A stretch of DNA of 64,000 bases from contig NZ_CP059068.1 of NCBI RefSeq assembly GCF_017798165.1, forward strand, positions 2,170,001 to 2,234,000, read 5' to 3'. Positions 1 to 64,000 of this stretch are shown piece after piece. A model generated the notes under the pieces. That model did not search any database. It was not told the DNA's origin and saw nothing but the letters and a program-made list of their open reading frames with translations. Within the stretch, counting starts at the first letter, position 1, and every line of letters starts with the position of its first letter. Position numbers and translations under genes: made by a program. This stretch comes from Rhodoferax sp. AJA081-3 (GTDB lineage: Bacteria > Pseudomonadota > Gammaproteobacteria > Burkholderiales > Burkholderiaceae_C).

Positions 1-31
1 GGATGCCAAAGTATTGAAGGCAATAAGGAGC

Positions 32-1894
32 CTAGTGCGCTGGCACCGCTCCCGGCGCTGACGCATCCTCAGCCATGATGCAGCGGTTGCGGCCGGTCTG
101 TTTGGCCTTGTAGAGGGCTGCGTCGGAGCGACCCAAGGCACTTTCGATGCTTTCACCCACGCCAACCAGACTCACCCCCATGCTCACCGTGACCGGGTGA
201 CAGCCTTCGATCGGCGTTTTCTCAATAGCCAGACGTATAGCCTCCGCCAAGGCAAAACCTTGGGTGGCATCGGTGTTGGGCGCCACCACCAAAAACTCCT
301 CCCCACCCCAACGCACCAGTAAATCGGACGCACGCAACATGCCCTTGGCAACACGCGTCATTTCCTTGAGCACGTGGTCTCCCATCTCATGGCCATAGCT
401 GTCGTTGATTTTCTTGAACTTGTCCACGTCCACCATGATGAGGGTGAACGGTAGGCCCTCACGCTGAGTGCGCTCGTACTCTCTGCTCATGAATTCATTG
501 GCACTGCGCCGGTTGGCTGCGCCAGTGAGGGTGTCGGTCATGGCCATATCGCGCAATTGGCGCATGAGGTCGGCTTTTTCGTAGTTCCAATCAATGATGC
601 TCAGACCGAAACTTGCCAGAGTCCCCAGCTCTGCCATCACCTCCAGCCACTCGCGCGGGAAATTGCGGCGGCGGTCCAGCATCAAGCACAAAGCGCCCAA
701 CGTATTGGCGGCCTCATCAAACATGATGGACTCCGCCAAAATGGGCGTGCCCACGATGGTGCGCACACCCATCGCATGGAAGAACCGATTTTCTTTCAGC
801 CCACCTATTTTGGCGAGCGAATCCGCAATGACAAATTCGCCCTGAATGAGGGCAGGAAGCACGCCCAGCGTGTTGCCTCGCACAGACTGCAGCATGTTCT
901 CGCAGCCTTGCAAAAAATTGGCGCGCTCTTCGTCATCGCGGGACATGCAGGCATCAAGCTGCATGACATCGCTCGCATCTTTGTGCAAAAACGCCACCCC
1001 CACAATACCCGGGCACTTGCGTAACTCATGGCACATCAAAAACGACAGCTCATTCACGTCCTTAATGCCCATCAGCGCTTGCTGCAATTTAGAGCGCACC
1101 AGCAGCAGCACTTTGAGCTCGCGCTCCACTTGCAACTGACTCTCAGACTTGCGTTTGTCTGACAGGTAGTAATTGACACCGCGCAGCTCGCACCGCGTTT
1201 GCAAGTGCTCGCCATGGGTGTTGTAGGTTGCCACACCGTTGAGCGAAACGTCCAAAATAGAACCATCCTTGCGGCACAGCTGACACACCACCGTGTCGGT
1301 GCTGGGATTGCTGCTGGTGGTCACGAGTGCCTCTTGTACGGCTTGCCGACTCTCGGGCTGTACGTAGCCTTCAAATGGGGTGCCTATGACCTCGTCGATG
1401 GTGTAGCCCATGGTCTCCAGCCAGGCGGTATTGAGGTCAACAATGTCGCCACGGTCATCCAAGCGCTGTGTCATGTCAAACGCATCGGCTTTGCGTGCCA
1501 TGTCTTCCAAGCGGCGTGTCAACTCCGCAGAAAGGTAGGGGCTTAGACAGTAGTGCTTCAGGCCATACGGCATCAAGTCCAAAAGCCAGGCAGCAGCGCT
1601 GGCCGGGCACAAAGCCAGCGTCTCCATGCCGACGCGGCTACCAATCAACTCACCCAAGGCCCGCACATGCTCTGAGCGCGCAAAACTCTCTAAATCGAGA
1701 ACCAGCAGATCGATGGGTTTTTGCCGAAGCAGGTTGGCAGCATCGTCCGTGGTGGTGACGAAATGTCGCCGTCCCATGTGGGTTTTGCATTCAGCTTCGA
1801 ACTGCTTGCTGCGCTCCGGGTCGGTGCCAACAAACAGCACTTCGCGGGCATGTTTTTGATCTTTGTTTTGTATGGTCACTGTGTATTCACCCAT
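32..1894 (-). CDS. sensory diguanylate cyclase (pseudo-receiver, PAS, GAF, GGDEF)
   Basis: Likely makes cyclic di-GMP from two GTP in response to a signal sensed by its N-terminal modules. From the start chosen here (620 aa) I see a receiver-like stretch at about residues 15-125, a PAS domain at about 140-250, a GAF-like domain at about 270-440 and a GGDEF domain from about 455. The active-site signature is GGEEF (530-534). RASD five residues before it is a canonical product-inhibition I-site. The frame opens 26 codons earlier, but the ATG at 1894 follows an AAGAGA ribosome-binding site and removes a tail that matches nothing. No membrane segment is visible, so it should be cytoplasmic. No EAL domain is present. 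The signal is unknown. Confidence 0.9.
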   Translation of the reverse strand: MGEYTVTIQNKDQKHAREVLFVGTDPERSKQFEAECKTHMGRRHFVTTTDDAANLLRQKPIDLLVLDLESFARSEHVRALGELIGSRVGMETLALCPASAAAWLLDLMPYGLKHYCLSPYLSAELTRRLEDMARKADAFDMTQRLDDRGDIVDLNTAWLETMGYTIDEVIGTPFEGYVQPESRQAVQEALVTTSSNPSTDTVVCQLCRKDGSILDVSLNGVATYNTHGEHLQTRCELRGVNYYLSDKRKSESQLQVERELKVLLLVRSKLQQALMGIKDVNELSFLMCHELRKCPGIVGVAFLHKDASDVMQLDACMSRDDEERANFLQGCENMLQSVRGNTLGVLPALIQGEFVIADSLAKIGGLKENRFFHAMGVRTIVGTPILAESIMFDEAANTLGALCLMLDRRRNFPREWLEVMAELGTLASFGLSIIDWNYEKADLMRQLRDMAMTDTLTGAANRRSANEFMSREYERTQREGLPFTLIMVDVDKFKKINDSYGHEMGDHVLKEMTRVAKGMLRASDLLVRWGGEEFLVVAPNTDATQGFALAEAIRLAIEKTPIEGCHPVTVSMGVSLVGVGESIESALGRSDAALYKAKQTGRNRCIMAEDASAPGAVPAH

Positions 1895-2092
1895 TGGCGG
1901 TTCTCTTAAGAACGCACGGATCAAAGATTCAACCAAGTCAAGGACAGTATGGCACGGGTTGGAAAAATCCAAATGCTGCTGGCCGAGGGAAACATCACGC
2001 TCGGCGAACGGGCGACAAGATCAGGCTCTGGTCCAAGCCCCCCGCTGAGGGTGCCGCGATTATTGACCGTGCACAACGCACGCAAAGCCTAA

Positions 2093-2437
2093 CTATCTGC
2101 TGTGAACTTGTAATGCTGCCTTGAGCCTGCGCACCTCGCGCTGCAAATCCAGAATCAACGCGGCGGCTTGCAGGTCCACACCAAAATCCCGCTCCAGGCG
2201 GCGCGCCTCCAGAGCGCTTTGCAAATCTCCGCTGCCAAAACACCACGCCTGTGGCGGACCGGATGCGGCGGGCACCTCGACAATGCCTGCCTCCACCAGT
2301 TGCACCACCCACTCCAGCGTGGCGCCGCAGGCGTAGGCCAGCTCCTGGGCCACAAGGGGCTGGTCCTGGCTGATGGCGCATATGGCATTTGCGTCCACAA
2401 ACACCGTAGCGCGGGTATAGCTGGTGGACATGCTCAC
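2093..2437 (-). CDS. cbpM: CbpM, modulator of the CbpA co-chaperone
   Basis: A 114-aa MerR-like small protein. In characterised relatives CbpM binds the J domain of CbpA and inhibits both its DnaK co-chaperone activity and its DNA binding. The C-terminal part (about 75-110) is a charged helix (LILDLQREVRRLKAAL) typical of the family. Its start overlaps the cbpA stop by 4 bases in an ATGA arrangement, so the two are translationally coupled. Identification rests on length, composition and position directly after cbpA. Confidence 0.85.
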   Translation of the reverse strand: MSMSTSYTRATVFVDANAICAISQDQPLVAQELAYACGATLEWVVQLVEAGIVEVPAASGPPQAWCFGSGDLQSALEARRLERDFGVDLQAAALILDLQREVRRLKAALQVHSR

Positions 2438-3417
2438 ACCCCTCCTTCCACACCCAGGTGGCGCCTGGGGTTAAACGGCGCAGCCTGCGCCAATTGTTCA
2501 TACGCCTTACGGGCGGCCTCGGTGTCTGCCGGCGGCAGAGCAATGTCCAGCAGCAGGTACAAATGCCCGGGCGGTTTGCCCGGCAACCCGCGCTCCTTCA
2601 AACGCAATTTGAGGCCGCTGCGGGCATTCGGTGGAATACTCACCTCAACCACACCACCACTGGGGGTGGGCACCTGTACCTGGGCGCCCAAGGCGGCCTC
2701 GGTGGGTGTAACGGGCAGGGTCATGTACAGGTCGTTGCCCTCTATGCGGTAGAGCTTGTGTGGCGCGATGCGCACCTCCAGATAGAGGTCGCCCGCCGGC
2801 TCACCGCCGTGGCCGGGCATGCCGTGGCCAGTCAGCCGCACAAACTGGCCCGGGTGCACACCCGCGGGGATTTTGACCGTCAGTGTGCGGTTGACGAAAT
2901 GGGGTTGGCCCTGGGCATCGGTCTCCAGCGCACGCAGGGCGATGTCGCGCTGCGCACCGTGGATGGCGTCTTCCACCGAGATCTCGATGGCCGCATGGTG
3001 GTCTTCACCCCGCGCACGGTAGTTGCCACTGGCGGCGCCACGCTGGGCACCCTTGCCAAACACGGAAGAGAAGAATTCACTGAACTGGGCATGGTCGGCT
3101 GGGCCCTGGCCTGCACGGTTGTGGAACTCGAACCCCTCATCCCAGCCGGGCGGTGGTTGAAAGCCGCCACCCTGACCCGCGGCACCGGCACCGGCACGGG
3201 CCACGCGATCAGCCAGCGCGTCGTATGCGGCGCGTTTTTCCTTGTCGCGCAACACATCGTTGGCCTCGTTGATATCGCGCATGCGCACCTGGGCGTCTGC
3301 CTCTTTGCTGACGTCGGGGTGGTACTTGCGTGCGAGCTTGCGGTATGCCTTGCGCACTTCCTCATCAGAAGCGCCACGCTCCAAGCCCAGGGTCGCGTAG
3401 TAGTCCTTGAATTCCAT
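2434..3417 (-). CDS. cbpA: CbpA, DnaJ-class co-chaperone and curved-DNA-binding protein
   Basis: A 327-aa J-domain protein that stimulates DnaK ATPase and, in E. coli, binds curved DNA in stationary phase. The J domain occupies residues 5-70 with the HPD tripeptide in KYHPDVSKE. A glycine-rich linker follows (about 78-110). There is no CXXCXGXG zinc finger, which separates CbpA from DnaJ. Two C-terminal substrate-binding beta domains follow (LTVKIPAGVHPGQFVRLTGHG, then GLKLRLKERGLPG). It heads a two-gene operon with cbpM. Confidence 0.93.
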   Translation of the reverse strand: MEFKDYYATLGLERGASDEEVRKAYRKLARKYHPDVSKEADAQVRMRDINEANDVLRDKEKRAAYDALADRVARAGAGAAGQGGGFQPPPGWDEGFEFHNRAGQGPADHAQFSEFFSSVFGKGAQRGAASGNYRARGEDHHAAIEISVEDAIHGAQRDIALRALETDAQGQPHFVNRTLTVKIPAGVHPGQFVRLTGHGMPGHGGEPAGDLYLEVRIAPHKLYRIEGNDLYMTLPVTPTEAALGAQVQVPTPSGGVVEVSIPPNARSGLKLRLKERGLPGKPPGHLYLLLDIALPPADTEAARKAYEQLAQAAPFNPRRHLGVEGGV

Positions 3418-3489
3418 GCTGCCAGTATGGGCAGCATTTCATAGACAAGGGGTGACAAAGATCAAGGTCTGTGCAAACAGGCACCTACT

Positions 3490-3870
3490 TCAAGGCCGTG
3501 TATCCAGCTTCCGTTTGCACCAGGATAGGCTCTCCTCCGTGCTGACGAAAAAGTATGCGGCCCCAAACATGGCTAGCTCCAATGCGTAGAGCATTTGCGG
3601 TACACCGAAACCATACTCAAACACTTCCCACCCTACAAAGGCGAGCAAAACAGCCCCTACAAGCATGAGCGTTGGCTTGATATTTTTGCCCTTTGTCAGG
3701 TCCCAAATGATCCAAGCCACCACCAAAGCCCAGATCAAATTGGTCCCCAATATGAGTGGATTATCGAAGCTGATTTCTTGGATTGCATGACCGTCAAAAT
3801 AGACGGCAAGGAGTGTAGATACACACGAGATCACGAGTGCAATGACCGCTTTTTTAATGTCGAATGGCAA
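3490..3870 (-). CDS. small integral membrane protein, function unknown
   Basis: I do not recognise the family. The protein has about four hydrophobic segments (AVIALVISCVSTLLAVYF, LIWALVVAWIIWDL, TLMLVGAVLLAFVGW, MLYALELAMFGAAYFF) and a charged C-terminus, so it should sit in the inner membrane. The open frame starts at 3939. The first 23 codons are polar, and a TTG at 3870 follows an AGGGAG ribosome-binding site at good spacing, so I prefer that start (126 aa). It shares its strand with the next gene upstream, about 80 bases away. Confidence 0.55.
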   Translation of the reverse strand: MPFDIKKAVIALVISCVSTLLAVYFDGHAIQEISFDNPLILGTNLIWALVVAWIIWDLTKGKNIKPTLMLVGAVLLAFVGWEVFEYGFGVPQMLYALELAMFGAAYFFVSTEESLSWCKRKLDTRP

Positions 3871-3950
3871 TGGAAGTTCTCCCTGGGCTTGGTTTGTAAG
3901 GTTTGTATGGGTTATTTGGCATTGGTCCCGCGCACCCACTTCGAACCGGT

Positions 3951-4382
3951 CTACTGCACCAGGCAGGAGCGACGTTTCTCACGCTGCAGCTCGGTAGGCT
4001 CGGGCGTTTTACCGGGGTCTCCCGAGAAGTGCTCCAGCAGACAATTTTCGCCTACGAAGGAGTACCGAAAGATGTGCAACTTGCCCGCCACCGGCACAAA
4101 CGAGTAATCGCCCGAACACGTCAGCGTGGCCACTGGCACATGGAGTTTGGAAGAGAGGAAAAACCAGCTGCGCTGTCCCGCTGGAATAAGAAACTTCGTT
4201 TTGCTCGGGCTGTTGATGGTCGTTCGCTCGCCACAATAACCATCCTGGCCCACATTGAACAACTCCGCGTCGCCCACGATGGCGACCATCGCACGGTCAG
4301 CGGGAATGGGCGTTTGTGCGTGCGCCAGGCGGGGCAACAGGGTAGCGGCGAGGGCGAGGGTGAGTGTGGCGGGTGTATTCAT
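3951..4382 (-). CDS. secreted hypothetical protein
   Basis: A 143-aa protein with a clear signal peptide (MNTPATLTLALAATLLPRLA, cleavage near AHA-Q), so it is exported to the periplasm or beyond. The mature part has paired cysteines (DGYCGER, LTCSGDY, GENCLLE, RSCLVQ), which suggests disulphides. The frame can be extended to 4448, but that would overlap the divergent arfB start and bury the signal peptide, so the ATG at 4382 is chosen. No known domain was recognised. Confidence 0.6.
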   Translation of the reverse strand: MNTPATLTLALAATLLPRLAHAQTPIPADRAMVAIVGDAELFNVGQDGYCGERTTINSPSKTKFLIPAGQRSWFFLSSKLHVPVATLTCSGDYSFVPVAGKLHIFRYSFVGENCLLEHFSGDPGKTPEPTELQREKRRSCLVQ

Positions 4383-4435
4383 GAGAGGGTGATCGTAAAA
4401 CAAAGACAATGCACACCGTTGCAAGCCATACCCCC

Positions 4436-4849
4436 ATGCCCGAACCATTGATTCCGATCAACCCAGACGAGATCGACTTCTCCGCCATACGTGCGCAGGG
4501 TTCCGGGGGGCAAAACGTCAACAAGGTGTCGACCGCCATCCACCTGCGCTACTCCATCCCTGCATCGTCGCTGCCGGATGCCATCAAGGAACGGCTGCTG
4601 GCCCTGAGCGACCAGCGCATCACGGCCGACGGTGTGGTGGTCATCAAGGCGCAGACCACGCGCAGCCAGGAGCAGAACAAGGCCGATGCCATAGAGCGCC
4701 TGCAAGCCCTGGTGGACAGCGTGGCCGTGTTACCCAAGCGCCGCAAGGCGACCAAGCCCACCAGAAGCTCACAGCGCAAGCGGCTGGAGGGCAAGGCTGT
4801 GCGAGGAGACGTGAAGAAGCTGCGGGGGCGGGTGTCGAGCGGGGACTAG
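4436..4849 (+). CDS. arfB: ArfB (YaeJ), peptidyl-tRNA hydrolase that rescues stalled ribosomes
   Basis: Releases nascent chains from ribosomes stalled without a stop codon, as a backup to trans-translation. The catalytic GGQ lies in GSGGQNVNKVST (about residues 21-32 from this start), the release-factor signature. The C-terminus is a lysine/arginine-rich tail (about 100-135), which in ArfB enters the empty mRNA channel. The protein is about 137 aa and lacks the codon-recognition domains of RF1/RF2, which separates it from prfA/prfB. The ATG at 4436 gives the usual N-terminus; the frame opens at 4409. It converges with the next gene, leaving 6 bases. Confidence 0.93.
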   Translation: MPEPLIPINPDEIDFSAIRAQGSGGQNVNKVSTAIHLRYSIPASSLPDAIKERLLALSDQRITADGVVVIKAQTTRSQEQNKADAIERLQALVDSVAVLPKRRKATKPTRSSQRKRLEGKAVRGDVKKLRGRVSSGD

Positions 4850-4855
4850 TCTGGC

Positions 4856-5254
4856 CTAGCCAGGGCTTGCAAACCAGAACCGCACCAGCCCCAGGCTCAA
4901 CGCAAACAGATACCCATAGGCAAACTTGTCGATGCGCAGCACCGCCTGGCCATGGCTCGCGCGCCAGGCGCCCAAGGCGGCCATGCACAGGCCCGCCAAG
5001 ATGGGGGACAGGGCGGCATTTGCCACCCGCAGGTTCTTGCTGGCCACCAGGTAGTCGGGGAACACCAGCAGGCTCAAGCCACCCGCGATGGCACCAAACA
5101 CCAGGTAACCCAGTGCTGCCAGCCACGGGTTGGGCTTGCGGCGCACAGACCCGGCCAGCGAATGGAAACCCATGTTGACCAGCAGTTCACCCAGCACCTG
5201 CAGCAGCAATTCACCAAAGATGCTGAACACAAACTCAAAGATGGCTTCAATCAT
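4856..5254 (-). CDS. inner-membrane protein, function unknown
   Basis: A 132-aa protein with a hydrophobic N-terminal helix (IFEFVFSIFGELLLQVLGEL) and about three further membrane segments (LAALGYLVFGAIAGGLSLLVF, AALSPILAGLCMAALGAW, YGYLFALSLGLVRFWF). I do not recognise a family with certainty. It stands alone, convergent with arfB and about 70 bases from the end of ruvB, with a dispersed repeat immediately upstream of its start. Confidence 0.6.
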   Translation of the reverse strand: MIEAIFEFVFSIFGELLLQVLGELLVNMGFHSLAGSVRRKPNPWLAALGYLVFGAIAGGLSLLVFPDYLVASKNLRVANAALSPILAGLCMAALGAWRASHGQAVLRIDKFAYGYLFALSLGLVRFWFASPG

Positions 5255-5260
5255 TGACTT

Positions 5261-5316
5261 GCTATCGTTTGTAGAGCACTTCAGGCTTATTACACGGGGG
5301 CTACAGGCCGATTTTT
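5261..5316 (-). repeat. dispersed CTGTAGCCCCCGT repeat, copy 1
   Basis: Read on the minus strand it runs CGGCCTGTAGCCCCCGTG, then TAATAAGC, then a GCT/ATAGC-type 3' part. It belongs to a short family with at least eleven other members in this window. It fills the gap between the membrane-protein start and the ruvB stop. Confidence 0.7.
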
Positions 5317-5323
5317 CATACGC

Positions 5324-6385
5324 TCACTCGGCAAACAGCGCACCCTCCGGCGGGTTGCGCGGCGCAACCCCCAGGTGCCGGTACGCCGCCAGCGTGGCAA
5401 TGCGCCCGCGTGGTGTGCGTTGCAAGTAGCCCTGCTGGATCAGGTAGGGCTCAATAACGTCTTCAATCGTTTCGCGCTCTTCACCAATGCTGGCGGCAAT
5501 ATTGTCCAGCCCCACCGGGCCGCCGTCGAAGCGGTGGATCACGGCCTCCAGCAACTTGCGGTCCATCACGTCAAAGCCTTGCGGGTCCACGTCCAGCATG
5601 GCCAGCGCGCGATTGGCAATATCCAGCGTGATGTGGCCGCTGCCCTTCACGTCCGCATAGTCGCGCACGCGGCGCAGCAGGCGGTTGGCAATGCGCGGAG
5701 TGCCGCGCGAGCGGCGGGCGATCTCGAAGCCACCGTCGGCATCCATGGGCGCATTCAGCAACCCCGCACTGCGTTTGACGATACGCGCCAGTTCCTCGGG
5801 CGTATAAAACTCCAGCCGGGCCACGATGCCAAAGCGGTCGCGCAGCGGGTTGGTCAGCATGCCGGCGCGGGTGGTTGCGCCCACCAGGGTAAAGGGCTGC
5901 AGGTCCAGCTTGATGGAGCGGGCAGCGGGGCCTTCGCCAATCATGATGTCGATCTTGTAGTCTTCCAGCGCGGGGTACAAGATTTCTTCGACCACCGGGG
6001 AGAGTCGGTGGATCTCATCGATGAACAACACATCGTTCTTTTCAAGGTTGGTCAAGAGCGCGGCCAGGTCCTTGGGCTTTTCCAGCACCGGACCGCTGGT
6101 CTGGCGCAGGTTCACGCCCAGTTCGGCCGCGACGATGTGGGAGAGCGTGGTCTTGCCCAGGCCGGGCGGGCCAAACAGCAGCACATGGTCCAGCGCCTCG
6201 CCACGCATCTTGGCGGCGCTGATGAAGATCTCCAACTGCTCGCGGATCTTGGCCTGGCCCACGTACTCGTCCAGCAGCTTGGGGCGCAGTGCGCGCTCGA
6301 TGGCCTCTTCCTGGGGTGAAGTAGGAGCGGCTGACACCATGCGTTTGGATGGCGGGGCGGCGAAATCGTCGGTCTGGATGCTCAC
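5324..6385 (-). CDS. ruvB: RuvB, Holliday junction branch-migration ATPase
   Basis: Hexameric AAA+ motor that, with RuvA, drives branch migration of Holliday junctions in recombination repair. Walker A is GPPGLGKTT and Walker B is LFIDEIHRL. The sensor and small-domain region ([19 protein letters not shown]) and a C-terminal winged helix (about 275-350) are present. The GTG at 6385 starts the usual N-terminus (SIQTDDF) and gives 353 aa, the normal length. The longer frame to 6475 overlaps the upstream intergenic region. ruvA lies 1.8 kb away on the same strand, separated by a gene on the other strand. Confidence 0.96.
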
Positions 6386-6496
6386 GGGGCGGGTACGGGT
6401 TAGGGCAAGGGGCGGGTAGGCGCCCACTATAGCGCGCAGCAGGCGCCAGCCGCGGCCGCCATTCAAGTTGCACACGCTTTGGGTCGATACGGTGGC

Positions 6497-7651
6497 ATGA
6501 GCCCATTTCCCGCTTCACCTTCCCCCCTGCCCGCCCTGCGCACCCTATGCCTTGCGCTGGGGCTTGCACTGGGCGCCAACGCCTGGGCGGCCGACCCCGC
6601 CACTGCTGCACCCGCACCAGCGGCATCCCGCGCCCCGGCCGCCACGCCATCGGCGCCGGCTCCAGCCAAAGCTGCGTCCAAGGAAGGCCGTGATACGGCA
6701 AGCAAAACCACACCGGTAGAAAGCCTGCCCACCAACAGCGGATCGGCCATGGCCGAGAAGATACGGGCTGCGCTGTCCGGCACGGCCATCGTCAGCAAGA
6801 AGATGACGGTCACGGTAGAAGACAACCCCAAACCTCCACCCCGCACAGCCACACCAACACCCCCCGCAGCCCGCACACTGGCCACCCAGCGCTACCAGCA
6901 GGCCCGCGCCGCTGCAGTCGCCGGTCACGCCGCCGCCCCAGCCGCGGGCGACAAAGCCCATGGCGGCGAGGCCCACTGGGCCTATGAGGGTGACACCGGC
7001 CCGCAAGCATGGGGCAAGCTCAAACCCGACTTCAACACCTGCGCCATCGGCAAACGCCAGTCGCCCATCAACATTGAAAACGGCAACACCCTGCAGGGCC
7101 CGGCCGAGCCGGTGCAGTTTGCCTACACGCCCAGCAATGGCACCGTCGTCAACAACGGCCACACCATCCAGGTGGACGTGCAGGGCGAAAACACCATCAC
7201 CGTGCGCGGATCGACCTACCGGCTGCTGCAGTTCCACTTCCACACGCCGTCCGAAGAACAGATCAACTCCAAACGCTTCCCCATGGTGGCCCACCTGGTG
7301 CACAAGAACAACGAAGGCCAACTGGCCGTGGTCGCGGTGCTGCTGGACGAGGGCGCGGCCAGCCCCTTCATCGACAAGGTCTGGACCTATATGCCGCTGG
7401 ATGCCAACGACCGCGTACGCATGCCGCAGGGCTTGCTGAACTTGGCCGAGCTGCTGCCCACCGACCAGCGGTATTACCAGTTCATGGGTTCACTGACCAC
7501 ACCACCCTGCTCCGAGGGCGTGTTGTGGATGGTTATGAAGCAGCCGGTCACTATCAGCCGGGGGCAGTACCGGTTGTTTACGCAGCTTTATCCGAACAAT
7601 GCACGGCCGGTCCAGGCGGTGAATGGGCGGGTCGTGCGGGAGGCGTTGTGA
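6497..7651 (+). CDS. periplasmic alpha-type carbonic anhydrase with long Ala/Pro-rich linker
   Basis: Interconverts CO2 and bicarbonate, probably in the periplasm. A signal-like N-terminus ([18 protein letters not shown]) is followed by about 120 residues rich in alanine and proline, which probably form a flexible linker. The alpha-CA domain starts at about residue 160 ([14 protein letters not shown]). QSPINIEN, the two zinc histidines of FHFHTPSEE, the third in MVAHLVH, and [11 protein letters not shown] are all present. Bacterial alpha-CAs are usually about 220-250 aa, so the linker explains the extra length (384 aa). The ATG at 6497 is chosen over 6479 because it sits closer to the signal peptide. 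Confidence 0.9.
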
Positions 7652-7691
7652 GCCTGTAGGTTTGTAAGCGTTGTGCGTTGGCGGGGCCGCT

Positions 7692-7827
7692 GGGCTGGGT
7701 ATCCCTTCTCTGGCCCGCGCTCGTGGGCGGCCGTTTTGGTTTCTTTAGGGTTTTTGCGTCAACGTGTTGATTGGAACGCCTGCTCTGAGGCAACCACGAA
7801 TGGGGCCGACGAAGGGACACCCAACCC
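7692..7827. repeat. long-range imperfect inverted repeat in intergenic region
   Basis: Arms at 7692-7707 and 7812-7827 pair at 14 of 16 positions (GGGCTGGGTATCCCTT against AAGGGACACCCAACCC), enclosing about 104 bases with no convincing gene. It follows the carbonic anhydrase stop, so it could be a decayed mobile element or a weak terminator. The sequence does not decide which. Confidence 0.4.
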
Positions 7828-7848
7828 ACCGACCTTACGGTGCGTGGT

Positions 7849-7910
7849 GTAGCGCGCTACAACAAACATAGCGTCATGATTTTATTCCACAGGGGCTACA
7901 GGTCATTTTC
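7849..7910 (-). repeat. dispersed CTGTAGCCCCCGT repeat, copy 2
   Basis: On the minus strand it reads GACCTGTAGCCCCTGTGG, then ATAAAATCATGACGCTATG, with a terminal GTAGCGCGCTAC palindrome. It is a slightly diverged member of the family. Confidence 0.6.
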
Positions 7911-8150
7911 TTCAAACTCGCGTCGCCAACACTTCACCCCAAAGGCGGGTGGTGTGGCGGGCGGGCGCAGGCCGCACTCGCGGTTGCTGCAGAACTGGCG
8001 CGCCCAACACAGCCTTAACGCAATAACCGCGACAAACCCCACAAGGCCTCCCGCGAAGCGAGCCAGAGAACGCCTGCCACGCCACCCGCCGAGCGCAGTC
8101 CTTCCGTGCGCCACTGTGAAACGCCCCACAAAAGCAGAGCGCACCGCCAT
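7911..8150. other. intergenic, no gene supported
   Basis: The stretch between the repeat and the ruvA stop holds only small overlapping open frames without ribosome-binding sites or recognisable domains. I see no RNA gene or terminator. Confidence 0.4.
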
Positions 8151-8723
8151 TCAGCGCGCCAGAGCCTTGAGCGCCAGCTTGATCCCGTCACTAACCCCCA
8201 CATCCGCGGGCAAAGCCTTCAGCGCAGCCGCAGCTTCCTTGTCGCTATACCCCAGCGCCAACAGCGCCTGCAGGATGTCAGCCTGCGCATCGTTGATCAA
8301 CGTGGCACTGGCGCCAATGTCGGCACCCAGCTTGCCCTTCAGTTCCAGCAACAGGCGCTCGGCCGTCTTCTTGCCAATGCCCGGAACCTTGATCAAGCGA
8401 CCCGCCTCTTGCAGCGTCACCGCCTGCGACAACTCACCCACGTTCATGCCGGACAACACCGACAAGGCGGTGCGCGGACCAACACCGGAAATCTTGATCA
8501 GCTCCCGAAACGCCGCACGCTCCTCTGCCGACTGAAAGCCATACAAAATCTGCGCGTCCTCCCGCACCACAAAGTGCGTCAGCAGCGACACTTTTTCGCC
8601 GCTGGTCGGCAGGTTGTAAAACGTGCTCATGGGCACCTGCACCTCGTAACCCACGCCGCCGCAGTCCACCAATACCTGGGGCGGGTTTTTGTCGCTGAGA
8701 ATGCCTGTCAGTTTGCCGATCAT
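8151..8723 (-). CDS. ruvA: RuvA, Holliday junction-binding subunit
   Basis: Tetrameric protein that binds four-way junctions and loads RuvB. 190 aa, the usual length. It has an N-terminal OB fold ([20 protein letters not shown]), two helix-hairpin-helix motifs ([15 protein letters not shown] and [20 protein letters not shown]), and a C-terminal domain III (about 145-190, [19 protein letters not shown]) that contacts RuvB. The start is unambiguous. ruvC is not in the window. Confidence 0.97.
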
Positions 8724-8812
8724 CGTGTGCCCTGGGTAGTTTGCGCTTTGTTGCCTATGATGGAGGACTTTTTCAGGCCTCTTCTCATCTCTATCTGACC
8801 GGAATTATCAGC

Positions 8813-9841
8813 TTGATCCTCCGCCACACTTTCAAACCGTTGAACAACAACCGCCTGTCTCACCTGTGCGGCCCGACCGACGAACATCTGCGCACAATAG
8901 AAGTGGCGCTGGACATTCGCATCGCGCACCGGCACGAGCAGTTCAAGATCGAAGGCCCCAAGGCCAAGGCCGAACGTGGCATGGACCTGATCCAGGCGCT
9001 GTACGAGCTGGCGGCCAAACCCATCAGCGCGGCCACGGTGCAGCTGATGCTGTCGGGTGATGGTTCTGCAGACGAAAGCGATGGCCCCAGCCTGGCCACC
9101 CGCCGCGCCGACCTCAAACCCCGCAGCAAGAACCAGGCACTGTACCTGGACAATATTGCCGAGCACGACATCACCTTTGGCATCGGCCCTGCCGGCACCG
9201 GCAAGACCTACCTGGCCGTGGCGGCTGCGGTGGACGCGCTGCAGCGCAGCGCGGTGCAGCGCATCATCCTGACCCGGCCGGCCGTGGAAGCGGGCGAGCG
9301 CCTGGGCTTTTTGCCCGGCGATCTGAACCAGAAGGTGGACCCGTATCTGCGCCCGCTGTACGACGCGTTGTACGACCTGATGGGCTACGACCAGGTACAC
9401 AAGGCGTTTGAGAAGCAGCAGCTGGAAATCGCGCCGCTGGGCTTTATGCGCGGGCGCACGCTGAACAATGCCTTCGTCATCCTGGACGAGGCGCAAAACA
9501 CCACGCCCGAGCAGATGAAGATGTTTCTGACACGCATAGGTTTTGGTGCCAAAGCGGTGATTACCGGCGATGTGAGCCAAATCGACCTGCCCAAGACCCA
9601 GCTCAGCGGACTGGTCGATGCCGAACGTGTGCTGCGCCGGGTCAGTGGCATTGCCATCACCCACCTGACCAGTGCCGACATCGTGCGCCACCCGCTGGTG
9701 GCCCGCGTGGTGGATGCCTATGACGCGGCGCGGCTGAGCGAGCTGCCGTCGATAGCCATCCCCGACGAAGAGCCGGAGCTACCCCGCGTGGGCCTGCCCA
9801 AGCTGCGCACACCCAGCCGCCGCTCCCTCACCAAACCTTAA
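8813..9841 (+). CDS. ybeZ: PhoH-like ATPase (YbeZ type)
   Basis: Predicted cytoplasmic ATPase of the PhoH family, usually encoded beside ybeY and linked to RNA metabolism. Walker A is GIGPAGTGKTYLA and Walker B is FVILDEAQNTT, followed by the conserved MKMFLTRIGFGAKAVITGD. The N-terminal part resembles the KH-like region of YbeZ. The frame opens at 8741, but its first 24 codons are not family-like. A TTG at 8813 gives the expected N-terminus (342 aa), though its ribosome-binding site is weak, so the start is uncertain. ybeY follows 21 bases after the stop, which indicates an operon. Confidence 0.88.
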   Translation: MILRHTFKPLNNNRLSHLCGPTDEHLRTIEVALDIRIAHRHEQFKIEGPKAKAERGMDLIQALYELAAKPISAATVQLMLSGDGSADESDGPSLATRRADLKPRSKNQALYLDNIAEHDITFGIGPAGTGKTYLAVAAAVDALQRSAVQRIILTRPAVEAGERLGFLPGDLNQKVDPYLRPLYDALYDLMGYDQVHKAFEKQQLEIAPLGFMRGRTLNNAFVILDEAQNTTPEQMKMFLTRIGFGAKAVITGDVSQIDLPKTQLSGLVDAERVLRRVSGIAITHLTSADIVRHPLVARVVDAYDAARLSELPSIAIPDEEPELPRVGLPKLRTPSRRSLTKP

Positions 9842-9862
9842 AACCTTTCACAACCCGCCACC

Positions 9863-10309
9863 ATGCTGCCCGAACTCACACTCTCCTTGCAATTCAGTGG
9901 CGTCGCCAAACCCGACAAACACCGCGCCGCCCTGCCCCGCCACGCCGTCAAAAAGTGGATTCGCCATGCGCTGCAGAGCGATGCCGAAATTACGGTGCGC
10001 ATCGTGGACGCCGAGGAGGGCCAGACGCTGAACCGCGAGTACCGCAAAAAAGACTACGCCACCAATGTGCTGACCTTTGACTACACCCAGGAGCCTGTGG
10101 TCAGTGCCGACCTGGTGTTGTGCGCGCCCGTAGTGGCCGCAGAGGCCAAGGAGCAGAAGAAGACGCTACAGGCCCACTACGCCCACCTGATCGTGCACGG
10201 CACGCTGCACGCCCAGGGCTGGGACCATGAACTGGACGAGGACGCGCAGGTGATGGAGCTGCGCGAGACCGAGATCATGGCAAGGCTGGGTTTCAAGAAT
10301 CCCTACTGA
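9863..10309 (+). CDS. ybeY: YbeY, endoribonuclease for 16S rRNA maturation
   Basis: Zinc-dependent single-strand endoribonuclease needed for 3' processing of 16S rRNA and ribosome quality control. The three-histidine zinc motif H-x3-H-x5-H is visible in [12 protein letters not shown] near the C-terminus, and [18 protein letters not shown] is the conserved central block. 148 aa is normal. It sits directly behind the PhoH-like gene, the classical ybeZ-ybeY pair. Confidence 0.95.
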
Positions 10310-10476
10310 GCGCAACGCAGAACAGTGCCTCGTTTGTATGGCCATGCGCCATACCGTGACAAAGTTCACACCCCGGCGCCGCGCTTAGTCCATTCGGACT
10401 ATTTACCGTCTGCGCCCCAACCCCTACAGTCCGGGTAACAAATTTTTACACATGGACTCATTAGGGATTTCAGACA

Positions 10477-11226
10477 ATGCGCAATAAGAATTTCGGGATT
10501 TTGGTTCGTTCCGCCCTGGCGGCGGCTTTGATGGTCGGTACACAGTGGGCTGCGGCTGAGGTGGTTACCGGCTCCATCATCAAGTTCACCGATGGTATTG
10601 GCAACAACCCCGGCGGCGCGTTTAATGGCTCGGTGGTCTCCGGTGGCGTTGGCACCTGGAACAACTCGTTTGAGAGCTTTTGCCTGGAATACAACGAAAC
10701 CCTCAACGTCACCGGCACCCACTACAAGGTCGGCGGCGTAAGCAACCACACGGTCAACGCAGCGGGCGCCTATGGCACCTACAACGGCAGCGAGCCTGGC
10801 CACACGTCCACCCAGGACCCCATCAGCGCCCAGACGGCATGGTTGTTCACACAGTTCTTCACCACCCACCTGTCCAACACCGCTCTGTGGGGCAATGCCA
10901 ACCAGACGACCAAGAACACGGCTGTGCAGCAGGCCATCTGGTCGCTGGAAGGTGAGCCATCTGGCAGCTTGAGCAGCCTGGCCAATTCCTACAAAACCAT
11001 GGCCAATGCAGCGGTCTCCTCCGGTGCCTGGAACGGCATTGGCTCGGTACGGGTTCTGAACCTGTACAGCAAAGACGGCCAAGGCAACTACACACGCCAT
11101 GCACAAGACCAGTTGTACATGGTGTCCGCCGTGCCAGAACCCGAGACCTATGCACTGATGCTGGCCGGTCTGGCCCTGGTGGGTGGCATCGCCCGCCGCC
11201 GTCGCAACAAGGCTGCCGCAGCCTAA
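10477..11226 (+). CDS. PEP-CTERM sorting-domain protein
   Basis: A secreted 249-aa protein. A signal peptide (about 1-27, LVRSALAAALMVGTQWAAA) is followed by a body rich in Asn, Thr, Gly and Ser without a known enzymatic motif. The C-terminus is a textbook PEP-CTERM tripartite signal: AVPEPETYALMLAGLALVGG, then the basic cluster IARRRRNK. In related bacteria such proteins are processed by exosortase (EpsH/XrtA) and become surface or exopolysaccharide-associated. No exosortase gene is in this window. An AGGGAT ribosome-binding site precedes the ATG. The stop overlaps the convergent gene by 4 bases. Confidence 0.85.
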   Translation: MRNKNFGILVRSALAAALMVGTQWAAAEVVTGSIIKFTDGIGNNPGGAFNGSVVSGGVGTWNNSFESFCLEYNETLNVTGTHYKVGGVSNHTVNAAGAYGTYNGSEPGHTSTQDPISAQTAWLFTQFFTTHLSNTALWGNANQTTKNTAVQQAIWSLEGEPSGSLSSLANSYKTMANAAVSSGAWNGIGSVRVLNLYSKDGQGNYTRHAQDQLYMVSAVPEPETYALMLAGLALVGGIARRRRNKAAAA

Positions 11227-11738
11227 TTGACATACGCCTGGCCCGCCAACGCGGCGCGCCAGGCAGTCAGTTTGTAGTCAAACCCCACCGCGTGGGCCGG
11301 GCTGCTTGACGGCAACCTGGCATAACGCAGCCCTGCTGCAGACTGTAGCCCGGGCAGTACGTGGCTATTGAAACTTTTCTCCGCCTCGGCTCCGTTAAAC
11401 CCCACCAAACGAATCTGCGGGTGTGCGGCAAAAAATGCCGCAAAGTCATTGGGCACACGGGTGCCGGCCTGGATGGCACTGTCCAGACTGCCGGCGCGCA
11501 CGCAGCTCTGCAATACATCCCACACCGCAAAACCCGCACCGGTCAACGCATCCACCCGCTCGGCATACGGCGCTGCTAAATCAAAACCCACCATGCTGGC
11601 CATGATGGGCCAAAAATGGTTGCGTGGATGGGCGTAATACTCCTGGGCCCTCAACGAGGCTACACCTGGCATGCTGCCCAGTATCAGCACCGTTGCCCCG
11701 GGCCGTGACAAGGGCGGGAAGCTGGTGACGGTATTCAC
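11223..11738 (-). CDS. uracil-DNA glycosylase superfamily, family 6-like hypoxanthine-DNA glycosylase
   Basis: Base-excision repair enzyme of the UDG superfamily, most like family 6 (deaminated-adenine excision). The first motif is LILGSMPGVASLRAQEYYAH, followed by PRNHFWPIM. The C-terminal motif is LPSSSPAH, in the position of the substrate-binding HPSP-like loop. 171 aa is typical. It lies 4 bases downstream of the dehydratase/epimerase-like gene on the same strand, so the two are probably co-transcribed. The exact substrate is inferred from family resemblance only. Confidence 0.8.
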   Translation of the reverse strand: MNTVTSFPPLSRPGATVLILGSMPGVASLRAQEYYAHPRNHFWPIMASMVGFDLAAPYAERVDALTGAGFAVWDVLQSCVRAGSLDSAIQAGTRVPNDFAAFFAAHPQIRLVGFNGAEAEKSFNSHVLPGLQSAAGLRYARLPSSSPAHAVGFDYKLTAWRAALAGQAYVN

Positions 11739-11742
11739 CGCA

Positions 11743-12705
11743 TCACGCGGCCAGAATGTTGGCTTCGGCCTCAGCCGTCAAGGCGGTGGTGGAATGGCCT
11801 GCGCTACCCGCCGCACGCGCCCACGCCAGGGTATCGCGCGCCGTCTCCAGCCACGGGCGGGTGTGTAACCCGGCGTCCACGGCCGCTTGGCTGCTGGCCA
11901 GCAGCATGCCACCAAACTCCGGATCCGCCTCAGGAATCCACAGCGGCAGACCCGTCCAGGGTGCGACCTTGGCGTCCACCAACTTGGCATCGTCACACCA
12001 CACCAGTTCGGCAGCCGTATTGCCACTGGCTTGTTGGCAGGCCTGCAGCAAACTTGCCATGCTGCCGGACGGGCCAATGCCGTGGACCGTGCCCGGCCTT
12101 CTCTGCAAGGCCAATTGCACACACCACTGGGCCAAATCCCGTGCGTCGATGAATTGCACGGACCTATCGGGCCGGCCCGGCGCCAGCACCTTGCCACCGC
12201 GATCCAGTCGCACGGGCCAGTAGGTGAAGCGGCCCGTGGGGTCGTGCGGCCCCACGATCAGCCCGGGGCGCAGGATGGACACACGCCCAGGCATGGCCGC
12301 TGCTATGGTTTCTTCTGCGCGGGCCTTGCCGCCACCGTAACCGTCTGTAGCGGTGGTCAGCGCGGCGGCTTCGTCAAAGGCCTGCCCCGGCGCGAAGCGG
12401 GCATAAACCGAAATCGTGGACACAAACACGTAGTGCTGCGCCTGGTCGCGCAGTGCATCGGCTGAGCGCTGCAACTGCTCGGCTGTGTAACCGCTGCAAT
12501 CCACCACCGCATCAAACTGGCGGCCCTGCAGCGCACGGAGGTCGCCATTGCGGTCACCCTTGAGCTGCTCCACGGGCTGGGTGAAGTGCACCGCGCGGCT
12601 GCCGCGGTTGAACAGTGTGACCTCATAACCCGCCGCCAGGGCCGCATCCACCACGTGCCGGCCCAGAAATACCGTGCCACCCAAAATCAAGAGTTTCTTT
12701 GCCAT
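11743..12705 (-). CDS. extended-SDR NAD-dependent epimerase/reductase family protein
   Basis: Rossmann-fold protein with the nucleotide-binding LILGGTVFLGRHVVDAAL at residues 4-21, a variant of GxxGxxG. It has a sugar-nucleotide-epimerase-like layout: DAVVDCSGYTAEQL, VFVSTISVY and a YGGGKARAEE block, where Y-x3-K is the catalytic pair. The substrate is unknown. The open frame runs to 13275, but codons upstream of the ATG at 12705 lie antisense to pabB and lack protein character, so 320 aa is taken. It diverges from pabBC with 63 bases between starts. Confidence 0.82.
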   Translation of the reverse strand: MAKKLLILGGTVFLGRHVVDAALAAGYEVTLFNRGSRAVHFTQPVEQLKGDRNGDLRALQGRQFDAVVDCSGYTAEQLQRSADALRDQAQHYVFVSTISVYARFAPGQAFDEAAALTTATDGYGGGKARAEETIAAAMPGRVSILRPGLIVGPHDPTGRFTYWPVRLDRGGKVLAPGRPDRSVQFIDARDLAQWCVQLALQRRPGTVHGIGPSGSMASLLQACQQASGNTAAELVWCDDAKLVDAKVAPWTGLPLWIPEADPEFGGMLLASSQAAVDAGLHTRPWLETARDTLAWARAAGSAGHSTTALTAEAEANILAA

Positions 12706-12768
12706 TGCCGTCCCTGAGCCGAAGGTTACAAACACCTGAGCATAATCGGCAGCCTGAGTTCCCAACCC

Positions 12769-14640
12769 ATGTCCATGCGCGCCTTTATCGATTTCGCCGC
12801 CATCCAGGCCCCCAACCCGCAGAGTCCCAACGGCGCCTCCACGCCGGGCAAGGTCTTGCCCGCGGGATCGCCCGCGCTGCGCCTGGCATTTGGAACGCCA
12901 GTTGAAGTATTGGTGGCGCACACACTGGACCAGGTGAAGGATGTTTTGCAGGCCGTGGAGGCGCGCGCCCTGCAAGGCCAATGGTGTGTGGGTTACCTGC
13001 GTTACGAGGCCGCTCCGGCTTTCGACCGTGCGCTGGCCGTGCACCCGGCCACCGGACCTCTGGCCTGGTTTGGCGTGCACGATGCGCCGCTGCCTTCGGA
13101 ACAACTCGGTCCCGACCCACAAACCCCAACGGCCGACGGCACGCGCCGCGCCACCTGGCAGCCCGGCATCTCGCGTGCAAACTTCGATGGCGCCATGGAC
13201 CGCCTGCACCAGGCCATTTCCGATGGCGAGATCTACCAGGCCAACCTCACGGCCCGCAACGAAGGGCAGTTGCACCTGCCGCCCTGGGAGCTGTTCAGCG
13301 CCATGCGCCAGGCCCAGCCCGGTGGTTTTGCCGCCTATATTGACGCGGGTGATGAACAGGTGTTATCGGTATCACCCGAGCTGTTTTTTGACTGGCACCT
13401 AGGCCACATCGTGACCCGCCCCATGAAAGGCACGGCCCCGCGCGGCCGCACGCCCGAAGAAGACACAGCGCTAGCCCAAGGGCTGCGCAGCTCGCCCAAA
13501 GAGCGGGCAGAAAACGTGATGATCGTGGACCTGATCCGCAACGATCTGTCGCGCGTGGCCCAGCCTTTCTCGGTGACGGTGGATGGCCTGTGCCGCGTGC
13601 AAGCACTGTCCACCGTATGGCAAATGGTCAGTGATGTCCATGCCGACACCCGCCCCGGTTGCAGCCTGGTGGACGTGTTCACGGCGCTGTTCCCCTGTGG
13701 CTCGGTCACCGGTGCGCCCAAGGTACAGGCCATGCGGCTGATCCGCGAACTGGAAGACACAGACCGCGCCATCTACTGCGGCGCCGTTGGCGTGGTGCGC
13801 CCCGGTGGCAGTGCCACCTTTAATGTGCCCATCCGAACCGTGCTGGCCCAGGGCGAACACCTGCGCACCGGCACCGGCAGCGGCATCACGTCGGATGCCG
13901 AGGCGGGCGGCGAATGGCAGGAGTGGCGTCACAAACAGGCCTACCTGACCCGCGCGAGCCAGTCCTTTGCGTTGTTGGAAACGCTGGCACTGCAAAACGG
14001 AGTTTTTCACCAGGTTGACGCCCACCTGGCGCGCATGGCGTCTTCTGCAGCACACTTTGGGTTTCTTTGGCAGTCAGAGGCGGTACACGCGGCACTCACG
14101 GCGCTGTGCCTGCAGCACCCTGCCGGCGTCTGGCGTGTGCGGCTGCTGCTGGATGCCGCGGGCTCGCCACGGGTCGAGGCCTTTGCCCTGCCCGCCACGC
14201 CCACTACCGTGCGCCTGCAGCTGGCAGACCGCCCCCTGCTGCTGGCCGGCAGCGAATTTGTGCGCCACAAGACGACGCGCCGCGCCCATTACGAGCAGTT
14301 TGCGCCCACTAACCCGGCCGTATTCGATACCGTGCTGTGGAACACCAAAGGTGAAATCGCCGAATGCACGCGCGGCAACATCGCTCTGCTACTGGATGAC
14401 CGCTGGGTCACACCAGCTGCGCAATGCGGCCTGTTGCCCGGCGTGGGGCGTGCGCATTGGCTGGCTGAGGGACGCGTCGAGGAAGCCGTCGTGCACCTGA
14501 AAGATTTGCCCCGCGTAGATGCCATGGCATTCATCAACAGCCTGCGGGGCTGGGTGGATGCGGTATGGGACATGCCGCTGGCGCAGCTACTGCCGTCCAA
14601 TTGGGACGACGGTGAGCATGGAGCACTGATGCCCGGCTAG
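12769..14640 (+). CDS. pabB: fused aminodeoxychorismate synthase component I and aminodeoxychorismate lyase
   Basis: Makes p-aminobenzoate for folate: chorismate to 4-amino-4-deoxychorismate (PabB half), then loss of pyruvate (PabC half, PLP-dependent). The chorismate-binding domain spans about 120-400, with KGTAPRGRTPEEDTALAQGL, ENVMIVDLIRNDLSRV, and the C-terminal GTGSGITSDAEAGGEW motif. The PabC half starts at about 410 (LLETLALQNGVFHQVDAH), includes KTTRRAHYEQF with the expected PLP lysine, and ends with the class IV motif ECTRGNIALLL. 623 aa fits the known fusion. A second ATG two codons in is equally possible. Its stop codon lies inside a long hairpin. Confidence 0.92.
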   Translation: MSMRAFIDFAAIQAPNPQSPNGASTPGKVLPAGSPALRLAFGTPVEVLVAHTLDQVKDVLQAVEARALQGQWCVGYLRYEAAPAFDRALAVHPATGPLAWFGVHDAPLPSEQLGPDPQTPTADGTRRATWQPGISRANFDGAMDRLHQAISDGEIYQANLTARNEGQLHLPPWELFSAMRQAQPGGFAAYIDAGDEQVLSVSPELFFDWHLGHIVTRPMKGTAPRGRTPEEDTALAQGLRSSPKERAENVMIVDLIRNDLSRVAQPFSVTVDGLCRVQALSTVWQMVSDVHADTRPGCSLVDVFTALFPCGSVTGAPKVQAMRLIRELEDTDRAIYCGAVGVVRPGGSATFNVPIRTVLAQGEHLRTGTGSGITSDAEAGGEWQEWRHKQAYLTRASQSFALLETLALQNGVFHQVDAHLARMASSAAHFGFLWQSEAVHAALTALCLQHPAGVWRVRLLLDAAGSPRVEAFALPATPTTVRLQLADRPLLLAGSEFVRHKTTRRAHYEQFAPTNPAVFDTVLWNTKGEIAECTRGNIALLLDDRWVTPAAQCGLLPGVGRAHWLAEGRVEEAVVHLKDLPRVDAMAFINSLRGWVDAVWDMPLAQLLPSNWDDGEHGALMPG

Positions 14641-14732
14641 GGGCCTGGGTGCCAGTGCATTCTGCGCAGGTCAAGGAGGAGGCCGAAGGCCGGGGGACAC
14701 GGAGCAGAACGCACTGGCACCCAGGCCCCTAG
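14637..14732. repeat. conserved-loop, variable-arm hairpin, class II copy A
   Basis: Arms 14637-14664 and 14705-14732 pair at 27 of 28 positions around a 40-base loop. The loop has the form AGGTNAAGGNGGAG, then an inner stem GGCC-GAA-GGCC, then GGNGGACACG. A second copy at 24922-25013 has the same loop skeleton but unrelated arms. The pabBC stop codon is part of the left arm. It separates pabBC from the convergent dtd, so it may act as a bidirectional terminator, but it has no poly-T tract. Confidence 0.75.
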
Positions 14733-14745
14733 CCCCACCACACAT

Positions 14746-14800
14746 GCAAAATCAGGCTGCAGCCCCCGAACAATAAGCGTTATACGCTACAAAAATAATA
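14746..14800 (+). repeat. dispersed CTGTAGCCCCCGT repeat, copy 3
   Basis: Reads CAGGCTGCAGCCCCCGAAC, then AATAAGCG, then TATACGCTAC. It lies between the class II hairpin and the dtd stop. Confidence 0.7.
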
Positions 14801-14805
14801 GTGTT

Positions 14806-15273
14806 TTAGACGGCCGGCGCAATCCGCAACGGTATCGTCACCGGCCCATCATTGACCAGATGAACCTGCATGTCAGCCGCAAAGATACCGGTTTGCACCA
14901 CGCCGCCATGTGCACGCCGTGCAGCGTCCACAAAACCTTCATATAGCCTCCGTCCATCTTCCGGAGCAGCGGCCCCGGTGAAGCTGGGCCGGTTGCCGCC
15001 GCTCACGTCCGCCGCCAGCGTGAACTGGCTGACGATCAGCAAGCCACCTACCGTGCCCGCACCATCGATGTCCTGCACGCTCAGGTTCATCTTGCCCTGG
15101 GCGTCACTGAAGATGCGCAGTTTCAAGATTTTGGCCAGCAGCTTGTCACCCTCGGCCTGCGTGTCACCCTGTTCGGCACAGACCAGCACCAAGAGGCCAG
15201 GGCCGATAGCGCCCACCGTTTCCCCGTCGACCTCGACACGGGCCGAGCGAACCCGTTGCAGCACAGAGATCAT
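14806..15273 (-). CDS. dtd: D-aminoacyl-tRNA deacylase
   Basis: Hydrolyses D-Tyr-tRNA and other mischarged D-aminoacyl-tRNAs (and Gly-tRNA-Ala), a proofreading activity. 155 aa. The conserved [17 protein letters not shown] block and the C-terminal [12 protein letters not shown] with the cross-subunit Gly-Pro motif are present. N-terminus [18 protein letters not shown] is the family start. It lies downstream of tyrS on the same strand, a sensible pairing for tyrosyl-tRNA quality control. Confidence 0.95.
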
Positions 15274-15275
15274 AA

Positions 15276-15335
15276 GAAAAACCGGCCGCTAGCCCCCGTA
15301 AAATAAGCGTGAATAGCTACCAATTGCATAGCAAT
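15276..15335 (+). repeat. dispersed CTGTAGCCCCCGT repeat, copy 4
   Basis: Reads CCGGCCGCTAGCCCCCGTAA, then AATAAGCGTGAATAGCTACC, with a small TTGCATAGCAATT extension. It fills the gap between the dtd start and the tyrS stop, so it is probably transcribed within a tyrS-dtd message. Confidence 0.7.
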
Positions 15336-16579
15336 TACGCCAGCGTAACCCGCGCAAACTTGCGCTTGCCCACCTGCAACACATAGGTTCCGGCGGCCAA
15401 TTTGAGGCCCTTGTCGCTGACCACATTGGAGTCCACCCGCACGCCGCCGCCGTCGATCAGGCGGTTGCCCTCACCACTGGACGCGGCCAGCCCGGCAGAT
15501 TTCAACAGCGCGGCAATGCCCAAAGCGGCACCACCCTCACCGAGCGGCAGGCTGATTTCGTCGATCTGGTCGGGCACGCCGCCCTTGCTGCGGTTGATGA
15601 AATCTTGCTCCGCGGCATCGGCAGCGGCGGCGCTGTGGAAGCGTGCGGTGATTTCCTTGGCCAGCGCCACCTTGGCGTCCTTGGGGTTGCGCCCGCCTTC
15701 CACTTCGGCCTTCAGCGCGGCTATGGCAGCCTCAGACTGGAAGCTCAACAGCGTGTACCACTTCCACATCAACACGTCGGAGATGGACAACACCTTGGCG
15801 AACATGGTGTTCGCGTCTTCGCTGATGCCGATGTAGTTGTTCTTGCTCTTGGACATCTTCTCCACGCCGTCCAGGCCTTCGAGCAACGGCATGGTCAAGA
15901 TGCACTGGGGCTCCTGGCCGTATTCGGTCTGCAGCGTGCGGCCCATCAGCAGGTTGAACTTCTGGTCGGTGCCACCCAGTTCCAGGTCACTTTTCAAAGC
16001 GACGCTGTCATAACCCTGCATCAGCGGGTACAAAAACTCGTGCACTGCAATCGGCGTGCCGGCCTTGAAGCGGTCGTGGAAATCGTTGCGCTCCATCATG
16101 CGGGCCACGGTGTAACGGCTGGCCAGCTGGATCATGCCGCGGGCGCCCAGCGGGTCGCTCCACTCGCTGTTGTAGCGCAGCTCGGTCTTGGTCGGGTCCA
16201 GGATCTTGTCGGCCTGGGCGCGGTAGGTCTCGGCGTTGATCTTGATCTGCTCGGCCGTCAGCGGCGGGCGGGTGCTGTTGCGGCCAGACGGGTCGCCAAT
16301 CATGCTGGTGAAGTCGCCAATCAAAAAGATCACGGTATGGCCCAGATCTTGCAATTGCCGCATCTTGTTCAGCACCACGGTGTGGCCGATGTGGATATCG
16401 GGCGCCGTGGGGTCCAGGCCCAGCTTGATACGCAGCGGCGTGCCGGTGGCTTCGGATTTGACCAGTTTTTTGACCCATTCGTCTTGTGGAAGCAGCTCTT
16501 CCACACCACGCAGTGTCACAGCCAGGGCCTCGCGAACACGGTCACTTACAACTATCTGGGGGCTTGAGGCTTGATTCAT
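15335..16579 (-). CDS. tyrS: tyrosyl-tRNA synthetase
   Basis: Charges tRNA-Tyr. Class I synthetase with HIGH in [13 protein letters not shown] (about residue 62) and KMSKS in [15 protein letters not shown]-terminal S4 RNA-binding domain follows (about 345-410, [19 protein letters not shown]). 414 aa from the ATG at 16579. The 20 codons upstream in the open frame are not conserved in the family and are omitted. It diverges from the M23 peptidase gene with about 125 bases between starts. Confidence 0.96.
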
Positions 16580-16705
16580 AAGGGTTTTTATCGATGTGTC
16601 GGTGCGGTAGACCGCTATACTCCGGCCTTCCTCCTGCAATCGCGTTGGGTTGGCAGCGACTGGATTTTAGTCGCGCCCAGCTTGCAGTTTGGGGTGTAGT
16701 GCCGG

Positions 16706-18133
16706 ATGGCCTCGCCCCTAATCCATGGAGACCGAATTTTGATACACCGCCTGCTACAGGCCGCAGAGGGCACTTTGGCCCTCGCCGCCCGTCTTGTCCA
16801 CAGCCATCCCAAGCAACTGAGCCTCGCCATCGCCACCCTGTTATTGGGCGGTGCGGGCGCCACCTATGCGGTGGCCTCTTTGGCACCCGACGCATCCGAC
16901 CTGCCCGTGCGCACCGTGGTCGAAGACGTACAACCCCTGCCCGTGCTCAGCCAGTATGAGGCTTTGCAAACCCAGGCCATGCGCCTGTACCGCTCAGACG
17001 CCACCCGCTCGGCAGACACTGCCGAAACCCTGCTCAAACGCCTGGGTATCTACGATCCCCAGGCCGCAGCCTTTTTCCGCGCCGACACCGTGGTCCAGCA
17101 GACCCTGATGGGCCGTGCCGGGCGCAATGTCACCGTGGAAGCCAGCGAAGACAACACCCTGCTCAAACTCAGCGCCCGCTGGAGCCCCGAAGACGACGGC
17201 ATGTTCAAACGCCTGACGGTCGATAAAACGGCCACCGGCTTCCAGTCCAAGCTGGAAACCCTGCCCATGACCGCATCCTCGCGCCTGGCCAGCGGTGCCA
17301 TCCAGACCTCGCTGTTTGCCGCCACCGATGACGCCCGCATCCCGGACGCGGTGGCCATCCAGCTGGCAGAAATCTTCTCGGGCGATATCGACTTCCACCG
17401 CGCGCTGCGCAAGGGTGACCGCTTTGCCGTCACCTACGAAACGCTGGAAGGCGACGGCGAGCCCCTGCGCGCCGGCCGCGTGCTGAGCGCAGAGTTCGTC
17501 AATGCCGGCAAAAGCTTCCAGGCCATGTGGTTCCAGGAGCCGGTGGCTAGCGGCACGGCCGCCGCGTCCACCGCCAGCCACACTCTGAGCAAGGGTGGCT
17601 ACTACACCCTGGCCGGTGAAAGCCTGCGCCGCGCCTTCCTGGCCTCGCCTATGGAGTTCTCGCGCGTGACCAGCGGCTTCAAGATGCGTTTCCACCCCAT
17701 TCTGCAAACCTGGCGCGCCCACCTGGGTGTGGACTACGCGGCGCCCACGGGCACCCCCGTGCGAAGCGTTGCGGATGGTGTGGTGGACTTCGCCGGCACC
17801 CAAAACGGCTTCGGCAATGTGGTCTTTGTCAAACACCGCAACAACAGTGTCACCGTGTACGCCCACCTGAGCCGTATCAACGTGCGCAGCGGCCAGAGCA
17901 TCAATCAGGGCCAAAACGTGGGCGCTGTCGGCCAGACCGGCTGGGCCACCGGCCCCCACCTGCATTTTGAGTTCCGCGTCAACGGTGCCCACAAAGACCC
18001 GCTGACTATCGCCAAGCAGAGCGACTCCGTTCCCGTGGCGCCATCTGCCCGCACGACGTTTAACCAGGCAGCCGACCAGGTACGCATCCAGCTGGCCGCT
18101 GCGGCCAATATGCAGTTGGGCAGCGCCCAGTAA
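16706..18133 (+). CDS. M23-family peptidoglycan endopeptidase, membrane-anchored
   Basis: Murein DD-endopeptidase-like zinc metallopeptidase acting in the periplasm on cross-links. A hydrophobic helix (LSLAIATLLLGGAGATYAVA, about 39-58) anchors it. An OapA-like/LysM-like region and coiled segments follow. The peptidase domain is at about 320-430, with the zinc ligands in FHPI and HLGVDYAAPTGTPV and the HLHFEF motif. Alternative start: a TTG at 16739 is preceded at good spacing by GGAG and may be the real one (464 aa). anmK begins 11 bases after its stop, linking wall cleavage and wall recycling. Confidence 0.9.
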   Translation: MASPLIHGDRILIHRLLQAAEGTLALAARLVHSHPKQLSLAIATLLLGGAGATYAVASLAPDASDLPVRTVVEDVQPLPVLSQYEALQTQAMRLYRSDATRSADTAETLLKRLGIYDPQAAAFFRADTVVQQTLMGRAGRNVTVEASEDNTLLKLSARWSPEDDGMFKRLTVDKTATGFQSKLETLPMTASSRLASGAIQTSLFAATDDARIPDAVAIQLAEIFSGDIDFHRALRKGDRFAVTYETLEGDGEPLRAGRVLSAEFVNAGKSFQAMWFQEPVASGTAAASTASHTLSKGGYYTLAGESLRRAFLASPMEFSRVTSGFKMRFHPILQTWRAHLGVDYAAPTGTPVRSVADGVVDFAGTQNGFGNVVFVKHRNNSVTVYAHLSRINVRSGQSINQGQNVGAVGQTGWATGPHLHFEFRVNGAHKDPLTIAKQSDSVPVAPSARTTFNQAADQVRIQLAAAANMQLGSAQ

Positions 18134-18144
18134 GCCCGGTTCAT

Positions 18145-19272
18145 TTGCAGCTGCCCACTGTGTCGGGTTTGTACATCGGCCTGATGTCGGGTACCTCGCT
18201 GGACGGGGTGGATGCCGTGTTGGTCGATTTTGATGGCGCCCAGGCCCGGGTGCTGGTCCACACGAGTGCTCCCATGCCCGCATCGCTGCGGGTCGAGTTA
18301 CTAGCCCTGAACACCCCCACAGACAACGAGTTACACCGCGCCGCACTGGCCGCCAATGGTCTGGTGCGCCTGTATGCCGACCAGGTTGCGGCCTTGCTGG
18401 CGCAGAGCGGTGTTGCGGCACATGCAGTCAAAGCCATCGGCGCACACGGCCAGACCGTACGCCACCGGCCGCAGGAATTTGATGGCACCGGTTACACGCT
18501 GCAGCTCAACAACCCGTCCCTGCTTGCGGAGTTGTGCGGCATCACCGTGGTGGCCGACTTCCGCAGCCGCGATGTGGCAGCGGGTGGTCAGGGCGCACCG
18601 CTGGTGCCCGCCTTTCACCAGGCTTTTTTTGGCAAACCAGACCAGGCACTGGCGGTGCTGAATATTGGCGGCATTTCCAACATCACCGTGCTAGACCCCA
18701 GCACCCCGGATCTGCTGGGCTTTGACTGTGGCCCCGGCAATGCCCTGATGGATGCCTGGTGCATGGCGCACACCGGCCAGCCATTTGACGATGCCGGCCG
18801 TTGGGCGGCACAAGGCCGGGTACATGCCGGCTTGTTGGCCCTTTTGCTGGACGAACCCTTCTTTGCCAAGGCCCCGCCCAAAAGCACAGGTCGGGATCTG
18901 TTCAATACACCGTGGCTGGCTGGCAAGTTGGCAGGTTTTGATGGCACGGCGCCCCAGGATGTGCAGGCCACTCTGACCGAGCTGACCGCGCTATCCTGCG
19001 CCCGCTGCCTGTTGGACACCAGCCCCAGCTGCCAGACCCTGGTGGTGTGTGGTGGCGGCGCCTTGAACCACTTCCTGATGGTGCGTCTACAGGCCGCTTT
19101 GCCCACCTGCCGCGTGATCTCCTCAGCAGAACGGGGCTTGCCGCCGCTGCAGGTAGAGGCCACCGCCTTTGCCTGGCTGGCCCGCCAGACCCTGCAAGGC
19201 AAAACATCCAGCCTCAAAAGCGTTACGGGCGCACAAGGCGCCCGCATACTGGGTGGAATCTACCCGGACTAG
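18145..19272 (+). CDS. anmK: anhydro-N-acetylmuramic acid kinase
   Basis: Phosphorylates and opens 1,6-anhydroMurNAc released by lytic transglycosylases, giving MurNAc-6-P for peptidoglycan recycling. The family signature GLMSGTSLDGVDAVLVDFDG is at the N-terminus. AIGAHGQTVRHRP, FRSRDVAAGGQGAPLVPAFH and the C-terminal VVCGGGALNHFLM follow. 375 aa from a TTG at 18145. A GTG at 18160 is an alternative. It is probably co-transcribed with the upstream M23 peptidase. Confidence 0.94.
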   Translation: MQLPTVSGLYIGLMSGTSLDGVDAVLVDFDGAQARVLVHTSAPMPASLRVELLALNTPTDNELHRAALAANGLVRLYADQVAALLAQSGVAAHAVKAIGAHGQTVRHRPQEFDGTGYTLQLNNPSLLAELCGITVVADFRSRDVAAGGQGAPLVPAFHQAFFGKPDQALAVLNIGGISNITVLDPSTPDLLGFDCGPGNALMDAWCMAHTGQPFDDAGRWAAQGRVHAGLLALLLDEPFFAKAPPKSTGRDLFNTPWLAGKLAGFDGTAPQDVQATLTELTALSCARCLLDTSPSCQTLVVCGGGALNHFLMVRLQAALPTCRVISSAERGLPPLQVEATAFAWLARQTLQGKTSSLKSVTGAQGARILGGIYPD

Positions 19273-19293
19273 ACCGGGAAGACTGCCGTTTTA

Positions 19294-19656
19294 TTAAGAG
19301 AACGACGAACCACAACCGCAGGTGGTCGTGGCATTGGGGTTCTTGATCACAAACTGGGCACCCTGCAAGTCTTCTTTGTAGTCAATCTCGGCACCCACCA
19401 AGTACTGGTAACTCATCGCATCGATCAACAGAGACACGCCGTTTTTGCTCATCACGGTGTCGTCTTCGTTGGTGATTTCATCAAAGGTGAAGCCGTACTG
19501 GAAGCCGGAGCAACCGCCGCCTTGGACAAACACGCGCAATTTCAACTCGGGATTGCCCTCTTCGGCGATCAGGTCAGCCACCTTGGTCGCTGCGCTGTCG
19601 GTGAACAGGATGGGCGCGGGCATTTCGGTGGGCAGGGTTTCGGCTAGGGCACTCAT
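19294..19656 (-). CDS. erpA: ErpA, A-type iron-sulphur carrier
   Basis: Carries and inserts Fe-S clusters into apoproteins such as those of the isoprenoid pathway. 120 aa. The three conserved cysteines are present: one in [13 protein letters not shown] and two in TCGCGSSFS at the C-terminus. A GGAGT ribosome-binding site precedes the ATG. It converges with anmK, leaving about 20 bases. Confidence 0.95.
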
Positions 19657-19719
19657 GGACGGACTCCGGTCAAATTCAGGGGATGCGGGAATAGTACAGC
19701 AAATCGCTCGGGAATTCTG

Positions 19720-20115
19720 TTACTGGTTATTTGCCGCCAGCTTCAGTGTGGGCTTTTCCCCTTCACCCAAGATGGGGCGCAACTGGCCGGTAATCAAGGC
19801 GCCTTGGTGCATTTCCAGCGCGGCGTATTCCACATCCCCCTCAATGCGGGCCTTGGGCTGCAATTCCAGCATTTTTCGGGCATAAATAGGCCCTTTGACA
19901 CTGCCATTGATGATGATGTGGTCAGCAATCACTTCGCCAGTGATGCTGGCAATCTCGGAGATCACCAAGATGCTGGCCGCCTCGTCCGCGGCGCGAATGT
20001 TTCCAATGATGACGCCATCCACATGCATGCCATCGGTGAAACGGATGTTGCCCGTGATCTCACTGCCTTCAGCAATCACGCTTTTGATGAGGGGCTGCTT
20101 TTTCTTGTTGAACAT
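19720..20115 (-). CDS. bactofilin
   Basis: Polymerising cytoskeletal protein of the bactofilin (DUF583) family, which scaffolds cell-wall or morphogenetic enzymes at the membrane. 131 aa. The repetitive right-handed beta-helix pattern is visible from about 15 to 115 (SEITGNIRFTDGMHVDGVI, ASITGEVIADHIIINGSVKG, ARIEGDVEYAALEMHQGALI). A short polar N-terminus (MFNKKKQ) is typical. It follows the DUF6776-type gene on the same strand, 23 bases away. Confidence 0.9.
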   Translation of the reverse strand: MFNKKKQPLIKSVIAEGSEITGNIRFTDGMHVDGVIIGNIRAADEAASILVISEIASITGEVIADHIIINGSVKGPIYARKMLELQPKARIEGDVEYAALEMHQGALITGQLRPILGEGEKPTLKLAANNQ

Positions 20116-20138
20116 GAGACCAACCTTGCTTATTGATA

Positions 20139-20867
20139 TTACAACTTGATGGATTGCGTCGCCTTGACGACCGTGCCGTCCATCACCTTGGCGGACATGC
20201 CATTCACAACGACCTGGGCGGGTATGTCAAACTTTCCGTCCATACGACCATATTGCCTGACCTTGATCGCGGGGGGGACACCGGCCAGGTTGGCCGTCCA
20301 GGGCTTTCCATCCAATAGGCCGGAGAACGCAACCTCCAGGCGGCCATTGAACTCCACGGGGTTCTTGCCTGACTGGATCACCAGCACCTGCCATTTTAAC
20401 TTGCCGCCAGTCTGCAGATCGGCCTGGAGACTTCGGATGGCCAGGCCGTCGCCATTGGCGGAAGGAATCAGTTTTTCAAAAAAACCAAGGTCATCACGCA
20501 GTGTGCGGTTGTCGGCTTCCAGTTGTTTGAGCTGTGCCAGCAGGCTTTCGTGCGAGGCCTTCTCGGCCGTAACCAGGGTGTCCGCCGTGTTGGCAATGGA
20601 CTGCGCATGGTCGCGCTCCTGCTTGACCTTCACCAATTCCGCCTTCACTTCGGTCAACTCAGTGCGCAAGTGCAGCAACTCTTCCTTGGAGCCTTTCTCC
20701 AAACCGGCAATGTCCTTGCCAAACTCAAAGGCCCACAGGCCGATGGCCGCACAAAAACCCAGCACGATGGCAACGATGGCCCAACGAAAGGGCCAGGGCA
20801 TGGCGCTGCGCACAACCATGCGGGGCGCGCTGAAAGTAAGGCGGCGGCGTAAAAGCTTGAATCTCAT
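20139..20867 (-). CDS. membrane-anchored coiled-coil protein (DUF6776-like)
   Basis: A 242-aa protein with a basic cytoplasmic N-terminus, one membrane helix (WAIVAIVLGFCAAIGLWAF, about 28-46), a long coiled coil (about 58-125) and a C-terminal beta-rich domain (about 135-242). The layout matches a betaproteobacterial family annotated DUF6776, without known function. Linkage to the bactofilin gene suggests an envelope or cytoskeletal role, which is inference only. Confidence 0.75.
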   Translation of the reverse strand: MRFKLLRRRLTFSAPRMVVRSAMPWPFRWAIVAIVLGFCAAIGLWAFEFGKDIAGLEKGSKEELLHLRTELTEVKAELVKVKQERDHAQSIANTADTLVTAEKASHESLLAQLKQLEADNRTLRDDLGFFEKLIPSANGDGLAIRSLQADLQTGGKLKWQVLVIQSGKNPVEFNGRLEVAFSGLLDGKPWTANLAGVPPAIKVRQYGRMDGKFDIPAQVVVNGMSAKVMDGTVVKATQSIKL

Positions 20868-20892
20868 GGAGCGCGAAGTCTAACAACACAAT

Positions 20893-20930
20893 GTAAAACG
20901 GCTGCAAGGGTTTGCACCCTGGCAGCCGTT
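20893..20930 (-). terminator. rho-independent terminator after rpsI
   Basis: A 9-bp stem (AACGGCTGC at 20897-20905 with GCAGCCGTT at 20922-20930), with an inner AGGGT/ACCCT pairing, is followed on the minus strand by TTTTACATT. It lies downstream of the rplM-rpsI operon. Confidence 0.75.
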
Positions 20931-20966
20931 CGATTTGCAACGGAATGTTCTTCCGTTGGCGAGCGA

Positions 20967-21359
20967 TTAACGCTTGGAGAACTGCTTGCGACGGCGAGCG
21001 CCGTGGAAGCCGACCTTCTTACGTTCCACTTCGCGCGCGTCACGCGTCACGAAGCCGGCTTGGCTCAGTGTTGGCTTGAGCGTTGCGTCGTAGTCGATCA
21101 GGGCACGGGTGATACCGTGGCGCACTGCACCAGCTTGGCCGGACTCACCGCCGCCAGCGACGTTGACCATGATGTCAAACGTTTCAGCGTGGTTGGTCAA
21201 CAGCAGGGGCTGCTTGCAGATCATGATGGAAGTGCCACGACCGAAGAACTTGGAGATGTCCTTGCCGTTCACGACGATTTGGCCGGAGCCTTTTTTCAGA
21301 AACACGCGGGCGACGCTGGATTTGCGACGGCCGGTGCCATTGTTCCATTCACCGATCAT
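20967..21359 (-). CDS. rpsI: 30S ribosomal protein S9
   Basis: Small-subunit protein whose C-terminal tail contacts P-site tRNA. 130 aa with the conserved [19 protein letters not shown] start, [15 protein letters not shown] in the middle and the basic tail [14 protein letters not shown]. It overlaps the rplM stop by 4 bases, the standard rplM-rpsI operon. Confidence 0.98.
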
Positions 21360-21826
21360 TTGGCTGCCTCACGTTTCACTGCTGCGGGAGAAATACCGGG
21401 GATGTCCAGAACCTTGGGCTGCTGGGCTGTGTGGGGGTGCTCAGCACCGCCGTAAACCTTGAGCTTCTTGATCATGGCGTAACCCAGGGGACCCTTGGGC
21501 AACATACCCTTGACGGCTTTTTCCAAAGCGCGGCCGGGGAACTTGTTTTGCATGTCACGGAAGTTGGTGGACGAGATGCCGCCGGGGTAACCCGAATGGC
21601 GGTAGTACACCTTGTCCAGCGACTTGGCGCCGGTGACGCGCAGCTGGGCTGCATTGGTGACGATGATGAAATCGCCGGTATCGACGTGAGGCGTGTAAAT
21701 GGCCTTGTGTTTGCCGCGCAAACGGAGAGCAACTTCGCTGGCTACTCGTCCGAGGACCTTGTCGGTCGCGTCAATCACAAACCACTCGTGCACGACCTCA
21801 GCGGGTTTTGCGCTGAAAGTAGACAT
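21356..21826 (-). CDS. rplM: 50S ribosomal protein L13
   Basis: Early-assembling large-subunit protein. 156 aa, slightly long because of an alanine/lysine-containing C-terminal extension. Family blocks [29 protein letters not shown], and [10 protein letters not shown] are present. An AGGAAA ribosome-binding site precedes the ATG. A strong promoter lies about 150 bases upstream, leaving a leader that could carry autoregulation. Confidence 0.98.
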
Positions 21827-21983
21827 GAGAATTTCCTAAAAAAGGAGTTGGTTTGGCGGGCTCTTTTCCACGGTCGGCGTTTCTCTGATGGAAATCTCTT
21901 AGGTGGGGATACTCCACGGCACTGCCGTAAGACGGTGTGCGAAGCCTTCGCCGCGGAGCCACAAAAGCGCTGCGAAGCCCACG

Positions 21984-22011
21984 ATTATACAAAACTAATG
22001 AAAACAGGCAA
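21984..22011 (-). promoter_or_regulatory. sigma-70 promoter of rplM-rpsI with ~150-nt leader
   Basis: Read on the minus strand: -35 TTGCCT (22011-22006), a 16-base spacer and a perfect -10 TATAAT (21989-21984). Transcription should begin near 21977, leaving about 150 untranslated bases before the rplM ATG. The leader is GC-rich and can fold (GCTTCGCAGCGC, CCGCGGCGAAGG). Whether it is an L13-type autogenous leader cannot be told by eye. Confidence 0.75.
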
Positions 22012-22040
22012 GTTGCGCGCCCACCGGTTACCATCCAAGT

Positions 22041-22937
22041 ATGTTCAGTTACCGCCACGCCTTCCACGCCGGAAACCACGCCGACGTCCTTAAACACACG
22101 GTTTTGCTGGCCGTTTTGCGCCATATGGCCCAAAAAGACGCAGCGCTGACCATCTTTGACACCCATGCCGGTGCCGGCCTGTACCGCCTAGACGGTGACT
22201 ACGCCCAGACCAGCGCCGAAGCTGCCGAGGGTTTCCTCAAGCTGGTGGCGACCAAACCCAAAGAGCCGTTTGCACCGCTGTTGCAGGACTATCTGGACCT
22301 GGTCGCCAGCTTCAACAAGGCGGGCAGCCACAAGGTCTACCCCGGCTCTCCCTTCATCATCCACCGGGTGATACAGGAGCGGGACCGCGACAAGCTCAAG
22401 CTGTTTGAACTGCACCCCACCGACACCAAGACCCTGACCGCCAATATTGCCCAGCTCGAAGCCGGGCGCCAGATCGCCATCCTGCGCGAAGACGGTTTTG
22501 AAGGTATCAAGAAATTCTTGCCCCCTCCCTCGCGCCGCGCCCTGTTGTTGTGTGACCCCAGCTATGAATTGAAGACCGACTATGGCCGCGTGGCCGAAAT
22601 GGTGGCCGACTCGCTGGTACGTTTTGCCACCGGCACCTATGCCGTCTGGTACCCCATCATCCCGCGCCCTGAAGCACACGATCTGCCCAAGAAACTCAAG
22701 ACCCTGGCCAATAAGGCTGGCAAGAGTTGGCTGGGTGCCACGCTCACCGTCAAATCCAGCAAGCTGTTGCAGGATGACGAAGGCGAGGTAATTCGCCCCG
22801 GCCTGCCGGCCAGTGGCATGTTCATCATCAACCCGCCCCACACGCTCAAGGCCGGACTGCAAAAAGCCCTGCCCCAGATGGTGGAGCTGCTCAAGCAGGA
22901 CGCCAATGCCACCTTCACGCTGGAATCGGGCGGCTAA
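22041..22937 (+). CDS. rlmJ: RlmJ, 23S rRNA (adenine-2030-N6)-methyltransferase
   Basis: Methylates A2030 of 23S rRNA using S-adenosylmethionine. 298 aa with the family start MFSYRHAFHAGNHADVLKH, the SAM-binding DTHAGAGLYRL, and the catalytic LLLCDPSYELK, where this protein has Ser in place of the second Pro of the usual DPPY-type motif. It lies divergent from rplM and shares its promoter region. Confidence 0.93.
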   Translation: MFSYRHAFHAGNHADVLKHTVLLAVLRHMAQKDAALTIFDTHAGAGLYRLDGDYAQTSAEAAEGFLKLVATKPKEPFAPLLQDYLDLVASFNKAGSHKVYPGSPFIIHRVIQERDRDKLKLFELHPTDTKTLTANIAQLEAGRQIAILREDGFEGIKKFLPPPSRRALLLCDPSYELKTDYGRVAEMVADSLVRFATGTYAVWYPIIPRPEAHDLPKKLKTLANKAGKSWLGATLTVKSSKLLQDDEGEVIRPGLPASGMFIINPPHTLKAGLQKALPQMVELLKQDANATFTLESGG

Positions 22938-22958
22938 AACGTAGCCCACGGGTTAGCC

Positions 22959-24899
22959 ATGCGTGTCCTGCGCGATGCAATTGCGATTTTTCGCATGGAG
23001 ATGACGCTGTTTACGCGTTTTCCCAAGCTCAAGGTCTCGACGATTGGCGTGATCATCATCCCGGCGCTGTACGCGCTGATCTACCTTTCCAGCGTGCAAG
23101 ACCCCGGCGCCCACACCGGCGACCTCAAAGCCGCCCTGGTCAACCTGGACCAGGGGCTGCACTACCGCGGCCAGGATGTGAACGTGGGCCAGGAGGTGGC
23201 CGCGTCGATCCGCGAACGACAGACCTTTGGCTTTGTCGACTACCTGGAAGAAGACGAAGCCAAACGGGCGGTGCGGCAGGGTCGCCTGGCGTTTGCACTG
23301 ATCATTCCCAGCGACTTCAGCGCCAACGCCGTACCCGGGCAAGCCGCCGCCGGTGGCCGCCTGGTGATGTATGTGTCCGAAGGCAACAACTACAACGGTG
23401 CCCAGATTGCCAAGCGTTTTGCCGCCGAGCTGGGGCACCAGGTCAACATCAATCTGAACGAAAACCGCTGGTCCCTGGTGCTGACCAACGTCACCGGCTC
23501 GCGCGACAAACTGACCGAGCTGCGTAAAGGCGTGGCCACGCTGAATGACGGCGCGCAGAAATTGGATGCCGGTCTGGCGAAAGCCGACTCGGGCTCCAAA
23601 ACCCTGGCCAGCGGCGCGGACGGCTTGGGGCACGCCGTCGTGCAGCTGACGGACGGTGTCAAACAATTGGGCACCGGATTGCGCACCATGGACCAGCAAC
23701 GTCCGTCCGCACACGACCTGGCGGCGCTCAAGACCGCACCGGCCGAACTGCTGTCTGGCCACACCAGTCTGTCGCACGGCCTCCAGGATTTGCAGAATGG
23801 CGCACAGGAGCTGACCGACGCCAGCATTCGCATGCGGGACGAAACCAAGGCCATCCCCCTGGTTGGCACACGCCTCTCCGAAGGTGCGTCACAGCTCGGC
23901 GATGGTGCGGCCCTGTTGGGCGCGGGCATACAGTCCGCGCGCCTGGGCCAGGCGCAGCTGGCAGACGGCACCCAGAAGCTGGGTGCAGGCACGGCCAAGC
24001 TGGTAGACGGCATGGTGGCTCTGGGTGGCGGTATCCACACAGCGGCCAGCAAAGTGCCGGAAGATGCCAAGCTGGACGAATTGGCCAGCGCAAGCCGCAC
24101 AGTGGGTGCCGGAGCACACGATTTGCGCCAAGGACTGGGCCAGCTCAAAAGCGGCTCCAAAGAACTGACGCTGGGATTGGACCTGTTGAACCACTCACTG
24201 CCCCGAGATGTGCAGGCACCAGAGGGCAGCGCCCGTGGCCTGGCAGATTCGGTCGAGCCCGTCATCGAAATTGTGGCCCCCGTGCCCAACAACGGCGCTG
24301 GTTTTGCGCCCAACTTTCTGGCCACCTCGCTGTGGCTGGGCGCGGTGATGTCGGCTTTCCTGTTCCACCTGCGCCGCCTGCCACTGGCCGCGTCCACGGC
24401 CTCGCGCCCGGCCCGGTTGTTGGGCAAACTGGGCATTCTGGGCGCGGTGGTGGTTGCACAGGCCATGGTCATCATGCTGATGTCACTGTTTCTGCTGGAG
24501 ATTTCAGTGGCCCATTTGGGCCCCTATGCACTGACCTTGGTCATCAGTTCGCTGACCTTCCTGACCATCATCGTTGCACTGACCCGCGCCTTTGGGGACG
24601 CGGGCAAGGCTGCGGTGCTGCTGTTGATGGTGCTGCAACTGTCGTCCGCGGGGGGCGTGTTGCCGGTCGAACTGTCGGGAGGTATTTACCAGACGGTTAG
24701 CCCCTGGTTGCCCTTCACCTGGGTCATCAAGGCCCTGCGTGTCACCATGTTCGGCGCGTTTGACGGCGACTCGCTCAGCGCCTGGCTGGTCATCGGCCTG
24801 ATCGGCACCATCGCATGGCTGGCTGCGTGTTTTGTCGGTCGCTGGCAATTTGTCAGCACCGAGGAGCACCGCCCGGCGATGGAGTTTGAAGGGGTTTAA
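22959..24899 (+). CDS. YhgE/Pip-family membrane protein (ABC-2-type exporter-like)
   Basis: A 646-aa protein with one N-terminal membrane helix (STIGVIIIPALYALIYL, about 28-44) and five or six at the C-terminus (about 450-630). Between them is a long extracytoplasmic domain. It contains repeats of the LxDGAxKLxAGLA type (about 190-400, for example TLNDGAQKLDAGLAKADSG and QLADGTQKLGAGTAKLVDG), a coiled-coil feature of the YhgE/Pip family. Members are linked to secretion or phage reception, and the substrate here is unknown. It starts 21 bases after rlmJ. Confidence 0.85.
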   Translation: MRVLRDAIAIFRMEMTLFTRFPKLKVSTIGVIIIPALYALIYLSSVQDPGAHTGDLKAALVNLDQGLHYRGQDVNVGQEVAASIRERQTFGFVDYLEEDEAKRAVRQGRLAFALIIPSDFSANAVPGQAAAGGRLVMYVSEGNNYNGAQIAKRFAAELGHQVNINLNENRWSLVLTNVTGSRDKLTELRKGVATLNDGAQKLDAGLAKADSGSKTLASGADGLGHAVVQLTDGVKQLGTGLRTMDQQRPSAHDLAALKTAPAELLSGHTSLSHGLQDLQNGAQELTDASIRMRDETKAIPLVGTRLSEGASQLGDGAALLGAGIQSARLGQAQLADGTQKLGAGTAKLVDGMVALGGGIHTAASKVPEDAKLDELASASRTVGAGAHDLRQGLGQLKSGSKELTLGLDLLNHSLPRDVQAPEGSARGLADSVEPVIEIVAPVPNNGAGFAPNFLATSLWLGAVMSAFLFHLRRLPLAASTASRPARLLGKLGILGAVVVAQAMVIMLMSLFLLEISVAHLGPYALTLVISSLTFLTIIVALTRAFGDAGKAAVLLLMVLQLSSAGGVLPVELSGGIYQTVSPWLPFTWVIKALRVTMFGAFDGDSLSAWLVIGLIGTIAWLAACFVGRWQFVSTEEHRPAMEFEGV

Positions 24900-24921
24900 C
24901 TTCGCCCCACCAACGCTATGA

Positions 24922-25013
24922 GCAGTAGAGTTGGGGTGAGCGTCAAAGTGAGGTAAAGGGGGAGCACGAAGTGCGGAGGACACGAACGGCGACGCTTACC
25001 CCAGCTCTACTGC
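24922..25013. repeat. conserved-loop, variable-arm hairpin, class II copy B
   Basis: Arms 24922-24944 and 24991-25013 pair at 21 of 23 positions around a 46-base loop of the form AGGTAAAGGGGGAG, inner stem GCAC-GAA-GTGC, then GGAGGACACG. The inner stem differs from copy A (GGCC-GAA-GGCC) by compensating changes. Like copy A, it lies between convergent genes, here the YhgE-like gene and metF. Confidence 0.75.
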
Positions 25014-25034
25014 GGCTCCAGACTGAGCGTAGCC

Positions 25035-25880
25035 TTACGCCACCAAGCCCAGGCGCTCGCAGAGCGCAATCGTCGCCACACTCTGGTTCATGGTGTAGAA
25101 GTGCAGCGAAGGAGCACCACCGGCGCGCAACTGCTCACACAAACTGGTCACCACGTCCAGGCCAAAGGCCTTGATGGACGCCGTATCGTCGCCAAAACTT
25201 TGCAGGCGCAGGCGGATCCAGCGTGGAATCTCGGCACCGCTGGCGTCCGAAAAACGCATCAGCTGCGTGGAGCTGGTAATGGGCATGATGCCGGGCACCA
25301 CAGGCACGTTGAGGCCCATGGCCGCCACGTCGTCCACAAAACGGAAATAAGCGTCCGGGTTGTAGAAATACTGGGTGATGGACGAATTGGCACCAGCCTT
25401 GACCTTGGCGGCAAAAGCCTGCAAGTCGGCCTCGGGCGATCGGGCCTGGGGATGGATCTCGGGGTAAGCCGCCACTTCGATGAAGAAGTCGTCACCGGTT
25501 TCGGCACGGATAAAGGCCACCAACTCGCTGGCGTAGTGGAATTCACCACCGGCACCGTAGCCGCTGGGCAAATCGCCGCGCAGCGCCACCAGGCGTTTGA
25601 CGCCCATGGCCTTGAGTGTGGCCAGTTGGGCGCGCACCGTGTCGCGCGTGGCACCAATGCACGAGAAATGGGACGCGGCACTGACACCTTCGGCCAGGAT
25701 TTCGGAGACCGCATTGAAGGTGCCTTCTTGTGTGGAGCCACCGGCCCCAAAGGTCACCGAACAGAACTCGGGCTTGAGCGCATACAGCTGCTGGCGCACG
25801 GCGCGCAGCTTGGCCACACCTTCGGGGGTCTTGGGCGGAAAGAATTCCACGCTCAGGGGAATGCGGGATGTATCGGACAT
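25035..25880 (-). CDS. metF: methylenetetrahydrofolate reductase
   Basis: Reduces 5,10-methylene-THF to 5-methyl-THF with FAD, supplying methyl groups for methionine. 281 aa from the ATG at 25880. SVEFFPPKTPEG at the N-terminus, FCSVTFGAGGSTQEGT, and the FAD-contact region ALRGDLPSGYG are conserved. It is the last gene of the ahcY-tlyA-metF operon, so SAH recycling and methyl supply are under one riboswitch. Codons upstream of 25880 in the frame are not family-like. Confidence 0.95.
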   Translation of the reverse strand: MSDTSRIPLSVEFFPPKTPEGVAKLRAVRQQLYALKPEFCSVTFGAGGSTQEGTFNAVSEILAEGVSAASHFSCIGATRDTVRAQLATLKAMGVKRLVALRGDLPSGYGAGGEFHYASELVAFIRAETGDDFFIEVAAYPEIHPQARSPEADLQAFAAKVKAGANSSITQYFYNPDAYFRFVDDVAAMGLNVPVVPGIMPITSSTQLMRFSDASGAEIPRWIRLRLQSFGDDTASIKAFGLDVVTSLCEQLRAGGAPSLHFYTMNQSVATIALCERLGLVA

Positions 25881-25896
25881 GGCTTTCCAATCAGTT

Positions 25897-25935
25897 GGGG
25901 ACAGAGCTTGCAACTACGTTGCGGCGGTCTGTCCC
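25897..25935 (-). other. nested hairpin between tlyA and metF
   Basis: GGGACAGA (25898-25905) pairs with TCTGTCCC (25928-25935), and inside it GCAAC pairs with GTTGC. It fills the gap between the tlyA stop and metF start and could modulate metF translation or mRNA stability. There is no T-run, so a terminator is unlikely. Confidence 0.4.
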
Positions 25936-25942
25936 GCAAAAG

Positions 25943-26749
25943 TTATTTCGTTGCGCAAATAAAAAACTCGCGGTTGCCGTCTCCACCTTCGATGGGGGAG
26001 TCGAACCACGCCGTCACGGTCAGGCCCAGATCGGCACAGGTTTCGCGCAACCGCTGCTCCACGATGGGGTACATGGCGTCGTCCTTGACGATGCCGCCCT
26101 TGCCTACTTGGCCCGGCTGCAATTCGAATTGCGGCTTGACCAAGGTGAGCAACGTGCCGCCGGGTTTCAAAAAGGGAATAACCGCCGGCAGCACCAAGGT
26201 CTGCGAGATGAAGGACAGGTCGCCCACCACCACATCAAACTCTGGCACAAACGGCTCTGCGCCCTCAGCCTCTGGATCAAACTGGCCGCCAGCCCCCGTG
26301 TAATTTACACATGCTGCTTCAAAATCCATAGCAGTCAGGGAACGGGCATTCACCTTCTCGACACACAGCACACGGCCGTCTTCGCGCAGTTGCGGGTGCA
26401 GCTGGGCGCTGCCCACATCCACACCCACCACCAGACGCGCGCCATGCTGCAGCAGGCAGTCGGTAAAACCGCCGGTGCTTTGCCCCACATCCAGACAGGC
26501 CAGGCCGTCGACCGACAGGCCCACTTGCTTGAGCGCGGCTTCCAGCTTCAGACCGCCACGGGATACGTAGCGGGCCTCGGAGTCGTCGAGCAGGCGAACG
26601 TCGGCGTTCTCGGGCACTTCGTCACCGTTTTTGGCTACGCGCTTCCACGCCTCGCCCTGCAGCCATTCCACACCATCGGCAATCAGGCGCTGGGCCTGCG
26701 ACCGGGTAGTGGCCAGGCCACGTAAAACGAGTAGTTGGTCAATGCGCAT
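25943..26749 (-). CDS. tlyA: TlyA-family rRNA 2'-O-methyltransferase (S4 plus FtsJ domains)
   Basis: Predicted RNA ribose methyltransferase. An S4 domain occupies about 1-60 (RIDQLLVLRGLATTRSQAQRL) and an FtsJ-type Rossmann fold follows (CLDVGQSTGGFTDCLLQHGA, with DLSFISQTLVLPAV and VKPQFE). In mycobacteria TlyA methylates 16S and 23S rRNA and sensitises to capreomycin. Here the role is inferred. A copy of the dispersed GC-rich repeat lies inside the gene and adds about 16 residues (around VNYTGAGGQF) without breaking the frame. It is the middle gene of the ahcY operon. Confidence 0.9.
   Translation of the reverse strand: MRIDQLLVLRGLATTRSQAQRLIADGVEWLQGEAWKRVAKNGDEVPENADVRLLDDSEARYVSRGGLKLEAALKQVGLSVDGLACLDVGQSTGGFTDCLLQHGARLVVGVDVGSAQLHPQLREDGRVLCVEKVNARSLTAMDFEAACVNYTGAGGQFDPEAEGAEPFVPEFDVVVGDLSFISQTLVLPAVIPFLKPGGTLLTLVKPQFELQPGQVGKGGIVKDDAMYPIVEQRLRETCADLGLTVTAWFDSPIEGGDGNREFFICATK
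26286..26333 (+). repeat. dispersed CTGTAGCCCCCGT repeat, copy 5, inside tlyA
   Basis: Reads GCCAGCCCCCGTGTAATTT, then ACACATGCTGCTTCAAAATC, then CATAGCA. It is antisense to the gene and translated in frame, between the SAM-binding half and the DLSF motif. Confidence 0.65.
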
Positions 26750-26771
26750 GTGTTCCTCAAAGTAACAGCGG

Positions 26772-26864
26772 TGAATTGGGGGTCGGGTGAATTAGGGGTC
26801 AGAGCACACATTCGCTGTGCGAATGGTGATCCGCCCCCCAATTCCCTAATCCGACCCCCAATTC
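26772..26864. repeat. REP/REPIN-like palindromic element
   Basis: Perfect 14-bp outer arms (GAATTGGGGGTCGG and CCGACCCCCAATTC) enclose a second pairing (ATTAGGG/CCCTAAT) and a central CATTCGC-TGTG-CGAATG hairpin. The inner text GGGGTCAGAGCACAC resembles REP sequences mobilised by RAYT transposases. It sits in the gap between ahcY and tlyA, inside the operon. Confidence 0.7.
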
Positions 26865-26880
26865 GCCTTTCGGCGCTCGC

Positions 26881-28341
26881 TTAGTAGCGATACGTGTCTT
26901 TTTTGTATGGGCCGGACTTGCTGACGCCGATGTAGGCGGCTTGCTCATCGGTCAATTCGCTCAATTGCGCGCCGACCTTCATCAGGTGCAGGCGTGCCAC
27001 CTTTTCGTCCAGGTGCTTGGGCAACACATAGACCTTGCCCGACTTGTATTCCTTGGGCTTGGTGAACAGTTCGATCTGGGCGATGGTCTGGTTGGCAAAG
27101 CTGGACGACATCACAAAGCTGGGGTGGCCAGTACCACAACCCAGATTCACCAGGCGGCCCTTGGCCAACAGGATGATGCGTTTCTCGGGCTTGGCGTTCT
27201 TGCCCTTGGTAGCGGGGAAGATCACGTGGTCCACCTGGGGCTTGATCTCGTCCCACTTCAGCTTTTCCAGCGAAGCTACGTCGATTTCATTGTCGAAGTG
27301 GCCGATGTTGCAAACGATGGCCTGGTCCTTCATGGCCTGCATGTGCTTGAAGGTGATGACATTCTTGTTGCCGGTAGCGGTCACAAAAATGTCGGCCTTG
27401 TCGGCGGCGTATTCCATGGTCACAACCTTGTAGCCTTCCATCGCGGCTTGCAGGGCGTTGATGGGGTCCACTTCGGTCACCCACACTTGGGCAGACAGTG
27501 CGCGCAGTGCCTGGGCGGAGCCCTTGCCCACGTCGCCATAACCAGCCACCAAGGCTACTTTGCCGGCGATCATCACGTCGGTGGCGCGCTTGATGGCGTC
27601 CACCAGGGATTCGCGGCAACCGTACAGGTTGTCAAACTTGCTCTTGGTCACCGAGTCATTGACGTTGATGGCGCGGAACGCCAACGAGCCCTTGGCCGAC
27701 ATTTCTTCCAGACGCATCACGCCCGTGGTGGTTTCTTCGGTCACGCCGATGATGTTTTTCAGGCGGCGGCTGTACCAGGTGGGGTCCAGCTTGAGCTTGG
27801 CCTTGATGGCCTTGAACAAGCAGATTTCTTCTTCGCTGCCAGGGTTGGCCAGGACCTTGATGTCCTTCTCGGCACGGGCGCCCAGGTGCATCAGCAACGT
27901 AGCGTCGCCGCCGTCGTCCAGGATCATGTTGGGGCCTTCAGCCGCAGTGCCCTTCTTGCCACCGAATTCAAAAATGCGGTGCGTAAAGTCCCAATACTCT
28001 TCCAGCGTTTCGCCCTTGTGCGCAAACACCGGTGTGCCCTGCGCCACCAAGGCGGCAGCGGCGTGGTCTTGTGTGGAGAAGATGTTGCACGAAGCCCAAC
28101 GCACGTCGGCGCCCAAGGCTTGCAGGGTCTCGACCAGCACGCCGGTCTGGATGGTCATGTGCAGGGAGCCAGTGATACGCGCGCCCTTGAGCGGCTGGGC
28201 CTTGGCGAATTCTTGGCGGATGGCCATCAGACCCGGCATTTCGGTCTCGGCAATAGTGAGCTCTTTGCGTCCCCAGGGGGCCAGGCTCAGGTCGGCGATT
28301 TTGTAGTCTTCGGTCTTGGAAACGGGTTTCAATGCGCTCAT
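26881..28341 (-). CDS. ahcY: S-adenosylhomocysteinase
   Basis: Splits S-adenosylhomocysteine into adenosine and homocysteine, relieving product inhibition of methyltransferases. 486 aa from the ATG at 28341, with a TTGGAG ribosome-binding site. The N-terminal substrate domain ([22 protein letters not shown]), the NAD-binding [15 protein letters not shown] and the C-terminal KKDTYRY are present. The insertion relative to eukaryotic enzymes (about residues 150-190) is typical of bacteria. It heads the ahcY-tlyA-metF operon behind an SAH riboswitch. Confidence 0.97.
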
Positions 28342-28459
28342 GGTGGGCTCCAAAAAAATTTTGAGGCCACTGGGCTGCGCATTAACCGGGTATAGGCTCA
28401 CCGCACAGACCAGTGGGTGAGCGCCGTTGACTTGCGTTGACTTTTTATGGAAGACAACG

Positions 28460-28540
28460 TGTTCCGAGCCTCACTCGCATCCTGCACCCTGAATTCGTTT
28501 CATTCAGGCCAGGGTTTCGAGCTGCAACGCTCCTCGGAAG
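28460..28540 (-). promoter_or_regulatory. S-adenosylhomocysteine (SAH) riboswitch
   Basis: In the ahcY leader, read on the minus strand, the element starts CCGAGGAGCGTTGCAG and ends GAGGCTCGGAA. The CCGAG/CTCGG closing helix is therefore complete. An internal hairpin (CCCTG...CAGGG) follows the GAGCG core. This is the consensus layout of the SAH riboswitch known upstream of ahcY in beta- and gammaproteobacteria, an ON switch that binds SAH. The predicted transcription start falls at its first base. Confidence 0.9.
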
Positions 28541-28546
28541 GAGCCG

Positions 28547-28575
28547 ATTATACGGAGCTATCGCCACCCTGGCAA
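28547..28575 (-). promoter_or_regulatory. sigma-70 promoter of ahcY operon
   Basis: On the minus strand, -35 TTGCCA (28575-28570), a 17-base spacer and a perfect -10 TATAAT (28552-28547) precede the riboswitch by about 7 bases. Confidence 0.8.
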
Positions 28576-28646
28576 AGGCCCGCAACGCGCAAGGCCCTTA
28601 AAATCACGCCCTTTGCCTCTCTGCGCTGCTTGCAGCCCCCGCCTCC

Positions 28647-30278
28647 ATGACCTTTCTTGCCGAGACCAAGCGTCGCCGCACCTTTGCCATCATTTCCCAC
28701 CCGGATGCCGGTAAAACCACGCTGACCGAAAAGCTGCTGTTGTTCTCGGGCGCGATCCAGATTGCCGGATCGGTCAAGGCGCGCAAGGCCACACGACACG
28801 CCACCTCCGACTGGATGGAGATTGAAAAGCAGCGGGGTATCTCCGTCGCATCCAGTGTGATGCAAATGGCCTACCGCGACCACGTGGTTAACCTGCTGGA
28901 CACGCCCGGCCACAAAGACTTCTCGGAAGATACCTACCGCGTGCTGACCGCCGTGGATTCGGCCCTGATGGTGATCGACGCGGCAAACGGTGTGGAAGCC
29001 CAGACCCGCCGCCTGATCGAGGTCTGCCGCCAGCGCGACACACCCATCATCACCTTCGTCAACAAGATGGACCGCGAAGTGCGTGAGCCGCTGGACATAC
29101 TGGACGAGATCGAACGCGAGCTGGGCATGCCCTGTGTTCCCATGACCTGGCCCGTGGGCCAGGGCAAATCCTTCGGCGGTATCGTCAATTTGCGCACACA
29201 GATGATGACCGTGTTTGACGGCGGAAAAGACCGCCGTCCGCAAGAGTTTGAGTCCATGCCCTTGAGCGACACCGCTGCACTGGAAAAGCGCTTCGGCCAC
29301 GAGTGGACCACCGCCATGGAAAGCATGGAACTGGCCACCGGCGCGTCCCCCGCCTGGGACCACGCCGCCTTTCTGGCGGGTAAACAAACCCCCGTGTTCT
29401 TTGGCTCCGGCGTCAACAATTTTGGTGTGATGGAAGTGCTGGATGCTTTGGTGGACCTGGCCCCCAGCCCCCAAATGCGTATCAGCTCCACGCTGGTCAA
29501 TCGCCAGCCGGTGGTGAAAGAAGTGCGGCCCGAGGACGAAGCCTTCAGTGGCGTGGTTTTCAAGGTGCAGGCCAATATGGACGCCAACCACCGCGACCGC
29601 ATCGCCTTTGTGCGCATGGCATCGGGCAAATACACACCGGGCATGAAGCTGAAAGTCATGCGCACCAGCAAAGAGCTGCGTCCCACCTCCGTGGTCACCT
29701 TTATGAGCCAGCGCCGCGAGGCGGTGGAAGAGGCATATGCGGGCGACATCGTGGGCTTTACCACCCACGGCGGCGTCCAACTGGGCGATACGATTACCGA
29801 CGGCAGCGTCAACCTGCTGTACACCGGCCTGCCCTTCTTCGCACCCGAAATGTTCATGACCGTGGTGCTGCGCAACCCGCTGCGCACCAAGCAGTTACAA
29901 CAAGGTTTGGCACAGTTGGGTGAAGAGGGTGCCATCCAGGTTTTCAAACCCGAAATCGGCGGCAATATGCTGTTGGGCGCCGTGGGCCAGTTGCAGTTTG
30001 AAGTGGTACAGCACCGTCTAAAGGGCGAATACGACGCCGACATCCGGCTGGAAGGCTGCCAGTACACCGGCGCCCGTTGGATCACGGCCGACACACCGGC
30101 CGAGCTGAAGGCCTTTTGCGACGCCTACCCCATGCGCATGGCGCGTGATGCCGCCGACACGCTGGCCTATCTGTGCACCAGCCCCTATGACGTGCGGCTG
30201 GCGCAAGAGCGTTTTCCGAAGATCCACTTTCACCCCCTGCGCGAACATGCCGGCCTGGCATTGCAGACCGCGGGCTAA
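28647..30278 (+). CDS. prfC: peptide chain release factor 3
   Basis: Translational GTPase that recycles RF1/RF2 after peptide release. 543 aa. G1 is HPDAGKTTLTEKLL, G3 is DTPGHKDFSEDTYR, and G4 is NKMDRE. RHATSDWMEIEKQRGISVASS is the switch I block that separates RF3 from EF-G. The GTG-less start at an ATG directly after a short leader gives the usual N-terminus. It diverges from ahcY across a 305-bp gap that holds the riboswitch and promoter. Confidence 0.96.
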   Translation: MTFLAETKRRRTFAIISHPDAGKTTLTEKLLLFSGAIQIAGSVKARKATRHATSDWMEIEKQRGISVASSVMQMAYRDHVVNLLDTPGHKDFSEDTYRVLTAVDSALMVIDAANGVEAQTRRLIEVCRQRDTPIITFVNKMDREVREPLDILDEIERELGMPCVPMTWPVGQGKSFGGIVNLRTQMMTVFDGGKDRRPQEFESMPLSDTAALEKRFGHEWTTAMESMELATGASPAWDHAAFLAGKQTPVFFGSGVNNFGVMEVLDALVDLAPSPQMRISSTLVNRQPVVKEVRPEDEAFSGVVFKVQANMDANHRDRIAFVRMASGKYTPGMKLKVMRTSKELRPTSVVTFMSQRREAVEEAYAGDIVGFTTHGGVQLGDTITDGSVNLLYTGLPFFAPEMFMTVVLRNPLRTKQLQQGLAQLGEEGAIQVFKPEIGGNMLLGAVGQLQFEVVQHRLKGEYDADIRLEGCQYTGARWITADTPAELKAFCDAYPMRMARDAADTLAYLCTSPYDVRLAQERFPKIHFHPLREHAGLALQTAG

Positions 30279-30285
30279 GCGCAGG

Positions 30286-30663
30286 TCAAGGACGGTATTG
30301 CCAATGGTTGCGGTTGGTATCCGTCTGGTGGCACAGCGCTGCGCCCAGCTCGCTGGTGGTGCCCGCAAAACAGGTGAAGATGTCGTCGTGCCGGGCCCAG
30401 TGCGCCATGCAGTGGCGGCGGAAATTAGCCTTGAGCGTGCCGCGTTTGTGCTCGGCCGCCATTTTCAGTACGGACGGGTTCTTGGCCTCGGCCTTGAACT
30501 CGACCACAAAGGCATGCCAGTCGACGATCAGGCCATCGATCTTGATGGCCGCGCGTTTGCACACGGTGGTGCTGTTGTCGCCCACGCTACCGGCCTGCGC
30601 GCTGGCACCCAGGCCTAGCAATACACTGGCGACGACCCAGTCTGTTAACCACCCATGCTGCAT
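30286..30663 (-). CDS. secreted hypothetical protein
   Basis: A 125-aa protein with a signal peptide (about 1-24, VVASVLLGLGASAQA) and a small mature domain containing four cysteines (TTVCKRA, RRHCMAH, IFTCFAG, AALCHQT), probably disulphide-bonded in the periplasm. No family was recognised. It converges with prfC and diverges from the HAD gene by 57 bases. Confidence 0.6.
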   Translation of the reverse strand: MQHGWLTDWVVASVLLGLGASAQAGSVGDNSTTVCKRAAIKIDGLIVDWHAFVVEFKAEAKNPSVLKMAAEHKRGTLKANFRRHCMAHWARHDDIFTCFAGTTSELGAALCHQTDTNRNHWQYRP

Positions 30664-30720
30664 GTTTTGTTTCTCCTACATCCCGATGCCTGACACGCTG
30701 ACAGCATACAAGGCCCAGAC

Positions 30721-31560
30721 ATGATTCCATTGAACCAATGGCCTCTGGCCGCACGGCAAAACCTGGTGGGTGTGTTCACGGACATAGACGACACGCTGAC
30801 CACTGACGGCGCCATCACCCCCGATGCGCTGCAGGCGCTGGCACAGCTCCAGGCGGCGGGGCTGAAGGTGATCGCCATCACCGGCCGCCCGGTGGGCTGG
30901 TGCGAGGCGTTTGCCGGCATCTGGCCGGTCGACGCCATCGTTGCGGAAAACGGTGCCGTGGCCCTGGTTGGCGACAGGTCTTTAAATGAAATCGGGCTGC
31001 AGCCCCCGTCGAATCTACCGGTACCGCTATCAAAACTATACCAACAGGATGCCATAACCCGAGCCAACAACCAGGCGCGTATGCGGCAGATTGGCACCCG
31101 GGTGATGTTCCAGGTGCCCGGCGTGTTAACCACGCGTGACAGCACGGGTCGCGAAACCGACCTGGCCTTTGACTACAACGAATACGCCCGCCTGCCCCCC
31201 GAGATGGTGCAGCGCGTGGTGGACCTGCTGCAGTCCTATGGCATGCACACCACGGTGAGCAGCATCCACATCCACGGTTGTTTTGGTAACTTCAACAAAT
31301 GGCAGGGAGCCAACTGGATAACCCGCGAACTGCTGCAGCGCGACCTGGCGCAGGAGATCGACCGCTGGGTGTTTGTGGGCGACTCGGGCAACGACCAGGC
31401 CATGTTTGAACACTTCACCCACAGCGTGGGTGTGGCGAACATCCGCCGCTTTGAATCGGCGTTGACACACCTGCCGCCTTACATCACCACGCACGAGCGG
31501 GGCGCAGGCTTTGCCGAGGTGACCGCGGCGATATTGCAAGCAGTACCCGCACGCCAGTAA
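30721..31560 (+). CDS. HAD-superfamily (type IIB) phosphatase
   Basis: Cytoplasmic phosphatase of the Cof/sucrose-phosphatase-like HAD-IIB group. The nucleophile motif is VFTDIDDTLTTDG (about 17-29), motif II is VIAITGRPVGWC, and the acidic motif IV is VFVGDSGNDQAMFEH with the IIB-type cap between. A mannosyl-3-phosphoglycerate or sugar phosphate substrate is possible but not shown. Residues about 90-110 (IGLQPPSNLPVPLSKLYQQ) come from an inserted dispersed repeat on the coding strand. Confidence 0.85.
   Translation: MIPLNQWPLAARQNLVGVFTDIDDTLTTDGAITPDALQALAQLQAAGLKVIAITGRPVGWCEAFAGIWPVDAIVAENGAVALVGDRSLNEIGLQPPSNLPVPLSKLYQQDAITRANNQARMRQIGTRVMFQVPGVLTTRDSTGRETDLAFDYNEYARLPPEMVQRVVDLLQSYGMHTTVSSIHIHGCFGNFNKWQGANWITRELLQRDLAQEIDRWVFVGDSGNDQAMFEHFTHSVGVANIRRFESALTHLPPYITTHERGAGFAEVTAAILQAVPARQ
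30982..31040 (+). repeat. dispersed CTGTAGCCCCCGT repeat, copy 6, inside the HAD gene
   Basis: Reads AATCGGGCTGCAGCCCCCGT, then CGAATCTACCGG, then GCTATCAAAACTATACC. It lies in the cap-domain region and keeps the frame open. Confidence 0.7.
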
Positions 31561-31618
31561 GCGCCGGGGGCACCCCGCGCGGGGCCGCACGGGGCGACTT
31601 GCCGTTCCAATAGTCAGC

Positions 31619-33145
31619 TCACTGCCGGTCGGACCCTGGCGCAGAGAATGGCAGCAGCAGGGTGAATGCGGTGCCCACGGCGGGTGTGCTCATGACCGTC
31701 ATGCGGCCACCCAGCGGTCCGTAGACCATGTTGTGCGAGATGTGCAGGCCCAGGCCCGTGCCGCCCTGCCCAAGCTTGGTGGTGAAGAAGGGGTCAAAAA
31801 TCTTGCCCACGTTCTCAGGCGGAATACCCACACCGTTGTCCGTGACCGTGATGCAGGCCATGTCGCCCTGGCGCATACATGTCACGGTGATGGTGCCCGG
31901 CTGCGTGTCATTGAAACCATGCTTGGCGGCATTCATGACCAGGTTGGTCAGCACCTGGCCCAGCGGGCCGGGGTAACTGTGCATGGCGATGCCGGGCTCC
32001 AACTGCTGGACCAGTTTGATGGGGGTCTTGGACAACACGTGGGCGATCACTGACAGCATTTCAGCGATCTGGCGGTCCAGTTCAAAGTCGCGCAGCTGGT
32101 CGGTGGTCTGGTCCACCGCCACCTGTTTGAAGTTTTGTATCAGCTCGGCCGCACGGCGTGCGCTGCTCAGCATCAGGCCGGAGCCTTCGTCGATTTGGCC
32201 CACCAGGCTGATCAAGGCGTTGCGGGTCAATCCGCCGGAGGCCACCGACTCGCTGAGCTTGTGCACTACTTCTTGCTGGGTGCTGGCCACCATCATGATG
32301 TTGCCGATGGGGGTATTGAGCTCGTGGGCCACTCCGGCTACCAGGCGGCCCAGTGCTGCCATTTTTTCGGCCCGCACCAGGCCTTCTTGCGCGCTTTCCA
32401 TATTGGCCAATGCAGCACGCGCCTCTTCTTCTGACGCCCGCCCAGCCTCCAGTTCATCACCCAGGCGTTCAGTAATGGCGTTGATGCTGCAGGTGATGGC
32501 GCCAAACTCGTCGTTCGCCGTTTCCGGCAGGGCCACGATATCGGCCGCCTGCTCACGCCCTGCCGCGTGGTCCAGCGCCTGCTGCAACTGGTGCACGCGC
32601 TTGAAGATCAGCCGGTCCACACCCACCCATACCACCGCCAGCAGCACCAGGCTCACACCCACCAGTTGAGCCAGTGCCAGCCACAAGGTGGCGTTGAGTG
32701 CCTCGCGCAGCGACGCGTCCGACCAGCCCACCAGCACCCGGCCCAGAGGATTGCCGTCAACCGGGGGAATGTCCATGCTCAGCACTTCCGCATCGGCAGG
32801 CAAAACGCCACCTGCCACGGGTAGTGTCTGACCAACCTGGGTCACCAGCTTGCCCGCCTCGTCCACCACCGCCAGCCCCAGTACCGAGCCACCCAGTTCG
32901 GACCCCAAGACGGCGTTGAGCCCTTTCATATCGAAATTCCACATGGACTGGGCCACCGGCTGACCCAGGTGGCGCTGCATCTTGGCCCACAGTTCGGCGC
33001 GCTGTGCGGTCAGGCGCTGCTCGGTCATCCAGTAGCTACCGGCTGCGAACACACCCATCAGCAAGGTGGACGCCACCAGGGCGATGACGGCCAGCGTAGC
33101 CTTGGCCGACCGGGGCAGCCAATCGCGGAGTGGAGAGAAGCGCAT
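31619..33145 (-). CDS. membrane sensor histidine kinase
   Basis: Two membrane helices (about 18-40 and 160-182) flank a periplasmic sensor. A HAMP linker follows (about 185-240), then a coiled coil and a kinase core. The phosphorylatable histidine lies in LVAGVAHELNTPIGNIM. The ATPase domain has N (LVMNAAKHGFND), G1 (VTDNGVGIPPENVGKIFDPF), F (FFTTK) and G2 (GTGLGLHIS) boxes. 508 aa from the ATG at 33145. No response regulator is adjacent, so it is an orphan kinase or signals to a distant partner. Confidence 0.9.
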   Translation of the reverse strand: MRFSPLRDWLPRSAKATLAVIALVASTLLMGVFAAGSYWMTEQRLTAQRAELWAKMQRHLGQPVAQSMWNFDMKGLNAVLGSELGGSVLGLAVVDEAGKLVTQVGQTLPVAGGVLPADAEVLSMDIPPVDGNPLGRVLVGWSDASLREALNATLWLALAQLVGVSLVLLAVVWVGVDRLIFKRVHQLQQALDHAAGREQAADIVALPETANDEFGAITCSINAITERLGDELEAGRASEEEARAALANMESAQEGLVRAEKMAALGRLVAGVAHELNTPIGNIMMVASTQQEVVHKLSESVASGGLTRNALISLVGQIDEGSGLMLSSARRAAELIQNFKQVAVDQTTDQLRDFELDRQIAEMLSVIAHVLSKTPIKLVQQLEPGIAMHSYPGPLGQVLTNLVMNAAKHGFNDTQPGTITVTCMRQGDMACITVTDNGVGIPPENVGKIFDPFFTTKLGQGGTGLGLHISHNMVYGPLGGRMTVMSTPAVGTAFTLLLPFSAPGSDRQ

Positions 33146-33177
33146 CGTTTGAGCGTAGCCTGTGCGGCATCTCAGCG

Positions 33178-34218
33178 TCAAGCCTTAAAAAAGGCCTCCA
33201 GCACATTGACGGCGTTGACACCGACCTCTGCCACCGCATAACCACCTTCAAACACCAGCACCGTTGGCAAACCCGCAGCAGCCAGCTGCTGGCCCACGGC
33301 AAGATAGTCTGCACTTTGCAGCGTAAAGCCGGAGATGGGGTCGCCCTCAAATGTGTCCATGCCCAGCGACACCACCAGGGCATCGGCACCAAAACGCTGG
33401 ATGGCTTGCAGGCTGTGCTCCAGTGCGGCGGACCAGCGGGCAAAACCGGTGCCGCGGGGCAGTGGGATGTTGAGGTTGGCACCCTGCCCGGCCCCCACAC
33501 CAGTCTCATCCGCGTGGCCCAGGTAAAACGGGTATTCGGTATGCGGGTCGCCGTGGATGCTGGCAAAAAACACGTCGGGCCGGTCATAAAAGATGGCCTG
33601 GGTGCCATTGCCGTGGTGGTAATCAATATCCAACACCGCAACTTTGGCCATGCCGGCATTGCGCAGATGCTGGGCGGCCAGTGCAGCGTTGTTTAAAAAG
33701 CAGTAGCCGCCAAAAAAGTCAGCCCCGGCATGGTGTCCTGGCGGGCGGCTCAACGCAAAGGCGGCGCGGTCGCCCCGCACCAGCCGCTCCGCAGCGCTCA
33801 GTGCGCAGTGGGCGCCGGCGCGCGCCGCCACCCAGGTGCCGGCCGTGAAGGGCGAGCCAGCGTCGTAGGAATACAGGCCCACCTTCGCGGCAAAGTTGTC
33901 GGGCTCTACGTCGGTGCGAAAGGTGCGCGTGGGCCAGACCGAGGGCAGGATGTCCTTGTCCGCGTTGGCAGGGTCCAGCGCCATCCACTGGTCCCATGCT
34001 GTGGCCAGGAAGCGCAGGTACCGCGGGCTGTGGATGGTTTCCAGCGCTGCATCATCAAACGGGTGCGGAGGCTCCACCGTGCCAAGGCCCCGGCGTTGCA
34101 ACTCAGCCAGAACATGGTCCGCGCGGGCCGGCACCTCAAAACACGGCACCAATGCGCCACGGAACATTTCGACCTTGCCCTGGTGTTGGGCGTGCAAGTG
34201 GTTGTAGTAGGTAATCAC
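33178..34218 (-). CDS. histone deacetylase-family protein, acetylpolyamine amidohydrolase type
   Basis: Zinc amidohydrolase of the deacetylase superfamily, likely acting on acetylated polyamines or similar small amides. Active-site blocks are SRPPGHHAGADFFGGYCFLN (the paired histidines), VLDIDYHHGNGTQAIF (Asp and His ligands) and VVSLGMDTFEGDP (the second Asp). 346 aa from the GTG at 34218, matching the family length; the frame opens at 34278. It diverges from an Lrp-type regulator, a likely local controller. Confidence 0.88.
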   Translation of the reverse strand: MITYYNHLHAQHQGKVEMFRGALVPCFEVPARADHVLAELQRRGLGTVEPPHPFDDAALETIHSPRYLRFLATAWDQWMALDPANADKDILPSVWPTRTFRTDVEPDNFAAKVGLYSYDAGSPFTAGTWVAARAGAHCALSAAERLVRGDRAAFALSRPPGHHAGADFFGGYCFLNNAALAAQHLRNAGMAKVAVLDIDYHHGNGTQAIFYDRPDVFFASIHGDPHTEYPFYLGHADETGVGAGQGANLNIPLPRGTGFARWSAALEHSLQAIQRFGADALVVSLGMDTFEGDPISGFTLQSADYLAVGQQLAAAGLPTVLVFEGGYAVAEVGVNAVNVLEAFFKA

Positions 34219-34344
34219 GGTGGGGACTGGTGTGAAGAAGGTTGCTGAGTCCCTCAGTATGCCGCCGAGATGCCGCACACGCTTTGCTTTTTCATATCCC
34301 TCACGCCTATGATTTGAGATAAATAAACCAACAAACGGAAAAGA

Positions 34345-34827
34345 ATGAGTTCAAAGATCTCAAAACAAGCGCTGGACACTGCAGACCGCACCATTCTGAG
34401 TCTGCTGCAGCAGGATGGCACCCTGTCCAACGCGCAGTTGGCCGAACACCTGTCCTTGAGCGTCACCCCCTGCTGGAGGCGGCTCAAACGCTTGCAGGAC
34501 GAGGGCTATATCACCGGCTACCAGGCCAACCTGAACCGCCGCAAGCTCGGACTGGATGTGCTGGCCTTTGTGCAGCTGCGCTTCATGGTGGTCACCGATA
34601 CGTCGGTCCAACAGTTTGAAGACATCATCCGCATCCACCCTGCGGTGTTGTCCTGCCACAAGATCACCGGCGAGGCGGATTACATGCTGCAGGTGGTGGC
34701 GGCCGATCTAGACGCCTATAGCGATTTTGTGGAGGCCCTGCTGCGCCAGGTGCCTGGCATCAGCATGATGCACTCCAGCCTGGCCATGCGGGAGATCAAG
34801 GCGGTGAACCGGTTTCCCGTGGCGTAG
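34345..34827 (+). CDS. Lrp/AsnC-family transcriptional regulator
   Basis: A 160-aa regulator with an N-terminal HTH (ILSLLQQDGTLSNAQLAEHL to TPCWRRLKRLQDEGYI) and a C-terminal RAM/ligand-binding domain (about 65-150, VLSCHKITGEADYMLQVVA). Such proteins usually sense amino acids and often control the divergent gene, here the deacetylase-family gene 126 bases away. Confidence 0.93.
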   Translation: MSSKISKQALDTADRTILSLLQQDGTLSNAQLAEHLSLSVTPCWRRLKRLQDEGYITGYQANLNRRKLGLDVLAFVQLRFMVVTDTSVQQFEDIIRIHPAVLSCHKITGEADYMLQVVAADLDAYSDFVEALLRQVPGISMMHSSLAMREIKAVNRFPVA

Positions 34828-34842
34828 ACCTTTTTGAAGAAT

Positions 34843-34897
34843 CTGCCGCCAGCCCTCAAAAAATGAAAATTTTCCGCTACTTAATCCGTAGCATTTT
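34843..34897 (+). repeat. dispersed CTGTAGCCCCCGT repeat, copy 7 (diverged)
   Basis: GCCGCCAGCCCTCAAAAAAT, then CGCTACTTAATCCGTAGC. It is a weak member that covers the hsdM stop codon and marks the left edge of the accessory island. Confidence 0.4.
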
Positions 34898-36377
34898 CCG
34901 TCAGATCTGCCGCAATCAATCGGAACTGCTCCAGTGCCGCCTGCAGGTCTTCCACAATCTCCAGCGCAATCACGCCCGGTGCGGGCAGGTTGTCGCTGTC
35001 GGCCAATGAGTCGTCTTTGAGCCAGAAGATGTCCAGACTGGTCTTATCCCGCGCTACCAGCTCTTCATAGCTGTAGGCGCGCCAGCGGCCATCGGGGTTC
35101 TCGGGCGACCAAGTTGCTTGGCGCTGGTGTCGGTTGCCGGCCTTGTACAGGTCTACAAACTCATTCAAGTCCGCGCGGGTGAGCGGGTTGGTCTTGAGGG
35201 TGAAGTGCTTGTTGGTACGTAGGTCGTAAATCCAAAGCTGTTTGGTCCACGGCGTTTCACTGGCGCCCTTCTTTTCAAAGAACACCACATTGGCCTTCAC
35301 GCCCTGGGCGTAGAACAGGCCTGTGGGCAGGCGCAGGAGCGTGTGCACATCGCACTCGTGCAACAGCTTTTTGCGGATGGTCTCGCCCGCGCCGCCTTCA
35401 AACAGCACGTTGTCGGGCAGCACCACCGCCGCTCGGCCATGCGTGGCCAGCAGGGTCTTGATGTGTTGCACAAAGTTGAGCTGCTTGTTGCTGGTGGTGG
35501 CCCAGAAGTCGTCTCGCTCGATGGTGTCTTTCTCGGTGCTGGTGCGGCCGTCTTCACCCACGATGACGGTGCTGCTCTTCTTGCCGAAAGGCGGGTTGGC
35601 CAGCACCACCTCAAAGCGCTCGCCGGGGTCGGCGGCCAGCGCGTCGCCCACGACCACGGGCACCTGTTTTTCGGAGCCAATACCGTGCAGCATCATGTTC
35701 ATGGCACACACACGGGCTGTGCCTTGCACCAGCTCGTAGCCAGTGAAGGCTTTGTCCTTCAGGTGCTTGAGCTGGTCGCGTGTCAGGCTTTTGTTGTGAC
35801 TGGTGATGTAGTTGTGCGCGGTGAACAAAAAGCCTCCGGTGCCGCAGGCCGGGTCAGTGATGCGCTCGCCAGGTTGCGGTGCAATGCAGTCCACCATGGC
35901 CTGGATGAGCGCACGGGGCGTGAAGTATTGGCCCGCGCCGCTCTTGGTGTCTTGCGCATTCTTCTCCAGCAGGCCCTCATAGGCGTCGCCTTTGACGTCC
36001 GCACCCAGAATCGTCCAGGTTTCGGCATCTATCAAATCCACAATCACGCGGCGCAACTTGGCTGGGTCCTGAAACTTGTTTTGCGCCTTGCCGAAGATCA
36101 GGCCCAGCGTGCCCTTTTCTTGCCCCAGCTTTTCCAGCGCGTGGCGGTAATGGTCAAACAGCTCGTCACCATCGCGGGCCAAGAGTGTTGGCCATGCGTA
36201 GGCGGCGGGCACGATGCTGGCTTGGTTGTAGGGCGGCGCGCTGCGCTCGTCGGCCATCTTGAGGAACAGCAGGTAGGTGAGCTGCTCCACATAGTCGCCA
36301 TAGCTCATGCCGTCGTCGCGCAGCACGTTGCAGTAGTTCCAGAGCTTCTGGACGAGGGAATTGGTGGTGGTGTTCAT
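34881..36377 (-). CDS. hsdM: HsdM, type I restriction-modification N6-adenine methyltransferase
   Basis: Modification subunit that methylates adenine within the site set by HsdS. 498 aa, complete. An N-terminal helical domain (MNTTTNSLVQKLWNYCNVLR) precedes the SAM-binding motif I DPACGTGGFLFTAH and the catalytic NPPFGKKSS (N-P-P-F). The C-terminal extension is typical. The HTH gene ends 5 bases upstream, forming an operon. The matching hsdR and hsdS are broken (46.2-48.3 kb), so this may be an orphan methylase now or rely on another HsdS. Confidence 0.95.
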   Translation of the reverse strand: MNTTTNSLVQKLWNYCNVLRDDGMSYGDYVEQLTYLLFLKMADERSAPPYNQASIVPAAYAWPTLLARDGDELFDHYRHALEKLGQEKGTLGLIFGKAQNKFQDPAKLRRVIVDLIDAETWTILGADVKGDAYEGLLEKNAQDTKSGAGQYFTPRALIQAMVDCIAPQPGERITDPACGTGGFLFTAHNYITSHNKSLTRDQLKHLKDKAFTGYELVQGTARVCAMNMMLHGIGSEKQVPVVVGDALAADPGERFEVVLANPPFGKKSSTVIVGEDGRTSTEKDTIERDDFWATTSNKQLNFVQHIKTLLATHGRAAVVLPDNVLFEGGAGETIRKKLLHECDVHTLLRLPTGLFYAQGVKANVVFFEKKGASETPWTKQLWIYDLRTNKHFTLKTNPLTRADLNEFVDLYKAGNRHQRQATWSPENPDGRWRAYSYEELVARDKTSLDIFWLKDDSLADSDNLPAPGVIALEIVEDLQAALEQFRLIAADLTENATD

Positions 36378-36382
36378 TTTTT

Positions 36383-37042
36383 CTATCCCTGCAAGGGTCT
36401 CTCTATAGGCTTTGGGCCATCCGGATAAATCAAGAGCGGTAAACGCTTGTGCGCCATACCACGCTCGCGCGCCCGACCGACGCGCAAGGCGTCAAACAAG
36501 GCCAGCATTTCATACAACTTCGCATCCTGCATCGCTGCGAAAGGCACAGAAGGATGCAACGGCTCGATGCCAATGCCACGCACTGTGCCGTTGGGGTGTG
36601 GCCACACATAATCATCGGAGCCCGGGGCAAATACACCGGCGAACGCCGGAGCACTGTGGCTCGTGGGCACACCTATGGTCATGGGTTCTTTGTCTGCCAC
36701 AAAGGCATATTTCGCTCCATACAGGGCAAAGTCTGCCAGCTGCTTCGAGTGGGGGCGTACGGGATTGTCCAGCACCTCTTCATTCAGCACACCGGCCCCC
36801 ACCCGCTTTCTGCGCACAACGCGGTGGATCGCGTTTGAATCTTGTGACCCAACTGTCTCCGGGGCTTCCACTTCCCCGGTGTTTCGCACCAACAAGCCAG
36901 CACGCAGGCCGCGCTTGATACAGGCATGCGCTTCGGACACGCTAATGCCCAGCTCCTGAGCCAGCCGCGCATACGTCCAGCGCTGCTCGCCCCAAGCCAC
37001 TAGCTTGAGGGCGACAAGGAAGTCTTGAGGCTTAAGCAACAT
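36383..37042 (-). CDS. HTH protein upstream of hsdM, probable regulator
   Basis: A 219-aa protein with an N-terminal winged-helix-like region (DFLVALKLVAWGEQRWTYAR, then LGISVSEAHACIKRGLRAG). A conserved-looking C-terminal half (about 90-219) has no motif I recognise. It is directly upstream of hsdM with 5 bases between. A perfect 19-bp inverted repeat covers its own start codon, which suggests autoregulation and control of the operon, inferred from position only. Confidence 0.7.
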   Translation of the reverse strand: MLLKPQDFLVALKLVAWGEQRWTYARLAQELGISVSEAHACIKRGLRAGLLVRNTGEVEAPETVGSQDSNAIHRVVRRKRVGAGVLNEEVLDNPVRPHSKQLADFALYGAKYAFVADKEPMTIGVPTSHSAPAFAGVFAPGSDDYVWPHPNGTVRGIGIEPLHPSVPFAAMQDAKLYEMLALFDALRVGRARERGMAHKRLPLLIYPDGPKPIERPLQG

Positions 37043-37084
37043 TTACATTCAATATTCGTGAATCGCGAATATTGAATGTAAATG
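37040..37084. promoter_or_regulatory. 19-bp perfect inverted repeat, probable operator
   Basis: Arms 37040-37058 and 37066-37084 are perfect complements, CATTTACATTCAATATTCG and its reverse, separated by 7 bases. The left arm includes the ATG of the HTH gene at 37040-37042. Being AT-rich in a GC-rich region, and with no U-run, it is better explained as an operator than a terminator. Confidence 0.75.
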
Positions 37085-37187
37085 ATTTGCTGATCATTGA
37101 CCACTGGGCATGCCATTCCAGAACAGTCCTTGACCTTACAGCAGAATTTGTCATAACATACAAACAATTCCTCAAAAGGAGTCCCCC

Positions 37188-37448
37188 ATGTCCGTTCACA
37201 CCTTCTCCAGCCGCGACTTCACCCGCGATGTCTCCAGCGCCAAGCGCGCCACCGCTGACGGCCCCGTGTTCATCACCGACCGGGGTCGCCCCGCCTATGC
37301 CCTGCTGAAGATAGACGACTACTACCGCATGGTCGGGCAAGGCGAGCCTTCGCTGCTGGCGGTGATGGACGACATTGCTGGTGGGGATGGCATTGAATTC
37401 GACGCGCCGCGCCTAGACATCACCACCCGCGCTGCCGAGCTGGAATAG
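37188..37448 (+). CDS. type II antitoxin, Phd/YefM family
   Basis: An 86-aa antitoxin that neutralises the downstream toxin and should bind the operon promoter. It has the Phd/YefM fold pattern (VHTFSSRDFTRDVSSAKRAT, then GPVFITDRGRPAYALLKIDDY) and an acidic C-terminus (about 55-86) for toxin binding. A GGAG ribosome-binding site is well spaced. The toxin begins 9 bases after the stop. Confidence 0.9.
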   Translation: MSVHTFSSRDFTRDVSSAKRATADGPVFITDRGRPAYALLKIDDYYRMVGQGEPSLLAVMDDIAGGDGIEFDAPRLDITTRAAELE

Positions 37449-37457
37449 GCGGGTGGC

Positions 37458-37871
37458 ATGTTTCTTCTAGATACGAACGTCATCTCTGAACTGCGCCAAG
37501 GCAAACCCAACCAGTCAGCCGAGGTGCGCAACTGGGCGGCACAACACCGAGCCAGCACCCTGTATCTGAGCGCCATCAACATCCTGGAACTAGAAAAAGG
37601 CATCTTGCTACTAGAGCGGCGCACCCCACCACAAGGAGCGGCGCTTCGGGCATGGTTGACCGGCGTTCGAGCTGCTTTCGCGGGGCGCATTCTGCCGTTC
37701 ACCGAGCAGGCCGCAAGCTTGTGCGCCGCCCGGCACGTGCCCGATCCGCGATCTGAGCGCGATGCCATGATTGCTGCCACCGCGCTGGAGCATGGCTTTA
37801 CCGTAGCCACACGCAATGCACAAGACTTTGTGAACACCGGGGTTCAGTTGGCAAACCCTTGGGACAAATAG
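37458..37871 (+). CDS. vapC: PIN-domain ribonuclease toxin, VapC-like
   Basis: A 137-aa PIN-domain toxin, a Mg-dependent RNase that usually cuts tRNA or rRNA. The first acidic residue is in FLLDTNVISEL, the second in NILELEKGI, and the third in ERDAMIAATALEHG, with a fourth in TRNAQDF. It pairs with the Phd-like antitoxin just upstream, a hybrid of antitoxin and toxin families that is common. Confidence 0.92.
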   Translation: MFLLDTNVISELRQGKPNQSAEVRNWAAQHRASTLYLSAINILELEKGILLLERRTPPQGAALRAWLTGVRAAFAGRILPFTEQAASLCAARHVPDPRSERDAMIAATALEHGFTVATRNAQDFVNTGVQLANPWDK

Positions 37872-37921
37872 GCCTCTAGCCCCCGCCGATACTGCACAAA
37901 CAGCTATCTAAACAATAGCAA
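37871..37921 (+). repeat. dispersed CTGTAGCCCCCGT repeat, copy 8
   Basis: Reads GGCCTCTAGCCCCCGCC, then GATACTGCACAAACAGCTATC, then an AATAGCAAAAC end. It lies between the toxin stop and the PPC-domain gene stop. Confidence 0.75.
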
Positions 37922-37924
37922 AAC

Positions 37925-38335
37925 TCAGTTTCGTGCTTGCACCACAAGCTCGTCATAACCGGTCTGCTCATCCGGCTCGCGGGTGAACTGCCAGTCAGGC
38001 AGCAGGGCCAGCAGCACCTCGGCCGTGGTGAGCACGATGCAACCCGGCGCCACGTGACCGCCCAGCACCTGCCCCGTGGCGGTGGAAATGGCCATGTGCA
38101 TGTGCGAGGCGGTCTTGTTGCCACCGGCGGCCACAGTGCCTGAGAGGGTAAGTATCTCCATGCTTTCGGTCAGCCGAGTGGGCTGCGCAGCACCCGCCAA
38201 CCGGATGCCTGCGGTGGACAGGCTGCCGATGCCAGACAACACAAAGGCCGCGCGACAGTTTTGAGCGAGGACTGCTGCTTCCAGTGCAGCGCGCAAGTCC
38301 TGACCGGGGGTGAGGCGGATGGGGAATGGCTTCAT
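37925..38335 (-). CDS. PPC/DUF296-domain protein, start disrupted by IS insertion
   Basis: A 136-aa PPC (DUF296) protein. Bacterial members form trimers, and the plant relatives carry AT-hooks. The core is RAAFVLSGIGSLSTAGIRLAG, ILTLSGTV, then SHMHMAIST and GGHVAPGCIV, where the histidines resemble a metal site. An IS4-family element is inserted immediately before the ATG at 38335. Its 9-base target duplication recreates a second in-frame ATG (38344), but the original ribosome-binding site and promoter are now 1.3 kb away. Expression is probably lost or driven from the IS. Confidence 0.85.
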   Translation of the reverse strand: MKPFPIRLTPGQDLRAALEAAVLAQNCRAAFVLSGIGSLSTAGIRLAGAAQPTRLTESMEILTLSGTVAAGGNKTASHMHMAISTATGQVLGGHVAPGCIVLTTAEVLLALLPDWQFTREPDEQTGYDELVVQARN

Positions 38336-38344
38336 GTGTTCCAT

Positions 38345-39681
38345 CACTACTGTCCGGTAAATTCTCCCAAAAAAGGGCTCAAACCTAAGCTGGCTGGGGG
38401 TTTCAAGAGGTTTTGTGATTCGGACGATTTCAAACGCGATTTTTTGCAGTTGCGTATCGTGACCTCATTTTTCGAGGTTTCCGCTCTATGCACACTGGCC
38501 GCACAGTATTTGCACAACTTCTCGAAGTGGTGCCATTCAAGCACTTCGAGCATCTCGTAAACAAATACCAAGCCAACCGCTGGACACGGGACTTCACCGC
38601 ATGGAGCCACTTCATCTGCATGGCCTACGCACAGTTCACGCGCAGGGAAGGCTTACGCGACCTGATCGTGTGCCTGAACTCGCAAAGCACCAAGCTCTAC
38701 CACTGCGGCCTACGTCAGCGTGTATCGCGCTCCACGCTGGCCGATGCCAACGAACGGCGTGACTCACACCTGTTCGAAGCACTGGGGCAACGCCTGATCG
38801 AAATCGCTTTGGATTTATACAAAGACCATGACATTAGCTTGAGTCTCAAGGAGCCGCTGTATGCCATGGACTCCACGACCATCGACCTGTGTCTTAAGCT
38901 GTTTCCCTGGGCGGACTTTCGGTCCACCAAAGCGGGTATCAAAGCCCACACCGTGATCGACCTACGGGGTGCGATTCCGGTCATGCTGTCGATCACCACA
39001 GGCAAAATCAGCGACGTGGGGCAACTCGATGCATTGAGACTGCCAAAGGGCTCCATCGTCGTGCTGGATCGCGGCTACGTGGACTTTGCGAGGCTGTACC
39101 GTTTGGTGCAACGGGAGTGCAGCTTTGTGGTGCGCGCCAAAGACAACCTGAGCTTCAATTGCCACGAAGCGCACGCCATCGATATCCAGGCCGGCGTGTA
39201 CTCGGATCAAACCATTGTGCTGACTGGCGAACGCTCCAAAAATGTCTACCCCGCGCCCTTGCGCCGGGTACGTTTCTATGACGCAGTAAGTTGTTTGGAA
39301 CTCGTTTTTCTGACCAACCGCTTGGACTTATCCGCCCTCACCATCGCAGCCATCTACAAGCAGCGCTGGCAAATTGAATTGTTCTTCAAATGGCTCAAGC
39401 AGAACTTGAACATCCAGCACTTCTTTGGCAACTCTTTGAACGCCGTGCGTTCGCAAATCTGGATTGCGGTGTGTACTTATTTGATAGCCTTGGTCGCACA
39501 CCACGGGCTACGCACGGAGTTGTCACTACGCAATTTCTTGCATCTGGTGGAGGTCAACATGTTTGAGAAAATTACTTTGGCTCAGATGGTCGACAACGCA
39601 CTCAAAGATGAAAGCTTTGAAGAGCTGAAGTCGCAGGTTGAGCTATTCTGAAAATTGGTCAGAATTTACCGGACAGTAGTG
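38345..39681 (+). mobile_element. IS4-family insertion sequence, complete
   Basis: 1337 bp, bounded by perfect 21-bp terminal inverted repeats beginning CACTACTGTCCGGTAA, with a 9-bp target duplication GTGTTCCAT at 38336-38344 and 39682-39690. It holds one transposase gene reading away from the PPC gene. Intact ends and an intact frame suggest a recent, possibly active insertion. Confidence 0.93.
38488..39651 (+). CDS. IS4-family transposase
   Basis: A 387-aa DDE transposase. The first Asp is in YAMDSTTIDLCL, the second in SIVVLDRGYVDF, and the Glu in YKQRWQIELFFKWLKQN, which also supplies the YREK-type signature of the IS4 family. A GAGGT ribosome-binding site precedes the ATG. No frameshift or stop is present, so it should be functional. 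Confidence 0.95.
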   Translation: MHTGRTVFAQLLEVVPFKHFEHLVNKYQANRWTRDFTAWSHFICMAYAQFTRREGLRDLIVCLNSQSTKLYHCGLRQRVSRSTLADANERRDSHLFEALGQRLIEIALDLYKDHDISLSLKEPLYAMDSTTIDLCLKLFPWADFRSTKAGIKAHTVIDLRGAIPVMLSITTGKISDVGQLDALRLPKGSIVVLDRGYVDFARLYRLVQRECSFVVRAKDNLSFNCHEAHAIDIQAGVYSDQTIVLTGERSKNVYPAPLRRVRFYDAVSCLELVFLTNRLDLSALTIAAIYKQRWQIELFFKWLKQNLNIQHFFGNSLNAVRSQIWIAVCTYLIALVAHHGLRTELSLRNFLHLVEVNMFEKITLAQMVDNALKDESFEELKSQVELF

Positions 39682-39692
39682 GTGTTCCATGT

Positions 39693-39751
39693 TAAATCAG
39701 CCTGTAGCCCCCGTCGAATCTATACACACAGCTATCAAAACAGAAGCAAAT
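39693..39751 (+). repeat. dispersed CTGTAGCCCCCGT repeat, copy 9
   Basis: Reads TCAGCCTGTAGCCCCCGTCG, then AATCTATACACACAGCTATC, then AAAACAGAAGCAAATC. It runs up to the stop codon of the PIN-like gene. Confidence 0.75.
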
Positions 39752-40575
39752 CACTTGGGGTAAGTCACCACTGCGCCCTGCACCTGCACCACACCCTTGG
39801 CTTGCAGTTTCTGCACCATGGCTTCGGCGTCTGCTGCAGTGTTGTCTTTATCTAGCATGGGCTTTAGCGCATTAAGAAATGACTTGAGCTTGGTGGGCGC
39901 GTTGTCGCCCATTTTGGCCAGGCCCTTTGTGATGCGGTCGAGCAGCTTGGCCTCCGGTGTGGCTACAGGTTTTGGTGCGGGTTTTGGCAGCTTGATTGGC
40001 ACCACTGCTTTGGCGGGCTTGGGTGCAACGGTTTTTTTGGCCACCGCCTTTTTGGCAGCAGGCGCTTTCTTGGCTACGGGTACCTTTTTGGCAGGCGCTG
40101 TAGGCTTGGGTGCGGCCTGCTTTGCCACCGCCTTTTTCGCAACAGCTTTCTTGGCGACCGCCTTTTTGGCCGCCAACGGCACGGCTGCTGGCGCAGCGGG
40201 TTTCAACACAGCGGCCTTCTTGGCAACCGGCGTCTTGTAGCCCACACGCCGGGCACGGAACTCAAGCATGCGGGCGTGGGCCAGCATGGGGTCGTAGCCA
40301 CGGTCATTGGCTACCACAACCAACTCGGCGTCCGGGTGCTTGGCTGCCACATAGCCCAAGTAGAACGCTACATGGAAGTCCAGCGCATTGGGCCCCTGGC
40401 CCGAGCGTGGCACCAACGTCACTCGCTCCTGGCCGGCAGCGTAAGCCTGCGCCTGCTTAGCTTGGTGCGGACCATGGAAGAGCCACACATCCGTAAACCC
40501 CGGCGCCAGTTTGACCAGCGCCTCCAGAGACGGTTGGACGTTTTCATAGTCCAGCAGCACGTGCAACTCTTTCAT
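39751..40575 (-). CDS. PIN-like (NYN-type) domain fused to histone H1-like tail
   Basis: A 274-aa protein of unusual build. Residues 1-115 form a PIN-like domain (LHVLLDYENVQPSLEALVKL with the first Asp, ALDFHVAFYLGYVA and VVVANDRGYDPMLAHA). Residues about 118-205 are KKAVAKK/AAP repeats resembling histone H1 or HU-like tails, which should bind nucleic acids electrostatically. Residues about 210-274 form a small domain (KLLDRITKGLAKMG to VQGAVVTYPK), possibly a winged helix. RNase activity is a guess. It sits between two direct copies of the dispersed repeat. Confidence 0.75.
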   Translation of the reverse strand: MKELHVLLDYENVQPSLEALVKLAPGFTDVWLFHGPHQAKQAQAYAAGQERVTLVPRSGQGPNALDFHVAFYLGYVAAKHPDAELVVVANDRGYDPMLAHARMLEFRARRVGYKTPVAKKAAVLKPAAPAAVPLAAKKAVAKKAVAKKAVAKQAAPKPTAPAKKVPVAKKAPAAKKAVAKKTVAPKPAKAVVPIKLPKPAPKPVATPEAKLLDRITKGLAKMGDNAPTKLKSFLNALKPMLDKDNTAADAEAMVQKLQAKGVVQVQGAVVTYPK

Positions 40576-40592
40576 GCTCTTCCTCCCAGAAG

Positions 40593-40650
40593 AAATAGGG
40601 CTCTAGCCCCCGTTGTTATTACACAAGCAGCTATCAAAACAGAAGCAGAA
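40593..40650 (+). repeat. dispersed CTGTAGCCCCCGT repeat, copy 10
   Basis: Reads TAGGGCTCTAGCCCCCGTTG, then TTATTACACAAGCAGCTATC, then AAAACAGAAGCAGAAC. It is the closest match to copy 9 and lies in the same orientation on the other side of the PIN-like gene. Confidence 0.8.
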
Positions 40651-41550
40651 CTACTGCCCTGCCTCCGCCTCCTGAATCTCCTTCAAGGTCCGGCCCTGCG
40701 CGTCTTTCCATTTGGTGCGCCCGTTGGTGTGCCTGCCCAAAATCATCACTGCCGCCAAAGAGGGCGAAGTAAACACGTAGTCCTGCGTAAAACGCAGTGC
40801 CGTCCCGTCTGGCACCAGCACGCCTGCCTCCAGCAGATCACGCCTTTGCGTAATGCGGGCTGGCCAGTTCTCTCGCATCGACGGCACAACCTCTACCACC
40901 GCGAAGGACCCTGACTTCACCACAAAACCCTGCGTGGACTCATAGCCCGAGGCCACCACATCCTTCCCTTTGCAATACAGCACGCCTGAAGCATTGGCAG
41001 CAGCTGCGCCTGAAGTTGCAAGTGCTGCCGCTGCGTAAGACGGTGCCCGCTCAAACGCATGCACACCCAGCACCGGCAGCATGCCCAGCATGTGGCCCAA
41101 GAAGACTTCCATGTCGGCCCGGTCGGCCTCGCTCAGGGACGGCTCGGCGGGCTGGTTGGCGTTGTCCAGTGGCAGGCGCTTGGCAGCCTTGGCCAGGGCG
41201 ATGAGGCGCGACTCCAGAAACTGCACATGCGCCTTGTTGAGCTGCCCGGCCGTGGTGGTGGTGAAGCCGATGGCGCGGGTCCAGAAATCCTTTTGCGCAT
41301 AGTGGCTCTCCAGCCGGGGGCGGATGGGGTCGCCCTCGCCCACGTAGAGCATGTCGCCCTCACCGTCCGGGCGCGGCCCCAGCAGCAGGTAGACGCCAGT
41401 CTGCGCCAGCTCGGGCCGGGCCTTGACCTGCGGCAGCAGCGCACGCGGCAACACCAGCGCCTTACCGATCCAGTTGGACTTGTCGACGATGCGCAGGCCG
41501 TCGGGGTCGCCGTCGGCGACGAAGATGCGGAGGGAGAAAGGGGTTTGCAT
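40651..41550 (-). CDS. GIY-YIG nuclease-like protein with DUF4357 domain
   Basis: A 299-aa protein. The GIY-YIG-type core (TGVYLLLGPR, then MLYVGEGDPIRPRL) is at about 50-85. A C-terminal DUF4357-like domain follows (about 240-295, FTSPSLAAVMILGRHTNGRT to KDAQGRTLKEI). This pair is common in accessory and restriction islands and usually presumed to be a DNA-acting nuclease. The gene lies downstream of a long palindrome. Its first ~35 codons recur as a fragment at 43926-44093. Confidence 0.82.
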   Translation of the reverse strand: MQTPFSLRIFVADGDPDGLRIVDKSNWIGKALVLPRALLPQVKARPELAQTGVYLLLGPRPDGEGDMLYVGEGDPIRPRLESHYAQKDFWTRAIGFTTTTAGQLNKAHVQFLESRLIALAKAAKRLPLDNANQPAEPSLSEADRADMEVFLGHMLGMLPVLGVHAFERAPSYAAAALATSGAAAANASGVLYCKGKDVVASGYESTQGFVVKSGSFAVVEVVPSMRENWPARITQRRDLLEAGVLVPDGTALRFTQDYVFTSPSLAAVMILGRHTNGRTKWKDAQGRTLKEIQEAEAGQ

Positions 41551-41563
41551 GGCTAAGTTAAAC

Positions 41564-41614
41564 GCTTTGTTTAGTCTTTGCTAAACAAAGCGTTTAGCAA
41601 AGACTAAACAAAGC
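41564..41614. promoter_or_regulatory. 22-bp perfect palindrome, probable operator
   Basis: Arms 41564-41585 and 41593-41614 are perfect complements separated by 7 bases. Within them the decamer CTTTGTTTAG (or its complement CTAAACAAAG) occurs several times, so the site is built from nested repeats. It lies 14 bases upstream of the GIY-YIG ATG. Its AT-rich nature and position suggest an operator, but an element end or a cruciform is also possible. Confidence 0.7.
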
Positions 41615-41677
41615 CTAAGTCGTTGAATTTGAAAGACTTTCTTAATGGGGGCGTAAAACAGGCTTTGTTAGGAAAAC

Positions 41678-43360
41678 CTAATCATTGCTTTTCTGGGGCA
41701 TCAAAACCCATTTGGAAGCCTGCCGGGTTCCAACATTCTGAATGAGCTTGCCAGACAAGGACGTCAGCAAGTTATGAACCCTAGATGCTTTTTGATCGGC
41801 GCTCAAAACCTCCGGGAGCTTGCTCAAAAGCAGCTTATCGATGTCCTCCCGCGATACCGGCTGATGCTCGCGAACCAAATCCACAATCAGATCCCGGTAG
41901 TAGCGGTTGTCAAAACCACGATTGCGAATGTGCTGCGCTTTGTCACCCGTAGCAGCCGCCACACTTCCCGCGACCAACAAGTTCGGATAACGCCCCTCCA
42001 CCAGCTTGGCCGCCTTCAGCCGCTTGGCCTCATCAGCGTCAATCCGCTGCCCCTTCTGCACCTTGTCCAGCAGCATGATGGTGCCCAAGTCCAATTCGCC
42101 CTGCGCCATCAGCAGCCGGGTGTAGCGCACATCCAAAATGCGCCCACGTAGCGTCACCATCACCCGCTCAGGCTGCGTCAGGTCGTAATCTGGCATGGGG
42201 AAGAAACGGCGCCGCTGCGTTTGGAACATGCGCTTGATGCCACCGCCCTGGGTGTCGATCATGTTCAGGCTCACCATGGCCTCGGCCAAATAGGGGTTGC
42301 GGTAGATTTCCAGCGGTGCGTCCTGGTCAATTACCGCCTCGACCCGCCCTGGCAAAAAACCGCCCACATTGGTCAGCAGCAGCGCATGCGGTGTCTCCAC
42401 CACCTGAATGCGTCCACGCAAACCATAGTCCTGATGGGCAATGCAGTTGTGCAATGCCTCACGAATCACCCAAGTGTCGTACTGCGTCAGCTCCACCGGA
42501 AACAGCGTGCCGTCCGGCAACTCGCGCACCGTCAGGTTGCGGATGCGGGCCAGCACCTTGTTCACGTTCAGCAGCATGGGCGGGCCAAAGTGTTCGTAAT
42601 CCAACTCTTCGTTGCGCTCGTTCTTCAAAATCCAGCTGATGCGCGCCACCGCAGGGGCCAGCAAAGAGGTGGACTCTTCACGCCCCAGCAAGAGCAAGGC
42701 CGCGTGGGTGACTGAGCCACGCACCGTCAACTTGGCTTTATTCAAAAACGTGGCGTCATCCCAATCGGCCAGGTCCGCCAATCGGTCGGGCTTGGTCTTG
42801 TTCTTCTCCGCAAACTGGCGGCGCGCCTCGGCGATGGCCAACGGGTCCAAATCAGCCAGTGTGGCCTGCTCACACACCTGCGCACTCCAATCCACACGGC
42901 GCGTCCAAATGGCGCGCTCCTTGTCTGGGTAACCTGACAACGCAGCCTTGCTTGTGCCATTACGCACATAGGCCTTGCCGCGAAACTCCACCGGCCTGTC
43001 AAACGCCGGATGCACTTCAAACACCACCACGCGCTGGCCCTGGTATTGGCAAGTGTGAATCTCAAACCCAAGCTTGGGACTCAGCAGCACCGCCAGCCAC
43101 AGCGGCAACAACTGGTTGCCCTGCCCCACCTCGGTCTGCGGGTCAAAACTGGTGCCCACCACCGCATGGGTGCCATCCTCAATGCCAAACACCAAGTAGC
43201 CACGCGGCTTGCCCAGCAGGCAGGCCGAATTGGCCAACGCAGACAGGTATTCGCCAATGGCCTGTGGCTCGTGGCGGTTGGCCTTGAATTCCAGCCACTC
43301 CGATTCACGCGGCTCGGCGCGCAGGCGGTCTAGCAAGGCAGTGAGGTCAGCGGTGTTCAT
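41678..43360 (-). CDS. AlbA_2/Schlafen-type putative DNA-binding ATPase
   Basis: A 560-aa protein with an N-terminal AlbA_2 domain (about 12-135, ESEWLEFKANRHEPQAIGEY and GYLVFGIEDGTHAVVGT). A central HATPase_c_4-like region follows (REALHNCIAHQDYGLRGRI, then NVGGFLPGR) and a C-terminal winged-helix part. AlbA_2-type proteins are common in defence islands and act as nucleic-acid-binding regulators or effectors. It overlaps the upstream gene by 4 bases, so the two are translationally coupled. Confidence 0.85.
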   Translation of the reverse strand: MNTADLTALLDRLRAEPRESEWLEFKANRHEPQAIGEYLSALANSACLLGKPRGYLVFGIEDGTHAVVGTSFDPQTEVGQGNQLLPLWLAVLLSPKLGFEIHTCQYQGQRVVVFEVHPAFDRPVEFRGKAYVRNGTSKAALSGYPDKERAIWTRRVDWSAQVCEQATLADLDPLAIAEARRQFAEKNKTKPDRLADLADWDDATFLNKAKLTVRGSVTHAALLLLGREESTSLLAPAVARISWILKNERNEELDYEHFGPPMLLNVNKVLARIRNLTVRELPDGTLFPVELTQYDTWVIREALHNCIAHQDYGLRGRIQVVETPHALLLTNVGGFLPGRVEAVIDQDAPLEIYRNPYLAEAMVSLNMIDTQGGGIKRMFQTQRRRFFPMPDYDLTQPERVMVTLRGRILDVRYTRLLMAQGELDLGTIMLLDKVQKGQRIDADEAKRLKAAKLVEGRYPNLLVAGSVAAATGDKAQHIRNRGFDNRYYRDLIVDLVREHQPVSREDIDKLLLSKLPEVLSADQKASRVHNLLTSLSGKLIQNVGTRQASKWVLMPQKSND

Positions 43361-43932
43361 TGTGTCTGCCCATTCGCTTGCACTGCTTCAGCGTCTGAAC
43401 CACTCCAAGCACCGTTTCGAATTTTTTGCTGAATGAATCTCTTCGTTTTACTTTCAACTGCTTCAAAAGCCTCTTGAAACTGCCCAAGTTCACTATGACA
43501 GCTGTCACATTTGAATCGAATGCGGTCTACAGCATCCCAAGCGCTAGCGTTCTGCGGAAAAACCTGGAAGTCGCAATGAGGACAGAACGTATGAATGTCC
43601 CAAATATTTCCATCGTCGAAAAATCTCCATCGCCAACGCAACCCGAAGAAGTTGTCTTCGGTGTACCCGTGCCAATCTGGCCTTGATGCGGGCGTTGGGC
43701 GAACCAATTGCCAAGCCAGCATCACGCCAACAACAAAAGTTGGCAATGCCAATAAAGCAAGCGCAGCAACAACCCAATGAGATATGGGTGAAGTCGCGCC
43801 AAGAAAAATCCAGACCTCTTTCACCGCCTGAACAATTGAAGGCCACCAGCCCGCCAAGTAACTCGCGAGCCCGCCAATGCCGGCAGCAATGACACTGGCC
43901 CACACGGGATCTTTCCAAATTCGTCTCAACAT
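43357..43932 (-). CDS. membrane protein with cytoplasmic zinc ribbon
   Basis: A 191-aa protein. Two membrane helices (about 12-32, SVIAAGIGGLASYLAGW, and about 52-77, WVVAALALLALPTFVVGVML) are followed by a soluble region with two Cys pairs (TFCPHCDFQ and FKCDSCHSEL, about 115-150) that look like a zinc ribbon. It is coupled to the AlbA_2 protein by a 4-base overlap and may tether it to the membrane, which is inference. No named family was recognised. Confidence 0.7.
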   Translation of the reverse strand: MLRRIWKDPVWASVIAAGIGGLASYLAGWWPSIVQAVKEVWIFLGATSPISHWVVAALALLALPTFVVGVMLAWQLVRPTPASRPDWHGYTEDNFFGLRWRWRFFDDGNIWDIHTFCPHCDFQVFPQNASAWDAVDRIRFKCDSCHSELGQFQEAFEAVESKTKRFIQQKIRNGAWSGSDAEAVQANGQTQ

Positions 43933-44093
43933 ACTTGGTCTTTCACCGAAGATGCTACTGCTCGTTTTATCTGTCGCAATGGCCGCGCACGCAGAAACAC
44001 CAGCGCCTGGCCGGTCCAGTTGAACTTGTCAACGATGCGTAGGCCGCCGGGGTCACCGTCAGCGGCAAAAGTACGGAGGGGGAAAGGAATCAT
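43926..44093 (-). pseudogene. fragment of a second GIY-YIG gene (N-terminal ~35 codons)
   Basis: A 55-codon frame beginning MIPFPLRTFAADGDPGGLRI and VDKFNWTGQALVFLRAR closely matches the first ~35 residues of the GIY-YIG/DUF4357 protein (QTPFSLRIFVADGDPDGLRI). Similarity then stops and the frame runs out over the start of the membrane zinc-ribbon gene. It is the leftover of a tandem duplication or an insertion/deletion event that removed the rest. Confidence 0.8.
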
Positions 44094-44125
44094 CGGCTAC
44101 ATCTCAGATTACGCGTCGAAGGAAA

Positions 44126-45202
44126 CTAACTCCGCTCAATGAGCAAACAAGTCCCATCTGCAAAGAAGCTGTGAAAGTCATCGCCTTGAAGCCGCGAATA
44201 AGTATCGCCAGTGGCCATATCAGCAAGCAAGGCTAAGGCGTCCAATTGCCGTCGCGTCGCCCCCACAAAAATGTGAACTCCCAGACCATCAAAGATGCTT
44301 CTGCCGACAAACTGTGTGTTGCCAATCTGACGAACTTGCAAGGCGCTCTGCTCAATCTCTTGATTTAGCTTCATCAAAAGGCCTGGACCCTTTTCTATTG
44401 GCGCTACCTGACCATTACCCGCAGACTCCGCTCTCAGTTTGACCGATAGTGCCTTCATGTAGGCCGCACCGGTCTGAGGAAGACCAGCAAACTGAAGGAT
44501 TTTCTCCCCGTGTAGAAGTTGCGCAACACGTTTAGTTGGAGGGATGTTGTCTGGAAGCGTCGGGGGATCCACAACGAAGGTTTGGCTTGGGAAAAGCCTA
44601 TCGTCTGTAGAAAGGAACGAGACGATAGCCAGCTTTGTATTGGCCGACTCAGGGTATTTCTTTACTTGTGCGATTGCTTTGGTTAAGGCGACATCTACTC
44701 CAGCAAGTACTGTTGTACCTTTCGCTTCGAACAAGTGTCGATTGCCCGTAGTATCAAAACACTCAAAATCTGGCCTTTTTTTGCTGAGCTTGCTGTTCTG
44801 AGGTATTTGAGCAATGGTGTCCCAAGTTACGCCAAAAGCTTCGGCCATAAAGAGAGAAGACAAAGCGACGCCTAGATCTTCAGACAGGCGCTTCTTAGTA
44901 TCTGTTTGTGTAATCCCCACAAGTGACACGAATCCCGTTTGTACGGTCGGACTCTTAGCAAAAAATGAATTTACTGTCGCAAGGTACAGGGACAAATCAG
45001 ATCCAAATCGCTGGGGGCTCTCACCTAGCAGAACATAAGCATGAAGAAAGACCGCAGGGGAAAATTTCAAAATGAACGACCCAGTGGGTGCACAGGTATT
45101 CTTTGTGAGCGAGGACGACGGTTGAAATATCGCCTGCGTGCTGGCATCAATACGGACTGGATGTTGAAGTGTTTGCAAATTGCCTCCTTTATTGAGCTTC
45201 AC
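44126..45202 (-). CDS. putative PD-(D/E)XK-type nuclease, island gene
   Basis: I do not recognise the family. The 358-aa protein has a plausible PD-(D/E)XK active site at about 150-175: RPDFECFD, then LFEAKGTT, giving P-D...E-x-K. A region rich in Ser and Thr precedes it, and the C-terminal half (about 240-358) lacks motifs. No membrane segment is visible. Base composition is lower in GC than the neighbours, suggesting transfer. It is flanked by a GIY-YIG fragment and another nuclease-like gene. Confidence 0.6.
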   Translation of the reverse strand: MKLNKGGNLQTLQHPVRIDASTQAIFQPSSSLTKNTCAPTGSFILKFSPAVFLHAYVLLGESPQRFGSDLSLYLATVNSFFAKSPTVQTGFVSLVGITQTDTKKRLSEDLGVALSSLFMAEAFGVTWDTIAQIPQNSKLSKKRPDFECFDTTGNRHLFEAKGTTVLAGVDVALTKAIAQVKKYPESANTKLAIVSFLSTDDRLFPSQTFVVDPPTLPDNIPPTKRVAQLLHGEKILQFAGLPQTGAAYMKALSVKLRAESAGNGQVAPIEKGPGLLMKLNQEIEQSALQVRQIGNTQFVGRSIFDGLGVHIFVGATRRQLDALALLADMATGDTYSRLQGDDFHSFFADGTCLLIERS

Positions 45203-45254
45203 GAAATGCTTGAGCCTGACACTCCGCAGTGAATGGCAGCCAAATAGGTCATCA

Positions 45255-46166
45255 CTACTGTAGACGACCCACCTCTAGAATTGCCTCGCCAGTCTGCGAG
45301 ACATGTCGACGCAGGCGGGCGATCAGCTCACCCAGTTTCCATCCGCTGTAAAACAACGCCATGACGTGTGATGCGTCCAAAAGAATCAGCGGCGTCTTCT
45401 TACCGGACGCTTGTGTGATTGCGACAGAGCTGTACCCGCTCATCGACACCATTAGACCCATTGTGTTATCCGCGACATTCCCCAACTTGGCAAGCAAGCT
45501 ATCGATATCAGTCGCATCAGATTGCGAGGCTGTGAACTTCAGTTCTACAAGATATGTAGTGCCTTCAATAGTGACGGTTCCATCAATCTGACGGCCACCA
45601 CTCACATATGGCCTGCGGCATTCGACTTCAAAGAAATCAACTACCTTGAAGAACCAGTCTTGGAATTTGTAGCCTCCGTCTTGAGTTCCTTGGACGGGCA
45701 CAAGGTCCTCCAACTCTTTCGCAAGCGACTCAATCGAAGCAGCTTTGGTCGCATTCGCTCGGCGCTCCTGCTGTGCAGCTTCACGCCGCGATTGCCTACC
45801 CCGCTCCATCGCCTCCTCATCACGGACAACACTTACGTATTTTTTAAGATTGGCGACAGCTTCAGTCGCATCCCTTACTTTGAGAGCTTCGTCCTCCCAT
45901 CCTTTCAGGTCAGGAAATGCAATCTGTTCGGAAAGGGATACCGCCATCTGCTTGATAACCTGCCGGCCCTCTTCAGTCTTCTCAAGCTTGGGGAACAAAC
46001 GATCAAGAACATCCCGCTTAGTCTCGTCAGATGTCCAGGTCGCCAGAAAAGACTCCTTGACCCTATGACGTAATAAAAACTGCCGCAGTGTTGGCTTCCT
46101 CCAGAATGACTTTAAGAGCGCAGCCCGCACCAGATCAATGAAGTGCGAAGGTAGGCTTTCACTCAT
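45255..46166 (-). CDS. restriction endonuclease-like protein (PD-(D/E)XK), coupled to hsdS remnant
   Basis: A 303-aa protein. A helical, charged N-terminal half (about 1-150, including RRANATKAASIESLAKELED) leads to a nuclease-like core at about 160-235: GYKFQDWFFKVVDFFEV, GRQIDGTVTIEG and YLVELKFTA, consistent with E...D-x(n)-E-x-K of Mrr/restriction-like enzymes. The C-terminus is SGYSSVAITQASGKKTPLIL. The start overlaps the hsdS stop by 4 bases, so it is part of the type I operon as an extra gene. Confidence 0.7.
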   Translation of the reverse strand: MSESLPSHFIDLVRAALLKSFWRKPTLRQFLLRHRVKESFLATWTSDETKRDVLDRLFPKLEKTEEGRQVIKQMAVSLSEQIAFPDLKGWEDEALKVRDATEAVANLKKYVSVVRDEEAMERGRQSRREAAQQERRANATKAASIESLAKELEDLVPVQGTQDGGYKFQDWFFKVVDFFEVECRRPYVSGGRQIDGTVTIEGTTYLVELKFTASQSDATDIDSLLAKLGNVADNTMGLMVSMSGYSSVAITQASGKKTPLILLDASHVMALFYSGWKLGELIARLRRHVSQTGEAILEVGRLQ

Positions 46167-46663
46167 TTCACGCCCTCCAAAAATGCACGGGCGAGCGTCG
46201 CCTGCCGCAGCGCCTGCGCACGCTTGAGGTTAGCGTCGACATCGGCTTCAACTTCACGGATGATGGACAGGTGGCGGTCGACTTCGGCAACAATACGGGC
46301 TTGCTCTGCTCGTGGAGGCAATCCAAAAGCTATCACAGCAATGGTCGGAGCATTCAACTTTTGGCGCCCTACACCGGCGCCACCACCGGTAAGCCTCGCC
46401 TGCCCTTCTGGACTCTGAAGAAACATCAGCAAAAACTTTCTTGAATGCTCATCAAGGCGCAGTCGAATTTGAATCAAATAGGCTCCCGGGATGGCATCGA
46501 CCTTGTCCTCAAAAAGCGCAACTCTTCCTAAACTACCAGTACGTGTCACAAGCAAGTCACCGGGAGCAACACGGTACTTCGACAGGTCCTTGGCAGCGAG
46601 ATCAATTCTCGGGGCCGTACTGGTGTCGACTCGGCCTGATTCATCGATATCCGTCGTGCGCAA
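46163..46663 (-). pseudogene. hsdS: hsdS 3' part (second target-recognition domain), out of frame with upstream part
   Basis: 166 codons matching the C-terminal half of a type I specificity subunit: YRVAPGDLLVTRTGSLGRVALF, AYLIQIRLRL, and the closing LPPRAEQARIVAEVDRHLSII with a coiled coil. It continues the hsdS sequence of the upstream frame after a shift near 46661-46671, where the run GTTTTGTTTTG lacks one base for a continuous frame. Translated alone it would need an internal start, so it is probably inactive. Confidence 0.8.
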
Positions 46664-48276
46664 AACAAAACGCCCTTATCGGAATACGCATCGCTAGAGA
46701 ATCGAGGTCCATAAAAGGAGAACTCAGAAATTCGACCAATTGAAGTCCTAGCCCAACCCTCCGGGCAATCACCCTGTTCACTTGACTTAGACGACTTGCT
46801 CGTATTGGTTCTGATCTCCTCACTTCCAACAATCCGCTGCAAAAGCTGTTCACCGGTTTCATAGGTGCGCCCTTCGCGGCGGGCCTGGGCGGATTCGGTT
46901 TCTACGAGGCGACCTTCGACGGCGGCTTTGAGGACGGAGGCTTTGTAGCGTTTGAGGTTGGCTTTGACGCGCAGGAGGTTGGCGACGGCTTCGTCGAGGC
47001 GGGAGAACTGCTTTTCGAGTTCGGCGACGATTTCACGTTGCCGCCCAATGTCGGGCAATGGAATCAGTTGCTCTTCCAGGTACGCACTTGGCACGCGGCG
47101 CAGGCCTACGGCATCGGCCACGGCCTGGGCGTGGCCGTATTCCATGACCAGGTATTGGTTGAAGAAGCCAAAGGTTTGCTTGTTGGGTGTGGCGGTCAGG
47201 CCGATCAGATACGCGTCAAAGTATTCCAGCACCTGGCGCCACAGGTTGTAGATGCTGCGGTGGGCCTCGTCGGTGACCACAATGTCAAAGCTCTCAATGG
47301 GAATGGCCGGGTTGTAGCCAATGGGCTCGGCGTCTTTGAAGAGGGTCTCAATCTTCTCGGTGGATTCTTCGTCGGCCTCCTCAGCCAGCTCGCGCCCCTT
47401 GAGCATGCTGAACATGCGCTGGATGGTGCAAATGACCACGCGGGCGCTGGTGTCGAGCTGGTTGCCCTGCAGGTGCTGGACGATGTATTCCTCGCCAAAC
47501 TTGTAGTTGTTGTAGGGCGATGCGTAGGCGTCAAACTCTTTCTTGGTCTGGCGGGCCAGGTTGCCCCGGTCTACCAAGAAGAGCACCCGGCGCGCGCCGC
47601 CGAACTTGATCAGGCGGTAGATGAAGCCGATGCTGGTGAACGTCTTGCCGCTGCCGGTGGCCATCTGGATCAAGGCCTTGGGCTTGTTGGCGGCGAGGCT
47701 TTTCTCCAGGTTGGTGATGGCGCTGATTTGGGCGGGCCACAGGGAATAGTGCGCGCCGCCGCTGCCCCACTCGGTGACGAGCTCGGGCATGGAACACATG
47801 CGGGTGAGGAAGGTGCCTGCGGCTTCCTGCGCTGTGTTGGATGCCGCCGCTGCCTGCAAATAGGCCAGCCACTGCACCAGCAGCTCGGGGCGGAAGTAGG
47901 CGAACACTGCTCTGGCACGAGGCTCGGGGTCCAGGCCGTTGGTGAAGTGGGTCTCGATTCCGGTGCTTTCCCACACAAAGGGCAGTGGGCGGCGCCAGGC
48001 TGGCAAGGTGGTGGGCAGGCCCTGGGCGTAGCGGCTGCTTTGCATCTCTACGCCCGTTAGCGTTGCGCCTTCTTTCTTAGCCTCGATCACGCCGCAGGCT
48101 TTGCCGTTTACATAGAGCAGATAGTCAGCGAAGCCAAAGCCGGAGTTGAGGGGAAATTCGCGAATGGCTACGCCGGTAGCAGCATGGATGTTGGCGTCGG
48201 CCACATTGCAGACGTGCCAACCGGCTGCAACTAGCAGTGCGTCGATGCTGACTCTGGCTTTCTGCTCTGGCGTCAT
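46546..48276 (-). pseudogene. hsdR: hsdR'-'hsdS chimera: truncated restriction ATPase fused in frame to specificity subunit
   Basis: The first ~388 codons are the front of HsdR. A nuclease domain has GFADYLLYVNGKACGVIEAKK with the D...E-x-K site, helicase motif I is QMATGSGKTFT, and motif II is VVTDEAHRS, ending at LIGLTATPNKQTFGFF. At about 47105 it switches to HsdS: LEEQLIPLPDIGRQREIVAEL and LKRYKASVLKAAVEGRL. The next target-recognition domain then runs out of frame. Most of the motor, all of TRD1 and the hsdR/hsdS boundary are missing, so both functions are lost. Confidence 0.85.
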
Positions 48277-48329
48277 GTCTCCCCCTTGGTGGTCATTCTA
48301 GGGGACGCCTTTGCGCCGTAAGCGCCTTT

Positions 48330-48680
48330 CTACAGCTCTGTGTATTTGGTCGCTGTGCCTCGCGCCGCATCCACCGGGTACTTCTGCGCATTGACCAGCA
48401 TCTTGGCTTGGGCGGCAGCCACCAAATCGATGCCCAGCTTGTCGCACAGTTGCAGCAGGTAGAGGAACACATCTGCCGCCTCGGCCGCCACTTCGTCCTT
48501 CTTGTCGGGCGACAGCGCCTGGCTCTGGGCTTCGGTCAGCCACTGGAAGTGCTCCAGCAATTCCGCGGACTCTACCGACAGCGCACAAGCCAGATTCTTG
48601 GGCGTGTGAAACTGCTCCCAGTCACGTGCTGCGGCAAACACGCGCAGGGCATCCACCAGGGGCTGTAGGGGGCTATCCAT
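48330..48680 (-). CDS. MazG-like nucleotide pyrophosphohydrolase
   Basis: A 116-aa all-alpha NTP pyrophosphatase of the MazG/RS21-C6 type, which hydrolyses (d)NTPs such as dCTP or noncanonical nucleotides to monophosphates. The Mg site is spread over ESAELLEHFQW and DEVAAEAADVFLYLLQL (E-x3-E...E-x2-D pattern). A highly similar arrangement is known as a housecleaning enzyme. It lies 54 bases past the island remnant, in its own small unit before uvrA. Confidence 0.88.
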   Translation of the reverse strand: MDSPLQPLVDALRVFAAARDWEQFHTPKNLACALSVESAELLEHFQWLTEAQSQALSPDKKDEVAAEAADVFLYLLQLCDKLGIDLVAAAQAKMLVNAQKYPVDAARGTATKYTEL

Positions 48681-48698
48681 TGCAAAGTCCTTTAGGTG

Positions 48699-48755
48699 AA
48701 ATCATGCTCTAGCCCCCGTGAAATATAACGAATACGCTATTGATTTGATAGTATT
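48699..48755 (+). repeat. dispersed CTGTAGCCCCCGT repeat, copy 11
   Basis: Reads AATCATGCTCTAGCCCCCGT, then GAAATATAACGAATACGCTA, then a TTGATAGT end. It lies between the MazG-like gene start and the uvrA stop. Confidence 0.75.
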
Positions 48756-48765
48756 CATCACGTCC

Positions 48766-51700
48766 CTAACGCGCCAGCACTGCGGCCAGTGCCACACCGG
48801 TGTGTGTACCCAGCTGGACCACTGCCTCCGGTGTAGCCGCAGCCACCACTTGGCCACCGGCGTTGCCGCCGTCCGGCCCCAGGTCAATCACCCAGTCGGC
48901 CTCAGCAATCACATCCAGATCGTGCTCGATGACAACCACGCTGTGGCCAGCATTCACCAACCGGTGCAGCACCTGGATCAACTTTTCCACGTCCGCCATG
49001 TGCAGGCCCACCGTGGGTTCATCCAGCACGTACAGGGTGTGCGGCGCCTTGTTACCACGCTTGCCTATATCGTCGCGCACTTTGGAAAGCTCGGTCACCA
49101 GCTTGATGCGCTGCGCCTCGCCGCCGCTGAGTGTGGGTGACGGCTGGCCCAGCGTCAGGTAGCCCAGGCCCACGTCCTTCAGCAGTTGTAGCGGGTGGGC
49201 GATGCTGGGCATGGCGGCGAAGAAGTCCACCGCTTCATCCACTTCCATCTGCAGCACATCGCCAATGTTTTTGCCGCGCCAGGTGACAGCCTGGGTCTCG
49301 GGGTTGAAGCGCGCACCCTTGCAGGTTTCGCACAGCACTTTCACATCGGGCAAGAAGCTCATGCCGATGGTGCGGATGCCTTGGCCTTCGCAGCCCGGGC
49401 AGCGGCCTTCGCCGGTGTTGAAGCTGAAGCGATTGGCCGCGTAGCCGCGCGCCTTGGCTTCCAGTGTGTCGGCAAAGAGTTTGCGGATGGTGTCCCAAAA
49501 GCCGATGTAGGTGGCGGGGCAGCTGCGTGGGGTTTTGCCGATGGGGGTCTGGTCCACTTCCAGCACGCGGTCGATGGTCTCGAAGCCGGTGACGCCCTCG
49601 CAGCCGGTCCATTGGATTTTTTCGCCTGCCTCTAATGCGTCTCTGCCCGCTTTGGTGCTGCGTTTTTGGACGGCGACTTGTACGTTGGTTAGCAGCACGT
49701 CGCGTGCAAGGGTTGATTTGCCGGAGCCTGATACGCCGGTCACTGCGACCAGGCGTTTGAGGGGGATGTGGGCGGTGACGTTTTGCAGGTTGTGGAGGTT
49801 GGCGCCTTTGACTGTTATCCAGTCAATGGGCTCGTGTTTGGCTGAGCCCGCAGCGGGGGCAGCCAGGGCGGGATCCCCCGACGCGTAGCTGATGTCGTCA
49901 CCCGCCCTGGCCGCCCCCGCTGCTGCGTACTGGGCTGACACGCGCGCACGTTCTGCCAGCTCCGCGTTGGCTTCCACGCTGGACGACACGCGGGACGCGG
50001 CAATCAGCGCTGCCTTCAAGGCTTTGCCTTTCAACGGCTTGGGTCCGTTCGCGCTCCCCGCACCCGCGGCCGGAGCCGGTGCGCCGGGCGACGATTTGGG
50101 CTTGCCGTATGAGGAGCCCGGCGTACCGGCTTCGGCCGCAGCGAGCGCCAACGACTCCGCATACGAAACAACACCGCGACGCACCATGAAAGGATGCTTC
50201 ATCGCGTGCAGCAAATACCGCCCTGTCTGCGACTCCCCAGCCGCCTGCACATCCGCAACAGACCCTTCCGCAACGAGTCGCCCTCCCCGCTTACCCGCAC
50301 TGGGCCCAATGTCGATGATGTGGTCCGCATGGCGAATGGTGTCCTCGTCATGCTCCACCACCACCAGCGTATTGCCCTTGTCGCTGAGCGATCGCAAGGC
50401 CCCCAGCAGAATCTTGTTGTCCCGCGCATGCAGGCCAATCGTTGGCTCGTCCAGCACGTAACACACACCTTGCAAATTGCTGCCCAGTTGCGCGGCCAAA
50501 CGGATGCGCTGCGCCTCGCCACCGCTGAGCGTGGGGGCTCCACGGTCCAACGTCAGGTAGCCCAGGCCCACCTCTTCCAAAAACTCGAGACGGCTCTTGA
50601 TCTCTGGCACCAGGTCGCGCGCAATGTCACCCTCGCGCTTGGTCATGCCGCCCAGTACCTGCAGGGTCTGCACCCATTTGCGCACATCGGTCACACTCAA
50701 ACGTGCAATGTCGGTAATGCTCACGGCGTTGAACTGCACGGCCCGGGCGGTGGCGTTTAGCCGTGTGCCCTGGCAGGTAAGGCAGGTGGAATCGTGCAGG
50801 TCTTCGATATCGGCTTCGGCAAAGGTCTGCTCGCGGCCCTTGTTGTCGTCGTCCTTCACCGAATCGTCAAACACCTTACGCTGGTCTTTGGTCAGCGCCA
50901 CGCCGGTGCCCACACAATCCGGGCACCAGCCGTGTTTGCTGTTGTAGCTGAAGAGTCGTGGGTCCAGCTCCACATACGAGGTAGAACACACCGGGCAGGC
51001 GCGCTTAGTGGAGAACACCTGCACCTGGCCTATGCCGGCCGCGGGAGTACCCGCCAACATGGCTTCTTTCAGGCCATCCATGCCCGACAACACATGCACC
51101 ACACCCTTGCCATGCACCAGGGCCATGGCCAGCGCCTCGCGCAGTTGCGCTTCTTGCGCCGGGTTCACGTCCAGGCTGGCAACCGGCAGCTCGATGTTGT
51201 GTTCCTTGAACCGGTCGATGCGGGGGAAGTTGGTGGTGGGCAAGAAGTTGCCATCCACCCGCAGATGCGTGAACCCACGCGGCCGCGCCCAGTCTGCCAG
51301 CTCGGTGTACACACCCTTGCGGCCAGACACCAGGGGTGCCAACAGGCCTATGTGCTGCCCCCGGAAGTTCTTCAACAGCTGCGCCGCAATGCTGTCTGCC
51401 GACTGCGGCTCCACCGCCGCGCCATCGTGTATGCAGTGCTGCGTGCCCAGTTTGACGTACAGCAAACGCAAGAAATGCCAGACCTCGGTTGTCGTGCCCA
51501 CAGTGGACTTGCGACCCCCGCGTGACAGGCGCTGCTCAATGGCGACAGTAGGCGGAATGCCGTAGACCGCATCCACTTCAGGCCGGCCTGCCGGTTGAAC
51601 GATGCTGCGGGCATAAGCGTTCAGCGATTCCAGATAGCGGCGTTGGCCTTCGTTAAAGAGAATGTCGAACGCCAACGTGGATTTGCCAGAACCAGAAACC

Positions 51701-54700
51701 CCGGTAACGACATTGAACTTGCCCCGCGGAATATCCACCGATAGCGACTTAAGGTTGTGTTCCTTAGCATTGACGATACGAATGCTGTTATCCGCCGGGG
51801 ATGGGGTTACGCCGGGCGACGATTTGGGCTTGCCGTATGAGGAGCCCGGCGTGACCCCGTCCCCGGCAGCGAGAGCCAAATACTTCGCACTAGGCTCCGT
51901 CACCACATGCACAACACCCATTGCGGCCGCGTACTCACGCAAGGCCATGCCGGTGTGTGACGTGGCGTGTAGCAATAAATCTTCGGGCGTTCCATAGGCC
52001 ACGACCTCACCGCCGGCATCACCACCTTCCGGCCCCAGATCGATGAGCCAATCCGAAGCGCGGATCACGTCCAAATTGTGCTCAATTACCAGTAGCGAAT
52101 GCCCCGCATCCAGCAACTTGCGCAGCGCACGCATCAGCTTGGCGATGTCATCAAAGTGCAGACCCGTGGTCGGCTCGTCCAGCATGAACAGCGTGCCGCG
52201 CTTCGCCACTGCTTGGCGACTAGCGGTGCTGCTCTTGGCGGCCTCAGCCAGAAAGCCGGCCAGCTTCAACCGCTGCGCCTCGCCGCCTGACAAGGTAGGC
52301 ACAGGCTGCCCCAGCTTCACATACTCCAGCCCCACATCCACAATGGGCTGCAGCGCACGAATGACGTCGCGGTCGTTGGAAAACAGGTCAGCGGATTCGG
52401 TGACGGTCAGGTCCAGCACATCCGACACATTGACGCGTTTGCCCTTGCGCTCAATCGTCACCTCCAGAATCTCGGGCCGGTAACGTTTGCCATCACAGTC
52501 CGGGCAACGCAGGTATACGTCGCTCAAAAACTGCATCTCGATGTGTTCAAAACCCGAGCCACCGCAGGTGGGGCAACGCCCGTCGCCCCCGTTGAAGCTG
52601 AACTTGCTGGCCGTGTAGCCGCGCTCGCGCGACAGATCGGCACCAGCAAACAGTTCGCGGATCGCATCCCACGCGCCGACATAACTCACCGGGTTGGAGC
52701 GTGCGGTTTTGCCAATGGGCGATTGGTCCACAAACACCACCTCGCTCAACTGCTCGGCACCCAGCAGGCGTGCATGCGCGCCCGGCGTTTCAGTGGCCTT
52801 GCCGAAGTGGCGCAGCAAGGCGGGGGCCAGCACGTCCTGTATCAGCGTGGACTTGCCCGAGCCGCTGACGCCGGTGACACACACCAGACGCTGCAGCGGA
52901 ATGTCGACCGAGATGCTCTTGAGGTTGTGCTCGGTCACTCCTTCCAGAATCAGGCGGGGGGTGTTCTCGGCCACCATGCGCTTGAAGCCCATGCCCACCT
53001 GTTTGCGGCCACCCAGGTAGGCACCAGTTAGGGTGTCGGCGCCCTTGAGTGCTTCGGTGCTGCCGTCAAACACGATTTGACCGCCCTTCTCACCAGGGCC
53101 AGGGCCCATGTCGATCATGCGGTCTGCGGCGAGCATGACGGCCGGGTCATGCTCCACCACCACCAGCGTGTTGCCCGCATCGCGCAGGCGCTGCATGGCC
53201 ACGATGATGCGGTGCATGTCGCGGGGGTGCAGGCCTATGCTGGGTTCGTCTAGTACGAAGAGTGTGTTGACCAGGGAAGTGCCCAGCGCGGTGGTCAGGT
53301 TGATGCGTTGGACTTCGCCGCCGCTGAGGGTTCGGCTTTGGCGGTCTAACGTGAGGTAGCCTATGCCTACGTCGCACAGGTACTTGAGTCTGGTGCAGAC
53401 TTCTTCCAGCAGCAGTTTTAGCGTTTTGGCTTCGGCCTCTGAGGTGGCTGGGACTGGGGGTATGGCGGGCGCCTCATGGTGCGAGCACAAATCGTTGCCC
53501 GCCAAACCCCCAGCCCCAGCTTCGTACTCGATGGAAGAATGCAGAACATCCGAATGCACCGCCGCACCAAAGGACTTGCCGCCCTCCGCCGGAGACACGG
53601 CTGTGCTGGGCGGAGTGAGGTTGCCGGGCGACGATTTGGGCTCGCCGTATGAGGAGCCCGGCAACCCCGCTTCGCCCAGCACAGCTTGCAGCGAATCGAA
53701 GAAGCGCCTCAACTTGTCGATAGGCAGCAACATCAAATCATGCAAACACAAGCCCGGCAACGCTTCCAACTGCGCACGCGACCACGAAACCCCTTGCGGC
53801 ATAAACCGCTTGGAGGGCAACAACACAGCATTCGCCTGTGCCTTGGTTCCAATACGCCACAACAGACTCTCGGTCTTGAGCCGCGCCCCACCACAGGTGC
53901 CACAGGGCGTGTAGCTGCGGTACTTGGACAGCAGCACACGGATGTGCATCTTGTAGGCCTTGGTCTCCAGGTAGGCGAAGAAACGGTTGATGCCAAACCA
54001 GTGCTGGTTCCACTTGCCGTTCCAGTTGGGTGAGCCGTTGATGACCCAGCCTTGTTGTTCGGGCGTCAGCTTGTACCAGGGCGTGTCGCGCGGTATGCCG
54101 GCCGCCTCGGCATGGCGCATCAGGTCGTCCTGGCACTCCTGCCAGGCGGGCGTCTGCATGGGCTTGACGGCACCGGCACGCAGCGTGAGTTTGTCATTGG
54201 GGATGACCAGGCCCAGGTCGACGCCGACAACCCGCCCGAAGCCACGGCAGGCTTCGCACGCGCCGACTGCCGAGTTGAATGAAAACATGGACGCAATCGG
54301 GTCCGTGTAGCGGATATCACTTTGCGGACAGTGCAGGCCGGTGGAGAAGCGCCACACGACAGGCTCTGCATTTGCTATGGAATTCGTAGTGGTATCACCA
54401 GATTCCACGGGGGCCACAGCCTCATTTAGCACATAGACGTTCAGGCGACCGCTGCCGCGTTTGAGGGCTACTTCGATGGCCTCCAGCACACGTGCTTTAT
54501 CTACGCTGGTGATGCGGAAGCGGTCGGCTACTACGTCTAGGACTTTTCTCCGGCGAGAGTCGGAAACGGGGTCAGAGCCCGATTTCGTACCAGGCTTCGC
54601 GCTCCGTTTTGTTTTCTTTCCTGAATCGGGATCTGACCCCGTTTCCGCCACCTCCACTTCACGCTCAGCGTGGATGCGGGTAAAGCCGCTGGCGGACAAC

Positions 54701-55218
54701 CATTGGGTCAGTTCTTCGGCCGTGGTGCTGGCCGGCAATTCGACGGGGAAGGTCAACACCAGCCGGGGGTCGGCGAGTGTTGCGGCGCGGCGCACCAGTT
54801 CGGCGTAGATGGTCTCGGGTGTGTCGTGCTGCACCGGCAGTGCGGTTTGCTTGTCGAACAGCTGGGCCGCGCGGGAGTAAAGCAGTTTGACGTGGTCGTT
54901 CAGCTCCGTCATCGTGCCCACGGTGGAGCGGCTGGAGCGCACGGGGTTGGTCTGGTCGATGGCAATCGCGGGGGGCACCCCCTCCACCTTGTCTACCGCC
55001 GGTTTGTCCATGCGGTCCAGAAACTGGCGGGCGTAGGCACTGAAGGTTTCTACATAGCGGCGCTGGCCTTCGGCATACAAGGTGTCGAACACCAGGCTGG
55101 ATTTGCCCGAGCCGCTGGGGCCGGTGACCACGGTCAACTCACCCGTGCGGATATCCAGATCAATGTTCTTCAGATTGTGCTGGCGCGCGCCGCGGATGCG
55201 GATGGTTCCCTGGGTCAT
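48766..55218 (-). CDS. uvrA: tandem UvrA-like excinuclease ATPase, two UvrA modules in one 2150-aa chain
   Basis: UvrA recognises bulky DNA lesions in nucleotide excision repair. Normal UvrA is about 940 aa. This chain carries two full modules (about 1-1120 and 1147-2150). It has four Walker A sites (first GPSGSGKSS, then GVSGSGKST three times), four LSGGEVQR or LSGGEAQR signatures and four LDEP..GLH Walker B sites. Zinc-finger pairs such as CPTCGGSGFEH and CPGCEGQGI are present in each. At least six repeat elements are inserted in frame, around residues 191-219, 263-282, 511-539, 566-590, 1117-1141 and 1693-1717. Similar tandem UvrA proteins are annotated in Burkholderiales. A separate standard uvrA may exist elsewhere. 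Confidence 0.9.
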   Translation of the reverse strand: MTQGTIRIRGARQHNLKNIDLDIRTGELTVVTGPSGSGKSSLVFDTLYAEGQRRYVETFSAYARQFLDRMDKPAVDKVEGVPPAIAIDQTNPVRSSRSTVGTMTELNDHVKLLYSRAAQLFDKQTALPVQHDTPETIYAELVRRAATLADPRLVLTFPVELPASTTAEELTQWLSASGFTRIHAEREVEVAETGSDPDSGKKTKRSAKPGTKSGSDPVSDSRRRKVLDVVADRFRITSVDKARVLEAIEVALKRGSGRLNVYVLNEAVAPVESGDTTTNSIANAEPVVWRFSTGLHCPQSDIRYTDPIASMFSFNSAVGACEACRGFGRVVGVDLGLVIPNDKLTLRAGAVKPMQTPAWQECQDDLMRHAEAAGIPRDTPWYKLTPEQQGWVINGSPNWNGKWNQHWFGINRFFAYLETKAYKMHIRVLLSKYRSYTPCGTCGGARLKTESLLWRIGTKAQANAVLLPSKRFMPQGVSWSRAQLEALPGLCLHDLMLLPIDKLRRFFDSLQAVLGEAGLPGSSYGEPKSSPGNLTPPSTAVSPAEGGKSFGAAVHSDVLHSSIEYEAGAGGLAGNDLCSHHEAPAIPPVPATSEAEAKTLKLLLEEVCTRLKYLCDVGIGYLTLDRQSRTLSGGEVQRINLTTALGTSLVNTLFVLDEPSIGLHPRDMHRIIVAMQRLRDAGNTLVVVEHDPAVMLAADRMIDMGPGPGEKGGQIVFDGSTEALKGADTLTGAYLGGRKQVGMGFKRMVAENTPRLILEGVTEHNLKSISVDIPLQRLVCVTGVSGSGKSTLIQDVLAPALLRHFGKATETPGAHARLLGAEQLSEVVFVDQSPIGKTARSNPVSYVGAWDAIRELFAGADLSRERGYTASKFSFNGGDGRCPTCGGSGFEHIEMQFLSDVYLRCPDCDGKRYRPEILEVTIERKGKRVNVSDVLDLTVTESADLFSNDRDVIRALQPIVDVGLEYVKLGQPVPTLSGGEAQRLKLAGFLAEAAKSSTASRQAVAKRGTLFMLDEPTTGLHFDDIAKLMRALRKLLDAGHSLLVIEHNLDVIRASDWLIDLGPEGGDAGGEVVAYGTPEDLLLHATSHTGMALREYAAAMGVVHVVTEPSAKYLALAAGDGVTPGSSYGKPKSSPGVTPSPADNSIRIVNAKEHNLKSLSVDIPRGKFNVVTGVSGSGKSTLAFDILFNEGQRRYLESLNAYARSIVQPAGRPEVDAVYGIPPTVAIEQRLSRGGRKSTVGTTTEVWHFLRLLYVKLGTQHCIHDGAAVEPQSADSIAAQLLKNFRGQHIGLLAPLVSGRKGVYTELADWARPRGFTHLRVDGNFLPTTNFPRIDRFKEHNIELPVASLDVNPAQEAQLREALAMALVHGKGVVHVLSGMDGLKEAMLAGTPAAGIGQVQVFSTKRACPVCSTSYVELDPRLFSYNSKHGWCPDCVGTGVALTKDQRKVFDDSVKDDDNKGREQTFAEADIEDLHDSTCLTCQGTRLNATARAVQFNAVSITDIARLSVTDVRKWVQTLQVLGGMTKREGDIARDLVPEIKSRLEFLEEVGLGYLTLDRGAPTLSGGEAQRIRLAAQLGSNLQGVCYVLDEPTIGLHARDNKILLGALRSLSDKGNTLVVVEHDEDTIRHADHIIDIGPSAGKRGGRLVAEGSVADVQAAGESQTGRYLLHAMKHPFMVRRGVVSYAESLALAAAEAGTPGSSYGKPKSSPGAPAPAAGAGSANGPKPLKGKALKAALIAASRVSSSVEANAELAERARVSAQYAAAGAARAGDDISYASGDPALAAPAAGSAKHEPIDWITVKGANLHNLQNVTAHIPLKRLVAVTGVSGSGKSTLARDVLLTNVQVAVQKRSTKAGRDALEAGEKIQWTGCEGVTGFETIDRVLEVDQTPIGKTPRSCPATYIGFWDTIRKLFADTLEAKARGYAANRFSFNTGEGRCPGCEGQGIRTIGMSFLPDVKVLCETCKGARFNPETQAVTWRGKNIGDVLQMEVDEAVDFFAAMPSIAHPLQLLKDVGLGYLTLGQPSPTLSGGEAQRIKLVTELSKVRDDIGKRGNKAPHTLYVLDEPTVGLHMADVEKLIQVLHRLVNAGHSVVVIEHDLDVIAEADWVIDLGPDGGNAGGQVVAAATPEAVVQLGTHTGVALAAVLAR
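49850..49923. repeat. variable-arm hairpin in uvrA, class I copy 5 (doubtful)
   Basis: Arms 49850-49872 and 49901-49923 pair at 22 of 23 positions. The loop is 28 bases, or 26 if a flanking A/A is counted with the arms, the same size as the class I loop, but only about 12-16 of 26 bases agree. Confidence 0.45.
50066..50139. repeat. variable-arm hairpin in uvrA, class I copy 1
   Basis: Arms 50066-50089 and 50116-50139 pair at 22 of 24. The 26-base loop (50090-50115) is GACGATTTGGGCTTGCC, then GTATGAGGA. Translated as GTPGSSYGKPKSSPGAP. Confidence 0.8.
51794..51867. repeat. variable-arm hairpin in uvrA, class I copy 2
   Basis: Arms 51794-51817 and 51844-51867 pair at 22 of 24, with a loop identical to copy 1 (51818-51843). 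Outer arms are unrelated to copy 1. It sits in the linker between the two UvrA modules and is translated as TPGSSYGKPKSSPGVTPSP. Confidence 0.8.
53447..53520. repeat. variable-arm hairpin in uvrA, class I copy 4 (reverse orientation)
   Basis: Arms 53447-53470 and 53497-53520 pair at 22 of 24. The 26-base loop, read in reverse, is AACGATTTGTGCTCGCAC, then CATGAGGC. It matches the class I loop with a different inner stem (GTGC/GCAC against GGGC/GCCG). It lies 80 bases from copy 3. Confidence 0.75.
53600..53685. repeat. variable-arm hairpin in uvrA, class I copy 3
   Basis: The longest arms: 53600-53629 and 53656-53685 pair at 27 of 30. The loop (53630-53655) differs from copies 1 and 2 by one base. 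Translated as AGLPGSSYGEPKSSPGNLT. Confidence 0.8.
54371..54428 (-). repeat. dispersed CTGTAGCCCCCGT repeat, copy 12, inside uvrA
   Basis: On the minus strand it reads GAGGCTGTGGCCCCCGTGG, then AATCTGGTGATACCACTACG, then AATTCCATAGC. It adds about 20 residues (around VESGDTTTNSIANAE) to the first module. Confidence 0.6.
54562..54646. repeat. REP-like palindrome inserted in uvrA
   Basis: Arms GGAAACGGGGTCAGAGCCCG (from 54562) and its near-complement ending at 54646 pair at 22 of 24 around a 37-base loop. The GGGGTCAGAGC text is shared with the element between tlyA and ahcY. It encodes an extra stretch near residues 191-219 (around SGSDPVSDSRRR). Confidence 0.7.
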
Positions 55219-55322
55219 GTGGCGGTGTCTTTCTGGATGAGGCCAATCATTCTAGGGACTTACTCCACCACGCTTTGCCGCAAGGACTTACACCTTGAGC
55301 GTGGGGGCAACAATTTTTCGCA

Positions 55323-55389
55323 GGGCCGCCCCAAGGAAAATTAGCCCCCTCGGGGGGCAGCGACCCGCGCAGCGGCGGAGCGTGGGGGC
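55323..55389 (-). repeat. 67-bp inverted repeat, left copy
   Basis: Reads GGGCCGCCCCAAGG, then TTAGCCCCCTCGGGGGGC, then AGCGACCCGC and GCGGCGGAGCGTGGGGGC. The right copy lies at 56610-56675 in opposite orientation. The end sequence GAGCGTGGGGGCAACA also occurs at 55298-55313, as a partial tandem copy. The CCCCCTCGGGGGG core folds into a stable hairpin. Confidence 0.8.
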
Positions 55390-55489
55390 AACATACACAC
55401 AAGGGCAAACCCGGATGTGGAAGTCCACAACTGGCGTGCTAGAGATACGCTTTGGACAATCACCACACAACAAAGCCAGGAGACATGCC

Positions 55490-56602
55490 ATGAAGATTGC
55501 CCACACCCTGTGGAGCGCGGCGCTGCTGACCGCGCTCGTGACCAGCGCACACGCCCAGTTGCGCATAGGCCAGCCCTCGGGATTCACCGGCTCGGCGGCG
55601 GCCGGCGTCAAGGAGAACACCGAGGGGGCCAAGCTCTATATCGACGCGGTCAACCGGCAGGGTGGCGTACACGGCCAGCAAATCGAACTGGTCACCGTGG
55701 ACGACAAGTTTGACCCCGCCACCACAGCCAAGGTGGGCCGTGCCCTGATCACCGAAAAGAACGTACTGGCCCTGTTCCTGAACCGCGGCACACCCCACTC
55801 ACAAGCCCTGCTGCCCATACTTGCCGAACTGCGGGTGCCACTGGTCGCCCCCAGCACCGGCGCCATGGTCCTGCATGACCCGGTCAACCCCTGGGTCTTC
55901 AATGTGCGCGCCACCTACCAGCGCGAGGCCATCAAGGCCATTCACCACCTCGCCAGCCTGGGCGTAAGTCGCATTGCGGTACTGCAAACCGACGACTCCT
56001 TCGGCGCTGACGCGGCACTGGGGGCAGAAAAAGGCTTTGCCGCAACCGGCCTCAAGCCAGCCTTGCTGCAAAAATTTCCCCGCGAAAAACCGGACCTGGC
56101 CGAGCTGGCCAGCAAGGTCAAGGCCAGCGATGCGCAGGCCGTGCTCTATATCGGTTCATCCAACAATGTGGCCAGTGGCGTCAAAGCCCTGCGCGAGTCA
56201 GGCCAGACCCTGCAGGTGGTGACCCTGTCCAACAATGCGTCCGAAGGTTTCATCAAGGCGCTGGGCGAGCATGCCCGAGGCGTGATCGTGACCCAGGTCT
56301 TCCCCAACGAACGTGCGGTGAACTACCGGCTGATCAAAGAGGCCCAGGAACTGGCCAAGACCAAGGGCTTGAGCGGCGTGTCGCCCGCCATGATTGAAGG
56401 ATTTGCCGCCGCCAAGGTGCTGGTCGAAGGCCTGCGCCGGGCAGGCCCCAAGCCCACGCCCAGTGGTCTGCGCGATGCGCTGGAATCCATGCATAAGTTT
56501 GACCTGGGTGGCCTGGACGTGAGTTACAGCGCCAACGACCACAGTGGCCTGGACTTTGCCGACCTGTCCATCATTGGATCAGACGGTAAATTTATGCGGT
56601 AA
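55490..56602 (+). CDS. periplasmic amino-acid-type ABC transporter binding protein (LivK-like)
   Basis: A 370-aa type I periplasmic binding protein. A signal peptide (about 1-23, LWSAALLTALVTSAHA) is followed by LRIGQPSGFTGSAAAGVKEN, the start of the Leu/Ile/Val-binding fold. Lobe motifs QIELVTVDDKFDPATTAKV and APSTGAMVLHDPVNPWVF are present. The ATG at 55490 has an AGGAGA ribosome-binding site. The open frame runs back to 55295 only because it crosses a repeat. No permease or ATPase gene is adjacent, so it is an orphan or feeds another transporter. The gene is framed by inverted copies of a 67-bp repeat. Confidence 0.87.
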   Translation: MKIAHTLWSAALLTALVTSAHAQLRIGQPSGFTGSAAAGVKENTEGAKLYIDAVNRQGGVHGQQIELVTVDDKFDPATTAKVGRALITEKNVLALFLNRGTPHSQALLPILAELRVPLVAPSTGAMVLHDPVNPWVFNVRATYQREAIKAIHHLASLGVSRIAVLQTDDSFGADAALGAEKGFAATGLKPALLQKFPREKPDLAELASKVKASDAQAVLYIGSSNNVASGVKALRESGQTLQVVTLSNNASEGFIKALGEHARGVIVTQVFPNERAVNYRLIKEAQELAKTKGLSGVSPAMIEGFAAAKVLVEGLRRAGPKPTPSGLRDALESMHKFDLGGLDVSYSANDHSGLDFADLSIIGSDGKFMR

Positions 56603-56609
56603 TGATGTG

Positions 56610-56675
56610 GCCCCCACGCTCCGCCGCTGTGCGGGTCGCTGCCCCCCGAGGGGGCTAAATCCGCTTGGGGCGGCC
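56610..56675 (+). repeat. 67-bp inverted repeat, right copy
   Basis: Reads GCCCCCACGCTCCGCCGCTG, then GCCCCCCGAGGGGGCT, then CTTGGGGCGGCCC. It matches the left copy apart from about six bases. The right copy starts 8 bases after the binding-protein stop, so it may double as its terminator. Confidence 0.8.
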
Positions 56676-56701
56676 CGGCGCGGATTTTTTGCCTCCGCAG
56701 C

Positions 56702-57178
56702 TTACTGCGTCAGCACGCGCTCCAGCTCTTCACAGGCTTTGGCACCGGCTGCGTCACGTATCTTGGGCAGCAGGGTCAGCAATTCGTCATAACCACCGGC
56801 CGACTCCACGGCCAGGTTCAAACGAAAACCCCGAAGGCCCAGAGCGGCGGTGAGTTTGGTGGCCAGGGGCTTGGCCTCGGTGTAGCGCTCTTGGGGTGAG
56901 CGAGCCTTGAATGCGTCGTCCGCCGCCTGCACCGCCAGGTTCTGGGCCGCCTGCTCCAGGGCCAACACCGACTCGCCAGGCGCCGGGGCCAGCATTCCGT
57001 GCGCCACCATGTGCTCCACGTCTTCTGCGGTCAAGCCCAGGCTGGCTGCGGCCGCCAACACCTGCTGTACCGACTTCTGGCCATCAAACATGATGAAGGC
57101 CGTGCGCTGGCGCGCCGAAAACACTGGCAACCGTGATTTGAACGCCTGCTGTCCGGCCTCCGTTTTTATAAGTTTCAT
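56702..57178 (-). CDS. hypothetical protein, paralogue of the one at 59503
   Basis: A 158-aa cytoplasmic protein of unknown function. An N-terminal segment (SRLPVFSARQRTAFIMFDGQ, then KSVQQVLAAAASLGLTAEDV) looks like a small winged helix. A helical C-terminal part follows (about 90-158, KPLATKLTAALGLRGFRLNL). The same two-part layout and length are found in the gene at 59503-59994. The two lie either side of the MHS transporter, which suggests duplication or a functional pair. Confidence 0.65.
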   Translation of the reverse strand: MKLIKTEAGQQAFKSRLPVFSARQRTAFIMFDGQKSVQQVLAAAASLGLTAEDVEHMVAHGMLAPAPGESVLALEQAAQNLAVQAADDAFKARSPQERYTEAKPLATKLTAALGLRGFRLNLAVESAGGYDELLTLLPKIRDAAGAKACEELERVLTQ

Positions 57179-57266
57179 CCAGTCATCCTAGCTTGGGGGT
57201 GGCCGCCTGGCAAGACCAGCACCCGGCCTGAGCACATCAGCGCCGATAAGCACCAAAAAAAGAACT

Positions 57267-57473
57267 TCAGGGTTTGGGGGTCGATACCGGGGCAGAGGCA
57301 GCAGAGGCCACCAACGCAGCAGGTGCGGCCACCGGCGCGGAAGCAGCGGCTTCCGGTGCATGCAGGGCATCGGCGCCATGTTTTTCACCACCCATGTCGA
57401 TGTCGCCGCCCTTGCTCAGAATGAACAGCGCCAAACCGGCAAACACTGCAAAACCCAGTGCAATTTTCCACAT
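57267..57473 (-). CDS. small membrane-anchored protein
   Basis: A 68-aa protein with one membrane helix (IALGFAVFAGLALFILS, about 4-20) and an alanine/proline-rich tail, so it is anchored to the inner membrane with a flexible tail. A well-spaced TAGGAGA ribosome-binding site supports translation. Function unknown. A terminator upstream separates it from the MHS transporter gene. Confidence 0.6.
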   Translation of the reverse strand: MWKIALGFAVFAGLALFILSKGGDIDMGGEKHGADALHAPEAAASAPVAAPAALVASAASAPVSTPKP

Positions 57474-57484
57474 ACTCTTCTCCT

Positions 57485-57520
57485 AAAAAAATGACCCCGG
57501 GCCAAAAGCGGACCGGGGTC
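57485..57520 (-). terminator. rho-independent terminator after MHS transporter
   Basis: On the minus strand, GACCCCGG (57520-57513) pairs with CCGGGGTC (57500-57493), followed by ATTTTTTT. It ends the transporter transcript just before the small membrane protein gene. Confidence 0.85.
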
Positions 57521-57537
57521 GTTCGCGTTAGCGGGTC

Positions 57538-59208
57538 TTAGTCGTTGGCGTAAATGTCAACGTCTTTGGTTTCCTTGACAAACAACATGCCGATCACAAA
57601 GGTCATGCCGGCCACGATGATGGGGTACCACAGACCGTTGTACATATTGCCGGTCTGGGCCACGATGGCAAAGGCCGTGGTGGGCAACAAACCGCCGAAC
57701 CAGCCGTTACCGATGTGGTAAGGCAAGCTCATCGATGTGTAGCGGATACGGGTGGGGAACATTTCCACCAGCATGGCGGCAATCGGGCCGTAGACCATGG
57801 TCACCAGAATCACCAGGTAGGTCAGGATGACCACAACGGTGACCTTGTCGAACTTGGCCATGTCGGCCTTGGCAGGGTAACCCGCAGCCTTCAGTGCATC
57901 GGTCAGACCCTTGTTGAACTCGTCTGCCTTGGCTTTGGCTTCTTCCTTGGTCAGGCCCTTGATGGAGTAACCTGGAATGACGGTTGCACCCACTGCGACG
58001 GAAGCCGTAGAACCGGCGGGGCCTACCGCGTTTTCATAACTCACCGAACGGCCGGCTAATGCCTGCTTGGCAATGTCGCATGAGCTGGTGAACTTGACCG
58101 TACCGGTGGGGTTGAACTGGAACGAGCACTCATCGGGATTGGCCGTGATCACCACCTTGTTGGCAGCCTGTGCAGCGGCCAGGTCAGGGTTGGCGGCCTT
58201 GGTCAGCGCGGTGAACACGGGGAAATAGGTCACCACCGCCAACAGGCAACCGGCCATGATGATGGGCTTGCGGCCAATCTTGTCAGACCATGCGCCAAAC
58301 ACGATGAAGAACGGTGTACCGATGATCAGCGAGATCGCCACCATGATGTTGGCAGTAGCGCCGTCCACCTTCAGGGCTTGGGTCAGGAAGAACAAGGCAT
58401 AAAACTGGCCGGAATACCAGACCACGGCTTGGCCGGCGGTCAGACCGATCAGGGCCAAAATCACGATCTTCAGGTTCTTCCACTGGCCGAAGGACTCGGA
58501 CAACGGTGCCTTGGAGGTCTTGCCTTCGGCCTTCATCTTGGTGAAAGCGGGCGACTCGTTCATGCTCAAACGGATGTAGACCGACACAGCCAACAGCAGG
58601 ATGGACACCAGGAACGGCACGCGCCAGCCCCAGTCGGCAAAAGCAGCCTCACCAATGATGGTGCGGGTTCCCAGAATCACCATCAGGGACAGGAACAGGC
58701 CCAATGTGGCCGTTGTCTGAATCCATGAGGTGTAGGCACCACGCTTGCCCTGGGGCGAGTGTTCGGCCACATAGGTAGCTGCACCGCCGTATTCACCGCC
58801 CAGCGCCAGGCCTTGCAGCATGCGCAGTGCGATCAGGATCACGGGAGCGGCAACACCGATAGTGGCGTAGTTGGGGAGAATACCCACGATGAAGGTGGCC
58901 AAACCCATGATCAGGATGGTCACCAGGAAGGTGTATTTACGACCAATCATGTCACCCAGGCGGCCAAACACCAGCGCGCCGAAAGGCCGCACGATGAAAC
59001 CTGCAGCAAAGGCCAACAGCGCAAAAATGAAGGCCGAACCTTCATCCAGTCCGCTGAAGAACTGCTTGGCAATGATGGCTGCCAACGAACCGTAGAGGTA
59101 GAAGTCGTACCACTCAAAAACGGTACCCAGCGAGGAGGCGAAGATAACCTTCTTCTCCTCCGCCGACATCGGCCGCGCGGCGACGGCGGCAGTTGTTGCG
59201 CTTTTCAT
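57538..59208 (-). CDS. MHS-family major facilitator transporter with large loop insertion
   Basis: A 556-aa proton symporter of the metabolite:H+ symporter family. About twelve membrane helices, with the MHS signature GTVFEWYDFYLYGSL at about 30-44 and FGRLGDMIGRKYTF, GGEYGGAATYVAEHSP and FGAWSDKIGRKP. An extra ~120-residue soluble domain (about 355-475, from AAQAANKVVITANPDECSFQ to MAKFDKVTVV) lies between two late helices and is not in ordinary members. The ATG at 59208 has a GGAG site. Substrate unknown. Confidence 0.88.
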   Translation of the reverse strand: MKSATTAAVAARPMSAEEKKVIFASSLGTVFEWYDFYLYGSLAAIIAKQFFSGLDEGSAFIFALLAFAAGFIVRPFGALVFGRLGDMIGRKYTFLVTILIMGLATFIVGILPNYATIGVAAPVILIALRMLQGLALGGEYGGAATYVAEHSPQGKRGAYTSWIQTTATLGLFLSLMVILGTRTIIGEAAFADWGWRVPFLVSILLLAVSVYIRLSMNESPAFTKMKAEGKTSKAPLSESFGQWKNLKIVILALIGLTAGQAVVWYSGQFYALFFLTQALKVDGATANIMVAISLIIGTPFFIVFGAWSDKIGRKPIIMAGCLLAVVTYFPVFTALTKAANPDLAAAQAANKVVITANPDECSFQFNPTGTVKFTSSCDIAKQALAGRSVSYENAVGPAGSTASVAVGATVIPGYSIKGLTKEEAKAKADEFNKGLTDALKAAGYPAKADMAKFDKVTVVVILTYLVILVTMVYGPIAAMLVEMFPTRIRYTSMSLPYHIGNGWFGGLLPTTAFAIVAQTGNMYNGLWYPIIVAGMTFVIGMLFVKETKDVDIYAND

Positions 59209-59502
59209 AATGTTGTCTCCAAAGGATGGGGCCGTCGAAGTGATGGCTTGAGACAATTGTTCATGGGTGCACTGACCCTGCTCTGACGTGAAACCAACGG
59301 GAGCTTGCGCTGACCTGAACCGCCCCTGACAAACTAGGGTGAAACCCGCGCAAGACTTTCCGCGATGCAAAAAGTTTGCGCCACTATCAGGGCAAACCCG
59401 CAATCAACGCGGGGCTGCACCTGTCAGCGATGGCGCACAATTCCGCATTCGCTGTTGTTAAGGCAAGAGCCCACTTGGACGTGCCCTCTTTTTACAAACA
59501 CC

Positions 59503-59994
59503 ATGATTGATCTGGACCTGGAATCTGTTTTGCGCAAGACGGCGGCAGGCATTGATGCCATCAAGCTGCGCGACCGGGCGTTGACGCCCAAGATGCGCAT
59601 GCTGCTCATCATGGTGGACGGCGCCAAGACGGGGGCCGAGTTGCTCAAGTCGGTCCCCAATGCCGATGAAGCACGCCAGATATTGGCCGAACTGGTGGGC
59701 GCAGGTTATGCAGAGCAAATCCAAGCCCCCAAGCCTGTGGCGCCCCCCCCCGTGGCCGCGCCGCCCAAGCCCGCCAGTCCCGCCGCGGATGACACCCTCA
59801 AAGTGTCAATCCGCCGCGCAACACGTTTGCTGGAAGAATTGTTGGGGCCAAGCTCCGTCGATCTGTGCCTGCAGTTGGAGCGGTGCACAAGCCAAGCCCA
59901 GTTCACGGCAAAAGTCACCGAGCTCTCCCGCATCGTCGCGGCCATGCGGTCGGAGCGCAAAGCCGCCGAGTTTCTGCTGGCCGCGACAGCTTAG
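59503..59994 (+). CDS. hypothetical protein, paralogue of the one at 56702
   Basis: A 163-aa protein of unknown function. The N-terminal part (ALTPKMRMLLIMVDGAKTGA, then ELLKSVPNADEARQILAEL) aligns by eye with SARQRTAFIMFDGQKSVQQ of the paralogue. A Pro/Ala linker follows (about 75-95), then a helical C-terminal part (RRATRLLEELLGPSSVDLCL). No active-site motif is visible. It ends at a strong bidirectional terminator shared with the symporter. Confidence 0.65.
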   Translation: MIDLDLESVLRKTAAGIDAIKLRDRALTPKMRMLLIMVDGAKTGAELLKSVPNADEARQILAELVGAGYAEQIQAPKPVAPPPVAAPPKPASPAADDTLKVSIRRATRLLEELLGPSSVDLCLQLERCTSQAQFTAKVTELSRIVAAMRSERKAAEFLLAATA

Positions 59995-60007
59995 CCCGTA
60001 GGCGGCC

Positions 60008-60043
60008 AACAAAAAAACCCGCCAATTGGCGGGTTTTTTTGTT
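60008..60043. terminator. bidirectional rho-independent terminator
   Basis: AAAAAAACCCGCC pairs with GGCGGGTTTTTTT around an AATT loop, so it has a T-run on both strands. It separates the convergent hypothetical gene and the symporter gene. Confidence 0.93.
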
Positions 60044-60059
60044 GCTGGTGAAACAGCGA

Positions 60060-62177
60060 TCAGTGTGCAGCGCTGCCGGCCGATGTCTTGCCATCCAGGC
60101 TGGGGTAACGCACGTGCTCTACCAGTTCCTGAATGTCTCGGCCCGGTGCCTTGGTCAACAGCGACACGATGATGATCACCGCAAAGCCCAGTGGCACACC
60201 AAACAGCCCGGCGGAGATAGGCGCAATGTCCCACCACGTATTGGCCTTGAGGATCTCCGGTGTGATGGCAGAACCCCCGTGTGTCAGCTTGTACAGCCAA
60301 GGCTGGGTGGTCACCATGTAGTAGAACGTGATGCCCAAACCGGCCACCATGCCCAGCGACGCACCCCACTTGTTGGCCCGCTTCCAGAATATCCCCAGCG
60401 TCAGCGCCGGGAAGAAAGCCGCCGCCGCAAAGGAGAACGCAGCTGACACAAGGAACAGGATGTCCGCCGGTTTTTGCGCCGCAACATAGGCCGCACACAA
60501 GGCAACGATCAACAGAAGTGCCTTGGACACCATGACACGGCGTGCAGTAGAGGCATTGGGATCGATGACTTTGTAGTACAGGTCATGCGACAGCGCATTG
60601 GCAATGGTCAACAAGAGGCCGTCAGCTGTTGACAACGCAGCAGCCAGACCACCTGCAGCCACAAGTCCCGACACCACATAGGGCAGACCGCCGATTTCAG
60701 GCGTGGCCAACACGATGATGTCGCCACCAATCGACATCTCGGCCAACTGCAAAATGCCGTCCTTATTGATATCCACGACCGAGAGCAGGGTCGGATCCAC
60801 CGCACTCCAGCGCGATATCCACTCCGGCAGATTGGCAAAAGGCGTACCCACCAGCAGGGTGTAAACCTCAAACTTGGCCAATACAGCCAGCGCCGGCGCC
60901 GTGAAATACAGCAAGAAGATGAAGAACAGCGACCAGCTCACCGACTCACGCGCTTCACGCACGGAGGGTACCGTGTAGTAACGCATCAGGATGTGGGGCA
61001 GTGCCGCAGTACCGATCATCAGGCAGAAGACCAGCGCCAGGAAGTTCTTGCGGGCAATGTTCTGTGCCGCTTCGTCTTTGCCTGGGAAAGGTTGGGCATG
61101 GCGAATCGGTGGCGCAGACTTGGCTGTATTGGACGTGCGCGCCCCAGTGTAGGCAGCGGTCGCCGCCACTACATCTTTGGGCAAGCCGGCCAGGGCTTTT
61201 TCTGCAGCCTGGATGTCGGCGAGCGGACCATTTGCGGCTTTCAGATCTGCCAGCTTTTTCTCTGCAGCGGCTTTGTCAGCAGCCATGGAGGCGGGCACAT
61301 CTTTGAGCTTCTCGACCGCAGCGTCTGCACGGGCTTTGAAGATTGCGCGGACTTCCAGTTCCTTGGGGTCCTTCAGAAGCAATTCTTCCTTGGCGGTGAC
61401 CTTTTCCAAGGTGTAACCGTACACCACTTGGGGCACGGGAACATTGGTGTGTTTGACGGACAGCCAAACGACGGGCAACAGGTAGGCAATGATCAGGATC
61501 ACATACTGGGCCACCTGGGTCCAGGTGACCGCACGCATACCGCCCAAGAACGAGCAAACCAAAATACCGGCCAAGCCCGCAAAAATACCCACTTCAAAGG
61601 CCAGGCCCGTCAACCGCGCTGTGATCAGACCCACGCCATAAATTTGCGCCACGACATAGGTGAAGGAGCACAAAATGGCAGCAAACACACCAATCAGACG
61701 GGGCAGGTTGCCCTCATACCGCGCACCCAGAAAGTCCGGAATGGTGAACTGACCAAACTTACGCAGATAGGGGGCCAGGAAAAGGGCCACCAGGCAATAT
61801 CCACCCGTCCAACCCAGAATAAATGCTAGACCGCCATACCCCGTCAGGTACAACGTACCCGCCATACCGATGAAGGAGGCGGCTGACATCCAGTCTGCAC
61901 CGGTGGCCATGCCGTTGTACATGGCAGGAACACGCCGGCCCGCAACATAATATTCCGCAGCGTCATTGGTGCGGCTCATCACACCGATGCCGGCATACAG
62001 CAACACCGTGCCCGCCAAGAACAGATACCCAATCCAGTTTTTGGGCATGCCAAACTGCTCCAACACAGCCAGCACCAACACGAAACCAATGAAGCCCCCG
62101 GTGTACCAGGTGTAGACCTTGTTCAGGCCCTTTTTAAAGTCGCCTTGCGACTGTCCATCACCGCCGAACATGCCCAT
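60060..62177 (-). CDS. sodium:solute symporter family protein (ActP/VC_2705-like) with coiled-coil insertion
   Basis: A 705-aa SSS-family transporter with about 13 membrane helices, resembling acetate permease ActP and the VC_2705 group. Core blocks are EYYVAGRRVPAMYNGMATGADWMSAASFIG, ISRWSAVDPTLLSVVDINK and GLAAALSTADGLLLTIANAL. A soluble insertion of about 120 residues (about 255-375, EELLLKDPKELEVRAIFKAR to EAAQNIARKN) is unusual and probably a coiled coil. Ions and substrate (acetate or other short acids) are inferred. Coupled to the DUF4212 gene by one base. Confidence 0.9.
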   Translation of the reverse strand: MGMFGGDGQSQGDFKKGLNKVYTWYTGGFIGFVLVLAVLEQFGMPKNWIGYLFLAGTVLLYAGIGVMSRTNDAAEYYVAGRRVPAMYNGMATGADWMSAASFIGMAGTLYLTGYGGLAFILGWTGGYCLVALFLAPYLRKFGQFTIPDFLGARYEGNLPRLIGVFAAILCSFTYVVAQIYGVGLITARLTGLAFEVGIFAGLAGILVCSFLGGMRAVTWTQVAQYVILIIAYLLPVVWLSVKHTNVPVPQVVYGYTLEKVTAKEELLLKDPKELEVRAIFKARADAAVEKLKDVPASMAADKAAAEKKLADLKAANGPLADIQAAEKALAGLPKDVVAATAAYTGARTSNTAKSAPPIRHAQPFPGKDEAAQNIARKNFLALVFCLMIGTAALPHILMRYYTVPSVREARESVSWSLFFIFLLYFTAPALAVLAKFEVYTLLVGTPFANLPEWISRWSAVDPTLLSVVDINKDGILQLAEMSIGGDIIVLATPEIGGLPYVVSGLVAAGGLAAALSTADGLLLTIANALSHDLYYKVIDPNASTARRVMVSKALLLIVALCAAYVAAQKPADILFLVSAAFSFAAAAFFPALTLGIFWKRANKWGASLGMVAGLGITFYYMVTTQPWLYKLTHGGSAITPEILKANTWWDIAPISAGLFGVPLGFAVIIIVSLLTKAPGRDIQELVEHVRYPSLDGKTSAGSAAH

Positions 62178-62437
62178 TATTCTTCTCCTTCGTGGACACC
62201 GTATTCGATGTCAAGATTGTTCATGTAGCGGGCATAGAACCAAATGATCAGGCAATACACCACCAATGCACCCTGCGCCGCCACCCAAAACGAGAACGGC
62301 CATCCGAAGAAACTGAACGTCAGCTCGCGGGCGAAAAACACCACGACAAAGGTTACAAAGAACCATATCCCCAGCAGCAGGGCTGTGATTCGAAGATTTT
62401 TGCTCCAGTACTCCTGGTGCCTAGCAGTTAGCTGCAT
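62177..62437 (-). CDS. DUF4212 small membrane subunit of the symporter
   Basis: An 86-aa protein with two membrane helices (about 18-36 and 46-66) and a cytoplasmic C-terminus. DUF4212 proteins are the small partner of VC_2705-type symporters. It overlaps the symporter start by one base, so they are translated together. Confidence 0.92.
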   Translation of the reverse strand: MQLTARHQEYWSKNLRITALLLGIWFFVTFVVVFFARELTFSFFGWPFSFWVAAQGALVVYCLIIWFYARYMNNLDIEYGVHEGEE

Positions 62438-62477
62438 TTTTTGCTCCTCTAGTTAATGAAATAAACCACCGACCAAC

Positions 62478-63095
62478 TCAAACCAAACTGGGGACCTTTA
62501 AACCCGTTTCCCGCTCCAGTTGGGCGGCCACCTTGGGCTCAAAACCTTTCAAGTGCCGAATCACGGCACGGGCTTCTTCGGGCTGCTGCAAATCCACATG
62601 CACACGTGCCATCTGGTACCAGCCAAAGGGGCTCATGGGCTGCAGCTTGGTATTGCGTTTGAGGGCGTCCAGCGCTTCATCCAGCCGCCCCTGGCGCACC
62701 AAGACAAGGCCCAGGCCATACCAGGCGCGGTCCATTTTTTCTTCGATGCGCAACGCTGCACGAAACCCCTGCTCTGCGATCTCAATCTGGCCCAGCTCTT
62801 CCGCCACAAAGGCATGGTTGAAGTGGGCGTTGGACACCTGGGGCTGCAGCGTCAGCACGCGGGCGTAGTAGTCGAGCGCTGTCGCGGGTTGACGGCTCTG
62901 GACGGCGTCGTACGCAAGGCTGTTGAGCGCCAGCACATCGTCCGGCCAGCGCTTCACTACTTCCAGGAATACGCCCTTTGCCGCACCACGCATGCCCAAA
63001 AACAACAGGGCCTTGGCCCGCCATACCAGCAGAAGCCGCTCCAGGCGGGAGCCTATGGCAGTGGGAGTTTCTATATTGCTGTGGCCTATTGGCAT
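62478..63095 (-). CDS. tetratricopeptide repeat protein
   Basis: A 205-aa protein with TPR-like helical repeats, for example PDDVLALNSLAYDAVQSRQP, QVSNAHFNHAFVAEELGQ, MDRAWYGLGLVLVRQGRLDE and SPFGWYQMARVHVDLQQPEE. It should be a scaffold or protein-interaction module. The ATG at 63095 has an AGGAGC site; the frame opens at 63119. It overlaps the following membrane gene by 10 bases, so the pair is one operon. Confidence 0.8.
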   Translation of the reverse strand: MPIGHSNIETPTAIGSRLERLLLVWRAKALLFLGMRGAAKGVFLEVVKRWPDDVLALNSLAYDAVQSRQPATALDYYARVLTLQPQVSNAHFNHAFVAEELGQIEIAEQGFRAALRIEEKMDRAWYGLGLVLVRQGRLDEALDALKRNTKLQPMSPFGWYQMARVHVDLQQPEEARAVIRHLKGFEPKVAAQLERETGLKVPSLV

Positions 63096-63382
63096 ACCGC
63101 TGCTCCTAATTCCATACACATATCAATCTTGAGTTTGACCACTAGAACCCAGGCCACTAACAGCCAACTGGCAGCGGCCAGGGGAATGTGCTGGTCCAGA
63201 ATGAGTTTCGGACTGACTTTGCGGGTGATCCACAAGCTGGGTTTGGCCGCCACGTCCAGCAGTTGCCAGAACACATTGGTATCGCGCTTGGCCCCAGCCA
63301 GGAGGCCCAGCAAAAATCGCCCCACGATGAACATGAGGGACAGCTCTATCAGGCTTTTCAAAATCACGATGGTCAATAACAT
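63086..63382 (-). CDS. small inner-membrane protein, function unknown
   Basis: A 98-aa protein with two hydrophobic segments (about 2-28 and 67-85, ASWLLVAWVLVVKLKIDM). It shares a 10-base overlap with the TPR gene and is probably translated first. No family was recognised. Confidence 0.65.
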   Translation of the reverse strand: MLLTIVILKSLIELSLMFIVGRFLLGLLAGAKRDTNVFWQLLDVAAKPSLWITRKVSPKLILDQHIPLAAASWLLVAWVLVVKLKIDMCMELGAAVCQ

Positions 63383-63627
63383 GGCAGCGGTAATTTTTCG
63401 GTGTAGTGGGTCTCTTTAGTCGCACTGTGCGTAGCACGTCTGACCGTTAACTGACGACTAACTGAACGCAGACTTACAAAGCCGCGTTAACCCTAATGAT
63501 TCTTTCTGCATCGTGGAAAATTTGCCGCATTGGGCGCCCTTATCAGGGGAAACACCAACACGCAAAACTGTGGCCAAACTTACAAGCCGCGGGACCGGTG
63601 GGCGTGCAATAAAGCTAGACTGAACGC

Positions 63628-64000
63628 ATGGACAACCCTTCTCTGTCGACACAGACCGTGGGCACAGGGCAAACGCCTTCGCCCAGTTTGTTGGGCAACT
63701 TTCGCCAGGAGCTGCTGCCCTACCCGCCCTTTGCACAGATGGTCGAGGCGGATATGGATTACTTCCTGACGCATTGCAGTCAACAGTACTTTGCGCCCGA
63801 CGAGCAGGTCTTGGGGCCTGCAGATGGCCCGGTCAAGACCTTGTTTTTCATCCGCAAAGGGGCGGTCACCGGCACCCGTGGATTGGCCGAACAAATGGGG
63901 GCCTTTGAGTACGATGCGGGCGACCTCTTCCCGGTCAGTGCGGCCTTTGCCGGCCGCGCGGTCACCGCCTCTTACCGGGCCTGCGCCGACACCTTTTTGC
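63628..64000 (+). CDS. cyclic nucleotide-binding-domain protein, 5' part (cut by window edge)
   Basis: The first ~124 codons of a gene running off the window. The start (ATG at 63628) is followed by a Pro/Ser-rich segment, then a cNMP-binding-like domain (PYPPFAQMVEADMDYFLTHC, then LFFIRKGAVTGTRG and FEYDAGDLFPVSAAF). Near DUF4212/VC_2705-type symporters, such genes are commonly cNMP/CBS proteins with a DUF294 nucleotidyltransferase domain. That identity is inferred from context; only the first domain is visible. Confidence 0.7.
   Translation, partial: MDNPSLSTQTVGTGQTPSPSLLGNFRQELLPYPPFAQMVEADMDYFLTHCSQQYFAPDEQVLGPADGPVKTLFFIRKGAVTGTRGLAEQMGAFEYDAGDLFPVSAAFAGRAVTASYRACADTFL

Follow-up and report, generated by a model that had tools for sequence, protein, structure and literature searches.

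REPs and other known palindromic repeats of bacteria are characterised by the conserved sequence of their stem and tag. Integron attC sites lie behind a gene and are free in sequence; they act as a folded bottom strand whose base holds conserved core sites. For REPs, one study (PMC3733652) describes inverted pairs, places behind genes, CGTC stems of 8–9 bp, and copies lying in frame within uvrA (O. terrae, Thioalkalivibrio) or uvrB (R. conorii). The same study equates the Rickettsia palindromic elements RPE-6 and RPE-4 with CGTC-1 and CGTC-4, and remarks that REP-like elements occur in genome-repair genes beyond chance expectation.

The hairpins in the uvrA gene of Rhodoferax sp. AJA081-3 resemble the GTAG and CGTC super-families of REPs, as portrayed in that study, in being short palindromes that often form inverted pairs, often lie behind genes, and have in-frame copies in uvrA. 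They differ in that a long stem of free sequence carries a conserved tip, whereas a REP has a short family-specific stem. We propose, with a probability of about 0.55, that they belong to a REP-like hairpin family of Comamonadaceae in which selection keeps the fold of one defined strand.

Five hairpins in a uvrA gene

The window, a 64,000-nucleotide stretch of the chromosome analysed as a whole, contains five class I hairpins in uvrA, one more than in the original prediction (Table 1). The additional hairpin, the sense copy at site C, has a diverged tip; it is absent from the matches to model R1, and its class is deduced from where it lies and from its resemblance to a copy at the same site in a related genome (G401).

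Table 1. Coordinates of the uvrA gene and its class I hairpins in the window
Feature	Position	Strand	Description
uvrA ORF	48766..55218	minus	2150 aa, two fused UvrA proteins; hairpin host; ORF list, UvrA_inter twice, ABC_tran, PDB 2r6f
Class I hairpin, site A	53600..53685	+	antisense to uvrA; encodes PGSSYGEPKSSPG; model R1 82.4 bits for 53606-53679
Class I hairpin, site A	53447..53520	-	sense to uvrA; encodes GNDLCSHHEAP; model R1 87.7 bits
Class I hairpin, site B (junction of the two UvrA halves)	51794..51867	+	antisense to uvrA; model R1 86.6 bits
Class I hairpin, site C	50066..50139	+	antisense to uvrA; model R1 84.6 bits
Diverged class I hairpin, site C	49850..49923	-	sense to uvrA; GACGACATCAGCTACGCGTCGGGGGA, encodes GDDISYASGDP

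The three direct copies of a 26-base loop on which the prediction was built were re-found: the loop has three matches in the window at up to 3 mismatches, against 0.00 expected. This search misses the sense copy at site A, which a looser pattern recovers; that copy does carry the loop in reverse, as had been claimed, though in diverged form (AACGATTTGTGCTCGCACCATGAGGC on the minus strand). The distance between the arms is 26–28 nt in all five hairpins. Complementarity of the arms, put at 90% or more, is 90% over 30 nt (53600-53629/53656-53685), 92% over 24 nt (51794-51817/51844-51867), and 96% over 23 nt (49850-49872/49901-49923). The innermost bases, about seven of which were taken to be common to the copies, are GCCGGGC in three copies only and GGCGGGC in the 53447 copy. 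The remainder of the arms is not wholly unrelated between copies either, the left arm being G-rich in most of them.

The uvrA hairpins are in frame, as originally stated. Across uvrA genes, a set from which only identical DNA was removed and in which some genomes may count twice, the tip length is 1 mod 3 in 141 of 141 copies, and 140 share one common phase. Peptides of the PGSSYGKPKSSPG type are presumably the predicted products of these hairpins. At sites with both orientations, the antisense copy precedes the sense copy in 33 of 33 cases.

The likeness to Rickettsia palindromic elements that had been drawn holds for behaviour, since both are palindromes kept in frame within genes, here a repair gene. 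It probably does not extend to sequence or tag: the hairpins lack a CGTC foot and have sequence-free arms. A class II palindrome (GGGGTCAGATCCCAATT...AATTGGGCTCTGACCCC) occupies the same uvrA linkers, also in frame and with copy-specific matched bases outside its core, but it has a conserved stem, another loop, and an unrelated sequence. The UvrA linkers of relatives contain several unrelated families of in-frame palindromes.

Architecture of the hairpin

The hairpin is composed of an outer stem, mostly of 24–28 bp and free in sequence, and a conserved tip consisting of C-GATTT, a short stem-loop, and YATGA-G. The original "loop" contains a covarying 3-bp inner stem. The innermost arm bases in relatives are GGGGGGC, GGCGGCT, and others. 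Arm sequences vary freely between most copies, so the hairpins have no family-specific stem. The flank 3' of the hairpins is poor in T.

The foot of the stem is not conserved. In 71 hairpins, a set that includes at least two uvrA copies (L130 and L146) and whose arm scoring favours G.T, information content never exceeds 0.38 bit within the 30 positions flanking each side, and no GTAG or CGTC tag emerges as an unpaired foot. The same 71 hairpins set the family apart from attC sites, which have conserved core sites there; the shared trait is that the motif often lies on the template strand of the preceding gene.

It is quite unlikely that the hairpins are ordinary GTAG- or CGTC-tagged REPs, mobilised by a RAYT and lodged in permissive UvrA linkers. 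Their arrangement in inverted pairs, their location behind genes, and their in-frame uvrA copies are all features described for REPs in PMC3733652, and this genome has a Y1_Tnp gene, as do 25 of the 31 genomes searched. However, the foot is unconserved, the stems are far from the 8–9 bp given there for CGTC elements, and linkage to a RAYT is unsupported, with no hairpin match near Y1_Tnp genes in 22 scanned of 30 loci.

Covariation and the folded strand

Strong selection for pairing, one of two explanations offered in the original prediction, is supported by the covariation of the arms. Double-changed cells number 299, compared with a shuffled mean of 82. At a single orthologous locus in six genomes, all already known to have a hairpin there, 16 of 29 outer pairs are double-changed, and G.U intermediates are seen. 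Comparison of orthologous uvrA sites with the copies of this genome yields 69 double changes, 28 single wobble changes, and 16 broken pairs; the last show that pairing is not absolute. The percentage of paired positions in alignment A1 is inflated because its 42 rows were hand-picked from fetched matches and positioned by their arms.

Mismatches on the motif strand are G.T and rarely A.C, with a ratio of 333 to 29 in 222 hairpins under symmetric scoring, and 118 to 13 in 85 arm clusters. Counted by hairpin, the bias is 59 against 3. The sign of the wobble follows the motif strand and flips with gene orientation. As the bias is present on the motif strand whichever way the gene runs, one defined strand is kept foldable. 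In the antisense uvrA copies the mRNA bears the A.C mismatches; the foldable strand there is not the mRNA strand, and the wobble sign rules out a selected uvrA mRNA structure for these copies. The motif strand is the better fold of the two in all five window copies, both as RNA and as DNA, in one case by only 0.1 kcal/mol as DNA.

The wobble ratio also bears on a purely mutational origin, in which hairpin-templated correction by template switching would match the arms in the absence of selection. Arms matched at very different sequences, purine-pyrimidine flips that are as frequent as transition doubles at some sites, and an apparent two-hairpin hybrid (G313, below), which suggests tip-to-tip switching, are consistent with such correction. 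Yet correction should treat G.T and A.C alike, and the 333 to 29 ratio makes this account very improbable.

Origin of the arms and homogenisation of the tips

The other explanation offered was an insertion mechanism that copies flanking target in inverted orientation, under which an empty site should already hold one arm. A total of 137 linkers of 105 uvrA genes were delimited, and comparisons with less than 0.5 shared 5-mers were dropped. Neither arm is present above chance in 40 of 45 comparisons of filled and empty uvrA sites, nor in 10 of the 15 closest ones (at least 0.6 shared 5-mers); the more distant comparisons test this weakly, since divergence could have erased a target arm. One gene, G313, accounts for four of the five exceptions and seems to have arisen by recombination between two hairpins; the fifth is L237. 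Target copying is therefore not supported, as empty uvrA sites are mostly devoid of either arm. Both arms together, sought in the same empty sites as a sign of an older palindrome, were not seen in any, and pre-existing palindromes are not supported as a source of the arms.

Copies elsewhere with the same arms had been named as the mark of an ordinary repeat. Such a subfamily does exist outside uvrA (L052, L055, L057, L060, L061, and L147-L151), while the arms are free in most copies. Its common arms indicate that whole hairpins do get copied. When the intergenic sites of six shared-arm copies were compared with 11 relatives, a hairpin was found only at L060 in G401, among the matches listed, and the remaining intergenic flanks aligned too poorly for an empty site to be read.

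The tips have been homogenised, both within single genes and between the members of inverted pairs, whereas the arms have not; the comparison by uvrA site covers the copies with an assignable site, leaving out 35 of the 141. Between the two members of an intergenic pair, arm similarity is slightly above that of re-dealt pairs (40/1000). Among 17 adjacent opposite pairs, 15 are '-+' and 2 are '+-', so inverted dimers near or behind genes are a feature of the family. We infer that whole hairpins are copied to new sites and that their stems drift afterwards while selection preserves the pairing. The tips would be kept alike by short-range recombination among their near-identical sequences, through gene conversion or template switching, and the internal loop may be the recognition site of a putative protein.

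Distribution and gene context

The family is dispersed in Rhodoferax and some other Comamonadaceae, with at least 28 places outside uvrA listed in this genome. Among the matches listed for model R2, with up to 150 candidates scored per genome, 2 of 19 genus genomes have no copy; genome copy numbers are lower bounds, and a second scan with a stricter filter scored 18 candidates per genome. A class I copy is absent from 58 of 105 uvrA genes. The element is thus dispensable.

Genomes of the genus without the element are also what would be expected of selfish or neutral palindromes that sit in tolerant linkers, lack a host function, and are selected only for the ability to be copied. The variety of palindrome families in the UvrA linkers of relatives and the recent copying seen in the shared-arm subfamily fit this account too. 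We nevertheless consider it doubtful, as copying ability alone leaves the compensation at fixed orthologous loci unexplained.

Many single copies are antisense to the preceding gene, as called by our own codon score, and have the motif on its template strand. In an aldehyde dehydrogenase-DUF779 operon, a copy lies in mRNA sense just before the start codon in six genomes. The scanned neighbour genes are of mixed function, which does not support a common regulon. Inspection by eye, without statistics, revealed no T-run behind the copies inspected, which argues against intrinsic terminators. The internal loop appears symmetric by eye, unlike the kink-turn consensus, and no replication-orientation pattern is visible by eye among the copies of this genome. 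There are no exact pattern matches in viral_contigs, and no match in plasmids for the one copy searched. Rfam 15 contains no family at gathering score for positions 48500-55500 of the window and nine loci; sub-gathering matches are to miRNA-precursor models and one sRNA model only. No trans factor for the family was found.

The motif strand may alternatively act in mRNA or antisense RNA, for instance as a hairpin through which a bound protein determines where transcripts end or how stable they are. This is a real possibility, though not the one we favour. RNA-like covariation with G.U intermediates, the T-poor 3' flank, and the copy before the aldehyde dehydrogenase-DUF779 start codon speak for it. 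Against it stand the occurrence of both orientations in uvrA, where antisense copies place A.C mismatches in the mRNA, the many single copies antisense to the gene before them, and the lack of an Rfam family at gathering score in the stretches searched. G.T tolerance is compatible with RNA as well as single-stranded DNA. For the family of hairpins with one selected strand proposed here, recognition as single-stranded DNA is somewhat likelier than recognition as RNA. Two features point this way: an inverted pair gives each DNA strand one foldable member, and in many single copies it is the template strand of the preceding gene that carries the motif.

Implications

In uvrA, the elements occupy three loops or linkers, antisense before sense and in one phase, and would presumably be translated as flexible linkers. 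No match for the design of fixed tip and free arms was found in the open-access literature. We tentatively raise the possibility of a new class of chromosomal structured nucleic acid: a hairpin of set length that is recognised by its tip, has an irrelevant stem sequence, is under host-level selection on a defined strand, forms inverted pairs with one foldable member per DNA strand, and has been domesticated in uvrA.

In contrast to REPs, these hairpins conserve their shape, length, and tip but leave the stem sequence free. RNA-like covariation is found inside protein-coding DNA, in many cases on the strand opposite to the mRNA sense. The family can serve as a natural test case for selection on the structure of antisense RNA or single-stranded DNA, for concerted evolution mediated by very short homologies, and for the way in which one gene meets the demands of its codons and of an opposite-strand hairpin together. 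It also makes testable the remark, in PMC3733652, on REP-like elements in repair genes. If the new-class reading is true, Comamonadaceae would possess a putative protein that binds the hairpin tip, and uvrA would satisfy its codons and a fold of the other strand at the same time.

Hairpins of the fused double uvrA

The window spans positions 2170001-2234000 of a 5.17 Mb genome in a single contig. Its long uvrA encodes a fused double UvrA and carries five hairpins of one kind, termed class I. Each consists of long matched arms of free sequence around a conserved tip (C-GATTT, short stem-loop, YATGA-G). The strand reading GATTT...YATGA is designated the motif strand, and sense or antisense denotes its direction relative to uvrA. 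The original prediction of hairpins in uvrA is correct, and the element extends beyond what it described. The N-terminal half of UvrA can be aligned to PDB 2r6f as two separate segments, and site A, one of three linkers of the fused protein, lies within query residues 460–593, between chain residues 445 and 467 of that structure. A UvrA scan of named genomes yielded relatives mostly named Rhodoferax, Limnohabitans, Variovorax, and other Comamonadaceae.

Coordinates of the hairpins, their host gene and nearby features (window positions unless a genome or locus is named)
Feature	Position	Strand	Remark
uvrA ORF, host of hairpins	48766-55218	minus	2150 aa; two UvrA_inter stretches
Class I hairpin	49850-49923		in uvrA
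Class I hairpin	50066-50139		in uvrA
Class I hairpin	51794-51867		in uvrA
Class I hairpin	53447-53520		in uvrA
Class I hairpin	53600-53685		in uvrA
Class II palindrome	54561-54647		in frame in the same uvrA
Long palindrome	14635-14734		31-nt arms, 38-nt loop; unrelated to class I
Second UvrA-like ORF	G000 (this genome):C1:3443124-3446135		1059 aa; apart from the fused double UvrA
Mixed-arm hairpin tip	locus L042, 346-371		arms from two different hairpins
Mixed-arm hairpin tip	locus L040, 5941-5966		arms from two different hairpins

Other palindromes are present nearby. The class II palindrome (CGGAAACGGGGTCAGATCCCGATT...AATCGGGCTCTGACCCCGTTTCCG) occupies other linkers in relatives, with copy-specific matched bases outside its core. 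Further in-frame palindrome families occur in the same UvrA linkers of Variovorax uvrA loci L242, L248, L249, and L255 and of L280, L213, and L231. A Variovorax type is CTCCCTCCCCC...GGGGGAGG, and the L231 linkers contain palindromes of TGTAGGAGCG and GTCATTGCGAGCG types. The long palindrome is the strongest hairpin in a scan of the window.

Distribution and relation to known repeats

A whole-genome search with the 26-base loop, allowing up to 3 mismatches, gave no matches beyond those in uvrA, and a looser loop pattern added a single reversed copy in the same gene. Across 399 genomes of the family, the looser pattern matched 59 places in 21 genomes and 11 of 141 genera, and its backward control matched none. 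Many of the fetched matches lie in long uvrA ORFs, in either orientation; others are intergenic. A covariance model of 42 hairpins picked from these matches located 19 more places in this genome, with a common C-GATTT ... YATGA-G core, differing tip lengths, and free arms. Of 19 genomes in the genus, a second model matched 17; it also matched at least 28 places outside uvrA in this genome and none of 12 genomes from other families. An order-wide scan of 250 genomes, with stricter filters than the genus scan, matched three including this one, all of the same family. The viral contigs and plasmids searched contained no match.

Excerpts of one study describe REPs as tagged GTAG or CGTC, with inverted dimers and located behind genes, and report REPs inserted in frame into the uvrA genes of O. 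terrae and Thioalkalivibrio and the uvrB gene of R. conorii (PMC3733652). TnpA-REP proteins use the GTAG foot, stem bulge, and loop, according to excerpts of another (PMC8266576). Class I hairpins show REP-like behaviour, but they have no GTAG/CGTC tag and no RAYT near their copies in the scanned loci. Their stem is long and free in sequence, and the tip is conserved. A search of open-access papers found no account of such a tip/arm element, and Rfam 15 gave nothing at gathering score on the stretches searched.

Pairing is maintained in place

Within the 42 hairpins, 25 of 27 pairs change on both sides, and 299 cells are double-changed versus a shuffled mean of 82; 40–48% of cells pair when the structure is slid. 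The 19 further places alone give 195 versus 56. The hairpin loop contains a 3-bp inner stem, two pairs of which covary. The internal loop GATTT/YATGA and its closing C-G pair are the most constant part. A set of 71 distinct hairpins was drawn almost entirely from outside uvrA. In it, the outer stem measures 24–28 bp in 60 (mode 26), the motif-strand 3' flank is T-poor over about 15 nt (3–10 T of 71 per position), and a conserved foot sought within 30 nt on either side reached at most 0.38 bit at any position.

Six genomes share an orthologous hairpin, with an aldehyde dehydrogenase gene on one side and a DUF779 gene on the other. Double changes occur in 16 of its 29 outer pairs, several with a G.U intermediate, with 96.9% of cells paired. 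In uvrA, the pairs at orthologous sites that differ from this genome's copy comprise 69 double changes, 28 single wobbles, and 16 broken pairs. Pairing is kept in place, and not by copying alone.

Origin of arms and likeness of tips

The original prediction also considered an insertion that copies flanking target in inverted orientation. This source of the arms is unsupported: when filled sites were compared with the empty linker of another gene, neither arm exceeded the 95% level of shuffles in 40 of 45 comparisons, and in 10 of the 15 closest (at least 0.6 shared 5-mers). Loci L209 and L227, compared with L240 (the three bear the title Comamonas sp. lk), show such a case. Four of the five exceptions involve the G313 gene, which retains one outer arm from each of two hairpins, as if these had recombined; the fifth involves locus L237. 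A subfamily with common arms GCAGAG...CTCTGC also points to copying of whole hairpin units. A repeat-like string close to GAGTGGGGCGGAAGCGG lies about 40 nt 3', in gene orientation, of several shared-arm hairpins (L052, L060, L150).

The site A antisense hairpins of this genome and genome G401 have almost the same arms, apart from one wobble and one broken pair, yet their 9-nt inner tips differ at five positions (GGGCTCGCC, CGTGTACCC). The G401 tip recurs in its remaining antisense copies. Of 105 distinct uvrA genes, 47 provided 141 copies for comparison. Inner-tip likeness among these is 0.80 between different sites within one gene (120 comparisons) versus 0.62 at the same site and orientation in different genes (1029 comparisons), an excess reached by 0 of 500 re-dealings. 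The arms behave oppositely (0.60 within a gene, 0.64 at the same site across genes). In 17 inverted pairs outside uvrA, tip likeness is 0.855 versus 0.641 re-dealt (0 of 1000), with identical tips in five. Arms inside these pairs are slightly more similar than after re-dealing (40 of 1000); conversion may thus extend into the stem. The mixed-arm tips of L042 and L040 look like products of tip recombination between two inverted copies, or may reflect assembly error.

Reading frame and gene context

Tip length is 1 mod 3 in all 141 uvrA tips (22, 28, or 31) and in only 1 of 69 tips of fetched non-uvrA loci; 140 of the 141 begin in one phase. At uvrA sites with both orientations, antisense precedes sense in 33 of 33, and single-orientation sites are antisense only in 36 and sense only in 4. 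Tip lengths, phase, and order indicate coding constraint on the uvrA copies, which probably multiplied inside the gene.

Many single copies follow the stop codon of a gene by at most 100 nt and carry the motif antisense to it. Of 101 places, 31 are within an ORF. For the other 70, read in motif orientation, the nearest gene on the 3' side (within 300 nt) points toward the hairpin in 37 and away from it in 21, and such a gene is absent in 12. The scanned neighbour genes have mixed functions.

The motif strand is the folding strand

G.T and A.C mismatches were scored alike in 222 distinct hairpins. The motif strand has 333 G.T and 29 A.C (118 and 13 in 85 arm clusters); G.T predominates in 59 hairpins and A.C in 3, with no lean in 23 (p 1.7e-14). 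A backward control of this count found none. The uvrA coding strand has 33 G.T versus 5 A.C where the motif is sense, and 58 A.C versus 18 G.T where it is antisense. The wobble sign tracks the motif, not the gene. Predicted folding favours the motif strand in all five window copies, both as RNA (e.g. -63.5 versus -49.7 kcal/mol) and as DNA (in one by only 0.1).

Selection for pairing, proposed originally for a fixed loop with copy-specific arms, is supported by the covariation, the compensating changes at orthologous loci, and the motif-strand wobble bias. Wobble sign and folding preference identify the selected object as the motif strand, in the form of either RNA or single-stranded DNA. In antisense copies, the selected strand differs from the uvrA mRNA.
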